Positions 1-64,000 of a stretch of 64,000 bases of DNA are shown one piece after another. Each line of letters begins with the position of its first letter. Position 1 is the stretch's first letter. This DNA is from Balneolales bacterium ANBcel1 (GTDB lineage: Bacteria > Bacteroidota > Rhodothermia > Balneolales > Natronogracilivirgulaceae), in contig JARULB010000003.1 of NCBI GenBank assembly GCA_029688905.1, positions 372,001 to 436,000 of the forward strand, written 5' to 3'. The notes under the pieces were generated by a model, which worked only from the letters and a program-made list of their open reading frames with translations, had not been told where the DNA came from and did not search any database. The position numbers and the translations under genes are program-made.

Positions 1-136
1 TCCACTCCCTGACCGATGATCCACCATCGGGCAAACGTGCCTGATCACGGTAAACATGCAGCAGGGTTCCCGAGAATATTTTTTCGGAGCTGATCCGTTT
101 CTCCTCAAGTGATCGGGGGGATTCTTTCGCGTTCAT
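1..136 (-). CDS. NUDIX hydrolase, ADP-ribose pyrophosphatase-like (N-terminal fragment)
   Basis: The reverse strand opens with ATG at 136 and stays open to the window edge, giving 45 residues. The pattern EKRISSEKIFSGTLLHVYRD followed by LPDG and REW is the usual N-terminal beta strand region of NudF-type ADP-ribose pyrophosphatases, which hydrolyse ADP-ribose to AMP and ribose 5-phosphate. The NUDIX box itself lies outside the window, so the family call rests only on this N-terminal resemblance. The gene diverges from pgsA with about 150 bp between them. Confidence 0.6.
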   Translation of the reverse strand, partial: MNAKESPRSLEEKRISSEKIFSGTLLHVYRDQARLPDGGSSVREW

Positions 137-286
137 CGTTTAAATTTCTATTTTAGGATGCCGGGTGACAAGTTACGGGTGCCAATTTACGATGAAATGC
201 CCGAAAATATAAGTTACATGTTGTCGAAGAGCCCGGGAAGATCCCTTTTCATAACGTGCTGATGAACGATGTAATTCCGGAGACCT

Positions 287-880
287 GTGAGCGAGAAAGA
301 GCATATTGATGGCAAAATAATTCCAGTGAAAAATGATGTACTGACGGTAGCCAATGCCATTTCCCTCTCACGGGCGCTCATTGCCGTACCCATTCTGTTT
401 CTGCATCATCAATCCGGTGAAGAAGCCACCTGGCTGATTGTCGCATTCATTGCCTATGCCTTCATATCCGATTACCTGGATGGCTATTTCGCCCGCAGAA
501 TGAACCAGGTCACAGAATTCGGCAAAATTGCCGATCCGCTGGCCGATAAAGTCTGCGCGATTATTCTGTTTCTATATGGAGTGCTGATTGATATTATTCC
601 CGCCTTTTTTGTGGTGATACTGATTGTTCGCGACGGATTTATTCTGGCCGGTTCGCTGCTTATTAAGAAAAAAAGGGGCAAATACGCCATGTCGGTGCTT
701 TCGGGGAAAGTGGCCGTCAACGCCCTTGCCATCTACTGGATTCTCGCCTTTTTCTTTCCTGAAAGAGAACAAACTATCCATTTTTTTATGGTGTTAAGCA
801 TTATTTTGCTGCTCTATTCACTGGGATCTTATATTCACCGGTTTTATCTCATTCAAAAGAAGGGAGCCGAATACAACTGA
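287..880 (+). CDS. pgsA: CDP-alcohol phosphatidyltransferase (PgsA-like)
   Basis: Integral membrane enzyme of phospholipid synthesis that moves a phosphatidyl group from CDP-diacylglycerol to an alcohol, most likely glycerol 3-phosphate. The family signature D-x2-D-G-x2-A-R-x8-G-x3-D-x3-D is complete at residues 62-87, and hydrophobic segments follow to the end of the 197-residue protein. The start is GTG at 287, preceded by GGAG a few bases upstream; the nearby ATG at 262 is in another frame and soon hits a stop. ftsY follows after 43 bp in the same direction. The exact alcohol substrate cannot be told from sequence alone; cardiolipin-type or inositol-type members share the motif. Confidence 0.85.
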   Translation: MSEKEHIDGKIIPVKNDVLTVANAISLSRALIAVPILFLHHQSGEEATWLIVAFIAYAFISDYLDGYFARRMNQVTEFGKIADPLADKVCAIILFLYGVLIDIIPAFFVVILIVRDGFILAGSLLIKKKRGKYAMSVLSGKVAVNALAIYWILAFFFPEREQTIHFFMVLSIILLLYSLGSYIHRFYLIQKKGAEYN

Positions 881-923
881 TCCCGAATTGAACCATTGTG
901 ATCATAATCTTTGAGGAATTCTA

Positions 924-1892
924 ATGGGCCTGTTTGACAAACTGGGTTTCGGCAAGAAGCAGGAAAAGCTGCAGCAGGGGCTCGAAAAAACCAGGAGCAG
1001 CTTTTTCGATAAAATGGGAAAGGCTCTGGTCGGAAAAGACAAAATCGACGATGAGGTTCTGGATGACCTCGAGGAGGTGCTGATCACGTCCGATGTCGGT
1101 GTAAATACAACCCTGGAAGTTATTCGGCGTATTGAAGAGCGTGTTGCCAGAGACAAATACGTGAGCAGCAACGAGCTTCAAACCCTGCTTAAAGAGGAGA
1201 TCACCAGCCTTCTGAAGGACAATGAGCCGGAACGGCCCGCCGAGTTTGACGCCGAGCTCACACACAAGCCGCATGTGATTATGGTGGTGGGCGTAAATGG
1301 CGTTGGAAAAACCACTACCATCGGAAAATTATCCAGCATGTACCGGCAGGCCGGAAAAAATGTCATGCTGGGGGCCGGCGACACCTTCCGTGCCGGCGCT
1401 GTGGAACAGCTTAGAATCTGGAGCGAGCGGGCTGGTGTTCCATTGATACAACAGGGTCAGGGAGCAGATCCCGCTGCGGTAGCTTTCGATTCCGTGGCAT
1501 CGGCAAAATCTAAAGGGGCGGATGTTGTTCTGGTGGATACGGCCGGCCGCCTTCACAACCGCAAATCTCTTATGGACGAGCTGGGAAAAATCAAGCGTGT
1601 GATGGGCAAGGTTGTGGATGGAGCTCCGCATGAAGTACTGCTGGTGCTGGACGCTTCAACAGGACAAAACGCACTGCAACAGGCAAAGGCATTTACGGAA
1701 GTGGTCGCCGTAACCGGGCTTGCCCTCACCAAACTGGATGGCACCGCAAAAGGCGGTATCGTGATCGGTATTTCCCACGAAATGTCGGTCCCCGTTAAAT
1801 ACATCGGTGTGGGCGAAAAAATTGAAGACTTGCAGGTTTTTGACAGGGTGCGTTTCGTTGAAGCGCTCTTTGAAAAGGATACATCCGGTTGA
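924..1892 (+). CDS. ftsY: Signal recognition particle receptor FtsY
   Basis: GTPase that docks ribosome-SRP complexes at the inner membrane for co-translational insertion. The 322-residue protein is essentially the NG domain: N-domain helices in residues 20-100, the P-loop GVNGVGKT at 123-130, DTAGR at 205-209 and TKLDG at 269-273. The acidic A domain of the enterobacterial protein is missing, which is normal outside the Proteobacteria. The start ATG at 924 follows GAGGAATT. It probably shares a transcript with pgsA, 43 bp upstream. Confidence 0.95.
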   Translation: MGLFDKLGFGKKQEKLQQGLEKTRSSFFDKMGKALVGKDKIDDEVLDDLEEVLITSDVGVNTTLEVIRRIEERVARDKYVSSNELQTLLKEEITSLLKDNEPERPAEFDAELTHKPHVIMVVGVNGVGKTTTIGKLSSMYRQAGKNVMLGAGDTFRAGAVEQLRIWSERAGVPLIQQGQGADPAAVAFDSVASAKSKGADVVLVDTAGRLHNRKSLMDELGKIKRVMGKVVDGAPHEVLLVLDASTGQNALQQAKAFTEVVAVTGLALTKLDGTAKGGIVIGISHEMSVPVKYIGVGEKIEDLQVFDRVRFVEALFEKDTSG

Positions 1893-1902
1893 TATTCCCC
1901 GG

Positions 1903-3633
1903 TTAGCGTGATATCACTCCCTGACGGTTCCAGGGGTTTCTGTCAAATTCCGGTCGTGAAGTATATTCAGCAAGTCTCCAAACATACTCGACAATAAACT
2001 CTGTACGAGCGGTGAGCTGTTTCCACGCAATTCTGTCTGCCGTATCGGATGGCGTGTGGTAGTAGTCATGCAGCCCGGAGAAGAAAAACACAAAGGGGAC
2101 TCCCTTCTCTCCGAAAGCCCACTGATCGCTTCGCCGGTAGAGACCTGAAGGATGATGGATACTGTTGTATTTCATGTCCAGGTGCAGATCAGGGCGTGCC
2201 CGTGATGTTTCACTCAGCAGGTTTTCAAGGTCAGAGGAAACGAGTCCGGCGCCGATGACATACATATAGTCACGAGACGGCTGGTCTGAATACCGCTCAT
2301 CCACCCATCCCACCATATCCACATTCACATTGGCTATGATATTCTCCAGTGGCACCGGACTGTTTTCAACAAAATGACGGGCACCAAACAGCCCCCACTC
2401 TTCTGCCGCGGCGTGAAGAAATACCAGTGTTCTTGATGGACGGTAACCGGTTTCTGCAACTTTACGGAACGCCTCTGCCACCTGCATCAAAGCCGCGGTA
2501 CCGCTGCCGTTATCATCCGCTCCGTTATACACAATATCGTTGTTGTCATCGGGTTCGCCCAGGCCCATATGGTCATAATGCGCACTCATGACAATGACTT
2601 CCTGATCACGGCTTTCATGGCTTCCTTCAAAAACCGCAACGATATTTCGCTCTTCAAAAGTGCGGTTTTCAAATTCCGGATTATTAATCAGTTCAAAGCC
2701 GGTATGCTGCCACATTTCTCGTTTATCGTCACTTTTCCACCGGTATTTCAGGCTGTCCAGCTGATCGTGGCGGGTCAGACCAAGCAGCTTCAAAGCCATA
2801 TCCGGATGGACCGACAAGGCGGTAGCGGAACCATGCGTCAATGAGCGAAATCCGCCGCTTTTCCGAACCGCAAGCGGCCTGTCCAACTGCCGGCTCATGT
2901 ATCCAGCCTTTTGCTCCCACTCTTCTGCCGACAAATCAGATATGTAAATGACACCGGCGGCGCCGTAATAGCCGCTGATTCTTTGAATCTGCTCTGTCCG
3001 GCTCCACTCCTCATCACCGGATCCGGAGGCATCCGTATTCTCAAACATCAGAACCCAGGCATCTTCCAGAGTATGATAGTCCTCACTAACGGTATGATCC
3101 GGACGGGATACGGGTCCGTGGCCGGTAAAAATGACCGGCGCCTCTATTCGGTCGGTTCCGTTCATCACCGGATAGAAAGCCGTGGTACCGCCTTTCTCCA
3201 GGACATATGAACTATCCTCCCGGTTATCCTCAGAATTCAACCGGGAAAGGGTGTAGGTGACTTGCGTCCAGAAATACCCTTCCAGTTCAAAAACCTGCTC
3301 TTTGACCTCAAAGTCCTCCATTGCCAAAAAACCGGGCGACTGGTAAAAATCAAGAATGTAGTCGGCGGTTTTGGCGGCGCCAGGTTGTCCGGTTCCCCGA
3401 CCCTCAAGGGTATCATGTGCCAAGACATGAAGGTGTTCGAAAATAAACGACTCAGAGACATGAACAGACGGAACGGGATTCGGTTCCGCATACCAGGATT
3501 CCGATGTCAATTCCGTGGGAAGCGTACACCCCTGCATCAACAGAAGCAACAGTGTACAAAGCAATACACTGCGGTGCTGAGCACAAACAGGAGAATACTT
3601 TTTCCGGGACTGATTCTCCATTTGCACCGGCAT
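1903..3633 (-). CDS. M28 family metallopeptidase, predicted lipoprotein
   Basis: Zinc aminopeptidase-type enzyme. Metal-ligand blocks are visible in order: AHYDHMG near residue 350, GADDNGSG near 371, AAEEWG near 410, NVDMVGW near 441 and DYYHTPSD near 525. A region between the signal peptide and the catalytic domain would fit a protease-associated (PA) insert. The N-terminus has a hydrophobic run ending in LLLMQGC, a lipobox, so the mature protein is probably lipid-anchored. The reading frame stays open upstream into scpA, but starts at 3633 or 3621 avoid that overlap and place the signal peptide properly; neither has a Shine-Dalgarno. Substrate unknown. A second M28 peptidase lies at 57731-59149. 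Confidence 0.85.
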   Translation of the reverse strand: MPVQMENQSRKKYSPVCAQHRSVLLCTLLLLLMQGCTLPTELTSESWYAEPNPVPSVHVSESFIFEHLHVLAHDTLEGRGTGQPGAAKTADYILDFYQSPGFLAMEDFEVKEQVFELEGYFWTQVTYTLSRLNSEDNREDSSYVLEKGGTTAFYPVMNGTDRIEAPVIFTGHGPVSRPDHTVSEDYHTLEDAWVLMFENTDASGSGDEEWSRTEQIQRISGYYGAAGVIYISDLSAEEWEQKAGYMSRQLDRPLAVRKSGGFRSLTHGSATALSVHPDMALKLLGLTRHDQLDSLKYRWKSDDKREMWQHTGFELINNPEFENRTFEERNIVAVFEGSHESRDQEVIVMSAHYDHMGLGEPDDNNDIVYNGADDNGSGTAALMQVAEAFRKVAETGYRPSRTLVFLHAAAEEWGLFGARHFVENSPVPLENIIANVNVDMVGWVDERYSDQPSRDYMYVIGAGLVSSDLENLLSETSRARPDLHLDMKYNSIHHPSGLYRRSDQWAFGEKGVPFVFFFSGLHDYYHTPSDTADRIAWKQLTARTEFIVEYVWRLAEYTSRPEFDRNPWNRQGVISR

Positions 3634-3664
3634 AAAATGGGGCTCGGACACAGGGGACCGGGTG

Positions 3665-4435
3665 TTACGAAGCGGCATGAGCGGCATCCAGATCTTCAGG
3701 GGTAAATAGTTCGAGATAAAAATCCATCTGGTTCTCATCCACAAAAAGCTTGAGGTCGTTTTCCTTGATCAGTTCAAGTACGGCAAGAAAGGTGACAATT
3801 ACATAGATGCGTGATGTTAAAACGGAACAAATCTCCCGGAAGGAACTGCGCCCGTGCTTTGAAAGATGCTCCACCACAAACGACGACTGGGTTTCAACAT
3901 CGGTTTCAAACCGTTTGACATCATGATAATGCACCTCGCTGACCGATAACATGACATTCCGGAACGCTGCCATAATGTCGAGCAGCGTAACCTCGCGAAG
4001 CGCCTCGCCTTTCTGCTCGTGCTCAACCTGGTCCGGTTGCACATATCCTCTGGTGTAGCTTAGCCTCGCAGTTTTTTCAAATTGCGCCATATCTTCAGAT
4101 ACCTCCTTGTAGCGCTTGTACTCCAGCAGTGCCTGCACCAGTTCATATCTGGGGTCTTCCTCACTGAACTCATCCTCATCGGTTTCCGGTTCGGGAATCA
4201 TCATGCGTGCCTTGATCGCCATCAGGGTGCTTGCCATATAGATAAACTCGCTGGCAACCGAGAGGTCAAGCTCATCCAGAAACCGGATATACTCCAAAAA
4301 CTGTTCGGTTATATAGGATATGGGAATGTCGTAAATATCCAGCTCATCGCGCTTTATAAAAAAAAGTAGCAGGTCAAGCGGACCCTCGAAATTTTGTAGT
4401 TGTACTCTGTACATTGGCAAAACCATCGGATTCAA
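3665..4435 (-). CDS. scpA: Segregation and condensation protein A (ScpA)
   Basis: Kleisin subunit of the SMC-ScpAB condensin that organises the chromosome. The N-terminal FEGPLDLLL block and the later ARMMIPEP stretch are typical of ScpA, as is the C-terminal winged-helix-like end. Length 256 residues, usual for the family. The true start could also be the internal ATG at 4414 (MYRVQL), which is seven codons downstream and closer to the usual ScpA N-terminus. The M28 peptidase follows on the same strand about 30 bp after the stop. scpB is not in the window. Confidence 0.92.
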   Translation of the reverse strand: MNPMVLPMYRVQLQNFEGPLDLLLFFIKRDELDIYDIPISYITEQFLEYIRFLDELDLSVASEFIYMASTLMAIKARMMIPEPETDEDEFSEEDPRYELVQALLEYKRYKEVSEDMAQFEKTARLSYTRGYVQPDQVEHEQKGEALREVTLLDIMAAFRNVMLSVSEVHYHDVKRFETDVETQSSFVVEHLSKHGRSSFREICSVLTSRIYVIVTFLAVLELIKENDLKLFVDENQMDFYLELFTPEDLDAAHAAS

Positions 4436-4555
4436 AAACGGATGTGGAGAAACCTTCCTGTAAGCAAAAAGTGAGCGGTATTCACTAAAGGTACAAATAT
4501 CCGATTAACCTGCCACCCGGAAAAAAATGATCTGATATCTCACTTAAGCGTATTA

Positions 4556-4583
4556 TTTGATACCTTTTTGTGTCGGTATATTG
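4556..4583 (+). promoter_or_regulatory. Candidate Bacteroidota-type promoter before the sigma-factor gene
   Basis: TTTG at 4556-4559 and TATATTG at 4577-4583, separated by 17 bases, resemble the -33 TTTG and -7 TAnnTTTG elements of Bacteroidota housekeeping promoters, with a mismatch in the second. If real, transcription would start near 4590 and support the 4676 translation start. Weak evidence by eye only. Confidence 0.25.
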
Positions 4584-4675
4584 AAAATAATCCGGGATAT
4601 ACTTTATTAGAACCATCAGAATCAAATGGAAGTCATTCGGGGAAAATCGGCAAAAAACCGTTAGGACAACCTGTA

Positions 4676-5230
4676 ATGCACAACATGGATTACAAAAAAT
4701 TCATAGAAACCATTCAGAGCGGATCCACCAGGGAGTTAAGTCATCTGTATGACGAGATTTTCAAAGTCCTTTGCGGTTATTTGCGTACACACATGAGGGC
4801 CAACAACCTTGACGCGGAGGAGTGCGCGCAGCATGCACTCACAAAAACGTTCGAGCGAATACAAAAGAATGCGATCCGTGAGCCGGAAAACCTCTATTCG
4901 TATTTGCTGCAAAGTGCAAAAAATCGTTATCTCAGAATTTTAAAAGAGAATAAACGCAACAACTATCAGGATAATATGGAGTACTACGTTTCATCAGAAG
5001 AACCATTGGATTTTTTATCTTCTGATCAGGAGCAGCGGGCACTTGACGTCTGCCTGGAAAAACTGCCCGATGAATCGAGGGCATTCATGGAATACTGGCT
5101 TGAACACCCGGATGCGCAGGCAGCTGATGTCGCTGCGGCATTCGGTATCTCCGTAAATAATGTCTGGATTCGAAAACACCGGATTATTAAAAAGCTTTCC
5201 GAATGCATTCAAAAAAAAATACAGGAATAA
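4676..5230 (+). CDS. RNA polymerase sigma factor, sigma-70/ECF type
   Basis: The 184-residue protein has a sigma-2 region (residues about 17-60, with NLDAEECAQHALTKTFERI) and a C-terminal sigma-4 helix-turn-helix with AADVAAAFGISVNNVWIRKHR. There is little sequence between them, as in ECF factors. The frame is open from 4568, but ATG 4676 is preceded by AGGA at a fair distance and gives the normal ECF length. The next gene, 61 bp downstream, encodes a single-span membrane protein that is a natural candidate for its anti-sigma partner. Its regulon is unknown. Confidence 0.85.
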   Translation: MHNMDYKKFIETIQSGSTRELSHLYDEIFKVLCGYLRTHMRANNLDAEECAQHALTKTFERIQKNAIREPENLYSYLLQSAKNRYLRILKENKRNNYQDNMEYYVSSEEPLDFLSSDQEQRALDVCLEKLPDESRAFMEYWLEHPDAQAADVAAAFGISVNNVWIRKHRIIKKLSECIQKKIQE

Positions 5231-5291
5231 ATGTAAGGATTGGGTAGTTCCCGTCTCTATAGGTTGAATATATTATTAATCGGTTACTTTT

Positions 5292-6026
5292 ATGGATGAT
5301 GATATCCGGTCAAAACTCACATCGTTGATTGATGCCTATGTTCGGGGTAAACTAAAGCCGGAAGAAACGGATTTTTTGTGGACAGAGTTGCTCAGGCATC
5401 CGGAGTATTATGATATTCTTCGTACAAGAGTGGCCCTTCAGAAAAAAATGCTTACTTCCCGCAAAGGCCGCTACAATCCACAGACAACCCGAAAACCCGC
5501 CATAATTATCGGTATTGCCGCTGCTTTGCTGGTTGGCCTGCTTTTTTCGTGGTATCAATTTTCCTCTTCTTCCCAGCCGACGCCTCTTCTGGAAGAAATC
5601 CGAATTGTTCATATGATTTCTCCTGAAGTCACGAGATCCGCCGGGGATATGCCGCAGCATGCAGAGGCGTATCTTCAAAATGCCTTTATTCAAAGTGCCT
5701 CCGGAAATACGGAGGAAGCCATAGAAAAGTATATCTCGTTGCAAGAGCAGACGATGTTTCAGGATACGGTCAGCTACAACCTTGGAATTCTGTATTACAA
5801 TTCCGGAGATTTTGAACAGTCAGCCACCGCTTTTGCAAATTCCAACTGCACCAGTTTCCCATCATCAATACTGCAGGAAAAATGTTTCTGGTTTCGCACC
5901 AATGCCTACCTGGCCATTAATGATTATGAGAATGCCCTTGTTAGTGCCCGTGAAACCGTGAATTATCATGGGGTTCATGAGCAGGAAGCATCGACAATAG
6001 TACGGCGACTCTCCCGCTCCAGGTAA
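5292..6026 (+). CDS. Single-span membrane protein with C-terminal TPR-like repeats, possible anti-sigma factor
   Basis: The 244-residue protein has an N-terminal acidic cytoplasmic region of about 70 residues, one transmembrane segment (roughly residues 68-88, IIIGIAAALLVGLLF) and a C-terminal half that reads as tetratricopeptide-like helices (for example HAEAYLQNAFIQSASGNTEE and SYNLGILYYNSGDFEQSA). The N-terminal region sits where anti-sigma factors carry their sigma-binding domain, but no HxxxCxxC zinc motif is present. Position directly after the sigma-factor gene suggests a membrane-tethered partner; this is inference. Not recognised beyond that. Confidence 0.65.
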   Translation: MDDDIRSKLTSLIDAYVRGKLKPEETDFLWTELLRHPEYYDILRTRVALQKKMLTSRKGRYNPQTTRKPAIIIGIAAALLVGLLFSWYQFSSSSQPTPLLEEIRIVHMISPEVTRSAGDMPQHAEAYLQNAFIQSASGNTEEAIEKYISLQEQTMFQDTVSYNLGILYYNSGDFEQSATAFANSNCTSFPSSILQEKCFWFRTNAYLAINDYENALVSARETVNYHGVHEQEASTIVRRLSRSR

Positions 6027-6126
6027 TCAGCAATTGCCCGGGATAAATAACCGGTAGTTGGTAATTATGCATGACGGATGTGTATTTTGTATAATGTAAC
6101 TCAACCACTACCAAAATCTCTCTATT

Positions 6127-7143
6127 GTGGCTAACCCGCTCCTGAGTGCAACGGAACGTGATTCCGGTTTTGAACAACACATTCGGCCTTCACGGCTTCA
6201 CGACTTTATAGGACAGAAGAAAATTATCTCCAACCTGGAGGTATTCATCAAGGCAGCCCGGCAGCGAGGCGAGGCCCTGGATCACGTCATTTTATCCGGC
6301 CCCCCGGGGCTCGGAAAAACCACTCTCGCCCACATCATCGCTCACGAAATGGGTGTTCAGATGAAACCCACAACGGGACCGGTGCTGGAAAAACCGGGAG
6401 ATCTGGCGGGAATGCTCACCAATCTTGAACGGGGTGATATCCTGTTTATCGATGAAATACACCGCCTGAACCCCATCGTTGAGGAGTATCTCTACTCGGC
6501 TATGGAAGACTTCAAACTCGATATCGTCATTGACTCCGGCCCAAGCGCCCGCAGTGTTCAAATCGACCTAATGCCGTTCACCCTTATCGGAGCAACTACC
6601 CGAAAAGGCCTGTTAACATCGCCTCTGAGAGCACGTTTTGGTATCGATCTTCGGCTGGATTATTATGGCGCCGAACTGCTTCAGCATATTGCCATGCGCT
6701 CCGCCGGAATCCTCGGACTGAAAATTACCGATAAAGGAGCTTATGAACTGGCCCGCCGAAGCAGAGGAACCCCGCGAATCGTGAACCGGCTTCTGCGAAG
6801 AACACGGGATTTTGCCGAAGTAGACAAGATTAATATCATCGATGAGAAAATTGCCGACAAAGCTCTCAACGCACTGGATGTGGATCCAAGGGGGCTCGAT
6901 GAAATGGATATCCGAATCCTGAGCAGCATCATTGAAAACTATCGGGGCGGACCGGTTGGCCTTGGTACCCTGGCCGTTGCTGTTGGAGAAGACAAAGGAA
7001 CTATTGAGGAAGTCTATGAACCTTTTCTGATTCAGGAGGGTTTTCTTCAACGAACCCCGAAAGGGCGGATAACCACCCAAAAAGCCAGCGAATACCTCGG
7101 ATTTCCTGCGCCGGGCCCCGGAAATCTTTTTACGTCCGGGTAA
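6127..7143 (+). CDS. ruvB: Holliday junction branch migration helicase RuvB
   Basis: AAA+ motor that drives branch migration of Holliday junctions with RuvA. Walker A GPPGLGKT is at residues 58-65, Walker [11 protein letters not shown] near 105-114, and the C-terminal winged helix contains RTPKGR, typical of RuvB. Length 338 residues, normal. The start is GTG at 6127. No ruvA or ruvC is adjacent. Confidence 0.97.
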
Positions 7144-7411
7144 AACGTCCCTTTCTGTTTCTGATTTGTGACGCCGCTTCGATTGCAAATACATTTTTTT
7201 GTATATTTCCCCGCTGTTTCAGGTATCCGGTTGCCGTATGATTTCCCGGATCTGACGTCGTTTTTTCTTCTCATCATCAAATTCATGATGTAACGAAACC
7301 TGATTCAGCTCCGCTTGTTTCCCGCTTGTGGCTCATGCACAACAAACAGCTTTTGAAGCACAAGGATATATCGCTTTCTGCATTGTTTGAATACACACTA
7401 ATTTGCTCATA

Positions 7412-8551
7412 ATGAATAGCCTTTTTACCTCCGAGTCGGTCTCCGAAGGCCATCCCGACAAAGTTTCCGACCAAATATCCGATGCCATTCTGGACGCCAT
7501 GCTCGAGCAGGATCCCGATTCCCGCGTGGCTGTCGAAACCCTGGTTACCACCGGTCTGGCTGTGGTATCGGGTGAAGTGACTACCCGGGCCTATGTCGAT
7601 GTTCAGGAAATCGTACGCCAGGTAATCCATGATATCGGCTACACCAAGCCCGGTTACCGTTTTGATTCGGAGTCCTGTGGAGTGATGGTCTCGATTCACC
7701 AACAGAGCCCGGATATCGCCATGGGTGTGGACAGGCTAGGGGCCGGCGATCAGGGAATGATGTTCGGTTACGCCTCCCGCGAAACCGATACGTTTATGCC
7801 GATGTCACTGCAGTATTCGCACAATCTGGTACGCGAACTGGCCGATATCCGGAAAAACACCTCTCAAATGCCGTACCTGCGACCCGACAGCAAGAGCCAG
7901 GTGACCATTGAGTACAATCAGGAGAATAAACCGGTCAGAGTCCATACCATCGTAGTGTCGACCCAGCACGATGAAAAGGTCAGCCAGGAGCAAATCCGTG
8001 AGGACGTGCGCAAGTTTCTGCTACCCCGGGCGATCCCCGAAGAGCTGGTGGACAATGACACGATCCTGCATGTGAACCCAACCGGCAAGTTTGTGATCGG
8101 CGGTCCGCACGGCGACACGGGACTGACCGGCCGCAAGATCATTGTCGATACTTACGGCGGCCATGGAGCGCACGGCGGCGGTGCCTTTTCGGGCAAGGAC
8201 GCATCAAAAGTCGACCGAAGTGCAGCCTATGCCGCCAGACATATCGCCAAGAATATTGTGGCAGCGGATCTTGCCGATGAGTGTCTGATTCAGCTGGCTT
8301 ATGCCATAGGCGTTGCCGATCCCGTCTCCATTTCGATCGACACCCGCGGCACCGGTACGATAAGCGATGTCCGCCTGACCGAGCTGGTTCGCAAACATTT
8401 TGATTGCACCCCGGCAGGGATCATTGAACGATTCGGTCTCAAGCGGCCGATCTTCAAGCAAACGGCTGCCTACGGGCATTTCGGTCGTGACGAGTTCCCC
8501 TGGGAAAATCTTGATTATGTCGACCGCCTCAGGCAAGATGCCGGCGTGTAA
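7412..8551 (+). CDS. metK: S-adenosylmethionine synthetase
   Basis: Makes S-adenosylmethionine from ATP and methionine. Characteristic blocks: [20 protein letters not shown] at the start, [12 protein letters not shown], and [21 protein letters not shown] in the second half. The 379-residue length is normal. ATG 7412 gives the conserved N-terminus directly; an in-frame TTG at 7403 is less likely. The 268 bp upstream show no SAM-riboswitch features that I can recognise. rtcB follows after 17 bp. Confidence 0.97.
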
Positions 8552-8568
8552 AACCGTTCCTGTGTTGT

Positions 8569-9768
8569 ATGCTTCAACACATTCAAGGCTATCCCGTTTA
8601 CGGACTTCACGACGATCAAACATTACAGCAGTTTCTGGATGTAATGAGCAGAGCGGAGTGCGGCGCACTCATGGCTGACGGTCACCTGGGCTATGTAATG
8701 CCTATCGGCGGTGTAGCCGCCTATGATAATCGGATCTCCCCCGTTGCCGTTGGTTTTGATATTGGATGTGGAAATCTCGCCGTTCGCCTGGATTTGAAAA
8801 AGGAGGATCTGCGACTGGAGAAACTGCTTGACCGGATTGAATCCGGCATTTCATTCGGTATCGGTCAGACCAACCCCGAAGCACCAAAGGATCATCCGCT
8901 GTTTGACAGCGACGACTGGAATGCGTACGGTTCCGAGTCAAGAACAGCCTCGCTGAAAAAGCTGGCACGCGAACAACTGGGAACCGTAGGATCGGGAAAT
9001 CACTATATCGATGTGTTCTCCGATGAACAGGACCGGATCTGGATCGGTGTTCATTTCGGCAGCCGCGGACTCGGTCACAAAACCGCCAGCGGTTTCATGA
9101 ATCTTTCACAGGACCGGCCATGGGATACCCGAGCTGTGGAGAAAGAGGTGCTGCTCGATCTTGACAGCGATCTTGGCGAACGCTATTACCGCGCCATGAG
9201 GCTCTGCGGTGCCTATGCCAAAGCCGGCCGGGAATGGGTTTGTGATTACGTGGCAAAACTGGCCGGTGCTCCCATAACCGAACGAATCCACAACCACCAT
9301 AACTACGCCTGGAAAGAGACTCATCACGGACGTGATCTCATCGTAATCCGAAAAGGCGCCACTCCGGCTTTTCCCGGTCAAAAAAGCTTTGTCGGTGGAA
9401 GCATGGGCGATATTTCCTTCATTCTGGAAGGGGTGGACGGCAACGAGAGCAAACATGCGCTGTACTCTACCGTACATGGAGCCGGAAGGGTCATGTCGCG
9501 TAGAAAAGCGGCCGGAGCATTTCGTGGCCGTGGAAAAAAGCGCCGTCAGATTAAACCCGGAGCCGTAACCCCCGAAATGATGAAAGAGTGGCTTCGGAAA
9601 AAAAATGTTATTTTGCGGGGCGGGGGCCTGGACGAATCCCCCCATGTTTACCGCCGTATTACCGACGTCCTTAATGCCCATCAAAATACCATCACAATAC
9701 GCCAGCGCCTGACACCACTCGGGGTTGTTATGGCCGGCCCTGATGTTTTTGACCCGTTCCGAGATTGA
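8569..9768 (+). CDS. rtcB: RtcB-family RNA ligase
   Basis: GTP- and Mn-dependent ligase that joins 2',3'-cyclic phosphate (or 3'-phosphate) to 5'-OH RNA ends. The sequence contains the metal-site FDIGCGN near residue 65, HFGSRGLGH, the HNHHNYAW block and TVHGAGRVMSR, where the His of HGAGR is the guanylylated residue in the family. The protein has 399 residues, compact but typical of many bacterial members. It overlaps neither neighbour, but the stop is one base from the next start, so it is probably translated together with the downstream membrane protein. No archease gene is visible. Confidence 0.92.
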   Translation: MLQHIQGYPVYGLHDDQTLQQFLDVMSRAECGALMADGHLGYVMPIGGVAAYDNRISPVAVGFDIGCGNLAVRLDLKKEDLRLEKLLDRIESGISFGIGQTNPEAPKDHPLFDSDDWNAYGSESRTASLKKLAREQLGTVGSGNHYIDVFSDEQDRIWIGVHFGSRGLGHKTASGFMNLSQDRPWDTRAVEKEVLLDLDSDLGERYYRAMRLCGAYAKAGREWVCDYVAKLAGAPITERIHNHHNYAWKETHHGRDLIVIRKGATPAFPGQKSFVGGSMGDISFILEGVDGNESKHALYSTVHGAGRVMSRRKAAGAFRGRGKKRRQIKPGAVTPEMMKEWLRKKNVILRGGGLDESPHVYRRITDVLNAHQNTITIRQRLTPLGVVMAGPDVFDPFRD

Positions 9769-9769
9769 C

Positions 9770-10438
9770 ATGAAAATTCTGCGTTTCCTGATATCGCGTG
9801 TGCGTGAACCCGCCAACGCCTATACCCACCTGGCGGCGGTACTGCTTTCCATTCCGGCACTGGTGCTGCTGATACACAGAGCGCTTCTGTACGGACAGCC
9901 GACACATGTGGTCGCCTTTACGATTTTTGGTTCCAGCATGACACTGCTCTATCTGGCAAGCACGCTCTACCATATGCTGCCCCTGTCCGAAAAGGGAATC
10001 AAGCTGCTTCGCCGCATAGATCACATCATGATCTATGTCCTTATTGCCGGAACCTATACGCCGATTACACTAATCGCCCTCGATGGTTTCACCGGTTGGG
10101 CGCTGTTTGTCACGATCTGGTCTCTCGCAGTCTTCGGTATTTTTTTCAAACTGCTTTGGTTTCATGCTCCGAAATGGGTTTCACTGGTAATCTATCTGGG
10201 GATGGGATGGCTGGCCATTTTTTTCCTGCCTTCACTCTGGAAAGATTTCCCGCCGCAAGCTTTGGCCTGGATCATTGCCGGAGGTGTTATTTATTCTGTC
10301 GGAGCGCTGTTATACGGACTGAAATGGCCCAACCCATCTCCCAAATATTTTAATTTTCATGCAATTTGGCATATAATGGTGATGGCTGCCAGTTTTTGTT
10401 TTTTCTGGGTCATGTACCAGTATGTTGTCTTTATTTAG
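9770..10438 (+). CDS. trhA: Hemolysin III / TrhA (PAQR-like) family membrane protein
   Basis: Seven-helix membrane protein of the hemolysin III family. Visible features are the SSMTLLYLASTLYHMLP segment near residue 60, repeated hydrophobic helices, and a C-terminal FHAIWHIMV histidine pair, which in this family belongs to a metal site. ATG 9770 is the natural start, one base after the rtcB stop. Bacterial members have been linked to membrane energetics; a true haemolytic role is not implied. Confidence 0.85.
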   Translation: MKILRFLISRVREPANAYTHLAAVLLSIPALVLLIHRALLYGQPTHVVAFTIFGSSMTLLYLASTLYHMLPLSEKGIKLLRRIDHIMIYVLIAGTYTPITLIALDGFTGWALFVTIWSLAVFGIFFKLLWFHAPKWVSLVIYLGMGWLAIFFLPSLWKDFPPQALAWIIAGGVIYSVGALLYGLKWPNPSPKYFNFHAIWHIMVMAASFCFFWVMYQYVVFI

Positions 10439-10477
10439 ACACACCTCGTTTTCCACGTTTATTAACGAATATCCAGG

Positions 10478-13369
10478 ATGAAGAGATCTCACAGGGGGGT
10501 AGTTGTATCTCTGACCGTGTGGATTCTGATCGTATCGGCGTTTGCCGGCAAGGTGTCTGGGCAGGTGTATGAAAACATCTACAGACCGATCCGGCCGGCC
10601 TGGCAGCAACTTGATACACCCCACTTCAGAATAATTTTCCAGAAAGGCGAAGAACGGGCCGCCTTCAAAACAGCACATATTCTGGAAGAGCAGTATCCAC
10701 ACGTACAGGCTCTGGTTGGCGGATCCCTGAAAAACATGCCTGTAGTTTTGAATTCACAAAACGACCGATCCAACGGCTATGTTTCCTCTCTGAATTTCCG
10801 GATTGAAGTGGAGGTACCAAGACTCAAGGGCAAGGCCATGAATCCGACGGACGGAAACTGGCTGAATACCGTGATGCCGCATGAACTTGTCCATGCACTT
10901 CATCTGAATGTGCTTCCTACTCCCGGAGTTTCCGGATTTCTGAAATATTTTTCACCGGATATGGCCCGGGGCATGCATTTTGCCGCTCCGGTCGGAATGA
11001 TTGAAGGCATTGCCGTTTTTCACGAATCACATCACCTCTATGGAATCGGTGGAAGAGGTAACCACCCCTATTTTACCCGGCAGTTTGATGCAAATTTCGA
11101 CAGTGAACACCGCTGGTCACTTGCACAAAACCTGACCAGCCCGCTCGAAACCTATCCAATGGGCCGTCACTACATTGGCGGTTATGAATTCATACGTTGG
11201 CTGCAATACGAATACGGCATGGAAACAACCAGGAGAACCATCGACTTTGTCTCCAGATGGCCGTTCCTGGGATACGGCAGCGCGCTCTGGTACCACACCG
11301 GAAAACGACCCTCCCGGCTTCAATCGCAATTTGAAACGCAGCGAAATGCGTCCGACTCTGTTCCGCGATCGCATACCCGGAACCTGCCGGATACCCCGTT
11401 TCATTTTCTACCGGTAATGAAGCAGGCCCGAAACCAGCGACCTTTCTGGCTCTCTGAAAACACCCTTGTTTTTTTCTCATCATCCTACGACAAAAGGCCC
11501 GGCTTTTACAGCTTTAATATTCAAAGCAAGGAGCTGCGAAAACTCTTTGAGACGGGAACCGTTGGTGATTTCATTTTTTCGCTGCATCCCGATACATCCC
11601 GCTTTCTGTATGCCAGATATCACCGCCATCCGTATTATCACAACCACAACCGGATGCATGTCCATGAGTTGTCGGTTCCACACAGCAATGCCCGCGGTGG
11701 TGACGAGCTGAACCGAATCAACCGGGTTGAAAACAGGCAAATTACCGGCACCGACCGGGTTCATGCACCGGCATATGGTCCAAAGGATTCAATATGGGCA
11801 CTCCAGACGCATCATGAAAATAACCTGCTGGTCCGTTTTAAAGATGATGCAGGTCCCGATACCCTGCTCATCCCCGAACAGGGCTATCTGGTATCCCTGG
11901 AGTTCAATCCCCGCCAAAGCGACACGCTTTTCATCCTGGGTAACCGAAACGGCATGCAGGGAATCTGGCTGCTCGACAAGAACCACCTGCCGGAGTACAA
12001 TCAACGGGCACCCGATATCGCATTTGAACGCGCTGCCATATATGATCCCGCCTGGCATCCCTCTGGACGAAAACTTCTGTTTACATCCGACCTCTCCGGC
12101 GCACTCAACCTGTATGAATTCGATGCCGAAAAATCGGAAGTTCGGCAATTGACCGATCATCCATACGGTGTAATGGAAGGATCGTACAGCCCGGACGGTT
12201 CAAAAATCGCCGGTATTATGCTGCAAGATAACCGGCAGGATGTGTTTTGGGTCAACCGCCAGGACTTGCATCCGGTATCTGTAGCCGGCCACCTTTGGAA
12301 CAATCCGCCCGAAAACGGACCGGTACCGCCCCCCCGGGGAAATTCTGATACCCTGCCCGACAGCTGGACGCTCTCCGACCACAAATCCGGTTTACGCTGG
12401 CTTCGCCCAAGAATGCTTTTCCCATACGCGGATTTTGACTCCAGAGAAGACAGAAGTAACCGCTACGGACTTATCCTGTCAAGTGGCGATGTTCTAAGAA
12501 GAAACAGCTATTATGCCGATCTATATTTCGCCCACGACCGACTCTGGTATGATGTGGAATATCGTTTCAGTGGCTTCTATCCCGGATTTCGGATCAACAC
12601 ATTCCGGGAACCCATTGAAACAAGCTGGAGTCTGCAGCAAATTCAGGGCGTCGGCCTGGACGTTCCTTTCCGGTTTCAAATCGACCAAAACACGCGTACA
12701 TCAGGCTTTTTTGTTACACCCGGAGTGGATTATCTTCAACAACGCCATGTAGATGAAAGCATTACTCCGGTTTTTTCACGTCTCCGCGGTACACTGGACA
12801 TACGCTATCAGCATCGCCTGCAGCAAAATCTCAGGGATGTTCAACCTAATACCGGCTGGCTTCTTTACCATGAAACCGAGTGGGATTTCTACAGCAGCAG
12901 AAGAAACCATCACCTGCGTGCAACCAGAGCCGGTGTATACCGGTATCTCTCCTCGGGTTTGCCCGGAAACAGATCATTGAGACTTGGCCTGGAGGGTTTC
13001 ACACAGAACCGACCCTATTTCAATATTACCGGTTTTTACTCGCGCGGTTTTGATGAACGAATCCTTGCCGGCTACAATAATGCCGCCCGATTCACTACCC
13101 GCTATGCGATTCCGCTATGGTATGCCGACCGCGGATGGACCCTTGTACCGGCTTTTCTGGATCGTGTCTACCTGGTTCTGTTTACGGAAACGCTCGCTCC
13201 GGTGCGCAGACATAGTAACGCCGAGCAGCTTCTTGATGAATCCAGGACACTGGTTGGTACAGGTCTGCGGCTCCGCATGCGATTCTTCAACATTCCGGTT
13301 GATTTCGGAGTGGCAGCGGTTTATGAACCAACCCGCAACCGAACCGCCGCATTCACAGGTCCGTTTTGA
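10478..13369 (+). CDS. Secreted gluzincin-like protease with TolB-type propeller and outer-membrane barrel
   Basis: 963 residues with an N-terminal signal peptide (about residues 1-29, ending near VSG). A peptidase-MA-like domain follows, with HELVH at 135-139 and EGIAVF near 176 as the likely third zinc ligand region. Residues about 300-620 carry TolB/WD40-like propeller repeats (PAWHPSGRKLLFTSD and GSYSPDGSKIAGI are typical strands). The last 300 residues are rich in alternating aromatic beta strands and resemble a surface-antigen barrel. Substrate and partners are unknown. It starts 39 bp after trhA and may be the last gene of that transcript. Confidence 0.75.
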   Translation: MKRSHRGVVVSLTVWILIVSAFAGKVSGQVYENIYRPIRPAWQQLDTPHFRIIFQKGEERAAFKTAHILEEQYPHVQALVGGSLKNMPVVLNSQNDRSNGYVSSLNFRIEVEVPRLKGKAMNPTDGNWLNTVMPHELVHALHLNVLPTPGVSGFLKYFSPDMARGMHFAAPVGMIEGIAVFHESHHLYGIGGRGNHPYFTRQFDANFDSEHRWSLAQNLTSPLETYPMGRHYIGGYEFIRWLQYEYGMETTRRTIDFVSRWPFLGYGSALWYHTGKRPSRLQSQFETQRNASDSVPRSHTRNLPDTPFHFLPVMKQARNQRPFWLSENTLVFFSSSYDKRPGFYSFNIQSKELRKLFETGTVGDFIFSLHPDTSRFLYARYHRHPYYHNHNRMHVHELSVPHSNARGGDELNRINRVENRQITGTDRVHAPAYGPKDSIWALQTHHENNLLVRFKDDAGPDTLLIPEQGYLVSLEFNPRQSDTLFILGNRNGMQGIWLLDKNHLPEYNQRAPDIAFERAAIYDPAWHPSGRKLLFTSDLSGALNLYEFDAEKSEVRQLTDHPYGVMEGSYSPDGSKIAGIMLQDNRQDVFWVNRQDLHPVSVAGHLWNNPPENGPVPPPRGNSDTLPDSWTLSDHKSGLRWLRPRMLFPYADFDSREDRSNRYGLILSSGDVLRRNSYYADLYFAHDRLWYDVEYRFSGFYPGFRINTFREPIETSWSLQQIQGVGLDVPFRFQIDQNTRTSGFFVTPGVDYLQQRHVDESITPVFSRLRGTLDIRYQHRLQQNLRDVQPNTGWLLYHETEWDFYSSRRNHHLRATRAGVYRYLSSGLPGNRSLRLGLEGFTQNRPYFNITGFYSRGFDERILAGYNNAARFTTRYAIPLWYADRGWTLVPAFLDRVYLVLFTETLAPVRRHSNAEQLLDESRTLVGTGLRLRMRFFNIPVDFGVAAVYEPTRNRTAAFTGPF

Positions 13370-13421
13370 AAATCATTTTTGATTGAAGCAGTTATCGTCA
13401 ACAGACCGCAAAGCATCTGCC

Positions 13422-14423
13422 CTACGATATCCGGCCTATCTCCAAAATTTCAAACTGCTCGTGTGAAAAACCATCTATCAGCTCTTTTTTCTTATCTCCG
13501 GAGACGATGGCAGTCAGGCCGATTCCCAGATTAAAAGCCTGGCGCATATCTTCGACGGGCACATTCCCCTCTCTCTGAATCAACTTGAAAATTGCAGGCC
13601 ACTCCCAGCTGTCCCAGTCAATGGAAAGTGTTCTGCCTTCAGGTATGATTCTCCGGGTATTCCCTTCAATACCACCACCGGTAATGTGGGCAAACACCCT
13701 TACACCTTCCCGGCCTCGCAACGAACGGATCACACCCAGATAGGATGGATGAATTTTTAGCAGATTCTCAGCAAGTGACATGCCCAGCTCCGGTACCTGG
13801 GTATCAACTCGGTATTTTTCAAACAGAATGTTCCGGGCCAGCGAATATCCGTTTGTGTGAAGGCCGTTGCCGGTAATTCCCAGGACGACATCCCCCTTCT
13901 CAATATCGGATCCGTCAAGAATTCGGCTTCGGTCAACCACTCCCACAATGGTACCCGCCAGATCAAACTCCCCTTCGGAATAGATATCGGGCATTTCGGC
14001 TGTTTCACCACCTATCAGTGCACAGCCGTTTTGCCGGCATGCGATAGAAAAACCTTTAACCACATCGTAGGCAATATCCTGTTTCAGTTTACCCGTGGAA
14101 AAATAATCCAGAAAAAAAAGCGGCTCGGCCCCGCAGACGGCTATGTCGTTGACACAGTGATTAACCAGATCCTGTCCTACTGTATCATACACCCCTGCTT
14201 TGAAAGCGACAATCAGTTTTGTTCCGACTCCATCCACACTGCTTACCAGTACCGGATTGTCATAACCGGAAAAATCGGGTTGAAACAGGCCGCCAAATCC
14301 GCCGATACCACTGACGACCTCCGGTCTGCGGGTCTGTTTAACCAGATCCCCGATGGATGCTACAAACGCGTTTCCGGCTTCGACATCAACCCCTGACGAT
14401 TTGTACGTTTTCTGTTTGGACAT
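13422..14423 (-). CDS. purM: Phosphoribosylformylglycinamidine cyclo-ligase
   Basis: Purine pathway enzyme that closes the imidazole ring to give AIR, using ATP. Typical blocks are YKSSGVDVEAGN at the start, DGVGTKLIVA, ALIGGETAEMPD and AHITGGGIEGN. The start at 14423 (MSKQKTYKSSGVD) fits the family; the frame is open for another 15 codons upstream. Length 333 residues. It diverges from dtd across the AT-rich gap described separately. Confidence 0.96.
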   Translation of the reverse strand: MSKQKTYKSSGVDVEAGNAFVASIGDLVKQTRRPEVVSGIGGFGGLFQPDFSGYDNPVLVSSVDGVGTKLIVAFKAGVYDTVGQDLVNHCVNDIAVCGAEPLFFLDYFSTGKLKQDIAYDVVKGFSIACRQNGCALIGGETAEMPDIYSEGEFDLAGTIVGVVDRSRILDGSDIEKGDVVLGITGNGLHTNGYSLARNILFEKYRVDTQVPELGMSLAENLLKIHPSYLGVIRSLRGREGVRVFAHITGGGIEGNTRRIIPEGRTLSIDWDSWEWPAIFKLIQREGNVPVEDMRQAFNLGIGLTAIVSGDKKKELIDGFSHEQFEILEIGRIS

Positions 14424-14468
14424 AACGGATTTATATTCTGATCGGTTTTCATTTGAGCGGTACTGCAC

Positions 14469-14911
14469 GTGGTTGGCAGAACGATTTTAAGTTTGGAACA
14501 ATCTGATATAAAACCAAATCCCCCTTTCTGTTTTTTTCCACACGGGTTTTCTATGAATAAAGAAATTTTAAAATGTTTTGTTTATAGATATTGACCCTGT
14601 GGATATGTGGAAAAAAAAGTTTTCCTTTATTATTTGATGATTATCAACAAATTCAGGGAGCAGGGTGTGGGTAATTATTGATGCCTGAAAGCCTGACTGA
14701 CCGAGGGTGTCTGGCTTGTTAACTTTGAATATGATTCGCACATAATGTTATCATAAGGTTTCCCACAGAATGTTTTGGTGAGATAACATGTTTATACCCT
14801 GAGTCACATCGTTGATTCCCGGGGCTATTGTTAACAAACAGTCCCTTGATAAAACAGATCAACAAGTTATGTAACGGGTTATCCCCATACTTGTTAACAA
14901 AATGGTAATGT
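14469..14911. other. AT-rich gap with a cluster of DnaA-box-like sites: candidate oriC
   Basis: This gene-free gap carries several 9-mers one base from the DnaA box TTATCCACA: 14534-14542 (TTTTCCACA), 14598-14606 (reverse strand, ATATCCACA), 14606-14614 (reverse, TTTTCCACA), 14641-14649 (TTATCAACA), 14666-14674 (reverse, TTACCCACA) and 14879-14887 (TTATCCCCA). TTTCCCACA at 14759-14767 has two mismatches. TTGTTAAC occurs at 14716, 14828 and 14891. A very AT-rich stretch lies at about 14540-14640. dnaA is not nearby, but origins remote from dnaA are known in this phylum. No promoter can be singled out for purM or dtd, whose signals must also lie here. Confidence 0.5.
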
Positions 14912-15352
14912 ATGAGAGCAGTAGTTCAGCGTGTATCGGAAGCATCCGTTAAGGTGGATGGCGCCGTGAAAGGAAAAATAGGAAGGGGGTTGTTGATTCT
15001 GGTGGCGGTGCACAGGGAGGATGGTGAGGAGCAGACGGCATGGGTAGCTGACAAATGTCGACGGCTGCGTATATTTGAGGATGAAGATGGAAAAATGAAC
15101 CGCAGCGTGGAGGATGTTGGCGGAGAGATACTTGTTGTTTCGCAGTTCACTCTGTATGGCGAGGTAAAAAAAGGCACCCGCCCAAGTTTTATTTCATCGG
15201 CCGGCCCGGATAAGGGGAATGATTTTTATGAACGCATGGTCCGGAACCTGGAAACGGCAATGCCTGGAAGAGTACAAACAGGGGTATTTGGAGCTAAAAT
15301 GGATGTATCATTGGTAAATGATGGTCCGGTCACAATCATTGTAGAGCGCTGA
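14912..15352 (+). CDS. dtd: D-aminoacyl-tRNA deacylase
   Basis: Removes D-amino acids (and glycine) mischarged on tRNA. The 146-residue length, the SQFTLYG block near residue 77 and the C-terminal NDGPVT with the Gly-cisPro element are diagnostic. Its stop overlaps the next ATG by one base (TGATG), pointing to translational coupling with the phosphomutase-like gene. Confidence 0.95.
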
Positions 15353-16266
15353 TGTCCCTTGTTTTTGTTTTTCTGGATGGTGTAGGGCTGGGCAAAGAGC
15401 GGAGCGAAAACCCGTTTGCGGAGTACCGGTTTGAGACATTTGAAAAAATGGCCGGTGGCGTTCCGTTCACGGAGAATGCAAAAGCGGTGCAAAATGGAGA
15501 AACCTTTTTTTCGCCGATAGACGCCTGTCTTGGTGTGGAAGGATTGCCCCAAAGCGGAACCGGTCAGGTTACCCTGTTTTCAGGAATAAATGCCGCCCGA
15601 TCGCTGGGCCGTCACTTCGGACCCTATCCGCATTCCAAAATTAAACAATACCTGGAAGAGCACAGTATTTTCCGGAAATTTATGGGAAAACAGGGAAGCG
15701 CCTATTTCATGAACGCGTTTCCGGACATCTTTTTCCAGTATTCAGAAAAACGCAACCGCTGGTCAAGTACCACATATATGACCAGGTCGGCCGGCTTACG
15801 GCTCAACACCATTGCGGAAATTCACAGGGGAGAAGCTATTACGGCAGAAATAACCCAGGATGTATGGAGGTCCCGGCTGTCGCTGAATGTACCGGTGATT
15901 ACCGAGGAACAGGCTGCGTCACGTGTAGTGAATGCGGCCGGCAAGTACGATCTGGTACTCATGGAATACTATCTTACCGATAAAGCCGGACATGGCAGGG
16001 ATAAAAAAGGTGCCCGGGACATATTGAGCAAACTGGATCAGTTTCTGTCACATCTGCTTAATCTGGCAGTAAAAAACGGGCATACCATTTTGATAACCAG
16101 CGACCACGGCAACATCGAGGATCTCTCTATAAAAACGCATACGAGAAACAAAGTTCCCTTTTATGTTAGCGGGGAAGGTTCGCAACATTTCCACGGAATA
16201 CGGTCAATCCAGGATGTGACCCCGATGAGCCTCGCGTGGTATGAATCAGCGCTTGGGCAGAGCTGA
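15352..16266 (+). CDS. Alkaline-phosphatase-superfamily metalloenzyme (phosphoglycerate mutase/phosphopentomutase-like)
   Basis: The 304-residue protein starts with VFVFLDGVGLG, the first metal-binding block of the superfamily, and near the C-terminus has ITSDHGNIED followed by HTRNKVPF, which provide the other metal ligands. The central part is shorter than in cofactor-independent phosphoglycerate mutase, so the substrate is uncertain. GTGQ near residue 66 is the likely nucleophile region. It overlaps dtd by one base, and its last 21 bases overlap the convergent adk. Confidence 0.75.
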   Translation: MSLVFVFLDGVGLGKERSENPFAEYRFETFEKMAGGVPFTENAKAVQNGETFFSPIDACLGVEGLPQSGTGQVTLFSGINAARSLGRHFGPYPHSKIKQYLEEHSIFRKFMGKQGSAYFMNAFPDIFFQYSEKRNRWSSTTYMTRSAGLRLNTIAEIHRGEAITAEITQDVWRSRLSLNVPVITEEQAASRVVNAAGKYDLVLMEYYLTDKAGHGRDKKGARDILSKLDQFLSHLLNLAVKNGHTILITSDHGNIEDLSIKTHTRNKVPFYVSGEGSQHFHGIRSIQDVTPMSLAWYESALGQS

Positions 16267-16806
16267 CAAGATTCGCTGGAAAATTTCATCCACCGTACCG
16301 GTCCCGTCGACCGAACGGAGAATTCCGGCATGCTGATAATGATCCAGTACCGGCGCAGTCTCCTCTTGAAAAACTTTCAGACGAAAGCGAATTTTGTCGC
16401 GGGTGTCGTCGCTTCGTCCTTCACCCCGGTTCAGCATGCGGCTAATCAGCTCATCATCAGGGACATGAAGCGAAATAAAGGCATTAATGGACTCATTTCT
16501 GCGTTCCAGCAAATCATCAAATGCCACGGCCTGTTCCATGGTCCTTGGAAACCCGTCAATAATATATCCGTTCTGAAAATCTTCATTCTGAATGGTCTGT
16601 TCAACGACATCCACTACGGTCTGATCGGGAACCAGCTGCCCGCTGTCCATGAAATCCTTAATACGCATACCAAGATCGGTACTGTCTTCCATCGCACTGC
16701 GAAAAATTTCTCCGGTGGAGAGATGCGTAATTTCAAAATGACGGGCAACTTTTTTCGCCTGTGTACCCTTTCCTGAGCCGGGTGGCCCGAAAATTATAAT
16801 TCGCAT
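16246..16806 (-). CDS. adk: Adenylate kinase
   Basis: Interconverts ATP+AMP and 2 ADP. P-loop GPPGSGKGTQAKK begins at residue 7, THLSTGEIFR and IIDGFPRTMEQA follow in the expected order, and the LID region is the short form without zinc cysteines. The start at 16806 gives 186 residues; the upstream open frame adds about 60 codons with no family similarity. Convergent with the phosphomutase-like gene, with a 21-bp overlap at the 3' ends. Confidence 0.96.
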   Translation of the reverse strand: MRIIIFGPPGSGKGTQAKKVARHFEITHLSTGEIFRSAMEDSTDLGMRIKDFMDSGQLVPDQTVVDVVEQTIQNEDFQNGYIIDGFPRTMEQAVAFDDLLERRNESINAFISLHVPDDELISRMLNRGEGRSDDTRDKIRFRLKVFQEETAPVLDHYQHAGILRSVDGTGTVDEIFQRILSALPKR

Positions 16807-17003
16807 ATTATCTGATAATAGTACGGGTTGTTGTGTTTCAGAATAATGATCACTTCCAGTATTCGGATAAGATATCGGTTCCGGAAATATAAAAAATATT
16901 TGATAAGCCAAAATCCGGGAATCTTTTTTTGACACGTCGCGTAATAATAAATAACACAAAGCGTTATTTATCATAACAACCACCAAAACAAGATTTCAGG
17001 CCG

Positions 17004-17405
17004 ATGAGTGAGCGAATAATAAAGCGGTATGCCAACAGGAAAATGTATGATGTGGCTGAAAGCAGATATGTGTCTCTTTCGGATCTGGCCGAGATGATTC
17101 GTGCCGGGGAAACGATTCGCGTCACCAATAAGACGGGTGATGAAGACTATACCTCAAGAATACTTCAGCAGATTATTCTTGAGCAGACAAAGGAATCGGA
17201 CAAGGCAACGGTAGGCACATTGCATGAATGGATCAGGGTGGGCGGATCCTTTCTGGATGAGCAGCTGATGGAGTTTCGGTCAGGTATGGAGGATTGGTTA
17301 AAAAAACAGTCTTCCCGCCTTTTTCCGGGCTTGAACCGAAAAGAGTTTGATCATCTGAAAAAGAAGGTGGATGAACTTGAAAAGAAACTGGACCAGATGA
17401 GCTGA
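17004..17405 (+). CDS. phaR: PhaR-type polyhydroxyalkanoate synthesis regulator
   Basis: The N-terminal 60 residues (IIKRYANRKMYDV, SRYVSLSDLAEMIRAGE, VTNKTGDEDYT) match the PHA accumulation regulator DNA-binding domain. The remaining part is helical and charged, ending in a short coiled-coil (HLKKKVDELEKKLDQM). In known systems PhaR represses phasin genes and is titrated by PHA granules. The phasin-like gene follows after 36 bp. No PHA synthase is in the window. Confidence 0.8.
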   Translation: MSERIIKRYANRKMYDVAESRYVSLSDLAEMIRAGETIRVTNKTGDEDYTSRILQQIILEQTKESDKATVGTLHEWIRVGGSFLDEQLMEFRSGMEDWLKKQSSRLFPGLNRKEFDHLKKKVDELEKKLDQMS

Positions 17406-17441
17406 TTTTTTTGATTTAACCCTAAAACAGAGGTAATAACC

Positions 17442-17891
17442 ATGACGGACAAAGAGAAAAAAAGCAAGGAAGAGCACGAATGGAATAAAAAGGCGAAGGA
17501 AATCTGGCTGGCCGGACTCGGGGCTCTCTCCGCCGTTGAGGAGGAAGGCAGCAAGCTGTTCCGCACCCTGGTTGATCGCGGAAGCGAGTTTGAAAAAAAG
17601 CGTAAAGACCAGATTGATGAAATGTGGGAACAGGTGAATAGCCGCTACAAAGATGTCGAAAGCCGTGTTGGTGAGAAGTTTGACAAAGCCGAGGAACGAA
17701 TGGAGAAAAACATCAAATCCATGGTCTCCGGTTTGGGAATTCCTACCCGCAATGAGGTGGATGAACTGTCCAATAAAGTTGATGCCCTGATCGCCAAACT
17801 TGAAAAGCTGGAGAAGAAGGAATCCGGATCCGGCGGCAAGGGAGCCGGAAAAACCGGCAAATCGGGAGCGTCGGACAAAAAGAGCTCATGA
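17442..17891 (+). CDS. Phasin / polyhydroxyalkanoate granule-associated protein
   Basis: 149 residues, almost entirely amphipathic helix. The KEIWLAGLGALSAVEEEGSKLF block near the N-terminus is typical of the PhaM/PhaF-like granule-associated family, and the segment VDELSNKVDALIAKLEKLEKK is coiled-coil. The tail is Gly/Ser/Lys-rich and probably disordered, as in proteins that bind both granules and DNA. It forms a pair with the phaR-like gene upstream, which likely regulates it. Confidence 0.8.
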   Translation: MTDKEKKSKEEHEWNKKAKEIWLAGLGALSAVEEEGSKLFRTLVDRGSEFEKKRKDQIDEMWEQVNSRYKDVESRVGEKFDKAEERMEKNIKSMVSGLGIPTRNEVDELSNKVDALIAKLEKLEKKESGSGGKGAGKTGKSGASDKKSS

Positions 17892-17970
17892 TTATTCCTG
17901 CTATGGCAACCGTGCGAGGAATGACCGGAATCCCGGCCAATGATGGCTTTGGTTCGAGTGGATGAGCGGG

Positions 17971-19137
17971 TCACTCTTCGCGGGCAATGGACCATATATA
18001 GCGGCCTTCCTTCTGCACGGTGCGTTTTTTATCCAGACCGCGGTTGCCGTAGGGCGGTTTGCGCCATCTTCGGAACAGAGTAAGTAATAACCACCCGAAA
18101 GGCAGATAATAGCCAATCAGATCCCAGTCGCGCAGCCAGCGGCCGGGATTTTTTTTATTCGTTTTCCGGTCATGGAAATCACGGTAGTGCCTGGTGAACA
18201 GGATCGGCCAGCCAAAAGGGCTGGTGAGCCAACGCCGGCCTTTGATACCTTTCATGCTCCGATAGAGAGTGCGGAAGTTGTAGGGCTTTTTTCCGTGATC
18301 TTTCACAAGGCGCGACAGATTCTGCTGCATCTCCTGGCGGATTTCCTCGGCAAGGATTTCAGATTCCCGGCGCCCCGGGTTTTGCGGGTCATCCCGCCCG
18401 GCTTTCCGGATCCGTTCACGGACAGATATGGGCTTTCCGGCAAAAAATTTCATCTGGCAGGGAAATCCGAAATAGAAGAAAAACGGGAATACCAATGCCA
18501 GAAAAATGAGGGGAAGCGGAATAAACGGAACGCCCGTAATGCGGTTGCAAATGGAATCAATCCACCGGAAAGTGACATTCGCCGGGTTAATCCACTCGGC
18601 ATTAATGCCGTAAACAGGAATTACGGGAACGTCGTAACGTGCGGCAAGTTTGATAAAACTGGGTTGAAAAGGTTGGAGCCGGTAGCGTCTGTTGAATCCT
18701 TTACCAATACCGGGGATGCCTTCGGGATAGTAGATGACCCTGCCGCCTTTTGCAAGAATGCGATCAAAATTGAGATAGGTTTGATCGATTGCTCCAAACA
18801 GGCGCCACCAGTTATCCAGTCCGAACGGACGCATCCACCAGTTAACCGCAAGCTTTGGAGAATAAAGCGGTCTGATTTTGTTATCATGCGTGAAATCGGC
18901 CTGTTCCCAGATCAGTTGATCCAGCACAAAAGAGTCGTGTGGAAAAGCGTTGCCGCTGTGGTTGGAAGCCAGGATGACCGGTCCGTTGGCCGGGATATCA
19001 TCAAAACCGTGAAATTCCGCCCGGTAATAATGGCGGATGATGTCTGCAGAGACTTCTTTATTAAAGCTTTGCAGATACTCAAAGTCGATGGGATCGGTTT
19101 CGGTAGAAAAACTGGTGTAGCGGGGCGGCGAAATCAT
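17971..19137 (-). CDS. Lysophospholipid acyltransferase family protein (PlsC-like)
   Basis: 388 residues. The catalytic block is ILASNHSGNAFPHD near residue 60, where the His and the acidic residue are spaced more widely than the classic H-x4-D. Such HSG-type variants occur in several bacterial PlsC-like branches. YPEGIPGIGKGFNR and PVIPVYG follow as the usual later motifs. Two hydrophobic stretches (LPLIFLALVFPFFFYFG, and one near the C-terminus) suggest membrane attachment. The ubiB-like gene ends two bases upstream, so the two are probably one transcript. Acyl donor and acceptor unknown. Confidence 0.75.
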   Translation of the reverse strand: MISPPRYTSFSTETDPIDFEYLQSFNKEVSADIIRHYYRAEFHGFDDIPANGPVILASNHSGNAFPHDSFVLDQLIWEQADFTHDNKIRPLYSPKLAVNWWMRPFGLDNWWRLFGAIDQTYLNFDRILAKGGRVIYYPEGIPGIGKGFNRRYRLQPFQPSFIKLAARYDVPVIPVYGINAEWINPANVTFRWIDSICNRITGVPFIPLPLIFLALVFPFFFYFGFPCQMKFFAGKPISVRERIRKAGRDDPQNPGRRESEILAEEIRQEMQQNLSRLVKDHGKKPYNFRTLYRSMKGIKGRRWLTSPFGWPILFTRHYRDFHDRKTNKKNPGRWLRDWDLIGYYLPFGWLLLTLFRRWRKPPYGNRGLDKKRTVQKEGRYIWSIAREE

Positions 19138-19139
19138 AA

Positions 19140-20864
19140 CTATCTATTGATCAGGAAGAACAAACCTCCAAGAGCAAACAATGAGGCCCAAAGCGGCCAT
19201 GGTCCGCCCTGTACTACGGCAAGTGTGCCGCCAAGGATACAGGCTCCGCTGAGGATGCTTCCACGCAACCCGTGGATCGGGTCCTGAGTCGGCGTTCGGT
19301 CGTTTATGGTGTTGTCGAGGTAGTTGAGGGTATCGGCGGTAATCCGCGGCAGGCGCATCAGGGCATCGACGAGTTCGGGAGTTCCCCGCCAGAGTTCATT
19401 GATAATGGCGGCAGGATGGAACTGATCCTTGAAAATACGGAAGGCGTGTTTTCGGGAAACAGACGGGATATCGATATTCGGATACAACATTTTTCCCACG
19501 CCTTCATAGGTGACCAGCGCTTTGGTCATGAGAGTCATCTCCACCGGAAAAAACACCCGGTAACGGGCACCAATCGACATGGAGTTGACGATCAGTTCAC
19601 CCAGGCTGAAATCACCGTAAGCGGAGTGCTGATAAAAGCGGCGAAGCAGGTCGGCAACCGAGCGGCGGAATCCATACGGATCACCGTTTTTGCCGATTCG
19701 GGCCAGTGCCGTCAGGTTTCGGGTGGCGCCGTCGATATCGCCGGATACCAGAGAATGGAAATAATAGAGCATGCGTCTGCGAGTTGACTCTTCAAACCTT
19801 CCAACCATTCCAAGATCGATGAAGCCGATTTCGTCGTTTGGAAGAATCAGCAGGTTTCCCGGGTGCAGGTCGGCGTGAAAAAACCCGTCCTTGTACAGCA
19901 TTCGGATGATGGCATCCGCACCCAGGTCGATTATCTGCTTTCTCCGTTCTGCGGGTATCTCCCGAAGCTCTTCCGAATCCGGTTTCACCCCATCCAGAAA
20001 CTCCATGCAAAGCACATTCTCCGTACTGTACTCGCGGTAGATTTCGGGAAACCGAATATGCCGGTTATCGTGAAAGTTGGCTTTAAAGATCTCGGCGTTA
20101 TCCGCTTCATTCTCAAGATCTACCTCTTTGATGGTATAGGAGCAGAATTCCTGGATAAGTCTCTTGGGCTGGTACTGGGGGATGGTCACATTGAGAAAGT
20201 GGCCGAGCCAGCGCAGCAGCACGATGTCGGTTTCGATGGTATCCTTGATCCCGGGCTTTATGACTTTCAGTACCACCTCTTTGCCGTCTTTTGTGACGGC
20301 TCGGTGCGTCTGGGCAATAGAGGCGGAGCCCAGCGCTTTTTCATCAACAGAGATGAAGTAGGTATCCAGGGAACCGCGAAGATTCTTTTCAATGATGATC
20401 CGGATATGTTCGAAAGGGACCTCCGGAAGTTTGTAGAGGAGGTTTTTGAGTTCATTCGTGATAATGGACGGCAGGATGTCTTCACGAAGCGACAGGATCT
20501 GGCCCAGTTTGATATAGGTAGGCCCCAGCAGTTCCAGCCGTTTCCTCAACTGAATGGGAAAAGGCTGGTTGCGCAGATCACGTTTTACAAAGGGCTTAAT
20601 CAGGAAGGCGATAAATCGAGAGGGAAAGGAGCGAAATCCCTTTTTCCGTTCACGGGACAGGGAGGCCACATACGCGATTATGCCTCCCATGAAGAGGCCG
20701 GTTACATGCCGGTGAATTTGAAAAAAACGCCGAACCACCCCTTTGTACGGGGCAAGCGGATCAAAATGGAAATTTCTGTTCGCCTCGGAACCGGAGGCCA
20801 CTCTTTCTCTGGATTCGGGAGTGGTTTCCGGTTTGGAAGCGTCCTCGAAGTTTTTTGAGGTCAT
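19140..20864 (-). CDS. ABC1/AarF/UbiB family atypical kinase
   Basis: 574 residues. The kinase-like core shows the conserved KxGQ-type helix as YIKLGQILSLRED, the Ala-rich loop GSASIAQTH, the lysine of VVLKVIKPG, the ExD-like LCMEFLDG, the catalytic HADLHPGNLL and FIDLGMVG in order. A C-terminal hydrophobic pair of helices (GACILGGTLAVVQGGPWPLWASLFALGGLFFL) anchors it in the membrane. Members support quinone or isoprenoid lipid metabolism; the specific role here is not shown. Two bases separate its stop from the downstream acyltransferase start. Confidence 0.85.
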   Translation of the reverse strand: MTSKNFEDASKPETTPESRERVASGSEANRNFHFDPLAPYKGVVRRFFQIHRHVTGLFMGGIIAYVASLSRERKKGFRSFPSRFIAFLIKPFVKRDLRNQPFPIQLRKRLELLGPTYIKLGQILSLREDILPSIITNELKNLLYKLPEVPFEHIRIIIEKNLRGSLDTYFISVDEKALGSASIAQTHRAVTKDGKEVVLKVIKPGIKDTIETDIVLLRWLGHFLNVTIPQYQPKRLIQEFCSYTIKEVDLENEADNAEIFKANFHDNRHIRFPEIYREYSTENVLCMEFLDGVKPDSEELREIPAERRKQIIDLGADAIIRMLYKDGFFHADLHPGNLLILPNDEIGFIDLGMVGRFEESTRRRMLYYFHSLVSGDIDGATRNLTALARIGKNGDPYGFRRSVADLLRRFYQHSAYGDFSLGELIVNSMSIGARYRVFFPVEMTLMTKALVTYEGVGKMLYPNIDIPSVSRKHAFRIFKDQFHPAAIINELWRGTPELVDALMRLPRITADTLNYLDNTINDRTPTQDPIHGLRGSILSGACILGGTLAVVQGGPWPLWASLFALGGLFFLINR

Positions 20865-21038
20865 CCGGCAGGATTATGGCGTGATCTGAAATAACAAAAC
20901 AATATAGGCAAAGTAAAAAATATCCGGTGGTTCTTCATCCCGCCAATAATTTACGTCTGGCCGGTTGCTTTCCATAATGTATATCAGGAGATTGTAAGCC
21001 AAAGAATTCATTAGATTTTCAGTCGGATAACAGGAATA

Positions 21039-21578
21039 ATGGCCGCAAATAACAGCATGAGCGTATCTAACGGTGAGCGATACTCCATATGGCTGAAGCC
21101 GGAAGACGAGGTGCGCCAGGCATTAAAAAAAATTATCGCGGATCTTTCGAAAGAGTATGGCGCGCCGGTATTTGATCCGCATGTAACCGTGGCGGGGGGC
21201 ATTCACCAAACTCCCGAAGATGTGAAAGAGGTATTACAGAGCGCTGCCGCCATCAGAGAACGGATGACGCTTCATTTAACAGAAACAGATTATCTGGATT
21301 CTCTCTATCAGTCGCTGTTTGTCAAGGTGGCACCCAATGAATCGCTCTTTGCATTGCGTGAACACTGCCTCTCCGCACTGAATCTGGAACACCGGCCGTA
21401 TCTTCCGCATGTGAGTCTCATCTACAAAAAGCTGGATGTTGCGGAAAAAGAACGCATCATTGCGAGTGTTGGAAGGAGGTTTGATTATCTCTTTACCCCA
21501 AAGTCACTGTTTCTGGTGCGTACCAGCGGATCGCCCGAAACCTGGGAGGAGGTCATGAGCGTCCCTTTTCAGCCCTGA
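21039..21578 (+). CDS. 2H phosphoesterase, cyclic phosphodiesterase-like
   Basis: 179 residues with the two H-x-T/S-x motifs of the 2H superfamily: FDPHVTVAGG near residue 48 and YLPHVSLIYK near residue 128. The spacing and the FDPHVT context fit cyclic phosphodiesterases that open 2',3'- or 1'',2''-cyclic phosphates. Whether it works with the window's RtcB ligase is unknown; the two are 11 kb apart. gdhA follows after about 70 bp. Confidence 0.7.
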   Translation: MAANNSMSVSNGERYSIWLKPEDEVRQALKKIIADLSKEYGAPVFDPHVTVAGGIHQTPEDVKEVLQSAAAIRERMTLHLTETDYLDSLYQSLFVKVAPNESLFALREHCLSALNLEHRPYLPHVSLIYKKLDVAEKERIIASVGRRFDYLFTPKSLFLVRTSGSPETWEEVMSVPFQP

Positions 21579-21649
21579 TTAACCACGACAGGAGCGTCTT
21601 AAGTATCTAACATCTGTTTTCGTGAACCCACCAATAAAAATTAGTTTTC

Positions 21650-23053
21650 ATGGCACCGTATGAGTTTTTCAAAAATGTTAATGCAAACTTCGACCGCGCT
21701 GCGGGCTATCTCTCCATTGAAAAGGGACTGCTGGAGCAGATAAAAGCGTGCAACAGCACGTATCACGTGGCGTTTCCCCTCAAAAAGGATGATGGAACGG
21801 TTGAGGTTATCCATGGATGGCGTTCGGCACACAGCTCGCATAAATCGCCCACCAAAGGGGGAATCCGCTTTGCCATGGCGGTGAACGAAGACGAGGTAAA
21901 CGCCCTGGCCGCTTTGATGACCTACAAGTGCGCGGTGGTATCGGTGCCGTTCGGGGGTGCCAAGGGTGGAGTGAAAATCGACCGAATAAGGTATTCGCAA
22001 GCGGAAATCGAACGGATAACCCGGCGTTTTACCTTTGAGCTGATCAAGAGGAATTCCATCGGTCCGGGCATCGATGTCCCGGCCCCAGACTACGGTACCG
22101 GAGAGCAGGAGATGGCCTGGATACTTGACACTTTCCGCACGATGGTCGGTTCACTGGACAGCGACGGGTGTGTTACCGGAAAACCGATTCACCAAAGTGG
22201 AATCAGCGGAAGGACGGAGGCCACCGGGCGGGGAGTCTTTTTCGGCCTTCGGGAGGCTTGTTCCAACAAGAAAACGATGAAGAAGCTTGGACTCTCAACC
22301 GGGTTGCAGGGCAAGCGGGTGATTGTCCAGGGTCTTGGAAATGTAGGATATCACTCCTCCCGTTTCCTGAGAGAGGCCGATGCGGTAATTGTCGGTGTTG
22401 CTGAAGCACATGGGGGCATATATGACGAAAAGGGAATAGATGTCGACCGGCTGAAAGAATATATTGCACAGACAGGGTCCATTCGCGGCTATTCCTCCGG
22501 AACCTTTGTGGAGGATTCAAAATCAGTGCTTGAAATGGAGTGTGATATTTTGATTCCGGCGGCACTTGAGAATCAGATCACCACAGAAAATGCGCACCGA
22601 ATCAAAGCCAAAATTATCGGAGAGGCGGCCAATGGTCCCATTTCCGGTGAAGCGGATGAAATCATCAAGAAAAAGCCGGTGCTGATAATTCCGGATATCT
22701 ATCTGAATGCCGGCGGTGTGACCGTCTCCTATTTCGAGTGGATCAAGAACCTGTCGCATATCCGGTTTGGGCGGATGGACCGTCGCTATGAGGAGAACGC
22801 GATGGGCCGGCTGCTTACGGCCATCGAGGGAATTACCGGTACTACATTCAGCGAACAGGATATCAGCAGACTGGGAAAGGGTCCGGACGAGTGGGATATT
22901 GTGGATTCCGGACTGGAGGACACCATGGTGACGGCCTACCAGATGATGTATGCAACACATGAAAAGCATGGCGCCGATCTCCGGACATCCGCGTATATCA
23001 GTGCCATTAAGAAAATCGCTCTTTCCTACCAGCAGCTGGGCATCTTCCCCTGA
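21650..23053 (+). CDS. gdhA: Glutamate dehydrogenase (Glu/Leu/Phe/Val dehydrogenase family)
   Basis: 467 residues. The substrate domain contains SPTKGGIRFAMAVNEDEVNALAALMTYKCAV, with the catalytic lysine region GGAKGG. PAPDYGTGEQEMAWILD and GRTEATGRGVF lead into the nucleotide-binding VIVQGLGNVG. This order is diagnostic for glutamate dehydrogenases, which link ammonia and 2-oxoglutarate to glutamate. Coenzyme preference cannot be read off safely. A small winged-helix regulator gene converges on its 3' end. Confidence 0.9.
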   Translation: MAPYEFFKNVNANFDRAAGYLSIEKGLLEQIKACNSTYHVAFPLKKDDGTVEVIHGWRSAHSSHKSPTKGGIRFAMAVNEDEVNALAALMTYKCAVVSVPFGGAKGGVKIDRIRYSQAEIERITRRFTFELIKRNSIGPGIDVPAPDYGTGEQEMAWILDTFRTMVGSLDSDGCVTGKPIHQSGISGRTEATGRGVFFGLREACSNKKTMKKLGLSTGLQGKRVIVQGLGNVGYHSSRFLREADAVIVGVAEAHGGIYDEKGIDVDRLKEYIAQTGSIRGYSSGTFVEDSKSVLEMECDILIPAALENQITTENAHRIKAKIIGEAANGPISGEADEIIKKKPVLIIPDIYLNAGGVTVSYFEWIKNLSHIRFGRMDRRYEENAMGRLLTAIEGITGTTFSEQDISRLGKGPDEWDIVDSGLEDTMVTAYQMMYATHEKHGADLRTSAYISAIKKIALSYQQLGIFP

Positions 23054-23064
23054 TCTGCTACCAG

Positions 23065-23370
23065 TCAGCCGATGAAGGGCTCTATTTCCAGAATGTAATT
23101 TGCAAAGGCAGAGAGCCCTTTTTGTGTTACCCGGTAGCGGGATTCCGTTTTGTTCTCTCCCTGAACTTTTTGAACCGAGATATACCCCGCATCTTCAAGT
23201 TTCGCAAGATGTGTGCTGAGGTTTCCGTCGGTTGCGTTGAGGGCTTTTTTAAGTTCATTAAAACTGATATCATCCACGCGTGTAAGCACGGACATCAGGG
23301 CCAACCGGATTCGCGAGTGAATCAGGTTGTCCAGCTTTCGGTATTCAAGTTTCGGAAGTTCCAAGGCCAT
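23065..23370 (-). CDS. Winged-helix DNA-binding regulator
   Basis: 101 residues matching small stand-alone winged-helix (ArsR/MarR-like) regulators: LIHSRIRLALMSVLTRVDDISFNELKKAL forms the first helices, ATDGNLSTHLAKLEDAGYI the recognition helix, and VQGENKTESRYRVT the wing. No sensor domain is attached. Target unknown; it converges on gdhA with about 11 bp between stops. Confidence 0.8.
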   Translation of the reverse strand: MALELPKLEYRKLDNLIHSRIRLALMSVLTRVDDISFNELKKALNATDGNLSTHLAKLEDAGYISVQKVQGENKTESRYRVTQKGLSAFANYILEIEPFIG

Positions 23371-23520
23371 TTTGACGGCTGAAGCGTGATCTATTTCTGA
23401 ATCAGAGGATCAATCCGGGATCAGATTAAAACATCACAACGCCATTTTTTAAGAGTATAAAAAAAATCCCGAAAAGCAAAGAGTGGCAACACTATATTTT
23501 AAAGTACCCATTTCAAACAC

Positions 23521-24198
23521 GTGAAAGCAAAAAGCCTTCCCAGAAAAACCCGTGAGCAGAGGGAAAGAGCCGAAACTCTTTTGTCGGATCTGTATGCGCA
23601 TTACCCGAACCCGCATTGCGCCCTGAACTTTACCAACCCTTTTGAGCTGCTGGTGGCTACCATTTTGAGCGCCCAGTGCACCGATGTTCGTGTGAACATC
23701 GTAACCGAGGAGCTGTTTCGGGTGTATCCATCGCCCGAAGCGTTTGCGGAAGCGCCGCTGCAGGAGCTGGAGGAGGCCGTCCGGACCACCGGATTCTACC
23801 GAAACAAGGCTAAGGCAATCAAGGAAACGGCACAGAAAATTGTGGATGAGTTTGGCGGCGAGGTGCCGAAAACCATGGAAGAGCTGCTTTCATTGCGAGG
23901 TGCGGCCAGGAAAACGGCGAACGTGGTGCTGGGAAATGCGTTCGGTATAGATGAGGGTGTGGTGGTGGATACACACGTGAATCGTCTGGCCAATCGCTTT
24001 GGTCTCTCAAGGCACGCTGATCCCGTAAAAGTTGAAAAAGACCTTATGGCGCTTTTTACCCGCGAAGAGTGGACCAACCTGTCGCATTTGCTGATTGCAC
24101 ATGGCCGGGCAGCCTGCAAGGCCAGGTTTTCGAAACCGCCGGATCACCCTGTTTGCATAAAGTATGGCCGGAAGTGTGAGTGCAGCAAAATGCGCTGA
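23521..24198 (+). CDS. nth: Endonuclease III-like DNA glycosylase with atypical C-terminal cysteines
   Basis: Base-excision glycosylase/AP lyase of 225 residues, starting at GTG 23521. ILSAQCTDVRVN, RKTANVVLGNAF (catalytic lysine of the HhH motif) and VDTHVNRLANRFGL (catalytic aspartate) are present. Two things differ from the usual enzyme: the hairpin reads LRGAARKT where LPGVGRKT is usual, and the four C-terminal Cys are at 199, 212, 219 and 221 (C-x12-C-x6-C-x-C), not the 4Fe-4S spacing C-x6-C-x2-C-x5-C. The frame is clean, so it is not an obvious frameshift. Confidence 0.88.
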   Translation: MKAKSLPRKTREQRERAETLLSDLYAHYPNPHCALNFTNPFELLVATILSAQCTDVRVNIVTEELFRVYPSPEAFAEAPLQELEEAVRTTGFYRNKAKAIKETAQKIVDEFGGEVPKTMEELLSLRGAARKTANVVLGNAFGIDEGVVVDTHVNRLANRFGLSRHADPVKVEKDLMALFTREEWTNLSHLLIAHGRAACKARFSKPPDHPVCIKYGRKCECSKMR

Positions 24199-24258
24199 CG
24201 GACCCGTTGCTTGTGAGAGGAGCAGCATTCTGCGTCAGACACAAATCGGAACACGTAA

Positions 24259-25659
24259 ATGAGTGATAGAAGAACCCTTGAGGAGCTGCTGGTCAGCGAC
24301 ACGAATATGAAGTTGCCGCCGGTAAGATCGGATGTCGAGATGCTTCCGGTGACCCATGAGGGGCGGGAAATGATCTATTTTCACGATCCCCAGGGATATA
24401 TGGTCAAGCCATTTGTCCTGGACAAACAGGTGGCCGCTCTGTTTCCCATGTTCAACGGGCAATTCTCCATTCGGGATATCAGTGACGAGCTAAAGCGCAT
24501 TGAGAGTCCGGTCGGTGAGAAGGAGCTTCTGGCATTTGTGCGTCAGCTTGATGAAGCCCGCCTTCTGCTGTCACCCTGGTTTCGCCACTTCAAAAACCGG
24601 ACGGAGGAGCAGTTTGAACGAGCGGGTGTCCGGCCAGCGGCATGTGCGGGCCAGTCCTATCCGGCCGACAAAAAGAAGCTGACAGCCATGATGCAGTCGG
24701 CTTTTTCCGGTGACGGGGCCGATGAAAACCGGTATCCGGAGGCTTCCGGCTCGACAGGGTTGGCGTCCGGACGGAAAGCCGGGCATCCCGCCAATACATC
24801 AATCCACGATGATCGGCAGCACAGTAACGAGCACCCGCAAAAAAATCCCCCGAATAATCACGGAAAGATTAAGGCGCTGTATGCCCCCCATATTGATCCG
24901 AGAATTGGATTGTCTTCGTATGTGAAGGCGTTCCGGCCTCTTGCCGATGAAAAGCCGACGCGGGTCGTGCTTTTGGCGACGTCCCATTATGCCGGCATGT
25001 ACCACCCGATATATGACGGAAAACCCTTCATTGCAACCAGGAAATACTTTGAGACACCCCTTGGAAGAGTTGGTGTGGATCAAAAAGCTCTAGATCTGCT
25101 GGAGGCAGAATCGCATCAAACGGGGTTCACGCTTCTGGACCGCGCCCATCGCAATGAGCACAGTATTGAGCTGCATCTGATTTTTCTGCAGTACCTCTGG
25201 TCACATGACTTTGAGCTGGTGCCTATCCTGGTCGGTTCGCTGGATGATCTGTTTTACATGGAAAGCGGGGATACGGGAAAAAAGGTGAAGTGCATGGCCC
25301 GGCTTCTCCGGGAACAGTACGGGCGGGATGACCAAACGCTTTTTCTTGTATCCGGCGACCTTGCGCACGTGGGCAGGAAGTTCGGTGACCGGCAACCCGC
25401 ATCCCAGCTGTTCGGCAAGGTTGAAGCATTCGACCGGGATTTCATGGAGAAGGCGGGATGTGCTGATCACGACGCACTCCTGAAACTGGTTGCAAAAGAG
25501 CAGGACCCGTACAGGATTTGTGGCTTTCCACCGCTATTTACAGCGCTGCAATCACTTTATGATACAAAGGGTGAGGTGTTGAGCTATGATCTCTGGGATG
25601 AACGTGAGCAGGAAAGCGGTGTGTCGTTTGGTTCTATTTTGTATCGCCAATACTCCTGA
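24259..25659 (+). CDS. MEMO1-family protein (AmmeMemoRadiSam system protein B) with N-terminal extension
   Basis: 466 residues, much longer than the roughly 270 usual for the family. Residues 1-125 form an extra domain with PqqD-like flavour (YFHDPQGYMVKPFVLDKQV, followed by RDISDEL). The MEMO domain starts with ACAGQSYPADKK, continues at LLATSHYAGMYHP, and includes HRNEHSIELHLIFLQYL and LVSGDLAHVG, the metal-site blocks. Between them, residues about 150-205 are a hydrophilic Asn/His/Gly-rich insert. In other genomes the family occurs with an AMMECR1 protein and a radical SAM enzyme; neither is here. The 3' end overlaps the response regulator by 26 bp. Confidence 0.8.
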   Translation: MSDRRTLEELLVSDTNMKLPPVRSDVEMLPVTHEGREMIYFHDPQGYMVKPFVLDKQVAALFPMFNGQFSIRDISDELKRIESPVGEKELLAFVRQLDEARLLLSPWFRHFKNRTEEQFERAGVRPAACAGQSYPADKKKLTAMMQSAFSGDGADENRYPEASGSTGLASGRKAGHPANTSIHDDRQHSNEHPQKNPPNNHGKIKALYAPHIDPRIGLSSYVKAFRPLADEKPTRVVLLATSHYAGMYHPIYDGKPFIATRKYFETPLGRVGVDQKALDLLEAESHQTGFTLLDRAHRNEHSIELHLIFLQYLWSHDFELVPILVGSLDDLFYMESGDTGKKVKCMARLLREQYGRDDQTLFLVSGDLAHVGRKFGDRQPASQLFGKVEAFDRDFMEKAGCADHDALLKLVAKEQDPYRICGFPPLFTALQSLYDTKGEVLSYDLWDEREQESGVSFGSILYRQYS

Positions 25660-26011
25660 TGGCCTCAATAAGCATTTTCTTGCTCGTAGGCTTGCGAAAA
25701 AAGCGTTGAATACTGTCATCCAGGCCGTATTTGCTGAAATGGTTTTCATCAAAGCCGCTGAAAACAAAAACGGGAATGGATTCGTATTCCGGATTCTTCT
25801 TTAATTCGCGAATTAGTGTTGCGCCATCCCCTTCCTCCTGAAGATTCAGGTCGACGATAACCAGGTCCATCGGCTGGCTGGCCAGGGCTTCATGAGCCTG
25901 ACCGGGTGTTTCGGCGATGATCAGATTCCACGGTTCGTTTTTCAGAAACAGCTTAACCAGTGTGTGGTTATCAAAGTCGTCTTCAACATACAGGATATTT
26001 TTTTCTGGCAT
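25634..26011 (-). CDS. Stand-alone response regulator receiver protein
   Basis: 125 residues, only a CheY-like receiver. Acidic pocket E10-D11-D12, phospho-acceptor D54 in VIVDLNL, the Ser/Thr position in FVFSGFD and the conserved Lys in FFRKP are present. No output domain. It lies 35 bp downstream of gldC on the same strand, so it may act in the same process, but no histidine kinase is adjacent. Confidence 0.88.
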   Translation of the reverse strand: MPEKNILYVEDDFDNHTLVKLFLKNEPWNLIIAETPGQAHEALASQPMDLVIVDLNLQEEGDGATLIRELKKNPEYESIPVFVFSGFDENHFSKYGLDDSIQRFFRKPTSKKMLIEAIRSIGDTK

Positions 26012-26045
26012 GGTGTGTAGTCTCTCTGGAGTTCAAACGGCGCGG

Positions 26046-26381
26046 TCAGGAGTCCGGTTTTTCTGCAATATTCATTTTTTCAGCGAAATAGGCACAGAAA
26101 TCACGCATATCTCCGGCAATCTTTTCATCATCTACGGAACGTTGCAGGGTATCCGCCAGGGTTTTCAGTGTTTCATAGAAAAAGATTTTCATTTCGTCCC
26201 GGCTCATGTTTTTGGTCCACAGATCCAGCCTGAGCGTATCCTTGTTGTTGTGATCCCACAGGGATAACAGCATGGCTCTTACCTCCTCGCCCCTTTTTTC
26301 CAGATCATCGGCATCCCATGAGATTCGCTCGGGAACATGGTTTTCGTCAAGTTCAACGTTAATCTGAATCTTTTTTTTCAT
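26046..26381 (-). CDS. gldC: Gliding motility protein GldC
   Basis: 111 residues with the GldC pattern: KIQINVELDENHVPERISWDA at the start, then LLSLWDHNNKDTLRLDLWTKNMSRDEMKIFFYETL. GldC is a small cytoplasmic protein of the Bacteroidota gliding/type IX secretion setting, whose exact role is unclear. Two proteins with type IX sorting modules are encoded at 36.5-40.9 kb. It is followed by a receiver-domain gene. Confidence 0.88.
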   Translation of the reverse strand: MKKKIQINVELDENHVPERISWDADDLEKRGEEVRAMLLSLWDHNNKDTLRLDLWTKNMSRDEMKIFFYETLKTLADTLQRSVDDEKIAGDMRDFCAYFAEKMNIAEKPDS

Positions 26382-26548
26382 GGCCGATTTATTGGTTCAT
26401 GGTGCGCGTTTATTTTCATCAACGATTGAGTGGTGGTGCGGGTTTCGTGTCCCTGGCGGTTAGAGGGAAAGTTTTGGGGACAATTGCTTTCAGGTTCCAA
26501 AAATAGGGTAACCGGGCGGAAGGAACAAATGAGGCTGTCTGAAAAAGG

Positions 26549-27586
26549 TCAGGTGCAATAACGCGTGAGTTTTTCGATGGTTCGCTCCATATCATCGGGC
26601 AATGGGGATTCGAAATGGAGCCATTCGCCGGTATCGGGGTGCTCGAACCCCAGAATCCGGGCATGAAGGCACTGCCTTCCAAGATCAGAAAATATATTGT
26701 GAAACATGGACTTTCGCGTTCCGGTATTGGGTCCGTATCTGACACTATTGCCGCCGTAAACCGGATCGCCGAGAACAGGGTGGCCCAGCCAGGAGCAATG
26801 TACCCTGATCTGATGGGTGCGCCCTGTTTCAAGGATCACATCCACAAGAACAAGGTGGTCGAACCTTTTCAGAACCTCGAAATGTGTGACCGCCTCCTTG
26901 CCCTGGCCGTCCGCTACAACGGCCATCTTTTTCCGGTCTGAAGGATCGCGTCCCAGCGGTTTGTCAATGCTGCCGGTATCTTTTTGCGGAGATCCCCACA
27001 ATACCGCCCGGTAAACGCGATCCACAGTTTTGTCCGCAAACTGTTTGGAGAGATGATGGTGCGCGTAATCACTTTTGGCAACAACAAGGAGGCCACTGGT
27101 GCCCTTGTCAAGCCGGTGAACAATACCCGGCCGTACGGCATCATCCTTATTGGCCGTAGAGAGCTTTTGAGTTCGAAACAGCAGTGCATTCACAAGGGTG
27201 CCGGTCCAATTTCCATATGATGGGTGCACGACCATCCCCGGTGGCTTGTCGACCACCAGCAGGGTGTCGTCTTCGTACACCACGTCAATGGGGATATCCT
27301 CGCCGACGGCCTCCGGGGGAGGCGGCTTTGGAATTACAATCGCAATTTCATCCAGAGGCTGGACCCGGTAGGACGCTTTCTCCAGATGGCCGTTAACCCT
27401 GACCCACCCCTTACGAATTCCTTCCTGAACCTTGTTGCGCGTGGCGTTTTGAATGAAACCGGTGATGTACTTGTCCAGGCGCATCTGTTCCCGGTGGCCT
27501 TCCGGCACAACAAGATCATACCGGATGTAATCCCCGCGCTCTTCTTCGGAAAAAAAATCGGCGTCGGATATGATTTCGTTGTTCAT
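26549..27586 (-). CDS. rluD: RluD-like 23S rRNA pseudouridine synthase
   Basis: 345 residues with an N-terminal S4 RNA-binding domain (RLDKYITGFI, then VQEGIRKGWVRVNG) and the catalytic VHRLDKGTSGLLVVAK block whose Asp is the nucleophile. RTHQIRVHCSWLGHPVLGDPVYG closes the domain. Family members pseudouridylate 23S rRNA helix 69; target assignment within RluA/C/D is by length and domain order. Upstream, toward lon, lies the 476-bp gap with hairpins and repeats. Confidence 0.9.
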   Translation of the reverse strand: MNNEIISDADFFSEEERGDYIRYDLVVPEGHREQMRLDKYITGFIQNATRNKVQEGIRKGWVRVNGHLEKASYRVQPLDEIAIVIPKPPPPEAVGEDIPIDVVYEDDTLLVVDKPPGMVVHPSYGNWTGTLVNALLFRTQKLSTANKDDAVRPGIVHRLDKGTSGLLVVAKSDYAHHHLSKQFADKTVDRVYRAVLWGSPQKDTGSIDKPLGRDPSDRKKMAVVADGQGKEAVTHFEVLKRFDHLVLVDVILETGRTHQIRVHCSWLGHPVLGDPVYGGNSVRYGPNTGTRKSMFHNIFSDLGRQCLHARILGFEHPDTGEWLHFESPLPDDMERTIEKLTRYCT

Positions 27587-27661
27587 TGTTTTTGAGGAGC
27601 TTATGTCGTGACGATCGGATCCGGTTAACGTTAATTAATGCCTATTTTATGACTTAAAGAG

Positions 27662-27680
27662 TACTTTTTTAAAAAAAGTA
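27662..27680. other. AT-only palindrome between lon and rluD
   Basis: TACTTTTTT and AAAAAAAGTA are back-to-back, forming a near-perfect palindrome of nine base pairs. It lies downstream of lon on the minus strand and could act as a weak terminator, but it has no GC stem, so this is uncertain. Confidence 0.3.
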
Positions 27681-27697
27681 TGTAAGGAATGGACCTT

Positions 27698-27829
27698 TTG
27701 CTGCTCTAGGTAGCAACTATTGATTAAGGTGGAAAGCCACAAATCTTACGGATTGTGGTTCACCAGGCCTTCACTCTAACAACGTTGAACTATTTCAGCG
27801 TTGTTAGACGTGGCTTGTACTGAAAAGCC
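27698..27829. other. Four consecutive hairpins in a gene-free gap: possible structured RNA
   Basis: Four inverted repeats follow each other. At 27698-27716 a 7-bp stem (one G-T pair) has loop TCTAG. At 27728-27764 GGTG/CACC encloses CCACAAATC/GATTGTGG with one bulge and loop TTACG. At 27776-27807 CTAACAACG/CGTTGTTAG is extended by TGAA/TTCA with loop CTAT. At 27812-27829 GGCTT pairs with AAGCC. A competing pairing joins AAGCCAC (27734-27740) to GTGGCTT (27810-27816). I do not recognise a known RNA family. The strand is not determined. Confidence 0.45.
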
Positions 27830-27941
27830 GGCTGTTGCTGTCACTTCCCGGTGTAACCGTTGCTCTTGTTTTCAGATGAAACATCCATGGCCAATAATTC
27901 GGACCTACAGGCGAATGATAAAATCCATGGATGCTGCAGGT

Positions 27942-27976
27942 GACATTATAAATCTGAAACTTTAAACAGATGAAAT
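27942..27976 (+). repeat. Short repeat family, right-end fragment (copy 1a)
   Basis: A 35-base segment, GACATTATAAATCTGAAACT onward to TTTAAACAGATGAAAT, identical but for one base to 28043-28077. It is the right end of a repeat unit directly followed by a more complete unit, so the two form a short tandem array. ATCTG and CAGAT inside it can form a small hairpin. Confidence 0.7.
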
Positions 27977-28077
27977 GATAATGACCGGGCTGGTACCGGG
28001 ATACGCAGTCGCATGATTAAAACCGGTCATGTCATTCTATCTGACATAATAAATCTGAAACTTTAAACAGATGAAAT
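27977..28077 (+). repeat. Short repeat family, copy 1
   Basis: The unit begins with ATGACCGGGC, contains ATGATTAAAACCGGTCAT (the outer ATGACCGG and CCGGTCAT are inverted repeats) and TCATTCTATCTGACAT, and ends with TTTAAACAGATGAAAT. The stretch from ATGATTAAAACC to CTGACAT (35 bases) is identical to copy 2. The right end runs into lon: the lon stop codon (TAA on the minus strand, 28063-28065) and its last few codons lie inside the repeat. Confidence 0.75.
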
Positions 28078-30459
28078 CAATTTGAGAAAATCCGGAGACC
28101 GGAAAACGTGTTCAAATGTCTCGGAAATATGGTTCACACCTGTGATCGTAAGCCCCTCTTTCACCTTGTCGGGAATATCGGCAAGGTCCGGCATATTTTC
28201 TGCCGGGATAATCACCGTGACAATTCCCTTGCGCTGTGCGGCCAGCAGTTTTTCATTGAGCCCTCCGATGGCGTAAACATCCCCCCTGAGGGTAATTTCA
28301 CCGGTTACCGCAACATCATGCCGGACAGAAGAATCTGTCACAAGCGATATCATTGCAAGAGCCATCCCCATGCCGGCACTGGGACCGTCCTTCGGAATTG
28401 CTCCTTCCGGTATGTGTATATGGATCTCGTTCTTTTCAAAATAGTCGTCGGGTAACTGGAGGAAGGAGGCGTGCGAGCGGATATAGGTAAGCGCCGCCTG
28501 CGCGGATTCTTTCATGACATCACCCAGCTGACCGGTGAGCAGCAGCTTGTTTTTCCCTGGCATTCGGGCTACATCAAGTTGAAGGATGCTTCCACCGGTG
28601 CTGGTCCAGGCCAGCCCGTTAACACTGCCTACCCGATCCTTCTTGTCCAGTGAACGATCTTTATACTTCTCCACACCCAGAAACTCACGCACCCGACCGG
28701 TGTTGATGGTAATACTACCCGTTTGTTTCCCGTCTTTTTTCCGGTTAATCGCCCGTTTTGCAACTTTTCGACATAAAGCGGCCAGTTTTTGCTCCAGCTC
28801 CCGAACCCCGGACTCTGATGTATAGCGTTGAATCACGAGCCGGATGGCATCATCCCGAAACGTTACCCGGGATCGCTTGAGGCCGTGCGATGTGAGCAGG
28901 CGGGGAATCAGATGCTGTTTGGCGATTTCGACTTTATCATGCTCCAGATATCCGTGCAGGGGTATTACCTCCATACGGTCCAGCAGGGCCGGCTGAATGT
29001 TGCTGGCTACATTGGCGGTCGTAATGAACATCACTTGAGAGAGGTCGAACTCCAGATCCAGGTAATGGTCGTGAAACGTATCGTTCTGCTCGGGATCGAG
29101 AACTTCCAGAACGGCGGATGAGGGGTCACCCCGAAGATCGTGACCAAGTTTGTCAATTTCATCCAGGATAATCACGGGGTTCATGGTACCCGCTTTTTTT
29201 ATCGCCTGGATTATTCTTCCGGGCATGGAGCCGATGTAGGTGCGGCGGTGGCCGCGGATTTCCGATTCGTCGCTCACTCCTCCCAGCGAGATCCGAACCA
29301 TTTTTCGGTTCATGGCTTCGGCAATCGACTTGGCCAGGCTGGTTTTTCCCGTTCCGGGAGCTCCGACAAAGCAGAGAATCTGCCCCTTGATTTTCTGCAC
29401 CAGATTCAGAACGGCAATATATTCGAGAATCCGCTCTTTGGGCTTTTCAAGTCCAAAGTGGTCTTTGTCCAGCGCCTGTTCCACAGCAGTAATATCGAGC
29501 CGGTCTTCAGAAAAAGCTCCCCACGGCAGCGCCAGAATCCAGTCCAGATAATTTCTGGACACACTGTACTCCGGCGACATGACAGGCGTCTTTTTAAGCC
29601 GTTCCAGCTCTTCATCGGCTTTTGCGCGAGCCGATTCCGGAAGAGGCCGCTCATCCATCATTTGCTTGATTTTTGCAAGTTCCGGATCGGCATATCCATC
29701 CTCGTCCAGCTCATCCTGAAGCACCTTGATCTGCTCCTGAATAAAGAACTTTCGCTGGGTCTCCTGAATCTCGTCCTGTACCTTCTCGTTGATTTCATTC
29801 GAGACGGCGAGCAGCTCCAGCTCCCCGGTCAGATGCGTCAGAATGGCCTTGTACTGCTTGTTCAGGTCTTTTTCCTCGAGCAGCTGCTGTTTCTCATGGA
29901 TATCAAGGTCCAGATAGGATGCCATGAAAAAGAGCAGATTGCGGGGATTGTAATTCTGCTCAAAACCAAGCAGAACTTCTTCCGGCAGCTCCTGGTTCAA
30001 AAGCACCAGGCGTTCAAATCCCTCTTTGGTTTTCCGGATGAGGGCCTTGAGGCGCGGATTCATCCGTATCTTCGGTTCCTCCGGCAAATGAACGGAAGCT
30101 GTGAAAAAGGGCTCGGTCTGATTAAAAGACACGGCCTCGGCCGTGTGGATACCGCTGATCAGAACCTTGAGCAGGTCATTGGGCAGATGAAGCACCTGGA
30201 TGATTTGCGCAAGGGTACCCTTTTTGTGCAGTGCTTCGGGCGCCGGATGTTCTTCATCGGGGTCGAGCTGCGCACAGAGCAGCACGTACTTGTCACCCTC
30301 GACGGCGCTGTTGACGGCGGCGATGGTGGATGAGCGGCCGACCAGTATCGGAAACATGGTATTGGGGAAGATGACCGTATCGCGGAGGGGTACAACAGGA
30401 ACACGGTCGGGCGCATCCAGGGAGTCCGGAAGATCGTGATGTAACGGTTTCTTTTCCAT
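28063..30459 (-). CDS. lon: Endopeptidase La (Lon protease)
   Basis: ATP-dependent AAA+ serine protease for damaged and regulatory proteins. The N-terminal LON domain opens with VPVVPLRDTVIFPNTMFPI. The Walker A GAPGTGKTSLAK and Walker B ILDEIDKLG follow. The proteolytic domain has the catalytic Ser in KDGPSAGMGMA and the catalytic Lys in GLNEKLLAAQRKG. The start at 30459 gives 798 residues; the frame is open 20 codons further. The last residues (ISSV) and the stop codon fall inside the short repeat at 27977-28077. It diverges from recN. Confidence 0.95.
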   Translation of the reverse strand: MEKKPLHHDLPDSLDAPDRVPVVPLRDTVIFPNTMFPILVGRSSTIAAVNSAVEGDKYVLLCAQLDPDEEHPAPEALHKKGTLAQIIQVLHLPNDLLKVLISGIHTAEAVSFNQTEPFFTASVHLPEEPKIRMNPRLKALIRKTKEGFERLVLLNQELPEEVLLGFEQNYNPRNLLFFMASYLDLDIHEKQQLLEEKDLNKQYKAILTHLTGELELLAVSNEINEKVQDEIQETQRKFFIQEQIKVLQDELDEDGYADPELAKIKQMMDERPLPESARAKADEELERLKKTPVMSPEYSVSRNYLDWILALPWGAFSEDRLDITAVEQALDKDHFGLEKPKERILEYIAVLNLVQKIKGQILCFVGAPGTGKTSLAKSIAEAMNRKMVRISLGGVSDESEIRGHRRTYIGSMPGRIIQAIKKAGTMNPVIILDEIDKLGHDLRGDPSSAVLEVLDPEQNDTFHDHYLDLEFDLSQVMFITTANVASNIQPALLDRMEVIPLHGYLEHDKVEIAKQHLIPRLLTSHGLKRSRVTFRDDAIRLVIQRYTSESGVRELEQKLAALCRKVAKRAINRKKDGKQTGSITINTGRVREFLGVEKYKDRSLDKKDRVGSVNGLAWTSTGGSILQLDVARMPGKNKLLLTGQLGDVMKESAQAALTYIRSHASFLQLPDDYFEKNEIHIHIPEGAIPKDGPSAGMGMALAMISLVTDSSVRHDVAVTGEITLRGDVYAIGGLNEKLLAAQRKGIVTVIIPAENMPDLADIPDKVKEGLTITGVNHISETFEHVFRSPDFLKLISSV

Positions 30460-30596
30460 TGTCACAAAATAGCCATTTTTCACCCAATTACGCAGTGTAA
30501 GGTTTGGCTTTTTTCCCACTCATATGGCAACAGAAGCTGGAACACTATCAGATCCGGGAAACGCGCCGTGGATTCAACAAGTATGAAAAAAACTCC

Positions 30597-30604
30597 TATC
30601 TTTG
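30597..30604 (+). promoter_or_regulatory. Candidate -7 promoter element of recN
   Basis: TATCTTTG matches the Bacteroidota -7 consensus TAnnTTTG exactly. No clear TTTG element is found at the right distance upstream, so the call is tentative. It would give a leader of about 45 bases before the GTG start at 30655. Confidence 0.3.
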
Positions 30605-30654
30605 CATTATTCCATGAACCCGGAACAACGAATTCACCCGATAGACCTGTCGCA

Positions 30655-32376
30655 GTGATCCAAAGCCTCTATATAAAAAATTATGCACTGATTGATGAGC
30701 TGGATGTCAGGTTTCATGAAGGGCTGAATATTCTGACGGGGCAGACGGGCGCCGGCAAGTCCATTATCATCGGTGCCCTGAATGCGGTTCTGGGTGAGCG
30801 CGCAGATACAGAAACCGTCAGAGAGGGAACACGAAAGGCGGTAGTTGAAGCTATTATCAGCACAAGCTCACCGCACGATTCCCGGCTGGGAGAGCTTATG
30901 CGCGACCGCGACATCGAATGGGATGGCTCCGAGGTAATTTTGCGCCGCGAAATTCGTCCGTCCGGCAGCCGTGCGTTCATCAACGATACTCCGGTCTCCA
31001 TATCCGCCCTTCGTGAGATAGGTGACCGCCTTGTGGATCTCCATGGGCAGCATGACCATCAGCTTCTGCTTAAACAGGATCACCATCGGGAAGTTGTTGA
31101 TGAACTGATTGGTGTTCGCGCCGCCAGGGAGGCCTACTCCAGCGCTTATGGCAATGTCCGAAAAATCAGAAATGAGCTGCAGGAGCTGAAGCGCAGGGAA
31201 CGGGAACTTGAAGAGAAGCTGGAGCTCCACAGGTTTCAGCTACAGGAACTGGAGGAAACGGAACTGGATGAAGAAGCCTTCCAGGAAATGGAAGCCGAAA
31301 TGAAGCGCCTGGATTATGCGGAAGAGCTGGATCAAAAAGCCGCGATGATTGTGGAAGCCGGCTCCGGCGGCGAGTACAACCTTCTGGATCTGCTGGCCAT
31401 GATCGAAGAGGCGCTCTCGGATATGAAGGAAAGGGAGCCGGAGTTCGAGTCGTACTGGCAAGAGCTTAAAACCGCTCATATTAGCATTCAGGAGCTGCTT
31501 TCTTTTACAGAGCAGTATAAGTCGCGCATAGAGTTCAACCCCGGCCGCCTTGAGGAGATTCGCATGCGGCAGGCGGAGGTGAGGAGGCTGGAAAAGAAGT
31601 ACGGCCGCGCGTTGCCGGAGCTGGTTTCGTATCGTGATGAGTTGGCCGAATCGGTCAATCTGGCCGAGAACTTTGATCTGGAGCTGGAAAAGAAGGAGAA
31701 GGAGCTGAAAGCGGCTTCGGAGTTGCTTCGGGAGCGGGCCGAAGCGTTGCATGCCGCCCGAATCCACGCCGGATTGGAACTTGGGAACAGGATATCAGAA
31801 GCCCTGAAAGAGCTGGGTATTCCCAACAACCGTTTTGAGACCCGGGTGGAGTGGCGATATGATGATTCCGGCTGGATTGATATAGAGGGTCGCAAGGTGG
31901 GGTGCCATTCGGACGGCCCGGACGATGTCGTTTTTTATATCAGCACTAACAAGGGTGAGTCACCGCGCCCCTTGGCCAGAATTGCATCCGGCGGAGAGAT
32001 TTCGAGAGTCATGCTTGCCATGAAATCGGTTATTGCCAGGGACCATCATCTGCCCGTCATGATTTTCGATGAAATTGATACGGGTATAGGCGGCGCCGTT
32101 GCCGAGCAAGTGGGCAAAACCATGCTGGATCTCTCTGCTCATTGCCAGATCATCGCGATAACGCATCAGGCGCAGATTGCGGGCCAGGCAGACCACCATT
32201 ACAGGGTCGAAAAACAGGAGGAGGGTGACCGGACCATCACCCACATACGTCCCCTGGATGAGGAGGCGCATATCGCGGAAGTAGCCGCCCTGATGAGCGG
32301 GTCGGAAGTGAGTGAACATGCCGTGGCGAGTGCCCGTGAAATGGTTCAGAAAGCCAGGAACAGGCGGGAATCGTAA
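30655..32376 (+). CDS. recN: DNA repair protein RecN
   Basis: SMC-like ATPase of double-strand break repair. IQSLYIKNYALIDELDVRF and the P-loop GQTGAGKSI open the protein, a long coiled-coil fills the middle (about residues 130-350), and the signature IASGGEISRVMLAMK, Walker B MIFDEIDTGIGG and IAITHQAQIA close it. I choose GTG 30655, which gives 573 residues and places the conserved N-terminus at residue 2. An upstream in-frame ATG at 30568 is possible, but TATCTTTG at 30597-30604 matches the -7 promoter element TAnnTTTG and would put transcription start beyond it. Confidence 0.93.
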   Translation: MIQSLYIKNYALIDELDVRFHEGLNILTGQTGAGKSIIIGALNAVLGERADTETVREGTRKAVVEAIISTSSPHDSRLGELMRDRDIEWDGSEVILRREIRPSGSRAFINDTPVSISALREIGDRLVDLHGQHDHQLLLKQDHHREVVDELIGVRAAREAYSSAYGNVRKIRNELQELKRRERELEEKLELHRFQLQELEETELDEEAFQEMEAEMKRLDYAEELDQKAAMIVEAGSGGEYNLLDLLAMIEEALSDMKEREPEFESYWQELKTAHISIQELLSFTEQYKSRIEFNPGRLEEIRMRQAEVRRLEKKYGRALPELVSYRDELAESVNLAENFDLELEKKEKELKAASELLRERAEALHAARIHAGLELGNRISEALKELGIPNNRFETRVEWRYDDSGWIDIEGRKVGCHSDGPDDVVFYISTNKGESPRPLARIASGGEISRVMLAMKSVIARDHHLPVMIFDEIDTGIGGAVAEQVGKTMLDLSAHCQIIAITHQAQIAGQADHHYRVEKQEEGDRTITHIRPLDEEAHIAEVAALMSGSEVSEHAVASAREMVQKARNRRES

Positions 32377-32412
32377 TGATCAGCACCACCATATCCGGCA
32401 TTGCCGGCCTTT

Positions 32413-33246
32413 ATGTCAGGAAATAAAGCCATAATGGAAGCAGCAGCGCATCAAAAACACACGTATGAATATGGCCCTGGCGGTCAGTTTGTGTCATATT
32501 ACAAAACCGGCACGGGTCCTCCGCTACTGATACTTCACGGCTGGGGAAGCCGGGCGTCGGTTATGCTGCCCCTGGCTAACGCCCTTTCGGATATCCGGAC
32601 ATGCTATATTCCCGATCTTCCCGGTTTTGGAGACTCACCCCCGCCGACAACTCCCTGGAATGTTGACAACTATGTTGATTTGGCATCATCGTTCTCATCG
32701 AGTATCGCTGGCGAACCGATCGATGTGCTTGCGCATTCGTTTGGAGGCCGGATTGTACTGAAATGGTGCTGCCTGCAGGAGGCGAAAGAGCTGTTGAACA
32801 AGGTGGTAGTTACCGGGGGAGCCGGAATGAAGCCGCGCCGTTCTCTTTCCTATTACCGCAGAAGGATTTCGGCAACGGTACTGAAAGCACCCTTTCTGCT
32901 GTTGCCGGAAAAGCTTAGAAACAGGGCACTGGAGCGTCTCCGCAGATCACGGCTCTGGAAATCCCTGGGATCTTCGGATTACAGCCGGCTTGAAGGGACC
33001 ATGAGGGAAACATTTGTGCGGACCGTCTCGGAGCATCTTGAATCCTGTCTGCCGGAGATCCACCAGGAAATTTTTCTACTTTGGGGCAAGGGGGACGATG
33101 CCACCCCCTGGTATCAGGCGGAGCGCATGGAAAAAGGATTGAGAAACGGAACCCTTGTTGGTATCGACCAGGCCGGACATTACGCCTTTCTGGATCAGCC
33201 GGTGCGGTTTACGAGGATTGTAAGGGCTTATCTGGACCCAGCCTGA
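32413..33246 (+). CDS. Alpha/beta hydrolase
   Basis: 277 residues of the alpha/beta hydrolase fold. LILHGWGSR is the oxyanion block, LAHSFGGRI the nucleophile elbow with Ser, and GKGDDATPW and DQAGHYAF near the C-terminus supply the acid and His. ATG 32413 is chosen over the TTG twelve bases upstream. It starts 36 bp after recN. Substrate unknown. Confidence 0.85.
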   Translation: MSGNKAIMEAAAHQKHTYEYGPGGQFVSYYKTGTGPPLLILHGWGSRASVMLPLANALSDIRTCYIPDLPGFGDSPPPTTPWNVDNYVDLASSFSSSIAGEPIDVLAHSFGGRIVLKWCCLQEAKELLNKVVVTGGAGMKPRRSLSYYRRRISATVLKAPFLLLPEKLRNRALERLRRSRLWKSLGSSDYSRLEGTMRETFVRTVSEHLESCLPEIHQEIFLLWGKGDDATPWYQAERMEKGLRNGTLVGIDQAGHYAFLDQPVRFTRIVRAYLDPA

Positions 33247-33276
33247 CCCAGGCGGCAAACTCGGGGGCAATGGCGG

Positions 33277-33861
33277 TCAGTTCAGGAAAATGTAACGGAA
33301 ATCACTCCAGGTGAAATCAGTGCCGTTGCTTCGGTCGGTCCAGGAATGGATTGCCCAGTCGCCGCTCTCATCCCGTTTCATAGTTATGATGAGTCTGCCC
33401 CGTGCCTCGGTCGGCAGTAGCTCGGGCCCCCGGTTGTGGTTGACCGTCAGCCGGTAATTGGTCTCGAACTGCTCTTCGTTTTCGCCCAGATTTACGAGGG
33501 AGGCCTCATCAAACTGCAGACCGTGTCCGCTGCGGCCCTCCGTCTCGGAACGCATTGCTCTGAAATAGTCAACTTCCTGCTGATATCCCCAGCCCTGCCA
33601 AAGACCGGGATTATTGCTTTGGGCATCGGAAGAGGGCCGGTAGGTGAAGTCGGCCTCTGAGAACAGCCGCTGATAATGGTCGGTATTCATGTGAGTTACG
33701 GCATTGACCAGGTTATCAATTACATTCTCCGGCCGGTCGGTTTGAATAAAAGGCGGACCCGTAGTGGTGCCGGGCTCTTCGGGATCCCGTGTCTCAAACA
33801 GGCTGCATGAGGCAGCCATGGGCAGAATCAACAGAAATAGCAGGATCCTCGATGGATTCAT
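33277..33861 (-). CDS. Hypothetical lipoprotein
   Basis: 194 residues with a signal peptide ending in the lipobox-like PMAASC (Cys at residue 19), so probably anchored to a membrane. The mature part, with ENVIDNLVNAVTHMNTDHYQ and a later set of beta strands (RGRLIITMKRDESGDWAIHSW), resembles NTF2/SnoaL-like folds in layout, but no firm family is recognised. Converges with the hydrolase gene. Confidence 0.7.
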   Translation of the reverse strand: MNPSRILLFLLILPMAASCSLFETRDPEEPGTTTGPPFIQTDRPENVIDNLVNAVTHMNTDHYQRLFSEADFTYRPSSDAQSNNPGLWQGWGYQQEVDYFRAMRSETEGRSGHGLQFDEASLVNLGENEEQFETNYRLTVNHNRGPELLPTEARGRLIITMKRDESGDWAIHSWTDRSNGTDFTWSDFRYIFLN

Positions 33862-33979
33862 GGTAAGGCCGGGATCGGAGTAACGGGTTATTCTGTATTG
33901 AAAACGGTTCGAGAGGCAAAATACATATCATTGCGTATTCGTCAAACGCATCGGCTGAGCAGAGTCCCCGTATGAAACA

Positions 33980-35113
33980 TTAAGGCTGAAGAGCTTCCCG
34001 GTAACCGGAGAGGTGGAATGAAAGGTTCAGGGATGGAATCTCCATTGCATGATGAACCAGTGATATGGCTGAGTTTTGCATGGGAAAGCCGTTTGTTTTA
34101 CCCGCGGGGCGCCGTGTGCCCGGTTGTACGGTTCTGTTTCCATAAACCGGGTCGTCAATTATCGGATGTCCCCACTCCCGTAGATGAAGCCGAATCTGGT
34201 GCGTACGTCCGGTTGCAGGGCGGCAAGCAACCAGGGCGGAGCTGCCATTCGTGCGCAATACGCGGAACTCTGTCAGAGCCGGTTTCCCGCCGGGAGCACA
34301 TTCAAACAGATAGCCGTTTTTTCGGCGGATGGGCCGGTCGATAGTTACGGCTTGCTCATCCGGAACCCCCGACACAATGGCAAAATAGTGTTTTGACACA
34401 CGGCCCGTCTCGAAAGCCTGACGAACCCTGCCGGAAAAGTCGGGATTCCGTCCAAACAGTACCAGTCCGGTGGTGACCGCATCCAGCCGGTGCAGAATAT
34501 GCAACCCTGATTCCCGGGCAGGATTTTGCCCGGTTGCAAAACCATTACTTTGAGAAGCAAAGCCCGGGTTTTCACCCGCTTCCTCCTGCAGAATCGAGAG
34601 GAGTGTGTTTCTGTAATAGCGCCCGCCGGGGTGCATGGGGAGCGGTGCCGGCTTGTAGACCAGCAGAAATTCGGGGTGTTTATCCAGGATTTGGATTTCA
34701 TCGGGTACAGCCGGTTCCGTGAATCCCGGCTGAAAAATCGATAAAGCGGGTTCATCCGCCAGAGTGTCACCAGGCTTGAGCCGCCGGTCACCCTGGGTGA
34801 TCCAGCCGGAACGAAGCCGTTCACTCCACACCTGTTCACTCCGGAACGGGAACCGGCCTGTCAGAAAGCGGATGATCTCCTGGCCGGTATCCTGTGGTCG
34901 AACACGGCAGGTAATGGTCCGATTACAGGGAGGGGCAATACGGATACGGCAGAATGAATCACGGTGAGTCGGATAGAAGGTGTCAGCGGCAGAAGGCTGA
35001 CCCGGAAAAGGGAACAGAGAGCCCGGTTCGGATAGAACAGAATGGTTTTCGGGTGCTGGAGGGGTTTTGGAGCTTTTTCCGGGTCCGGCAATATATTCCG
35101 ATTGACTTGTCAT
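33980..35113 (-). CDS. RluA-family pseudouridine synthase (second copy)
   Basis: 377 residues. The N-terminal 60 residues are Pro/Ser-rich with no family similarity, then an S4-like region (FRSEQVWSERLRSGWITQGDRRLKPGDTL) and the catalytic HILHRLDAVTTGLVLFGR, where the usual TSG is TTG. RTHQIRLHLREWGHPIIDDPVYGN ends the domain. A short Asn/Gln/Ser-rich insert (SQSNGFATGQNP) precedes the catalytic block. Target RNA unknown. It may start further downstream than 35113, given the poorly conserved N-terminus. Confidence 0.8.
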   Translation of the reverse strand: MTSQSEYIAGPGKSSKTPPAPENHSVLSEPGSLFPFPGQPSAADTFYPTHRDSFCRIRIAPPCNRTITCRVRPQDTGQEIIRFLTGRFPFRSEQVWSERLRSGWITQGDRRLKPGDTLADEPALSIFQPGFTEPAVPDEIQILDKHPEFLLVYKPAPLPMHPGGRYYRNTLLSILQEEAGENPGFASQSNGFATGQNPARESGLHILHRLDAVTTGLVLFGRNPDFSGRVRQAFETGRVSKHYFAIVSGVPDEQAVTIDRPIRRKNGYLFECAPGGKPALTEFRVLRTNGSSALVACRPATGRTHQIRLHLREWGHPIIDDPVYGNRTVQPGTRRPAGKTNGFPMQNSAISLVHHAMEIPSLNLSFHLSGYREALQP

Positions 35114-35149
35114 CGTTAGCTTCTGTTTTCAGAACGTTTCCCGCTGACC

Positions 35150-36130
35150 TCAACGGCTCAAACCGGTTCTCTGGTGTTTCCCCTGTTTGAAGGAGACATC
35201 AAAATAGTGATACCATTTTCGAAAAGGAGCATAGGCTTTATCCGGGTTGAAAGGACGTCTGCGCGGGTTTTGCCGGCACGATTCGCTGCAACAACCCTCC
35301 ATCCGCTCGGCTCCTTTTGGCGAGCAAATAAACAACCGGTTGCACTCCATGTTGGCGCAATTGATGTACATGTCGCAGGGGTCACCGGTGATTTCGCAAA
35401 AACTGACGGGCTCTTGCTCCTCCGGATTTACCGGAACGACCAGACGATCATCAAACACAAAACATTTGCCACGAAAATGGCGCCCAGCCTGCTTGTTTGC
35501 GTAATTCAGAATGCCGCCGTGCAACTGGTTGACATCCCGATACCCTTTTTTCTTCATCAGTACCGAGAACTTTTCACAACGGATTCCGCCGGTGCAGTAC
35601 ATGAGCACTTTTTTGTTCTTCGGGATGCCGGCCCCATCCAGCCAGTTCGGAAAATCATAGAAATTTTCCACATCGGGCCTTTGTGCTCCTTCGAAATAAC
35701 CGATGCGGGATTCATAATTGTTTCGGACATCAATCATGATATAGTCTTCACCCGATTCCATGACCCTCCGCCACTCGTCCGGCGAGAGATGACGCCCCCC
35801 TTCCTCGAGCGGATCCAGGTTTTCTCCCGATTTCAGGGATACCAGCTCGGGTCGATGCTTGACAATCAGTTTTGCAAAAGGCACCTCATCCGAAAAATCT
35901 TCTTTAAACTCGGTACCAGAAAACCCCTCTTTGCTTCGTAAAGCGTCTTTATAGCCAGTAATATCCAAAGTTTTGCCGGACAGGGTTCCGTTGATGCCTT
36001 CATCAGAGATATAAATGCGCCCCTTGAGACCCAGCCCGGAACACAACTGTTTTTGTTCCGCAACCATGTTCTCTGGCGATTCGATTCTGGCAAACTGATA
36101 AAAGAGGATGACGGAATACGGGGTGCTCAT
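35150..36130 (-). CDS. trhO: tRNA uridine(34) hydroxylase TrhO (YceA-like rhodanese)
   Basis: Oxygen-dependent enzyme for 5-hydroxyuridine at the tRNA wobble position. The rhodanese domain has MIDVRNNYE and the catalytic MYCTGGIRCEK, both characteristic. The N-terminal RIYISDEGINGTLSG belongs to the family, and the Cys-rich C-terminus (CEITGDPCDMYINCANMECN) is the known extension of long forms. The start at 36130 gives 326 residues; the longer open frame upstream has no similarity. Confidence 0.9.
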   Translation of the reverse strand: MSTPYSVILFYQFARIESPENMVAEQKQLCSGLGLKGRIYISDEGINGTLSGKTLDITGYKDALRSKEGFSGTEFKEDFSDEVPFAKLIVKHRPELVSLKSGENLDPLEEGGRHLSPDEWRRVMESGEDYIMIDVRNNYESRIGYFEGAQRPDVENFYDFPNWLDGAGIPKNKKVLMYCTGGIRCEKFSVLMKKKGYRDVNQLHGGILNYANKQAGRHFRGKCFVFDDRLVVPVNPEEQEPVSFCEITGDPCDMYINCANMECNRLFICSPKGAERMEGCCSESCRQNPRRRPFNPDKAYAPFRKWYHYFDVSFKQGKHQRTGLSR

Positions 36131-36482
36131 GGAGTAGTGTTTAGCTGAATGGATATTGCAACAGGTGCCGTCCTGAAATGAAGGCGTGTTTAAAGTAGAA
36201 TGGTAAAATATGAAGAAACAACAACAATAGGGATGACGCCTCCCGGCCGGAGCGGAGTTTTTCATTCGTCCCGTATTGCGGAGGGATCTCATCCGGAACG
36301 ACACCCCGCCTTTGCAGTCGAGAGCATGCGGTACGAAGATATTGTGCTGTAACGGAATGCGTCTTTATTCGTATATCCCGGCCAATATCAATCAGGGCAT
36401 ATGGCGAAGTGAAGAGCCGGAAGCAAGGATTGATGCTTTACGTGGTCCAAATATCATGGTATCGGTTCCGGTTCAGCCGGAC
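36131..36482. other. Gene-free gap before the first secreted metalloprotease
   Basis: Divergent intergenic stretch between trhO and the metalloprotease gene. I see no coding sequence that resembles a protein, no strong hairpin with a T-run and no repeat. The promoter of trhO must lie here but cannot be singled out. Confidence 0.4.
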
Positions 36483-36513
36483 TTGGTAATCCTGTACGGT
36501 AATAGTACCTTTA
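36483..36513 (+). promoter_or_regulatory. Candidate promoter of the first secreted metalloprotease gene
   Basis: TTG at 36483-36485, then 20 bases, then TACCTTTA at 36506-36513, one mismatch from TAnnTTTG. This spacing fits Bacteroidota promoters. Transcription would start about 36520, which makes the second ATG (36544) an attractive start for the downstream gene. Confidence 0.35.
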
Positions 36514-36519
36514 TATTCT

Positions 36520-38316
36520 ATGAATTTCGTTTGCAAATCACCCATGCGCTCAGCCCCACTCCTTGTATCCTTTGCTCTGTCGGCGACACTTTTTATGATG
36601 CTCCCCCCGGAACCGGTAAAAGGGTATGAAGCTGCCGCCATACCTGCCTCGGAACGAACGTTTGACACCAAGGGAAAGGAATCGGATCGGCCGGCTCATG
36701 CGGCACAAAAAGGACCGGGCCATGATGATCCTGTCAAATGTTTCACACCACATGTGATTCGGCACCAGGCGGATCCTGCGTCAACAGACCCTGAAGTACT
36801 TGCCAAAATGCAGGAGGTCCAAAATCTGCTAATTCCCGGAGAGCAGGAGTTTTTGTCGGAGTCCGGCCGCTTCCGGCTCTTGTATGTTACCGAAGGAACT
36901 CATGCTGTTCCGACAGAAGGCAGCAACGGGTCCGGTGTCCCGGATTACGTGGAGTGGGCCGCCGAATATGCCGATTACGCGTTTCGTAAACAGGTGGAAG
37001 AGTTGGGTTTTGTGGACCCCTCGGTGCATCAGGGCGTTGAGTGCGGTAGCAGGATTGGCGAGTGGCAGGATACCACCCTCTCCATCCGGTTTCGCTCTTT
37101 CGGGTTCTATGGACTCTTTTTCCCCAGTAGTCCGTTTGAAATTCAGGTTCACAATAACTTCAGGGGGTTTCCTCCCAATACCGATCCGGACGGACATGTT
37201 CACGGAGCGCTGAGAGCTACCATCGCGCATGAACTGAAGCACGTGATCCAGTATGCAACCAACTGCTTCCAGGGGGATGCGGGCAATCAGTCGTGGCTCG
37301 AAATGGACGCCACCATGATGGAGAATATCGTTTTTCCCCAGGTTAACGACTATTATAACTACATCACTTCCAACAGTTCGGTATTTCGCGCTCCGCACCA
37401 CGGAATTCCTTCCGAGAGTGTAGCAGATTCTTACGGGCATGTGACCTGGTCGCTGTTTTATGCCGAATACCTGACAATGGATTACTGGGCCGGCACCTGG
37501 GATGCCATCGCCGATGACCATTTTATACCCATGGCCGATGCGATGAAAAAAACGCTGCGGAAACCATCCGATGCCGCCAGTGACCGGGCATTTTCCTCAA
37601 AACTGGCAAGAAACCATCTATGGCATGCTACTGCGGGATCGCGACAGATTCCGGGATATGGATTCAGCGAAGCGGATGCATACCCCGATGCTTATATGGC
37701 GGAACAGGTTTATCCGATACCGGAACGATATAATGACTGGCTCGAGCTCCCTCCCCTTTCGGGTACGTACCGCATGCTTCGGCCCGGCCCGGGTCAAATC
37801 GGAGAAATCGACCTTCACTTTACCCATAACCACCATCAGGCAGCGGTCGGTATTGTGGGCTATCAAAGGGATGGCGGCGCCATGGAATGGATCGTGCCGG
37901 CTGCGGAAGGAAACGAAACACAGAGCGTGTCCCCTTTCACAACAGCCGATCTGGACTCTTTCATCGTTGTAATTGTCAACGCGGATCGCTCTGAGCCGCT
38001 GGATTATTCCATTGAGCTGAGTGTTCGCAGTGTTCCGGAAATTGCCACACTGGAACACAATTACCCCAATCCTTTTAGTACCTCACGGGGCGCTCCGCAC
38101 ACGCGGATTGTTTTCAGTGTGCCTGAGGATTCCAGGGTATCCATAACCATGTATGATGTGCTTGGAAGGAGAGTCAGGGTTATTCTGGATGAGGAAATGA
38201 AGGCGGGACGTCATGAGGTACCGGTGGATGCCGGCGGACTCCCATCCGGAGTCTATCTCTATCGTTTTCGCACAGAAGATGTACAACAAACAGGTAAAAT
38301 GACGTTGATACGGTAA
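36520..38316 (+). CDS. Secreted metalloprotease-like protein with type IX sorting domain
   Basis: 598 residues (590 if ATG 36544 is used). Signal peptide in the first 35 residues. The catalytic-looking block is ATIAHELKHVIQYATNCF near residue 237, an HExxH motif, followed by QSWLEMDATMMEN and NDYYNYI. This matches the family that NCBI calls MXAN_6640-type putative metalloproteases. The C-terminal 85 residues (HNYPNPFST, GVYLYRF, KMTLIR) form the beta-sandwich sorting module of the type IX system. A paralogue follows 127 bp downstream. Confidence 0.8.
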   Translation: MNFVCKSPMRSAPLLVSFALSATLFMMLPPEPVKGYEAAAIPASERTFDTKGKESDRPAHAAQKGPGHDDPVKCFTPHVIRHQADPASTDPEVLAKMQEVQNLLIPGEQEFLSESGRFRLLYVTEGTHAVPTEGSNGSGVPDYVEWAAEYADYAFRKQVEELGFVDPSVHQGVECGSRIGEWQDTTLSIRFRSFGFYGLFFPSSPFEIQVHNNFRGFPPNTDPDGHVHGALRATIAHELKHVIQYATNCFQGDAGNQSWLEMDATMMENIVFPQVNDYYNYITSNSSVFRAPHHGIPSESVADSYGHVTWSLFYAEYLTMDYWAGTWDAIADDHFIPMADAMKKTLRKPSDAASDRAFSSKLARNHLWHATAGSRQIPGYGFSEADAYPDAYMAEQVYPIPERYNDWLELPPLSGTYRMLRPGPGQIGEIDLHFTHNHHQAAVGIVGYQRDGGAMEWIVPAAEGNETQSVSPFTTADLDSFIVVIVNADRSEPLDYSIELSVRSVPEIATLEHNYPNPFSTSRGAPHTRIVFSVPEDSRVSITMYDVLGRRVRVILDEEMKAGRHEVPVDAGGLPSGVYLYRFRTEDVQQTGKMTLIR

Positions 38317-38443
38317 TGGGGAGTTTCGTTTGCACATTGATGGCGGCGGCCCCAACGACCTCAAACAGGGTGGTTTGCGGAGGAAGCAAAATCAGCAACC
38401 CCGAATACACCATTGTTACGATTCTTGCTGCTGAGATTGCACT

Positions 38444-40942
38444 ATGAGGAAAATAGGCGTTTTGCTTCTGGTGATGTTCGCATTGATGCGACCGGGCCTG
38501 CCCTCCGGTGAGGTTTACGGGCAGCACACCATCCGCTGTATGCTCCCCTATGAGGATATATCCGGAGCGTCGCGCGATCAACTTCCACCGCATACAAAAG
38601 CGTTACTGGCCGCATCTAAAACCAGCACAGACACGACAGGGCTCAAAAGCTATATTTCCGATTCGGGAATATTCCGGATTCTGTACACTACCGAAGGGCG
38701 CGATTCCGTGCCGGCGGTGTACACCCTGAACCCCGATGTGCCCGACCATGTGATACAGACCGCGCATTATGCCGATTCATCGTATCGCTATCAGGTGGAG
38801 ACACTGGGCTTTACCGACCCGACGGTGCGCCGGGTCAATGACTGCAGGGAATGGGGAGACGGAAGCCATCAGGATACCATGATCACCATCCGTTACAGTG
38901 ACTTCGGATTTTACGGGACCTTCAGCCGTGAAAGGCCCTTCGAAATTGTCGTTCACAGCAATTTCGACGGTTTTCCACCCAACGACTATCAGGACCACCG
39001 GCTCGGGGCGCTGAAGGCGACCATAGCCCATGAGTTCAAGCACGCCATTCAATACGCCACCAACTGTTTTCGCGGTGACGCGGGCAACACCTCCTGGCTG
39101 GAGATGGATGCCACCATGATGGAGAATATCGTCCACCCCGATGTAAATGATTACTATAACTACATTGATGAACCCTGGTCGCTGTTCCGGTCACCCGAGA
39201 GCACCGTGCCATCCTCGAGTGTCAGTCGCTCCTACAGCCATGTGACCTGGTCGCTGTTTTATGCCGAACACTATGGCATCTCATACTGGGTGGATGTGTG
39301 GGATCGCATCCGCGATAATCATTACCTCCCGTTTATCGAGGCGATGAGTGCCGAACTGGTGAATCGCGGTGATAATTTTGAATCGGCTCTGATTCGCAAC
39401 CATCTCTGGCACATGGCCCCCGCAGATTACACATCGGCCGCCGACATGCCGGGAGAACCAGATCCCGTTGTGTATTACGGCTTCTCCGAACAGGGGCGCT
39501 ATCCGGCAGCCGGCATGTATGCGCAATACACCAATCTGCCCGGTTTTCCGGATGATCCTGTGGAGATTCCCCCGAGAGCGGCCAGATACTTTGAGTTTCA
39601 GGCGGATGAAATCGGCGAAAAGGGTCAGGCTGCCCTGGCATTGTTTGAAGACCGCCCCGGAATCGGAATCGGCCTGCTGGCAAAAACCCTGAGCGGTGAC
39701 CTCATCGAGCTGATAATTCCTTCCTCAACGAATAATCCCCCAAAACACCGCTTGCCGCTTCAATGGGAGGAGCTGAGGTGGCTGGGCATGGTCGCCGTCA
39801 ACAGCAATCATCAGCTTCCGGTGAATAACCAGATTTTTGCCGGATCCGGGGATGCGATAGACGGCATTTGGGCCTACGGGGATCTTCTTCGAAACGGTTT
39901 GCCGACACATGATGACGCACAAAATATTCTGTCATACCCCGTCAACAACGCTTCACCATCGGCATTTCAGCGTTACATCGGCGATGTGAGCGGCAACGGG
40001 ACGCTCACCCCCTACGACGCATCGCTGCTGTTCCGCCATCTGGACGGCGACCTCCCGTCATTTCCGGCAGACAGCCGTGGCACGGGCAAGGCTCCATCAT
40101 GGGAAGCGTTCGGTAGTATCGATGCCAGCGGGAGTACCGTTTTTCCGGCTGCCAAACTGGATCCGGATTCGGGGCCGCGGGATACGGTTATCGTAGAATT
40201 GCGAACCAGGAGCAGTGTGGTGTTTGCCGATCATGATATGTCGCTCGTATTGTCGGTGTCGGGAGCATCCGATTCGTTGTGGTATTCCCTGTATCTGGAG
40301 CTGGATATTGATTATCCTGTCGGGTACGATGGCAGCAAGCCGGAAAACCTCGGGCTGCGGTTTCTGGATGATTTGGAAACAGCCAATGAGCCCGGACAGT
40401 CGGAAGGCTGGGAGTATTATTTTGATCAGAATACGCTCCGGCTGGCGTATGCCTCTTCGGTTCCGATGGGCTCCGGACCGGACTGGATTCTGGAAAACAC
40501 GCCGGATGACCTGCTTGTGCTGAACTGGAGGCCAAGCAATAGCGGGGACGTACATTTTTCCGTAGCCGACTTCCGACTGGATGAGCATGAGTATGTGGTG
40601 CACCACCCCGCTATGGATACCATCGTTGTTAGCGCACCGGTTGACGCCGGGCCGCCATCACACACCCCTGCAGCTTTTGAACTGAGCCAGAATTACCCCA
40701 ATCCGTTTAATCCTGAAACAAGGATCTCATTTACACTGCCGGAGCAGGTGCCGGTCAGGCTCGAAGTGTTTGACATTACCGGCCGGCTGGTAACCACCCT
40801 GCTGGATGAAGTAAGAGGCGAAGGGTACCATTCCGTTCGCTTTGATGCCGGAAATTATCACGCCCTAAGCAGCGGGGTCTATTTGTACCGAATTCAGGCC
40901 GGGGCATACCGTGAAACCAGGAAAATGACGCTTGTCAAATAG
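38444..40942 (+). CDS. Secreted metalloprotease-like protein with dockerin-like and cohesin-like modules and type IX sorting domain
   Basis: 832 residues, paralogue of the preceding gene. Signal peptide in the first 25 residues; HEFKH near residue 196 within ATIAHEFKHAIQYATNCFRG; the same DATMMEN and NDYYNYI blocks. Unlike its neighbour it has an added segment (about residues 510-730): a dockerin-like calcium loop DVSGNGTLTPYDASLLFRHL and a cohesin-like beta sandwich. The end NYPNPFNPETRI ... KMTLVK is the type IX sorting module. Tandem duplication with later domain gain or loss is the simple reading. Confidence 0.8.
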   Translation: MRKIGVLLLVMFALMRPGLPSGEVYGQHTIRCMLPYEDISGASRDQLPPHTKALLAASKTSTDTTGLKSYISDSGIFRILYTTEGRDSVPAVYTLNPDVPDHVIQTAHYADSSYRYQVETLGFTDPTVRRVNDCREWGDGSHQDTMITIRYSDFGFYGTFSRERPFEIVVHSNFDGFPPNDYQDHRLGALKATIAHEFKHAIQYATNCFRGDAGNTSWLEMDATMMENIVHPDVNDYYNYIDEPWSLFRSPESTVPSSSVSRSYSHVTWSLFYAEHYGISYWVDVWDRIRDNHYLPFIEAMSAELVNRGDNFESALIRNHLWHMAPADYTSAADMPGEPDPVVYYGFSEQGRYPAAGMYAQYTNLPGFPDDPVEIPPRAARYFEFQADEIGEKGQAALALFEDRPGIGIGLLAKTLSGDLIELIIPSSTNNPPKHRLPLQWEELRWLGMVAVNSNHQLPVNNQIFAGSGDAIDGIWAYGDLLRNGLPTHDDAQNILSYPVNNASPSAFQRYIGDVSGNGTLTPYDASLLFRHLDGDLPSFPADSRGTGKAPSWEAFGSIDASGSTVFPAAKLDPDSGPRDTVIVELRTRSSVVFADHDMSLVLSVSGASDSLWYSLYLELDIDYPVGYDGSKPENLGLRFLDDLETANEPGQSEGWEYYFDQNTLRLAYASSVPMGSGPDWILENTPDDLLVLNWRPSNSGDVHFSVADFRLDEHEYVVHHPAMDTIVVSAPVDAGPPSHTPAAFELSQNYPNPFNPETRISFTLPEQVPVRLEVFDITGRLVTTLLDEVRGEGYHSVRFDAGNYHALSSGVYLYRIQAGAYRETRKMTLVK

Positions 40943-41045
40943 TGCCAGATGGCTACAAAGGGGGCCTATCGTGGGCATGTGACCCAAACAAGGAATTATG
41001 AGACAAGGATCCACACGGTTTTAAGGACAACCGCTTGCTCTTCGT

Positions 41046-42353
41046 TTATCGCACCTGCAGTACCTTGACGGTAATGTAATCCGCCAGCATTGTACCGTTT
41101 TCTGTCAGGCGCAGGGGGTTTCCGGGGGCTATCAGCCCCTCATTTCGAAATTGCTTGATGATCTCCAGCTGGTTATCGGTGAGCTCATACCCGTAATTGC
41201 TTTTCAGCACATCAACCGAAATCCCTTCCGCCATCCTGAGGCCCATCATAACTCGCTCCTCAGCAAGGGTTTCAGGAGAAAGATTTTCAACAGTGGAGTC
41301 GGGTTTTCGACCGGTTGGATCCCTGTCCGCTGGCTGGCCGCCTGGTTGGGCCGGCGGGATATTCGTTTGATTGGAATCGGGGGAATGCCGTTCCGGTTCA
41401 TGCCAGGTATTTGATTCCCCGGATGCCGGTGATTGGGCGGCGGCGGATTGGGAGCGGGCCCATTTTTGGGAATAGGCGTGCAAATCCGGTGGATTATGGC
41501 GGCGTGTAGCTGTTTTGCCATCCGGGTCCCGGAAAAATGAGTGGGCGGCCGGCCCCAGTCCGAGATAATCGACATGCCGCCAATATGCGGTATTGTGCAC
41601 CGCTTCGTGACCAGGCACCGCATAATTGCTGACTTCATAGGGCTCAATTCCGCGAGACCGGAGTGTACGACGTATCAGCCGAGCCTGAATAGCGACATCA
41701 TCATCATCGGCGGGGATCAGTCGCCCCAGCTCCAGTTGTTTGCCAAGACGGGTTTTTGGTTCCAGGGTCAGCGAGTATGCCGAGATGTGAGGTGGTTTGT
41801 AGCCGAGGAGAACATCCAGGTCCTCTTCGAGCTGATGCACACTTTGTCCGGGACTGCCGTAAATCAGGTCCACGCTGAAGGTCTCGAAGCCGGCAGCCGC
41901 AACCAGTTCCAGAGCACGATGCGCCTGTGGGGCATTGTGCGCCCGGTGCATGAAGTGCAGTAGCTCCGGCTGAAAAGATTGGACCCCCATGCTCAGACGG
42001 GTCACCCCCAGCATTTTCAGATGCGACAGCCACCCGGCGTTGACATCCTCCGGGTTGACTTCCACGGTGAATTCCCGGAGTTGTGAAAGGTCGAACCGAT
42101 GATGCAATGTTTCCACAATGCGGTCGAACTGCGATGCATCAAGCCGGGAGGGGGTTCCGCCTCCGAAGTAGAGGGTCTGCAGTGGTTTGCCGAGGATAGA
42201 TTCCGGGATATCCGGATTCCGGCCGACACTGGAAATCTCGAATACAAGAGCATCAACAAAAGCAGGGATAAGCTGCTCGCGTGTGACAAAATAGAAGTCG
42301 CAGTACGAGCATGCCTGTCTGCAGAAGGGAATGTGAATATAGATACCGCTCAT
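41046..42353 (-). CDS. hemW: HemW-like radical SAM protein
   Basis: 435 residues. The radical SAM cluster motif CRQACSYC is at residues 11-18, followed by YFGGGTPS and the SMGVQSFQPELL block, as in HemW/oxygen-independent coproporphyrinogen oxidase-like proteins; HemW is thought to act as a haem chaperone. Residues about 298-358 are a low-complexity insert rich in Ser, Pro, Gln and Asn (AAAQSPASGES onward) not found in the usual 375-residue protein. The start at 42353 gives MSGIYIHIPF, the normal N-terminus. Confidence 0.88.
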   Translation of the reverse strand: MSGIYIHIPFCRQACSYCDFYFVTREQLIPAFVDALVFEISSVGRNPDIPESILGKPLQTLYFGGGTPSRLDASQFDRIVETLHHRFDLSQLREFTVEVNPEDVNAGWLSHLKMLGVTRLSMGVQSFQPELLHFMHRAHNAPQAHRALELVAAAGFETFSVDLIYGSPGQSVHQLEEDLDVLLGYKPPHISAYSLTLEPKTRLGKQLELGRLIPADDDDVAIQARLIRRTLRSRGIEPYEVSNYAVPGHEAVHNTAYWRHVDYLGLGPAAHSFFRDPDGKTATRRHNPPDLHAYSQKWARSQSAAAQSPASGESNTWHEPERHSPDSNQTNIPPAQPGGQPADRDPTGRKPDSTVENLSPETLAEERVMMGLRMAEGISVDVLKSNYGYELTDNQLEIIKQFRNEGLIAPGNPLRLTENGTMLADYITVKVLQVR

Positions 42354-42381
42354 TTGATGCGTGATGAAGGGTGATGAGCCG

Positions 42382-43299
42382 CTAATCGGCAATAGGCCGC
42401 CAGTAGGAACGAGCGACATGGGCGGCATTGCCCACCACAAACAGGAAAGCCTCCCCAAACAGGAACCAGAGTCGCGATGCCAGTGCAATGGTGGTGCCTT
42501 CGCCGACACTGAGTCCGAGCTGATTGAGGTAGATTACGATCATGGTTTCCCGGACACCAATGCCGCCGGGAGCAAAAAAGGCGATGACTCCAATGTTGGC
42601 GGCCAGAGGAAAACAGAGTCCGGTGAGCAGGGGTACATCATGAGGCACCAGCGCCTGGACCAGCAAATAGAAGCCGGCACCCCAAATGGCCCAGTTCAGC
42701 AAACTGTAGGGCACCACCCGCCGAATCATGTGCCAGTCCAGGGGAGTGATGTTTACCTCCCGTTTCATGACGCGCATCATCACCTTGTTCACAATATTGG
42801 GCAACATCGAACTGAATATGAACGGGGTGATACCAAGCCAGATAAGGGCGCCGGTAATGCCGCCGACAGAAAAGTTGCCGGCCAGATTGTAGCCGATCAG
42901 GCCCAGGAAAAACCCCACCCAGATGCTGATGATCTGTTCCTTGAAGGAGAGCAGGGAAAGCGGCCCCAGACTGTGGTCGCTGTGCTTTTCCACATAGGCG
43001 GAGCGTCCAAGCAAAACCCACAGGCGTCCCGGAATGTATTTTCCGAAAATGGAGAGACCGGCGCTGGCCATGATGGTCCGGTTTCGGATGTCACGGTACT
43101 CCGAGCCCAGAACTTTTCCCCAACAGACACTGTAAAGCAGAAATCCTGCCCACAGGAAGAGTACGGAATAGAGCAGATAGGCATGCGAATAGATCTTGGG
43201 CCTGACCAGATAGTCGGCATAGTACAAGCCGGCAAGCAAAAAGATCAACGATGTGTATATGATGATCTTGCTCAGGTGTTTGGAGAGAAACGTAGGCAA
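42382..43299 (-). CDS. UPF0104 / lysylphosphatidylglycerol-synthase-TM-like membrane protein
   Basis: 305 residues with about eight transmembrane segments. The block FGKYIPGRLWVLLGRSAY and the C-terminal FFAPGGIGVRETMIVIYL are characteristic of the flippase-like UPF0104 family related to the membrane domain of MprF. Proposed roles are in lipid or glycolipid movement; none is shown here. Only 28 bp separate it from hemW downstream on the same strand. Confidence 0.8.
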   Translation of the reverse strand: MPTFLSKHLSKIIIYTSLIFLLAGLYYADYLVRPKIYSHAYLLYSVLFLWAGFLLYSVCWGKVLGSEYRDIRNRTIMASAGLSIFGKYIPGRLWVLLGRSAYVEKHSDHSLGPLSLLSFKEQIISIWVGFFLGLIGYNLAGNFSVGGITGALIWLGITPFIFSSMLPNIVNKVMMRVMKREVNITPLDWHMIRRVVPYSLLNWAIWGAGFYLLVQALVPHDVPLLTGLCFPLAANIGVIAFFAPGGIGVRETMIVIYLNQLGLSVGEGTTIALASRLWFLFGEAFLFVVGNAAHVARSYWRPIAD

Positions 43300-43476
43300 A
43301 GCGGGATGGTTGAGTCGGACAGGTTCGCGGGTCGTTTGACAGAGAGTCCCTTCATGTGTGTAAGATGCGGATAATCCTGAATATTATAAACAGCAGGTTG
43401 GCCTGTGCCCGGGCAGTGTCGCCAACTCTTGCCGTCGGTTCATACCGCTTGGCGGAACGCCTCTTAACCGACACAA

Positions 43477-44019
43477 TCAGCGATCATAAAATGGATTTTT
43501 TTCATACGTATCCTTTTGCTGATAGGCGCGCATGTAGGTGACATAGTGGTCGGAATAGGTAACCAGGGAGGAGCGTTCTTCGTCGGTAAGCCTGCGGACC
43601 GGCCTGGCCGGCGATCCCATGCACAAATATCCGGAGGGCATGATTTTACCCGGCGGCACCAGGCTGCCGGCAGCAAGCATGCAGTCGGGCTCAATCACGG
43701 CATGGTCCAGTACAACGGATTGAATGCCGACAAGAACACGGTCGCCGATCGTGCAACCGTGGATGACCGCACTGTGTCCGACAGTCACCTGATCCCCGAT
43801 TCGCGTTGGTGCAGTGCGGTTGGTGACATGAATACAGGCGTTATCCTGGATATTGGTCCGTTGACCAATTTCTATATAATTCACATCGCCGCGAAGGGTC
43901 GCGTTAAACCAGACACTTGATTCGCTGCCAAGTGTCACATCCCCGATTATATCGGCACTTGGGGCAATAAAGCAGGATTCGTCGAAGTGCGGGCGGGCAT
44001 TCAGGAATTCGTAAATCAT
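43477..44019 (-). CDS. Gamma-carbonic-anhydrase-like left-handed beta-helix protein
   Basis: 180 residues of hexapeptide repeats forming a left-handed beta helix (ADIIGDVTLGSESSVWFNATLRGD). Candidate zinc histidines sit in CIHVTN and VGHSAVIHGC, the same positions as in gamma carbonic anhydrases. Many members of this branch have no proven anhydrase activity. It diverges from the M14 peptidase gene. Confidence 0.85.
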   Translation of the reverse strand: MIYEFLNARPHFDESCFIAPSADIIGDVTLGSESSVWFNATLRGDVNYIEIGQRTNIQDNACIHVTNRTAPTRIGDQVTVGHSAVIHGCTIGDRVLVGIQSVVLDHAVIEPDCMLAAGSLVPPGKIMPSGYLCMGSPARPVRRLTDEERSSLVTYSDHYVTYMRAYQQKDTYEKNPFYDR

Positions 44020-44126
44020 GGTTCAATGGACTCCGGTTCGGTTTGTCGTTACTGGTAATGTCGTTATAATCATGGACAGTTCTCAATCTAACGGTGTCGG
44101 CAGAAATATTCAGAAGTTGTTCAATT

Positions 44127-45149
44127 ATGCAGATGGAACGAAAAAAAATGCTATCGTCAGTCGATCCTGCCTTAATGTGGGAATACACGCAGTTTTTATC
44201 GGTACTAAAGAAAGAGGCCGGAGCGCATGAAAGCGTTATCGGAGAAAGCGAGCAGGGTAGGCCGATATACGGGTTTGAGCTGGGCCACGGTCCGATAACA
44301 ATTAGTTTGGTTGCCGGCGCTCATGCGGATGAACCTGTTGGCCCCAACACACTATACCGCCTGATATTGTCACTTTTGCAAAACCGGCAGGCGTTTGACG
44401 GATTGCTGTCCCGTTTCCGGTTTTTGGTGATTCCGCATGTGAATCCGGACGGAGATGCGGCAAACGCTTCCTGGATAAGGCACTGGCCGGACCCGGAACG
44501 GTTTTTTTCACTGGTTGAGCGGGAGCTTCCCGGCAGGGATATTGAGTTTGGTTACCCGGATATGCGGGTGGAAAACCGGGCGGCATCGGAGTTTTGGTGG
44601 AAAAGTGGTCCTGCGGATATCCATGTAAGCCTCCACGGCATGGCCGTATCGGAAGGATTTCTGCTGCTGGTCAACGACGCGTGGGAATCGAAAACCCGCG
44701 ATTGGCGCAACCGGTTTCGCTCGGAGATGGAGCAGCAGGGGCTGATGCCGCATGATCACGACCGCGCCGGCGATAAGGGCTTCAACTACATGGGGCCGGG
44801 CTTCTCTTCAACTCCAAAAGGATCTGCCATGAGGCAGTTCTTTTTGCAGAAAGAGGACACTGAAACAGCCGCCATGTTTCGTGACAGCTCCATGGAATTT
44901 CATCTCGGGCTCAACCCTTCCGTGTTTTGTCTGGTTACGGAGTTTCCCCTGTTTCTGCTGCCACACTCCGGCAATGACGGTATTCCAAAAAATTATCAGC
45001 TATTTCGGGAAGTCTGGAAAACCGGGGGAAGCATTGCGGAGGGGCGGTTTGATGTCCGGCCGATGGCTCTTGAGAAGGCCATGGACCTTCAGCTGTACAC
45101 GGTTTTATCAGCCGCAACATTTGTAGAGGAATTTTTTGCAGATGCATAA
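44127..45149 (+). CDS. M14-family zinc carboxypeptidase-like protein
   Basis: About 340 residues. GAHADEPVGPNTLY holds the H-x2-E zinc pair, HVNPDGDAAN follows as in M14 enzymes, and VSLHGM provides the third histidine region. A glutamate in FCLVTEFPLF is in position to be the catalytic one. The frame is open from GTG 44094; ATG 44127 or 44133 is more likely. It is related in fold to succinylglutamate desuccinylase/aspartoacylase. Substrate unknown. It lies upstream of the arg operon on the same strand but is separated by a long regulatory gap. Confidence 0.75.
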   Translation: MQMERKKMLSSVDPALMWEYTQFLSVLKKEAGAHESVIGESEQGRPIYGFELGHGPITISLVAGAHADEPVGPNTLYRLILSLLQNRQAFDGLLSRFRFLVIPHVNPDGDAANASWIRHWPDPERFFSLVERELPGRDIEFGYPDMRVENRAASEFWWKSGPADIHVSLHGMAVSEGFLLLVNDAWESKTRDWRNRFRSEMEQQGLMPHDHDRAGDKGFNYMGPGFSSTPKGSAMRQFFLQKEDTETAAMFRDSSMEFHLGLNPSVFCLVTEFPLFLLPHSGNDGIPKNYQLFREVWKTGGSIAEGRFDVRPMALEKAMDLQLYTVLSAATFVEEFFADA

Positions 45150-45473
45150 GGTGCCGTTTGAAGCCGAACCGAAGATATGTCCGGTGCCGGTACTAAAGCC
45201 GGCACGTTGAAAAGTCATGAGAGACTTTCTGAGATAAGGAACAGATCGCTCATGTGACCTGGAAGCTGCATGTAGCCCACATGGTTAGTCGCTCGATACA
45301 GCCCGATCCGCCACTCTGCAGAAACCGGGATATAAGCAAGTCATATCGAGCGATAGCGGAGCATCTGACCCCGGATTTCGGAATCTAATCCATCGATTAT
45401 GCATTAAGAAGTGTTAATACTTGCAGCGGATTGATTGACATTGTTACAGATTATTCGGTTCTTCCGTTTTCTT
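45150..45473. other. Gene-free stretch with inverted repeats upstream of the arg leader
   Basis: Just after the M14 gene, GTGCCGG/CCGGCAC (around 45185-45210) can form a stem without a T-run. Further on, CATGTG (45251-45256) pairs with CACATG (45278-45283), and TCGCTCGATA (45289-45298) is the exact inverse of TATCGAGCGA (45344-45353). No protein-coding sequence is evident. The promoter of the arg operon must be here; TTGACA at 45435-45440 is the best -35-like element, but no good partner follows. Confidence 0.4.
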
Positions 45474-45569
45474 ATGAAACTGAACATGACATACAATCTT
45501 TGCAATGATAGCCGCCGTCGCCGTTTTCGCCGTCGCCTGGAAAGAGATCTGTGCAAAGATTGTGTCTGA
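45474..45569 (+). CDS. Arginine-rich leader peptide of the arg operon
   Basis: A 31-codon ORF from ATG 45474 to TGA 45567-45569: MKLNMTYNLCNDSRRRRFRR and on through R-L-E-R to CV. Eight Arg codons occur, four in a row (codons 14-17), three more at 19-21 and one at 24. Runs of codons for the operon's own end product are the mark of a ribosome-mediated attenuator. The peptide lies just before an intrinsic terminator and upstream of argG. The first arm of the RNA stem (45493-45504) is codons 7-11, just before the Arg codons; the second (45552-45563) lies near the stop codon. No Shine-Dalgarno is clear. Confidence 0.85.
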   Translation: MKLNMTYNLCNDSRRRRFRRRLERDLCKDCV

Positions 45570-45610
45570 GAAATTTGTGTATTAAATAATTGAAAGGCAG
45601 AATCTTCGCA
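45493..45610 (+). promoter_or_regulatory. Alternative stems of the arginine attenuator
   Basis: Arm 1 ACAATCTTTGCA (45493-45504) is a perfect 12-base inverse of arm 2 TGCAAAGATTGT (45552-45563). Arm 2 can instead pair with AATCTTCGCA (45601-45610), nine of ten bases, which covers the terminator loop and the end of its left arm. A ribosome stalled at the first Arg codons would cover arm 1 and free arm 2 to block the terminator. A ribosome reaching the stop codon would cover arm 2 and let the terminator form. Pairings are seen in the sequence; the mechanism is inferred. Confidence 0.75.
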
Positions 45611-45628
45611 GGTTCTGCCTTTTTTTTT
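45596..45628 (+). terminator. Intrinsic terminator of the arg leader (attenuator)
   Basis: GGCAGAA (45596-45602) and TTCTGCC (45613-45619) form a 7-bp stem, extendable by A-T pairs, with a 10-base loop, followed by nine T (45620-45628). It is the only canonical intrinsic terminator I find in the window. It follows the Arg-rich leader by 26 bases and precedes argG by about 240. Confidence 0.9.
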
Positions 45629-45692
45629 GCCTATTTTTTATGTCGTTACAAGAAATATCCATGGCGAAGCAGGAGCTTTAATTAACAGCTGA

Positions 45693-45815
45693 ATGATTAA
45701 AACCGGTCATGTCATTCTATCTGACATTAGAATCGAAGATCACGAAGTGCCCAGTGTAACGCGTAAGCGAATCGAAGATCACGAAGTGAAATCAAAAGTT
45801 TTAAACAGATGAAAT
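45693..45815 (+). repeat. Short repeat family, copy 2 (before argG)
   Basis: A 123-base unit about 93% identical (8 differences by eye) to 52584-52706 upstream of argH, in the same orientation. It contains ATGATTAAAACCGGTCAT, CTATCTGACATTA, then two exact copies of GAATCGAAGATCACGAAGTG 39 bases apart (45730-45749 and 45769-45788), and ends TTTTAAACAGATGAAAT. The left part with ATGACCGGGC, present in copies 1 and 3, is missing here. It lies between the attenuator and argG, so it is in the argG mRNA leader. Confidence 0.85.
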
Positions 45816-45877
45816 GGTGGGAAGAAATGAACGAAGCCAGATTGCCCGTATTCATTAAATGGTATAATTATGAATGA
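45809..45877 (+). CDS. 22-codon ORF overlapping the argG start
   Basis: ATG at 45809 is supplied by the end of the short repeat (AAACAGATGAAA). The ORF reads MKWWEEMNEARLPVFIKWYN then Y-E and stops at TGA 45875-45877, six bases into argG. Such an overlap would allow terminating ribosomes to restart at argG, which has no clear ribosome binding site of its own. Three Trp and one Arg codon; it does not look like an amino acid sensor. It may be chance. Confidence 0.35.
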   Translation: MKWWEEMNEARLPVFIKWYNYE

Positions 45878-47063
45878 TCCGATAGTATTGGCCTATAGTG
45901 GGGGACTTGATACCAGCTTTTGCATCCCGTACCTGAAAGAAGAATATAATAGCGATGTGCATGCCGTGATCGTGGATTGCGTGGGCCTGACCAGGGCGGA
46001 AAAGGAAGCGATCCGGGATCGCGCCTTGTCCCTTGGTGCCGCTGAATTTGCCAGTATTGACGGCTTCCCGCCGTTATATGACCACATCCTCTCATACCTG
46101 ATCAAGGGGAATGTGCTGCGCGACCGGACCTACCCGCTTTGTGTGGGATCGGAGCGCTATATCCAGGCCGAGATGATTCTGGAATATGCGAGGCAGCAGG
46201 GAACCAACCGGATTGCTCACGGCTCCACCGGGGCCGGGAATGACCAGGTGCGCTTCGACGGGGCCCTGCGAACCGGCATGCCTGATGTCGAGATAATCAC
46301 GCCTATTCGCGACAAGGAGCTGACGCGTGAACAAACGACCGCTTACCTGGCAGAGCGTGGGTTCGAAGTTCCCACGAAAACTACCAGCTATTCAATCAAT
46401 GATGGTATCTGGGGAACCAGTGTGGGCGGAACCGAGACCACCAGCAGCGACCAGGCGCTTCCATTTGAAGCTTTTCCGCATCTCAAGCCGCCTCATGAAC
46501 TGGAGGATGAACCCGAGGAGCTGAATATCGATTTTGCGCATGGCCTGCCGGTTGCGGTCAACGGACACCAAATGGACGCATCCGCACTGCTGGAGGCACT
46601 GCGTGAATTTGGGCGCTATCACGGCATTGGCATGGGGATGCATCTCGGGGATACGATTCTGGGAATCAAGGGCAGAATCGGTTTTGAAGCACCCGTAGCC
46701 AGGATCCTTTACCTGGCACACCATGAGCTGGAGAAACTGACGCTAAGCCAGGATCAGCGGCAAATCAAGGACAACCTGGCAGACCAGTATGGTGCCATGC
46801 TGCATGAAGCTCGTTTTTATGATCCGGTGATGCGTGATATCGAAGCTTTTTTCAACTCAACACAGGCGCGTGTAACCGGAGAGGTGACGCTTTATGCCTG
46901 CCGGGGCTCATTGTTCCCGCTAAAGGTATCATCCTCTTACAGCATCATGAATAATTCCGTTGCGCGGTATGGCGAAGAAGCCGGGGGCTGGAGCGGAACC
47001 GAAGCCCGGGCTTATTCCAAAATGTACAGTATCAGAACACAAATCTATAACAGGTCACGGTAA
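45870..47063 (+). CDS. argG: Argininosuccinate synthase
   Basis: Joins citrulline and aspartate with ATP. VLAYSGGLDTSFCIPYLK at the start is the ATP-pyrophosphatase loop; SERYIQAEMILEYARQQG, HGSTGAGNDQVRFD and TTSYSINDGIWGTSVGG follow. 397 residues, normal. First gene of the arg operon, about 240 bp after the attenuator terminator. The next gene begins 42 bp downstream. Confidence 0.97.
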   Translation: MNDPIVLAYSGGLDTSFCIPYLKEEYNSDVHAVIVDCVGLTRAEKEAIRDRALSLGAAEFASIDGFPPLYDHILSYLIKGNVLRDRTYPLCVGSERYIQAEMILEYARQQGTNRIAHGSTGAGNDQVRFDGALRTGMPDVEIITPIRDKELTREQTTAYLAERGFEVPTKTTSYSINDGIWGTSVGGTETTSSDQALPFEAFPHLKPPHELEDEPEELNIDFAHGLPVAVNGHQMDASALLEALREFGRYHGIGMGMHLGDTILGIKGRIGFEAPVARILYLAHHELEKLTLSQDQRQIKDNLADQYGAMLHEARFYDPVMRDIEAFFNSTQARVTGEVTLYACRGSLFPLKVSSSYSIMNNSVARYGEEAGGWSGTEARAYSKMYSIRTQIYNRSR

Positions 47064-47105
47064 TTGCTGGCGGTTAATCAGAAACAAAGACAGGTGTAAA
47101 CAAAT

Positions 47106-48185
47106 ATGGAACTGAAAGAAATCAATGCCGATATCATCGCATCCAGTTCGGCTTCGGTTAAATTGGGTCATCGGGTGAATATCGCCCCGAATATTGTCGC
47201 TGAAGAGGGGTATCTGGTAGCAGTGAGGACGCTGGATGTCAAGGATAAATACAATACGATCGAGACCAGCGAGGGGGTCATTATTCCGTATGGCAAGGAT
47301 CAGATTGTGGTTGGTGCCCTCGGTGAGCGGCAGGCGCTGCGCGGTTACAGCGGAATCATCCCGAGGTCGGTCAAGAAAGGAGATATTCTGCATATTTTGA
47401 ATATGGGCGGAATAATCGGAAGCTGCCAGTCACCGCACCCGGATCATGGTCCGGCCATGCGGGTGGAGGTGCTGGGCGCCGTCATGATTCCCGACGATGA
47501 GGATGGAGGCGACCTGCAGAAGCATGCCTGTATCCAGGATTATGCCATCGACTGGGAATATAATCTCACCGAAAGCGCACCGCTTATTGCCGTGACCGGT
47601 ACCTGTATGCATGTGGGGAAAACGATGGCCGCAACCATGATTGTCCGCCAGCTTTCCGCCAGGGGGTACAAGGTGGCGGCGGCGAAACTTACCGGGGCCT
47701 CCCTGATGCGGGATACAAGGGAAATGAAGGAAAACGGAGCGATTGCTTCGGCTCACTTTGGTATGGCCGGCCTGGTTTCGACTACCGGCAAGAACATCCT
47801 TCCCATGGCCAAGGGCCTGATCAAGCACCTGAACAGCGTTAACCCCGATGTGATTGTACTGGAGTTCGGCGATGGTATCATCGGCGCGTATGGTGTGGAC
47901 AGCCTTTTGATGGACAAGGAGATCATGCAGTTCACCCGCACGCATGTGGTGGCCGCACAGGACTTCATGGGATGCTGGTCGGCCGATCATTTCTTCAGAA
48001 AACGTTATACCAGTTCTATATCGATCATTACGGGCCCGGTTACCGACAATTTGGTCGGGATTCAGTTTATCCAGAACACCCTTGGAATCCGGGCGGTAAA
48101 TGCCGTGGCGGATCCCAAAAAACTGGCCGATATGGTAGTTGAAATTACCTTTGCCGCGCCAACAAAAAAGGAGCCGTTTTTATGA
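47106..48185 (+). CDS. DUF1611-family protein in the arg operon, candidate N-acylglutamate synthase
   Basis: 359 residues. The N-terminal 130 residues are beta-rich; the C-terminal domain has a P-loop-like GTCMHVGKT at about 164-172, then KVAAAKLTGASLMRD and VIVLEFGDGIIG. This pattern fits DUF1611. As I recall, a DUF1611 member (DgcN) is a D-glutamate N-acetyltransferase. It sits between argG and argC, overlaps argC by four bases (ATGA), and the operon lacks argA and argJ. A glutamate N-acyltransferase feeding ArgB is therefore a reasonable hypothesis, not shown by the sequence. No GNAT acetyltransferase is in the operon. Confidence 0.7.
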   Translation: MELKEINADIIASSSASVKLGHRVNIAPNIVAEEGYLVAVRTLDVKDKYNTIETSEGVIIPYGKDQIVVGALGERQALRGYSGIIPRSVKKGDILHILNMGGIIGSCQSPHPDHGPAMRVEVLGAVMIPDDEDGGDLQKHACIQDYAIDWEYNLTESAPLIAVTGTCMHVGKTMAATMIVRQLSARGYKVAAAKLTGASLMRDTREMKENGAIASAHFGMAGLVSTTGKNILPMAKGLIKHLNSVNPDVIVLEFGDGIIGAYGVDSLLMDKEIMQFTRTHVVAAQDFMGCWSADHFFRKRYTSSISIITGPVTDNLVGIQFIQNTLGIRAVNAVADPKKLADMVVEITFAAPTKKEPFL

Positions 48186-49216
48186 GTACCGTCTATAATG
48201 TGTCGATTGCAGGTGCCAGCGGATATACCGGTATGGAAACTGTTCGAATCCTGCACGGCCACCCCAATGTGGAGATCGGCAGACTCTACGGAGCCAGTTC
48301 GGCAGGGTCGCAGTTTCATGAGCAATACAAGGCGATGCAGTCGCTGGTTGAGTTGCCCATATCGGATTTTGAGGAGCTTGCAACCGATAACTCCGACGCC
48401 ATATTTCTGGGTCTGCCCCACGGCAAATCTGCAGAAGTAGCAAAAGTCCTTTTGGACGCGGGCTACAAGGGGCGCATTATTGACATGAGCTCCGACTTCC
48501 GGCTTAAGAACCCCGCAGATTACGAAACCTGGTATGGATGGACCCACCCCCACCCCGAGCTGATCGACAAGTTTGTATATGGCCTAACGGAGTGGTTTCG
48601 CAACGACATTCGCCTCGCTTCCCATGTTGCGAACCCCGGCTGTTTTGCCAGCGCCATCCAGATGGGGCTGCTGCCCTTTGCCGGCCGCGGTCTTGTTTCC
48701 GAATGTGAGGCGATGGGGATCACCGGCTCGTCCGGATCAGGCGCTACCCCCTCTGCCGGAACCCATTTTTCAAGCCGGTTCGGTAATGTCAGGGCCTATA
48801 AAGTGTATCGGCATCAGCACATGGGCGAAGTAAACCAGAGCCTGTCCCGGCAGATTCCCGATACTGCTTTGCAGCCTAAAGTTCGGTTTATCCCGGTTTC
48901 GGGTCCTTTTGTACGGGGGATATGGATGACGCTGTCCCTGACTCTGAACCAGGATGTTCCTGCAGAGCATGTGCTTGAGGAAGAGTATTACAACGCTCCG
49001 ATGGTCCGGTTGCGGCAGGGTATGCCGGAATTGAAAGAGGTTGCCGGAAGTGCCTTTACCGATATCGGATTTGTTCAGGACGGCCGCAAGGTGGTTGTAG
49101 GTGTGGCCATCGACAACCTGCTGAAGGGAGCCGCATCACAGGCCGTTCAAAACTTCAACCTGATGTTGGAACTGCCCGAGGAGACCGGCCTGATGTTTCC
49201 TCCCGCAATTGTTTGA
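48182..49216 (+). CDS. argC: N-acetyl-gamma-glutamyl-phosphate reductase
   Basis: NADPH-dependent reductase of the third step of arginine synthesis. GASGYTGMETVRIL is the dinucleotide-binding start, HVANPGCFA holds the catalytic Cys (about residue 154), and HQHMGEVNQ gives the catalytic His region. 344 residues. The ATGA overlap with the preceding gene indicates translational coupling. After it, 116 bp contain a perfect 7-bp hairpin (49264-49283) before argF'. Confidence 0.96.
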   Translation: MSTVYNVSIAGASGYTGMETVRILHGHPNVEIGRLYGASSAGSQFHEQYKAMQSLVELPISDFEELATDNSDAIFLGLPHGKSAEVAKVLLDAGYKGRIIDMSSDFRLKNPADYETWYGWTHPHPELIDKFVYGLTEWFRNDIRLASHVANPGCFASAIQMGLLPFAGRGLVSECEAMGITGSSGSGATPSAGTHFSSRFGNVRAYKVYRHQHMGEVNQSLSRQIPDTALQPKVRFIPVSGPFVRGIWMTLSLTLNQDVPAEHVLEEEYYNAPMVRLRQGMPELKEVAGSAFTDIGFVQDGRKVVVGVAIDNLLKGAASQAVQNFNLMLELPEETGLMFPPAIV

Positions 49217-49263
49217 TTTCGAGCAGGCATCACTTCAAGTGCCCGTGTGACATAATATAAGAG

Positions 49264-49283
49264 GGTTACGGTGTGGCGTAACC
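49264..49283 (+). other. Intercistronic hairpin between argC and argF'
   Basis: GGTTACG and CGTAACC form a perfect 7-bp stem with a 6-base loop. No T-run follows, so it is not an intrinsic terminator; it could stabilise or process the arg mRNA. Confidence 0.4.
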
Positions 49284-49332
49284 TGCACCCGATCAATAAC
49301 TTTGAAAATAAAAGTACTAAAGCGACAAACCA

Positions 49333-50364
49333 ATGAGCAGTCGACTAGATTCAGCAAGCCACTTCCTTCACCTTTCGGACTGGAACGATGCCGGGTTGCG
49401 GGAGGTGCTTGACAAAGCTAAGCAGCTTAAGGAGCAGGATTACCGCGAACCGGTCGCCCGGGGCAAGGTGCTCGGTTTGATTTTCTTCAATCCGTCGCTG
49501 CGGACCCGCATCTCGTTTGAAACGGCGGCCGTGCATCTCGGGGCCGGCTCTTCCATCATCCAGCCGGGCCAGGGTACCTGGACCTTCGAAACCCGCACTG
49601 GCGCCGTCATGGACGGTGACCGTACCGAGCATCTGAAGGAGGCCGTTCAGGTAATTTCCCGCTATGCCGATGTCATCGGGGTTCGGGCTTTTGCCGGAAT
49701 GCAGGATCCCGACGCCGATTTCGAGGACCGCTTTATCCGGGATATCGCTGAATATGCTACGGTGCCCGTAATCAATATGGAAAGCGCGCGTGAGCATCCG
49801 TGTCAGGCGCTGGCTGACGGGCTGACCATCATGGAGCGGTTCGGAAACCGGCCCGAAGGAAAAAAGTTTGTTCTGAGCTGGGCACCCCATCCCAAAGCGC
49901 TTCCGATGGCAGTACCCAACAGCGCGCTGGAAATAGCCGCAAGGCTGGGAATGGAGGTTACCCTCGCCTGCCCGCCCGGCATGGAGCCGGATCAACGGAT
50001 CCTGGACGGCATTTCGGGGCATGCTGAAAGAAACGGATCGTCGCTGGATGTCAGTCACGACCAGCAGGAGGCGTTTCAGCAGGCCGATATCATCTATGGA
50101 AAATCGTGGGCCGGGCCGCTCGTTTACCGGGACACCGAAGCCGAGCATGCCCAGCGTACCGAAACCTACGCCGACTGGACCATCAACGAGGAGAAGATGG
50201 CACTGACCAGCGACGCCGGCTTCATGCACTGCCTGCCGGTCCGGCGAAATGTCGTCGTTACCGACGGAGTGCTGGACGGACCCGGAGCAATTCACATAGG
50301 TCAGGCCGAAAATCGGCTGCACGCGCAAAAGGCGGTGCTGTTGAAACTCTGGGGCTTGTTATGA
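49333..50364 (+). CDS. argF': N-acylornithine transcarbamylase (ArgF')
   Basis: 343 residues. SLRTR (55-59) binds carbamoyl phosphate; GTWTFETRTGAVMDGD, EHPCQALADG, APHPKALPMAVPNSALE and HCLPVRRN match the acetylornithine/succinylornithine branch, not ordinary ornithine transcarbamylase. At the position said to set specificity, in MDGD-x-?-EH, acetylornithine enzymes have Glu and the Bacteroides succinylornithine enzyme has Pro (from memory); this protein has Thr98. Its acyl substrate is therefore open. ArgE downstream would remove the acyl group from N-acylcitrulline. Confidence 0.9.
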   Translation: MSSRLDSASHFLHLSDWNDAGLREVLDKAKQLKEQDYREPVARGKVLGLIFFNPSLRTRISFETAAVHLGAGSSIIQPGQGTWTFETRTGAVMDGDRTEHLKEAVQVISRYADVIGVRAFAGMQDPDADFEDRFIRDIAEYATVPVINMESAREHPCQALADGLTIMERFGNRPEGKKFVLSWAPHPKALPMAVPNSALEIAARLGMEVTLACPPGMEPDQRILDGISGHAERNGSSLDVSHDQQEAFQQADIIYGKSWAGPLVYRDTEAEHAQRTETYADWTINEEKMALTSDAGFMHCLPVRRNVVVTDGVLDGPGAIHIGQAENRLHAQKAVLLKLWGLL

Positions 50365-50401
50365 CAGAGCCGGCAACAATAACACGGCTTGAAATCACCC
50401 A

Positions 50402-51343
50402 ATGAAAGAGAAACAGGCGGATACCATCATAATTAAGCTGAGCGGCAATGTGATCGCGGATTCCAGCGCGCTCGGAAAACTCGCTGAATACATCATCCGT
50501 GAGAGAAATGCGGGCAAACGGATTGTGCTGACCCACGGCGGCGGCAAGCAGATCACCGGGTTGAGCAAACGGCTGAAGATACCCGTACAGCAAGTGGCCG
50601 GACGGCGCATCACCAATGACGACACCCGGGAGGTTCTGCTCTATACCGTCGGAGGCAAAGCCAATCGCGAACTGGTTGCTTTCCTCAGGAAGCAAGGCCT
50701 GTCGGCCGTTGGTATTTCCGGCGTGGATGGAGGCCTGACCACCTCGCACCGCAGGCCCCCGTTTGATATCGACGGAGAGCCCGTTGACTTCGGCCTGGTC
50801 GGTGAAATTGATGCCGTTGACACCACTCTGCCCAAAGCCCTGCTGGATTCCGGGTTCATCCCTGTCATCGGATGCCTGACATGGTCACGTGACGAGGGGG
50901 TGCTCAATGTAAATGCCGATACTTTCGCCATCCGAATCTCCCTGGCGATGCAGGGGGATGAACTGATTATGCTGATGGATCCGCCGGCAGTGCTGGATGC
51001 CGCTCAAAAGCCGATCGCAACGATGCGACGGACCGACTGGCAGCTCGGCCTCAGGGAGGGCTGGGTCAGGGACGGGATGAAGCCGAAACTGTTGACCGCG
51101 TTTGAAGCATTGGAAAAAGGGATTCCGTTGGTGAGAATGACCAATGCGGATACCCTTGCAGCCGGTGGCGGCACACGCCTGGTCGCAGACGACCGGGAGC
51201 CCGGCCCCTCCGGCACTCACCCGGATCACGGCCCCGGTTTCGGTCCGGACGACGGTTCCGATCCGGGCGACGGTTCCGGTCCCGATTCCGATAACCCGGA
51301 GGTGCCGCCCCCTTCCCGCCCCTCCGATGAGGGAATAAACTGA
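50402..51343 (+). CDS. argB: Acetylglutamate kinase with a long disordered tail
   Basis: Phosphorylates N-acetylglutamate (or another N-acylglutamate). KLSGNVI near the start, THGGGKQI, and NVNADTFAIRISLAM are the amino-acid-kinase fold signatures. The core ends at GGGTRLVA, about residue 262, the normal end. Residues 263-313 are an added Gly/Pro/Asp/Ser-rich tail that looks unstructured. No N-terminal helix typical of arginine-inhibited forms is visible. It is 37 bp after argF'. Confidence 0.93.
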   Translation: MKEKQADTIIIKLSGNVIADSSALGKLAEYIIRERNAGKRIVLTHGGGKQITGLSKRLKIPVQQVAGRRITNDDTREVLLYTVGGKANRELVAFLRKQGLSAVGISGVDGGLTTSHRRPPFDIDGEPVDFGLVGEIDAVDTTLPKALLDSGFIPVIGCLTWSRDEGVLNVNADTFAIRISLAMQGDELIMLMDPPAVLDAAQKPIATMRRTDWQLGLREGWVRDGMKPKLLTAFEALEKGIPLVRMTNADTLAAGGGTRLVADDREPGPSGTHPDHGPGFGPDDGSDPGDGSGPDSDNPEVPPPSRPSDEGIN

Positions 51344-51352
51344 TTTCTTGTC

Positions 51353-52480
51353 ATGGATTTTCTGAAAGACATATCGGCGGTCGCGCTTCTGAAAGAGCTG
51401 ATTCGCTTTCCAAGCGTCAGCACGAAGGAGAAGGAGCTGGTGGATTGGCTTGAGTCGCAGGTGGCCGCAACCGGACTTCTGGAGGTGGAAAGGCACAAGG
51501 ATAATCTGATATTTCATTTGGGCTCGGGAAGACCCTGGATGCTGATGAATTCTCACTCGGATGTGGTTCCTCCATCTGCCCGTCATGCGGGCGACCCTTT
51601 TGAACCCGTGGAAAGAGAGGGGCGGATCTATGGGCGGGGCAGCACCGATGCCAAGGCGTCGGTCAGCAGCATGCTGGTCGCGCTGCTCGAAATGGCCCGC
51701 ACGGGATACCGGCCACAAGGTCGGGTGAGCCTGGCCGTGACGGTTTGCGAGGAGAGCGCCGGTTACAACAACGGCATGGCGTATTTGAGGGAAATCATTG
51801 AGCCCCCGGATGCCGCCTTGATCGGTGAACCGACAATGCTCCACCCGTGTGCCGCGCAAAAGGGCCTGCTGGTGCTGAAGCTGGAGACCGAAGGCGAAGC
51901 GGGACACGCGGCCCGTGTTACCGGTCCCAACGCAATTTACGAAATGGCTTCCCGGCTGGAGCTGCTCAAAGCCGTCGACTTCCCCGATGAAAATCCATTC
52001 CTGGGAAAAACCCGGATTACACCGACGACGATCGAAGGAGGAACGACACGCAACGCGTATCCGGACTCCTGCAGGGTGTATCTGGATATCCGCACCATTC
52101 CCGAGGTGCCGAACGAGGTCATCATTGAACGGCTGCGGAAAGTGCTTCAGATCCCCGTGGAGATTCACAGCGACCGTTTCGTCTCCACCAGCACCGATCC
52201 GTCGCATCCGGTGGCCCTGGCTGCGGAAGAAGTAACGGGCAATCCGCTGTTTGGCTCGCCGACCAGCTCCGACTGGGTATTCCTGTCGGATGTGCCGGCA
52301 ATTAAAATCGGACCGGGCAACAGCAGCGACTCTCATACGGCCAACGAATCCATTGCCGTTGAACAGGTTGAAAAAGCCGTGCCGGTCTATCAGAAAATCA
52401 TCAAACGCTTTTTTGAACGAATTCACAACCATGAAGATGGAGACGGACAAAGCCGCAGTGCGGCCACCGGATCACCGTAA
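51353..52480 (+). CDS. argE: M20-family deacylase ArgE (N-acylornithine/N-acylcitrulline deacetylase)
   Basis: 375 residues of the ArgE/DapE peptidase family. MNSHSDVVPPS and GRGSTDAKASVSSML give the first metal ligands, VCEESAGYNNG the catalytic Glu, and SDSHTANESI the last His. In organisms with N-acetylornithine transcarbamylase this enzyme acts on N-acetylcitrulline. It begins 9 bp after argB. A 219-bp gap with a repeat follows before argH. Confidence 0.9.
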   Translation: MDFLKDISAVALLKELIRFPSVSTKEKELVDWLESQVAATGLLEVERHKDNLIFHLGSGRPWMLMNSHSDVVPPSARHAGDPFEPVEREGRIYGRGSTDAKASVSSMLVALLEMARTGYRPQGRVSLAVTVCEESAGYNNGMAYLREIIEPPDAALIGEPTMLHPCAAQKGLLVLKLETEGEAGHAARVTGPNAIYEMASRLELLKAVDFPDENPFLGKTRITPTTIEGGTTRNAYPDSCRVYLDIRTIPEVPNEVIIERLRKVLQIPVEIHSDRFVSTSTDPSHPVALAAEEVTGNPLFGSPTSSDWVFLSDVPAIKIGPGNSSDSHTANESIAVEQVEKAVPVYQKIIKRFFERIHNHEDGDGQSRSAATGSP

Positions 52481-52542
52481 ACTAACCGGCATCCAATACC
52501 ATCCAACATCACCGTAACCCTCATCCCGGATAACCGTCCCGT

Positions 52543-52705
52543 GAAATGATCATGACCGGGCGGGTATCAGGACACATAGACGCATGATTAAAACCGGTCA
52601 TATCATACTATCTGACATTAGAATCGAAGATCACGAGGTGCCCAGAGTAACGCGAAAGCGAATCGAAGATCACGAGGTGAAATCAAAATTTTTAAACAGA
52701 TGAAA
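52543..52705 (+). repeat. Short repeat family, copy 3 (before argH)
   Basis: Begins with GAAATGATCATGACCGGGC as in copy 1, contains ATGATTAAAACCGGTCAT and CTATCTGACATTA, then GAATCGAAGATCACGAGGTG at 52621-52640 and 52660-52679 (39-base spacing as in copy 2), and ends TTTAAACAGATGAAA. The ATG of that end is the argH start codon (52700). Same orientation as copy 2, 6.9 kb apart. Confidence 0.85.
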
Positions 52706-54211
52706 ACACTATGGCAAAAAACGGAAGGAAAAACCGGCGCCCGGGAGCACTCTCAGTCAGACCGGACCTGGTTCTACCGTTTTACGGCGGAAGAGGACCG
52801 GGAACTCGACCGGAACCTGGTCCCGTATGACATCCTGGTGAACCTGGCCCAGGCGCGCATGCTTCTCCGCGTCGGAGTGTATGACCAGCCGGGCTATGAA
52901 AAAGTGGTCTCCGCATTGAGGAACGCCTGGCAGGAATGGGAGGATGGAGCCTTCGGTCTGGGTCCGGATGACGAAGATGTCCACTCCGCCGTGGAAAAGT
53001 ACGTGACGGAGAAAGCCGGCCGGGATGGCGCGCGTATCCACACGGGCCGCTCCCGAAATGACCAGGTACTGGCCGACATGCGGCTGTTCATGAAAAAATC
53101 GATTGTTGATATCGCTGCGGAGTGGCTTTCCGTGGCAAACCGCCTGGCGGGAATTGCCGAATCGTACAAGGGCGTCTTTTTTGCCGGAATGACCCACACC
53201 CAGCCCGCCATGCCCCACTCGGTGGATGCATGGGCCGCCGGGTATCTGGATCTGCTGGCATCGGACCTCAAGGCGCTGCAATCGGCATTCACGCTGGTGG
53301 ATCGGTCACCGCTGGGAAGCGCCGCGGGATACGGAGTCCCCTACATCCGTGTGGATCGGGAATATGTTGCCGGGCAGCTGGGCTTTGCCAGTGTGCAGGA
53401 GCCGGTTGCGGCCTCCCAGTTGTCCAGGGGCAGATTTGAAATGCAGGTGGTGGATGCACTGGCCTATGGTGCGCTGACGTTCAACCGGATGGCTTCGGAT
53501 GTCGTGCTGTTCATGCACCCCTCCTGGTCGCTGGTAACCCTCAGTGAAGACCAGGTGTCGGGCAGCAGTATCATGCCGCAAAAGCGTAACCCCGATGCGT
53601 GGGAACTGATTCGTGGCGCGTACCATGATTTTCAGGCCGCAAGAACACACCTGGCGGGTATTCCGGCAAACCTGGGTTCGGGTTATCACCGCGACCTGCA
53701 GGTAGTGAAAAAGAGTGTGGTTTCTGCCGTTCGGCAATCCATGATGCTGGCCGAAGCGGTGCGCCACGCGCTGTCGGGCCTTGAGTTCAACCGCGACCGT
53801 GCACGCAGCAGCCTGACACCGGATGTCTATGCCACGCATGAAGCCAACAGGCTGGTTGCCGGAGGCATGCCCTTCCGCGAAGCGTACCGGAAGGTTGCGG
53901 AACGGCACGGCGCGGAGAGCAGACAGAGCGCTGCGGACCCGGAAGATGCAGCCAACCAACAGGGCTCGGCCGGCAGGGAGGGTGACACAGGGCAGCAGGA
54001 TGTGCCCGGGAAGTCCGATACCTCGCAACCGGCGACTTTCCGGGAGACTTTGGGTGCCACAGAGCAGGTAGGAAAAACAGTTTACCATCACAGCGGCGCG
54101 CCGGGATCCGGAGTGCCGGAGGCGCTTCTTGGAGCCGTCAGGGAATCGGAACAATGGACGGAGGCCAGAAAAAACGAATGGGAACGGACCAAAGCGAATC
54201 TCTTGTCCTGA
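52700..54211 (+). CDS. argH: Argininosuccinate lyase with a C-terminal low-complexity insert
   Basis: Splits argininosuccinate to arginine and fumarate. DEDVHSAVEKYV, HTGRSRNDQVLADMRL, FFAGMTHTQPAMPHSV and the signature GSSIMPQKRNPDAWEL are present. Length 503, longer than the usual 460 because residues about 409-452 (AESRQSAADPEDAANQQGS onward) are a hydrophilic insert before the last helices. The start codon lies within the end of the short repeat, and no separate ribosome binding site is seen. It may have its own transcript start given the 219-bp gap after argE. Confidence 0.95.
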   Translation: MKTLWQKTEGKTGAREHSQSDRTWFYRFTAEEDRELDRNLVPYDILVNLAQARMLLRVGVYDQPGYEKVVSALRNAWQEWEDGAFGLGPDDEDVHSAVEKYVTEKAGRDGARIHTGRSRNDQVLADMRLFMKKSIVDIAAEWLSVANRLAGIAESYKGVFFAGMTHTQPAMPHSVDAWAAGYLDLLASDLKALQSAFTLVDRSPLGSAAGYGVPYIRVDREYVAGQLGFASVQEPVAASQLSRGRFEMQVVDALAYGALTFNRMASDVVLFMHPSWSLVTLSEDQVSGSSIMPQKRNPDAWELIRGAYHDFQAARTHLAGIPANLGSGYHRDLQVVKKSVVSAVRQSMMLAEAVRHALSGLEFNRDRARSSLTPDVYATHEANRLVAGGMPFREAYRKVAERHGAESRQSAADPEDAANQQGSAGREGDTGQQDVPGKSDTSQPATFRETLGATEQVGKTVYHHSGAPGSGVPEALLGAVRESEQWTEARKNEWERTKANLLS

Positions 54212-54293
54212 AACTCAGAAAAAACACAGTCCGGGCATTGTGTCCATCCCGGAATACAAGTATCATCCAACAAAAGAAGAACGGAGCGTAGTT

Positions 54294-55220
54294 ATGTCAG
54301 ATCAGATTAAAAACAAATTTCATGCAACCTGTCTGGGCGCCGCAATCGGAGAGGCCATCGGCATGCCGGCCGAAGGGCTGACACCCGGGGAAGTGTCTAA
54401 GGAATATGGTGAAATCACGGGTTTCATAAGCCGAATCGGGCAGGAGGATTTCAGTCCGGTGAGCGAAAGGCACTCCGTACGCCAGACCGAGGCCCTGCTC
54501 TCTGTTCTGGCAGCCTCCAAACCGCTGCCCGACCTGCAGGAGTTTGCGTTTACGATCAAGCAGGCCTTGAACAAGTATCCCGAGAAGTGGCCGAAATCAA
54601 CCACTTTTGCCTGGCCTCCCTTTCCCGATGGCGGGCACTATACGTTCTCTTTCGCTATTCCGGCCGCGAGGCTGTTGAACGAGGGTCGGGTCACACTGGA
54701 GGAGCTTATCGGGTGGATGCAGTCGCTCACCCCCTCCTCGGTCGTATGGCAGCAGAGCATCTGGTTATATCTCCGGCTGCTCAACTATCTGTTCAGCCAG
54801 ACCCCGGCCTCCTTTGACCCGGATGATTTTCTGCTGCAGGCTACGAAGTTTATCCGCGAAGCCGAGTCGCACTTTCCCGGCGATTACAAAATCAGGCGCC
54901 GAATGCAGGTAACCGAGCCCATGATGGACGAGCCCCTCGAAGCTATTGCAAAATCGTGCGGAAATGTCAGCAAGCTTGCCGAAGATATGATCACTTTTGT
55001 AGGAGCGGTCTTCCACCGGCACCATAATGATTACCGGAAGGCCTTGTTGGCTGCCGCAAACCTGGGGGGCGAGAGCGAGGCGTCTTGCTTCTATCTCGGC
55101 AGTTTGTTTGGAGCCCTGGGAGGAGTGGAGTTGCTGCCGCCGGACTGGATGGATAGCTATGCCGAACGCAACAGGGTTGAATCGGCACTGGAACAGTTTG
55201 AGGCCGGCATCAAGTCCTGA
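54294..55220 (+). CDS. ADP-ribosylglycohydrolase-fold protein with altered metal site
   Basis: 308 residues. The fold is recognisable from CLGAAIGEAIGMPAEG at the start and ALLAAANLGGESEASCFYLGSLFGALGG near the end. In active enzymes these blocks read G-D-A-x-G and GGDTDT, and a TDDT-type block lies near residue 65. Here they are GEAIG (E20), RQTEA (63-67) and GGESEA (258-263): several of the magnesium-ligand Asp positions are Glu or other residues. It is either a variant or an inactive relative. ATG 54294 gives the conserved start. It lies 82 bp after argH and may share its transcript. Confidence 0.75.
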   Translation: MSDQIKNKFHATCLGAAIGEAIGMPAEGLTPGEVSKEYGEITGFISRIGQEDFSPVSERHSVRQTEALLSVLAASKPLPDLQEFAFTIKQALNKYPEKWPKSTTFAWPPFPDGGHYTFSFAIPAARLLNEGRVTLEELIGWMQSLTPSSVVWQQSIWLYLRLLNYLFSQTPASFDPDDFLLQATKFIREAESHFPGDYKIRRRMQVTEPMMDEPLEAIAKSCGNVSKLAEDMITFVGAVFHRHHNDYRKALLAAANLGGESEASCFYLGSLFGALGGVELLPPDWMDSYAERNRVESALEQFEAGIKS

Positions 55221-55278
55221 CCCGGTATTGATAACAGACGCGGGAATTCGGACCGCATCCGGATGAAATCAACGCAAC

Positions 55279-55914
55279 ATGACGGAAGCGAGAAACAACA
55301 GTTCGAGACCGGCTGAAGTCATCCCCGTAGAGGTGTTGATTGAAGGATACGCCAAAGGAATCTTTCCCATGGCACGGTCCCGAAATGACCCGGAATACCA
55401 CTGGTATACGGCGGTACGTCGCGGCGTGATTCCCATTGACGGCTTCCACATCTCCCGTAAAACCCGGCGTCTGATCCGGAACACGCCTCACCGGTGGAGT
55501 GTCAATAATGATTTCAAGGCAGTAATCGAAGGGTGTGCTGACCGGAAATCGACCTGGATCTCCGGCCGGATCATAGATTCGTTCGTTCAGTTGCATGAAG
55601 CGGGCTACGCTCATTCGGTGGAGGTGTACCGGGAAGGCCGGCTGGTCGCAGGTTTGTATGGCGTTGCGCTCCGCTCCGCCTTTTTTGCCGAATCCATTTT
55701 CCAGTATGAACCGGAAATGGGCAAGCTCGCCCTCTTTTATTGCCACAAGCGGCTTCAGGAGCGTGGGTTCCGTCTTTGGGACACCCAGTTTTACACCCCG
55801 CACCTCGGCCAGTTCGGATGCATTGAAATTGAAGCGAAAGAATACGACCGGCGTCTTGACCAGGCGTTGCGTTATCCGGCAAGGTTTGATGACGGACCCG
55901 CCCGCCCCTCCTGA
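55279..55914 (+). CDS. aat: Leucyl/phenylalanyl-tRNA-protein transferase
   Basis: Adds Leu or Phe to N-terminal Lys or Arg of proteins, marking them for degradation by the N-degron route. EVLIEGYAKGIFPMARS, HISRKTRRLIRN, AGYAHSVEVYREGRLVAGLYGVALRSAFFAESIF and QFYTPHLGQFGCIEI are diagnostic. 211 residues, normal. Its usual partners clpS and clpA are not in the window. Confidence 0.95.
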   Translation: MTEARNNSSRPAEVIPVEVLIEGYAKGIFPMARSRNDPEYHWYTAVRRGVIPIDGFHISRKTRRLIRNTPHRWSVNNDFKAVIEGCADRKSTWISGRIIDSFVQLHEAGYAHSVEVYREGRLVAGLYGVALRSAFFAESIFQYEPEMGKLALFYCHKRLQERGFRLWDTQFYTPHLGQFGCIEIEAKEYDRRLDQALRYPARFDDGPARPS

Positions 55915-56160
55915 TCCGCCCATATCGCGTTGCGCGTTATCAATTCTTGAATTAATTCCGTATCTTTTGCGCTCGTTATGCCGGATGCGCATAACAAGCC
56001 TTCCTTATTGGTGAGATTGCTCAGTTCGTTCCCTTTTCCTGCAGATCAAAGAAGTGTACCTGGCGGCAATATCAGAAGAGGGAGAAATATGCGTTCCCGA
56101 AATGCGGGATCGTTCATCCTTGCGTGACAAGGAGCGTCTGTACACCAAATAATTACTCTT

Positions 56161-57720
56161 GTGAATACCCAACTATTTACTGGTCTTGGAATCAGTACGC
56201 CCATTTTCAAAGCTATTCAGGAAATGGGATTTGAAGCACCGACGAAAATTCAGGAAGTTGCCATCCCGGTCATACTCACGGGCAGGGACGTTGCCGGCCA
56301 GGCACAGACCGGTACCGGGAAAACGGCGGCATTCGCCATTCCCGCTCTTCAGCGAATTGATACATCTTCGAAACATGTTCAGGTTATCGTTATGTGCCCG
56401 ACCCGCGAGCTGGCGGTTCAGGTGACCGGAGAGTTCATCAAGCTCTCAAAATTCATCAAAGGGGTGCAGGTGACCCCGGTTTACGGCGGGCAGCCCATCC
56501 AACGTCAGATACGGATGATCAGGGAAGGAACCCAAATTGTGGTAGGTACCCCCGGCCGGGTCATCGACCATTTGAAACGCGGCACTCTGAAACTCGATCA
56601 CCTTGAAATGGTGGTGCTGGATGAGGCCGATGAGATGCTGAATATGGGCTTCCGCGATGACATCGAAGAGATCCTGGGTTTTGCCGGCCAGGAGGTGCAG
56701 AAGCAAACGATCATGTTTTCGGCAACCATGTCACCGGAGATCAAAAGAATCATGGCCCGGTTCTTTCACGAACCCGAGATGATTCAGGTGAAGGGCAAGA
56801 CACCGTCGGCTGACGGCATCCGGCAGTTTGTCGTTGAGGCGCGTGACTCCATGCGAACCGAGGGTATCTGTCGCCTGCTGGACCTTCACCAGTACAAATT
56901 GGCACTGATATTTTGCAATACGAAACGGACCTGCGACCAGCTTATCGGGGAGATGCAGGCGCGAGGATACTCCAGCGACGCACTTCACGGGGATATGTCA
57001 CAGGCAGTACGCGACAAAGTCATGAAAAAATTCCGGCAGGGCCGGATCGATGTGCTGATAGCAACCGATGTTGCTGCCCGCGGACTCGATGTCGACAATG
57101 TCGATGTGGTTTTTAATTACGACATCCCGCAGGATCCGGAATATTATGTGCACAGGATCGGACGCACCGGTCGGGCCGGTAAAACCGGAGTCGCCTATAC
57201 GTTTTCAGCCGGCAGAAAAAGCCGGAATATCCGGTATATAGAGAGCAAACTGAAAACCCGAATCGAGGTCATTCCTCTCCCGTCCATCAAGGCTGTAGAA
57301 GCCAGCAAGATGGGCGCGCTTCTGGAGGAGGTGCGCTCTACCCTGGAGGCCGGCGGCTTGCGCCCCTTTATCGAAGAGATTGAGGCGATTGCCGCCGACA
57401 GGTACGCGCCGGTGGAAGTGGCTGCGGCTCTGCTGAAGCTCAGACAGGGGAATGTCCGGGGCGGAAATTCAGGAGGCAGCCAGGGAGCATCGGTATCCGG
57501 AGAACAGGCATCGGAAGCCATTCCGGCAAGCGGCAAGGCCGACGGTGAGATCGCCGATTATCCGGATTCGCCCGGGAAGTCAAAGAAAAAGCATCGCAGG
57601 GATGCCGGCTTGAAAAAGGCAAAAAAGAGCAAGAAAAAAGCGAAAAAAGGCGAGCCGTTTTATGCGCCTTTCGTGAAAAAAGGGCAGGCAAAGAAATCCA
57701 CCCGGCGCCGCAAGCCGTAG
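56161..57720 (+). CDS. DEAD-box RNA helicase
   Basis: 519 residues, GTG start at 56161. Motifs in order: Q motif PTKIQEVAIPVI, AQTGTGKT (I), PTRELAVQV (Ia), TPGRV (Ib), DEADEMLNMGF (II), SATM (III), IATDVAARGLDVDN (V) and HRIGRTGRAGKTG (VI). After the helicase core come an intermediate region and a Lys-rich tail (KKAKKSKKKAKKGEPF), likely an RNA-binding extension as in CsdA/DeaD-type proteins. The 246-bp upstream gap has TATCTTTT at 55961-55968, a possible -7 element, so the mRNA leader could be long. Confidence 0.92.
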   Translation: MNTQLFTGLGISTPIFKAIQEMGFEAPTKIQEVAIPVILTGRDVAGQAQTGTGKTAAFAIPALQRIDTSSKHVQVIVMCPTRELAVQVTGEFIKLSKFIKGVQVTPVYGGQPIQRQIRMIREGTQIVVGTPGRVIDHLKRGTLKLDHLEMVVLDEADEMLNMGFRDDIEEILGFAGQEVQKQTIMFSATMSPEIKRIMARFFHEPEMIQVKGKTPSADGIRQFVVEARDSMRTEGICRLLDLHQYKLALIFCNTKRTCDQLIGEMQARGYSSDALHGDMSQAVRDKVMKKFRQGRIDVLIATDVAARGLDVDNVDVVFNYDIPQDPEYYVHRIGRTGRAGKTGVAYTFSAGRKSRNIRYIESKLKTRIEVIPLPSIKAVEASKMGALLEEVRSTLEAGGLRPFIEEIEAIAADRYAPVEVAAALLKLRQGNVRGGNSGGSQGASVSGEQASEAIPASGKADGEIADYPDSPGKSKKKHRRDAGLKKAKKSKKKAKKGEPFYAPFVKKGQAKKSTRRRKP

Positions 57721-57730
57721 ACGTATCGGT

Positions 57731-59149
57731 TTACCAGGGCAGGCGTTCGGGCATATCCGCCAGTATAAAAGCCATTACGGCAACCGCGGCTACGCATTCT
57801 GCAACTTCGTCGGGATCGAGTTTGTCGACGGTGTCCTTGGCGGAGTGGTGATACCAGAAATACTTCTCGGTTTCAACATCGAGTCCCATGATGGGCATGC
57901 CTTCGCGATGCAAGGGACCAACATCCACCGTTCCGTAAGCGCCTTCCCGGAGGTGCATCTCCCGTAAAGGAGCCATCAACGCACCCACCGGGCGAAGCAT
58001 TTCCAGCGCTTCCTCCGGACCCTGGAAACCAAAGCCAAGCGGCTTGAACACCCCGAAATCCACCTCAAAGGCAATTTGATGGTGTTCAAACTCGCCGTTT
58101 TCGATGACCATGTCGCGGTAGGCGCGTCCGCCCATCACCCCGTTCTCTTCATTGGTCCATAACACAAGGCGGATCGTCCGTTTGGGCTGAAGGTTCAGCT
58201 CGTGAATGAGGCGCAGCGCCTCCCAGGTAACGACTACGCCGCCGGCGTCATCCATGGCGCCCTGTCCGATATCCCAGGAATCAATATGTCCGCCGATGAC
58301 GACAATCTCTTCCGGATATTCGCTCCCGGGAATTTCAGCGATGATGTTGTGCGATAGCGCAGGCTCATCCATGGTTTTTGCTTCCATGTAGAGCGACACG
58401 GTGGCGGGATCGTTGCGCTGGTCAAAACGGTGCAGCAGCCCGGCGGCTTCGGCGGAAATGGAGGCAACGGGAATCTCGGGGACATCATCGGAGTATCGGG
58501 TGCTGCCGGTGTGGGGATGACCCATGGAGTTGGGAGAAACCGCCCGCAGCAATACCCCGACAGCTCCGTGGGCGGACGCCCGGTCGGCACCGAAAACGCG
58601 ATACTGAACGGCCTGGCCGTAATCTTCAAAAGGCTGGTTGAATACAACGATGTTGCCGGGAATCTCCGAGCTTCTCTTTTCAAGCTCATCGAAACTGGAA
58701 ACCACAACGGTTTTGGCGGTCAGTGTATCTCCGCCGGTGCCAACGCTGCCCCCCAGGCCCAGCATCGGCAGATCCATGTGATAGGGCTTGGCAACGGCTG
58801 CAAACTCATTCCCCCTAACCCAATGGGGTACAATTACTTCCTGCTTCCAAACCACAGGTATGTCATCCGCTTCAAGTTCGCTGACCGTCCATTCGATAGC
58901 CTGCTCAAGCATGGCCGAACCACTCAGCCGGTGGGGAAAATAGTCAGAGAGATAGGCGACCCGCTCAAATGCGCGGTGGGAACCGGTCGCCTCTGTAATG
59001 ATTCTCGCGGCTGTTTCGCGATACTGCTCAACCAGGTCCGCGCTTTCGGCCTGGGATTTATTACCAGCCAGAGCGGTTTCATTTGGAAGCAGCGTGGATG
59101 ACAGGGCAACGGCAATTGACAGGAAAATAGCTGGAAGGCGGTGATTCAT
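57731..59149 (-). CDS. Secreted M28 family metallopeptidase
   Basis: 472 residues with a signal peptide (about 1-29, cleaved near ALAG). Catalytic-domain ligands are in GGHIDSWDIGQGAMDDAGG (His and bridging Asp), LWTNEENGVMGG (Glu), VDFGVF (Asp) and HHSAKDTVDKLDPD (last His). A PA-type domain precedes it. Unlike the peptidase at 1903-3633 it has no lipobox, so it is probably periplasmic or exported. Convergent with the helicase. Confidence 0.88.
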   Translation of the reverse strand: MNHRLPAIFLSIAVALSSTLLPNETALAGNKSQAESADLVEQYRETAARIITEATGSHRAFERVAYLSDYFPHRLSGSAMLEQAIEWTVSELEADDIPVVWKQEVIVPHWVRGNEFAAVAKPYHMDLPMLGLGGSVGTGGDTLTAKTVVVSSFDELEKRSSEIPGNIVVFNQPFEDYGQAVQYRVFGADRASAHGAVGVLLRAVSPNSMGHPHTGSTRYSDDVPEIPVASISAEAAGLLHRFDQRNDPATVSLYMEAKTMDEPALSHNIIAEIPGSEYPEEIVVIGGHIDSWDIGQGAMDDAGGVVVTWEALRLIHELNLQPKRTIRLVLWTNEENGVMGGRAYRDMVIENGEFEHHQIAFEVDFGVFKPLGFGFQGPEEALEMLRPVGALMAPLREMHLREGAYGTVDVGPLHREGMPIMGLDVETEKYFWYHHSAKDTVDKLDPDEVAECVAAVAVMAFILADMPERLPW

Positions 59150-59442
59150 GATAGATCAAGTGGAATGGTGAAAAGAACGGGGCCAGTACCGGGTGATGCG
59201 CCCGAATCGATATATGGACTTTGTGATGGTGAGAAACTGGAGGTTATCATTCGCAAAGAGGCACAATATACAACGGCTGTACAAAAGGGGGAAAAAGAAA
59301 GCTTCCGGGGCATAACGCAGATATGTAGGCCGGCTGGAATCGCGTGGCCGTTCTTGCAGCAGTGGGGATATGTGCTTTTGTGTCTGTGCCCGGACATATT
59401 ATAAAGCGGCACGGCTTGGGAGCCTGGGGAACGCAGAGCAAG

Positions 59443-60525
59443 TCAGAAGCGAAGCGGTAATGGCAGCTGGTCGCCGCCCTCCCCGCTTCCCTCCCGGATA
59501 AAGCCGGACACGGTAACGCCCACCAGGCGCACTTTGCGGGTTCCTGCTTCGGTTTCCCGCAGCAGCATAACGGCAATTTCGGAAATTTCGTCGGCTTCAG
59601 AGATGGTGTGCCCAGGAGACATGCTGCGGGTTATGCTTTCAAAATTATCGTAGCGCAGCTTAAGAGTTACGGTTCTTGCCTCCGCCTCCTCCTTTTTCAG
59701 CCGGTTTGCCACCCGGTCGCTCAATTCGCCAATAAAATCAGCCAGCCAATCAACAGAAGCGATATCCTCTTCGAATGTTTTTTCCTTGCCGATCGACTTG
59801 GGGATGTGTTCGGTCTTGACCGGCCGGTCGTCGACGGCCCGCGCGATGTTATAATAAAACGAACCGACCTTGCCAAAATGGCGGTTAAGGTCCCACTCTG
59901 TCCATTGCCGCAGATCGGCACCGGTCCGGATACCCAAACGGTGCATTTTCGCCTCGGTTGCCTTGCCGATTCCGTGAAACTTGCCGATTGGAAGGCCGGC
60001 GATAAAGTCAAGCGCCTTGTCGGGCGGGATCAATGCGAGTCCGTCCGGCTTTTTGAGGTCCGATGCAATTTTCGCCAGAAACTTGTTGATGGAGATACCG
60101 GCGGAGGCGGTAAGCCCGGTCTGTTCCCGCACTTTCTGTTTGATTTCGCGTGCAATCAGGGTTGCGGATGGGTTATCCGGTTTGTTGAAGGTGACATCGA
60201 GGTAGGCTTCATCCAGCGACAGCGGTTCCACCAGATCGGTGTACTGGTGAAAGATGGCGCGGATTTTCGATGACTCTTCCTTGTACACATCAAACCGTGG
60301 ACGAAGAAACTCCAGATCGGGACACAGCCTCACAGCACGGGCCGCCGGCATGGCCGAGTGAATACCGAACGTGCGCGCCTCGTAACTGGCGGCCGCCACC
60401 ACTCCCCGGCCCTGCGGTGAACCGCCAACGACCACGGGCTTGCCGCGCAGATGCGGATGATCCCGCTGTTCAACGGATGCAAAAAAAGCATCCATGTCAA
60501 TATGAATAATTTTTCGAACAGACAT
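59443..60525 (-). CDS. dinB: DNA polymerase IV (Y-family)
   Basis: Lesion-bypass polymerase of 360 residues. IIHIDMDAFFASVEQRDHP opens with the first catalytic Asp, SLDEAYLDV holds the second acidic pair, and GISINKFLAKIASDLKKPDG and GIGKATEAKMHRLGI are the family signatures. No C-terminal beta-clamp motif QLxLxF is clear, but the end QLPLPLRF resembles it. No LexA box was recognised in the 216-bp upstream gap. Confidence 0.95.
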   Translation of the reverse strand: MSVRKIIHIDMDAFFASVEQRDHPHLRGKPVVVGGSPQGRGVVAAASYEARTFGIHSAMPAARAVRLCPDLEFLRPRFDVYKEESSKIRAIFHQYTDLVEPLSLDEAYLDVTFNKPDNPSATLIAREIKQKVREQTGLTASAGISINKFLAKIASDLKKPDGLALIPPDKALDFIAGLPIGKFHGIGKATEAKMHRLGIRTGADLRQWTEWDLNRHFGKVGSFYYNIARAVDDRPVKTEHIPKSIGKEKTFEEDIASVDWLADFIGELSDRVANRLKKEEAEARTVTLKLRYDNFESITRSMSPGHTISEADEISEIAVMLLRETEAGTRKVRLVGVTVSGFIREGSGEGGDQLPLPLRF

Positions 60526-60741
60526 TTTTCATTCCGGTTATGATGATACCGGAATTCCTGAATCATTGAATATGGAGATGGAAACGCCCGTATCCGGCCT
60601 GTCGGCAAAATGACAACTCTGTCCATAAGCCACTAAAAGACAGTATCAAACACGGCCCGACCTGATGTGAATTATGAAAAAAAAGAGTATCTTGGTTACT
60701 GTTCATATATCTTACATATATTACACAATATAAGACACATC

Positions 60742-60984
60742 ATGGCCATTTTTGTAACACTTTTGTTTATCGGGGTTATTACCGGGTGGATCTATAAGGG
60801 GTTTGTAGGTGAAGCGGGTCCGTCTCAGGGATACTGCATGGTGTTCGGCGTGACCGGCGCCCTGTCCGGCGGCCTCATCTTTCTGTTTGCCGGTCTCGGC
60901 GGTGAGCTTGTAGCCGGACTCCTGGCAGCCATCTTTATTACCATGTCTGCGGATGTGTTGAGCCGTGAAGTAGCTCATGACTGA
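60742..60984 (+). CDS. GlsB/YeaQ/YmgE-like small membrane protein
   Basis: 80 residues with three hydrophobic segments rich in Gly (TLLFIGVITGWIY, GALSGGLIFLFAGLGGEL, LLAAIFITMSADVL), the layout of the transglycosylase-associated/GlsB family of stress-linked small membrane proteins. The start at 60742 (MAIFVTLL) gives the natural N-terminus; the frame is open 25 codons further. A 6-bp inverted repeat (ATCCCT/AGGGAT) lies directly after the stop, with no T-run. Confidence 0.65.
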   Translation: MAIFVTLLFIGVITGWIYKGFVGEAGPSQGYCMVFGVTGALSGGLIFLFAGLGGELVAGLLAAIFITMSADVLSREVAHD

Positions 60985-61234
60985 TCCCTCTCGACAGGGA
61001 TAGACACATGACATTCGGTAACTCGCGGATCCCGTCGCCGGCAGCAGCTATTGATACCTGACGGGACTCCAAATTGAGCCGTGCAATAAGCCGCGGGATT
61101 TTGTAACTTATCCGATTGATCCTATTATTTTTTAATCCTTTCAGGATCATGCGTCAGAATAAATCCACTCTATTATTACCGTTGGGTTTACTGTAGAAAC
61201 TACTATTGAAATTTTTAATGCAGGACACAATTCC

Positions 61235-62086
61235 ATGTATGTTATTCAGAGCAGGAGCCTGCTGGCTCCCGGAATCGCGGAGTTTGTTGTTGAGGCACCT
61301 CTGATTGCGAAAAAAAGAAAACCCGGAAATTTTGTCATTGTTCGGCCAACCAAAACCGGGGAGCGGATACCGCTTACCATCGTAACCTCCGATGCCGGTC
61401 AGGGAACCATAACTCTGATTGTACAGGCAATCGGCAAAACAACCCGTATGATGCACCAAATGGGTGAAGGGGATGCGTTTGAGGATGTTGTCGGGCCCCT
61501 TGGCGAGCCCACTCCGGTTGCGAACTATGGGCGCGTAGTGTGTATCGGCGGAGGGGTAGGAACCGCGGTGATCTATCCGATGGCAAAAGGGCTCAAGGAT
61601 GCCGGGAACGAGGTCATAAGTATCATTGGGGCCCAGAAAAGCGATATGGTGATTCTCGAAAAAGAGATGGGGGCGGTGTCGGACGAACTGCTGATCACAA
61701 CGGACGACGGATCCCGCGGTATGAAGGGATTTGTCACCCAGGCGCTTGCCGGGGTAATGGAGCGCGGTGATCAGATCCACGGAATCTACGCCACCGGTCC
61801 GCTTCCCATGATGAAGGCTGTCGCCGACCAGACCCGGGCATCCGGTACCCGGACCCTGGTGAGTCTGAACCCTATTATGATGGATGGGACCGGAATGTGC
61901 GGCGCTTGCCGGGTAACCGTTGGAGATTCTCTGAAATTCGCCTGTGTGGACGGACCTGAATTTGATGCTCATGCCATCAACTTTGATGAGCTCATTACCC
62001 GCAACAGGGCGTACATGAAGCAGGAGTCGGAAGCCCTGAAATCACTGGAATCAGATCAATCATGCAAGGCGGTCAGAGCGTTATGA
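61235..62086 (+). CDS. Ferredoxin-NADP reductase-like flavoprotein, NfnA/SudB type
   Basis: 283 residues. The FAD-binding part includes RKPGNFVIVRP and GERIPLTI; CIGGGVGTAVIYPMAKGL is the nucleotide-binding block; GTGMCGACRVTV and the later FACVDGPEFDAH supply cysteines of a 2Fe-2S cluster. These are the features of the small subunit of NfnAB or sulfide dehydrogenase. Its stop overlaps the next start (ATGA), so the two subunits are co-translated. Confidence 0.85.
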   Translation: MYVIQSRSLLAPGIAEFVVEAPLIAKKRKPGNFVIVRPTKTGERIPLTIVTSDAGQGTITLIVQAIGKTTRMMHQMGEGDAFEDVVGPLGEPTPVANYGRVVCIGGGVGTAVIYPMAKGLKDAGNEVISIIGAQKSDMVILEKEMGAVSDELLITTDDGSRGMKGFVTQALAGVMERGDQIHGIYATGPLPMMKAVADQTRASGTRTLVSLNPIMMDGTGMCGACRVTVGDSLKFACVDGPEFDAHAINFDELITRNRAYMKQESEALKSLESDQSCKAVRAL

Positions 62087-63558
62087 GCAAAAAGAAAGAA
62101 GCCAGGGAAAAGTTCAAAAAAATCATGCCCATGAAGCCCCGGGAGCGGATGCAGATCCCGCGGCATCTGCCTCTTGAGCAGAAACCGGAGTGCCGGATCG
62201 AGAACTTCGCCGAGGTATCGAACGGATTTAATGTGGAGCTGGCAGCCGAGGAGGCGCTCCGCTGTCTGGAGTGCAACGATCCGGTGTGCATGCAGGGGTG
62301 TCCGGTTAATGTGGATATCCGGTCATTTATCGGAATGGTCTACCAGAAGGACTATCAGGGGGCCATCAACAAAATACGAGAGTCCAACTACCTGCCGGCG
62401 ATATGCGGGCGTGTTTGTCCGCAGGAAAGCCTGTGCGAAAGTGTCTGCCTGGTAGGGAAGAAAAACGAACCGCTGGCCATCGGCAAGCTGGAGCGTTTTG
62501 TTGCCGACTACGAGCTGAAAAACGGAGGATTTACCCCGCCGCAGAAAGCGGAAGCGAAGGGACAGAGCGTGGCGGTCGTCGGATCGGGTCCGGGCGGACT
62601 CACCGTGTCGGCCGAGCTGGCACGCATGGGCTATGACGTCACCATTTTTGAGGCACTTCATGAAGCCGGCGGCGTACTCAAGTTCGGTATCCCGGAATTT
62701 CGTCTGCCGAAACACATTGTTGACGCCGAAATTGACCGGGTCAAGGCCCTTGGCGTCAAAATAGAGACCAATGTGATCATCGGCCGCACCCTCACCATCG
62801 ATGAGCTTTTTGATGAGATGGGATTTGAAGCCGTCTATCTCGGGACCGGCGCCGGATCCCCGAGATTCCTGAACATCCCCGGTGAAAACCTGAGCGATGT
62901 CTATTCCGCCAGTGAGCTGCTTACCAGGGTCAATTTGATGAAAGCGTACAAGTTTCCGGAATATGACACGCCGCTCAAGCTGGGCAGGCGCGTTGCGGTT
63001 ATCGGAGGCGGTGATGTGGCGATGGATGCGGTGCGCACGTCCAAGCGGTTTCATCCCGAGAAAACGATTCTGCTGTACCGGCGGTCCAGGGAGGAAATGC
63101 CGGCCCGTGCCGAAGAGGTGCATCACGCCGAAGAGGAAGGCATTGAATTCCACTATCTGACCAACCCCGTGCGCATTCATGGTAATGAGGACGGCAGTGT
63201 TCGTGCCATTGAGTGTCAGAAAATGGAGCTGGGTGAGCCCGATGAGCAGGGGCGGCGACGGCCGGTGCCGGTAAAGGACTCGAATTTCATGATGGAGGTG
63301 GATACCGTCATCGTTGCCATCGGTCAAAGTCCGAATCCCATCATCCAGCAGACCACACCCGGACTGGAGACTTCCAAATGGGGTACCATTATCGTGGATG
63401 AGCATGGCGCCACCAGCCGCAAGGGCGTTTTTGCCGGGGGGGATATCTCCCGCGGCGGAGCCACCGTGATTCAGGCGGTTGCCGACGGCAAGCTGGCCTC
63501 CCGTTCCATCGACAGCTATCTGGCTTCCGTGAGGGAGGAGCGATCTACAAAAGCGTAA
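62083..63558 (+). CDS. Glutamate-synthase-small-subunit-like flavoprotein, NfnB/SudA type
   Basis: 491 residues. The N-terminal domain has two 4Fe-4S cysteine groups (CLECNDPVCMQGCPVNVD and CGRVCPQESLCESVC), followed by two nucleotide-binding folds (VAVVGSGPGGLTVSAELARMG and VAVIGGGDVAMDAVRT) and a C-terminal FAD end (KGVFAGGDISRGGATV). Without a GltB partner and next to an NfnA-like gene, it is more likely part of an electron-bifurcating or NADP-reducing complex than glutamate synthase. Start ATG 62083 overlaps the previous stop; an ATG 21 bases upstream is also in frame. Confidence 0.88.
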   Translation: MSKKKEAREKFKKIMPMKPRERMQIPRHLPLEQKPECRIENFAEVSNGFNVELAAEEALRCLECNDPVCMQGCPVNVDIRSFIGMVYQKDYQGAINKIRESNYLPAICGRVCPQESLCESVCLVGKKNEPLAIGKLERFVADYELKNGGFTPPQKAEAKGQSVAVVGSGPGGLTVSAELARMGYDVTIFEALHEAGGVLKFGIPEFRLPKHIVDAEIDRVKALGVKIETNVIIGRTLTIDELFDEMGFEAVYLGTGAGSPRFLNIPGENLSDVYSASELLTRVNLMKAYKFPEYDTPLKLGRRVAVIGGGDVAMDAVRTSKRFHPEKTILLYRRSREEMPARAEEVHHAEEEGIEFHYLTNPVRIHGNEDGSVRAIECQKMELGEPDEQGRRRPVPVKDSNFMMEVDTVIVAIGQSPNPIIQQTTPGLETSKWGTIIVDEHGATSRKGVFAGGDISRGGATVIQAVADGKLASRSIDSYLASVREERSTKA

Positions 63559-63630
63559 GCCGACTGCCGCCAGGCGGTCCGCAGCGAATGAGCCAAAGAT
63601 GCCGCCGGATGTCGGGTGGAGTGAAGCAGC

Positions 63631-64000
63631 CTACAGCTCTTTCAGCGCCTGCAGCAGCCGGGAGAGAGATGCCTTGGCATCACCGAAGAACATATAGCTG
63701 TTTTCGCCATAGAAGAGCTGGTTGTCGATTCCTGCAAAGCCGGGGTTCAGGCTTCGCTTGAAAACGACGACCGATCGAGCCTCGTCCACATTCAGAATTG
63801 GCATGCCGTAAATCGGACTCCCGGAGTTGTTGCGGGCATCGGGATTCACTACATCATTGGCCCCGATCACAAGTACCACATCCGTTTTTTGAAACTCCTT
63901 GTTGATTTCATCCATGTCAAACAGCTGGGGGTAAGGCACATTGGCTTCCGCCAGCAATACGTTCATGTGACCGGGCATGCGGCCGGCAACCGGATGAATT
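63631..64000 (-). CDS. pntB: NAD(P) transhydrogenase subunit beta (C-terminal part)
   Basis: The reverse strand is open from the window edge to a stop at 63631, covering 122 residues of the NADP-binding domain. [34 protein letters not shown] and [19 protein letters not shown] are typical of PntB, the proton-pumping transhydrogenase. The membrane part lies outside the window. It converges with the flavoprotein pair, with about 70 bp between the stops. Confidence 0.93.

Follow-up and report, generated by a model that had tools for sequence, protein, structure and literature searches.

The argG gene of Balneolales bacterium ANBcel1 is preceded by a short, arginine-rich reading frame whose RNA can fold into an intrinsic terminator or a competing antiterminator, and this leader very probably regulates the arginine operon behind it by ribosome-mediated transcription attenuation, with charged tRNA-Arg as the signal. 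Arginine biosynthesis is the textbook case of control by the ArgR repressor; what we describe is most likely a switch of a familiar type, here with arginine as its signal, used across a class that is almost entirely without ArgR. In the window (the whole stretch of 64,000 nucleotides that was analysed) the leader lies between the gene for an M14 carboxypeptidase (44094-45149) and argG (45870-47063), and it comprises the following elements.

45435-45440, + strand: putative -35 element TTGACA, beginning 39 nt before the leader ATG
45493-45504, + strand: region 1, partner of region 2 (at 45552-45563)
45513-45536, + strand: control codons, Arg 14-17 at 45513-45524 and Arg 19-21 at 45528-45536, all CGC or CGT
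45543-45545, + strand: extra Arg codon, AGA, in the leader ORF sequence
45547-45567, + strand: region 2, the final codons of the leader ORF, with region 1 or region 3 as its partner
45593-45628, + strand: intrinsic terminator, 13-bp stem (45593-45605 with 45610-45622) and loop TCGC
45595-45613, + strand: region 3, the antiterminator partner that pairs with region 2, comprising the left arm and loop of the terminator

The leader ORF (45474-45569, + strand) has 31 codons, running from an ATG at 45474, with a second ATG in frame at 45486, to a TGA at 45567-45569, and its product is MKLNMTYNLCNDSRRRRFRRRLERDLCKDCV. Arginine is specified by codons 14-17, 19-21 and 24. Among the short ORFs of the 64-kb window only the leader has seven Arg in eight residues, and five shuffled windows yielded no short ORF of this kind. 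On its own, a stretch of four CGY codons carries no information at genome scale (41 sites versus 62 in the reversed control). The Arg run is flanked by a perfect 12-nt inverted repeat (45493-45504 and 45552-45563), and a repeat of such length arose in one of 300 dinucleotide shuffles of the region. The ORF, its Arg positions, the inverted repeat and the terminator had all been predicted earlier and are present in the DNA at the predicted coordinates.

The terminator hairpin reads AAAGGCAGAATCT-TCGC-AGGTTCTGCCTTT (45593-45622) and runs into a tract of nine T (45620-45628). The original prediction had counted these nine T correctly but had given the stem only 7 bp; a G-U and two further pairs above, and three A-U pairs below, extend it to 13 bp. 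The duplex of region 2 with region 3 has a dG of -20.4 kcal/mol and a shuffle z of -4.4. Its target had been placed at 45601-45610, and these bases are indeed paired, but that segment is too short, as 45595-45599 pair too, giving 45595-45613 overall. Nor does the antiterminator touch mainly the loop and the last two bases of the left arm, as had been claimed: nearly the entire left arm is paired. The earlier doubt about exclusivity stemmed from taking the stem as 7 bp; judged from the pairing, antiterminator and terminator are clearly mutually exclusive, sharing nearly the whole left arm. The duplex of regions 1 and 2 has a z of -3.4 in the window and is weak or absent in several relatives.

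We modelled the folding of the RNA that a ribosome leaves free, either stalled at the start of the Arg run, with the transcript made up to the terminator loop, or positioned at the stop codon, and of the RNA without any ribosome. When the ribosome is stalled, pairing of region 3 with region 2 has a mean probability of 0.81 in the window and a median of 0.91 over 23 leaders; with the ribosome at the stop codon, the terminator has a probability of 0.95. The state with no ribosome is a mixture of folds, with a median of 0.62 for the pairing of region 3 upstream. At equilibrium the fully transcribed leader has two folds near in energy, and the states are poorly separated, which is what a co-transcriptional decision would predict; folding only up to the terminator loop does separate them. 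Coordinates and folds together present the features of an attenuator: a leader ORF with cognate codons, an intrinsic terminator, an antiterminator that excludes it, and positions compatible with control by a ribosome at the stall or the stop.

We propose that a ribosome would translate the leader while RNA polymerase transcribes it. With ample Arg-tRNA, the ribosome would clear the Arg run, reach the stop codon at 45567-45569 and mask region 2; region 3 would then pair with the right arm, the terminator would form and transcription would end before argG. With Arg-tRNA scarce, the ribosome would stall in the Arg run and region 2 would stay free to capture region 3 once it is transcribed, blocking the terminator and permitting transcription of argG to argH. 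If the leader is not translated, region 1 may hold region 2, which would favour termination; of all parts of the model, this putative role of region 1 as an anti-antiterminator is the least secure.

The leader is real, conserved in relatives and most likely functional. Searches with argG gave 23 distinct Balneolales upstream regions for comparison. The Arg run is kept in 22 of these 23 distinct leaders, taking forms such as RRRRFRRR, RRLRRRR, RRIRRRR, RRRLRR, RRRR and RRVR, while the remaining peptide diverges; the 22 leader peptides are 21-34 residues long, and a terminator comes after each of them, at 20 to 250 nt upstream of argG. We aligned the 23 leaders without structure information (alignment A1). 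Over this alignment the 2:3 helix has 89.7% standard pairs and both-side changes at 10 of its 14 pairs, and none of 500 shuffles reached as high a value; when the partner is slid, standard pairing falls to 38-53%, a control that retains the relatedness that the shuffles ignore. The 3:4 (terminator) helix has 97.0% standard pairs, with both-side changes at 6 of 13 pairs. Swapping region 2 and terminators among distant lineages weakened most pairings. RNAalifold, applied to the leader alignment, yielded only the terminator, an expected outcome because the two helices exclude each other. With both alternative helices covarying and the run in 22 of the 23 leaders, the comparison with related genomes proposed in the original prediction brought no refutation.

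In one of the leaders (L033) the reading frame stops before region 2, yet the region 2 RNA is intact, which means that it is conserved as RNA and not for the peptide. One relative (L018 / L047) retains the RNA arms of both terminator and antiterminator and has lost the Arg run from its leader ORF, which may reflect decay, an assembly error or a different signal.

The repressor itself is almost entirely missing from this branch. ArgR (PF01316) was found in none of 60 relatives, this genome included, and within the class 194 of 196 genomes were without it; its C-terminal domain (PF02863) was found in none of 26, and the controls were positive. One exception in the class (G200) has ArgR directly upstream of argG, and no leader was found there. 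The other (G065) has five identical short ORFs that match the ArgR DNA-binding domain (L109-L112), copies that are perhaps part of a mobile element. In a sample of the phylum, 46 of 118 genomes carry ArgR, in most cases shortly upstream of an argG of another type. Attenuation would explain how a branch without ArgR can regulate its arg genes, and the Bacteroidota are a natural setting in which the two modes of control, ArgR and attenuation, can be compared within a single phylum.

The same peptide could in principle act as an arrest peptide, its Arg-rich nascent chain stalling the ribosome, whether free arginine triggers the stall or the charge of the chain causes it at all times, and so setting the readthrough. 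Seven Arg in eight residues are indeed strongly basic, and ribosome-stalling leader peptides are known, but beyond the Arg run the peptides show no conserved sequence and differ in length and C-terminus, and some runs are only RRVR or RRRR. A stall at plentiful arginine would moreover switch the operon on, which, judged from the folds, is the wrong sign for this geometry, and we consider such arrest very improbable. We give still less credence to a metabolite riboswitch or a T-box to which the ORF is incidental: arginine genes elsewhere can be under T-boxes (PMC1262725), but an Rfam scan at gathering score gave no match in the window, and it is the codons and the competing arms that are conserved while the rest of the leader diverges.

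Least probable of all is a plain intergenic terminator beside a chance ORF, with no regulation. Intergenic regions often contain inverted repeats and terminators; conservation of the Arg run together with an exclusive antiterminator and its compensatory changes argues otherwise, and a constitutive stop 20-250 nt before an essential operon would silence that operon. Attenuation through Arg-tRNA also agrees with codon usage. In genes sampled within the window the commonest Arg codon is CGG (36%), in contrast to the CGC and CGT of the leader run; elsewhere the codons of the run are often CGA, in a second order that we take to be the Rhodothermales, and CGG, in GNAT-type leaders. The codon thus varies while the amino acid is constant, which fits the sensing of Arg-tRNA.

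Among known systems, the fungal arginine attenuator peptide (arg-2/CPA1) is likewise an upstream peptide that controls an arginine gene, as we propose here; unlike this leader, it is a eukaryotic arrest peptide that acts on translation and responds to free arginine. With the classical attenuators of trp, his, leu, thr, ilv and pheA (PMC1183508) the leader shares the ORF with cognate codons, the exclusive antiterminator, the intrinsic terminator and the biosynthetic operon. It differs from them in that arginine would be sensed and the leader mRNA is probably almost leaderless, in that the loop of the 1:2 hairpin, rather than an arm, carries the control codons, and in that region 2 falls within the ORF, immediately ahead of its stop codon. 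That the layout is of the his and leu type with arginine as the sensed amino acid, as first suggested, is borne out by the conservation, the covariation, the folds and the absence of ArgR.

Two bacterial leaders come close in what they sense. Salmonella speF has a leader ORF, orf34, in which Arg codons likewise let arginine be sensed by ribosome pausing, but its target is an ornithine decarboxylase, it works through Rho termination, RNase G and translation, and it has two Arg codons and no intrinsic terminator switch (PMC6386406). The rbfL leader peptide of Staphylococcus aureus also contains Arg codons and responds to arginine limitation; there, unlike here, the stall blocks translation of rbf, a biofilm regulator, so that the sign is opposite, and no arg operon is involved (PMC13009471). 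Arginine-dependent control of arg genes is otherwise exerted by a protein repressor (ArgR/AhrC) or by a tRNA-binding RNA, the arginine T-boxes (PMC1262725); the same 2005 work assigns attenuators to his, thr and phe and T-boxes to arginine. The transcriptome study of Flavobacterium psychrophilum describes unnamed leader-peptide attenuators upstream of amino acid operons (PMC9723704). In the open-access literature we found no earlier report of an attenuator for bacterial arginine biosynthesis, in agreement with the original remark that no such leader had been described in this group, and priority is not certain. Arginine would join the short list of amino acids that a ribosome switch senses for their own synthesis.

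A TTGACA-like element lies 33-40 nt upstream of the leader ATG in most argG-type leaders, compared with 2 of 64 control ORFs; a sigma-70 scan of the region under a strict -10 rule gave no promoter. With the usual promoter spacing, transcription directed by TTGACA would begin no more than a few bases from the ATG, so that the leader mRNA is probably almost leaderless. Such mRNAs without a leader are rare among Bacteroidetes, accounting for 5.5% in F. psychrophilum (PMC9723704), and in B. thetaiotaomicron 3.7% of 5' UTRs are shorter than 10 nt (PMC7366714). A precedent is rhizobial trpL, whose leader transcript begins at the ATG of the leader peptide, like the start proposed here; unlike our leader, it senses tryptophan (PMC7298713).

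Most other Balneolales examined also have Arg-run leaders upstream of arg operons, at differing operon starts. Some (L060-L068 and L101-L105, e.g. MNLFTHDITAILRRRRPLGV) lie upstream of an argF-like gene and have a terminator; taken alone, their short 2:3 pairing does not reach significance. In most of one Balneolales family an Arg leader without a T tract precedes a GNAT gene, which is followed by argG (e.g. MQKSLAHRIERPTTRRIPRRR). The Arg peptides of GNAT-argG leaders (L026-L030, L049-L059, L095, L097 and L107) end in or near RRR, with a hairpin 3' of the stop codon; the two arms of the inverted repeat TAGAATTGA/TCAATTCTA of GNAT-argG leaders change together (TAGGAT/ATCCTA), and in place of a T tract there is a stretch rich in C and poor in G. 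Hairpin and C-rich, G-poor tract without a T tract suggest that these leaders may use Rho-dependent attenuation.

Among the Rhodothermales, 18 of 21 argG upstream regions contain an Arg-run ORF, mostly with a terminator, and half of these Arg-run leaders (9/18) have a 2:3 pairing z of -2 or lower, e.g. GACCGGATGGA/TCCATCCGGTC in L094. Bacteroidia without ArgR often have, at a looser threshold, an Arg-rich short ORF 100-250 nt before GNAT-argG (L113, L114, L120, L122, L125, L127, L128, L130 and L132); as candidate leaders these are only a lead. We tentatively entertain, as a possibility somewhat short of even, that Arg-codon leaders, often almost leaderless, are a general replacement for ArgR in Bacteroidota that lack it. 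The sensor would be constant and the output would vary: the Rhodothermales and a large number of Balneolales would rely on intrinsic terminators, placed upstream of argG or of an argF-like gene, and Rho would probably act in most of the Balneolaceae type and in ArgR-less Bacteroidia, where GNAT-argG has no T tract.

Inspection of this genome's his and ilv/leu operons showed no similar leader; no tRNA genes were found in the window. Downstream of the leader, the predicted argG and six more genes are present, in the order argG-DUF1611-argC-argF'-argB-argE-argH, with profile matches above or below cut-off as listed.

45870-47063, + strand: argG, argininosuccinate synthase, first operon gene (TIGR00032, above cut-off)
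47106-48185, + strand: DUF1611/CbiA-like P-loop protein (weak Pfam matches, below cut-off)
48182-49216, + strand: argC (TIGR01850, above cut-off)
49333-50364, + strand: argF', N-acetylornithine carbamoyltransferase (NF003384, above cut-off)
50402-51343, + strand: argB, acetylglutamate kinase (TIGR00761, above cut-off)
51353-52480, + strand: argE/dapE-family deacylase (TIGR01910, below cut-off)
52700-54211, + strand: argH, argininosuccinate lyase (TIGR00838, 264.7 bits, slightly below the cut-off of 279.5)

The DUF1611/CbiA-like P-loop gene sits within the arginine operon, between argG and argC. Two gaps of the operon region (45731-45788 and 52622-52679) each hold a pair, 39 nt apart, of the 19-nt repeat AATCGAAGATCACGAAGTG, which has 17 copies genome-wide (up to 2 mismatches), often paired or tripled.
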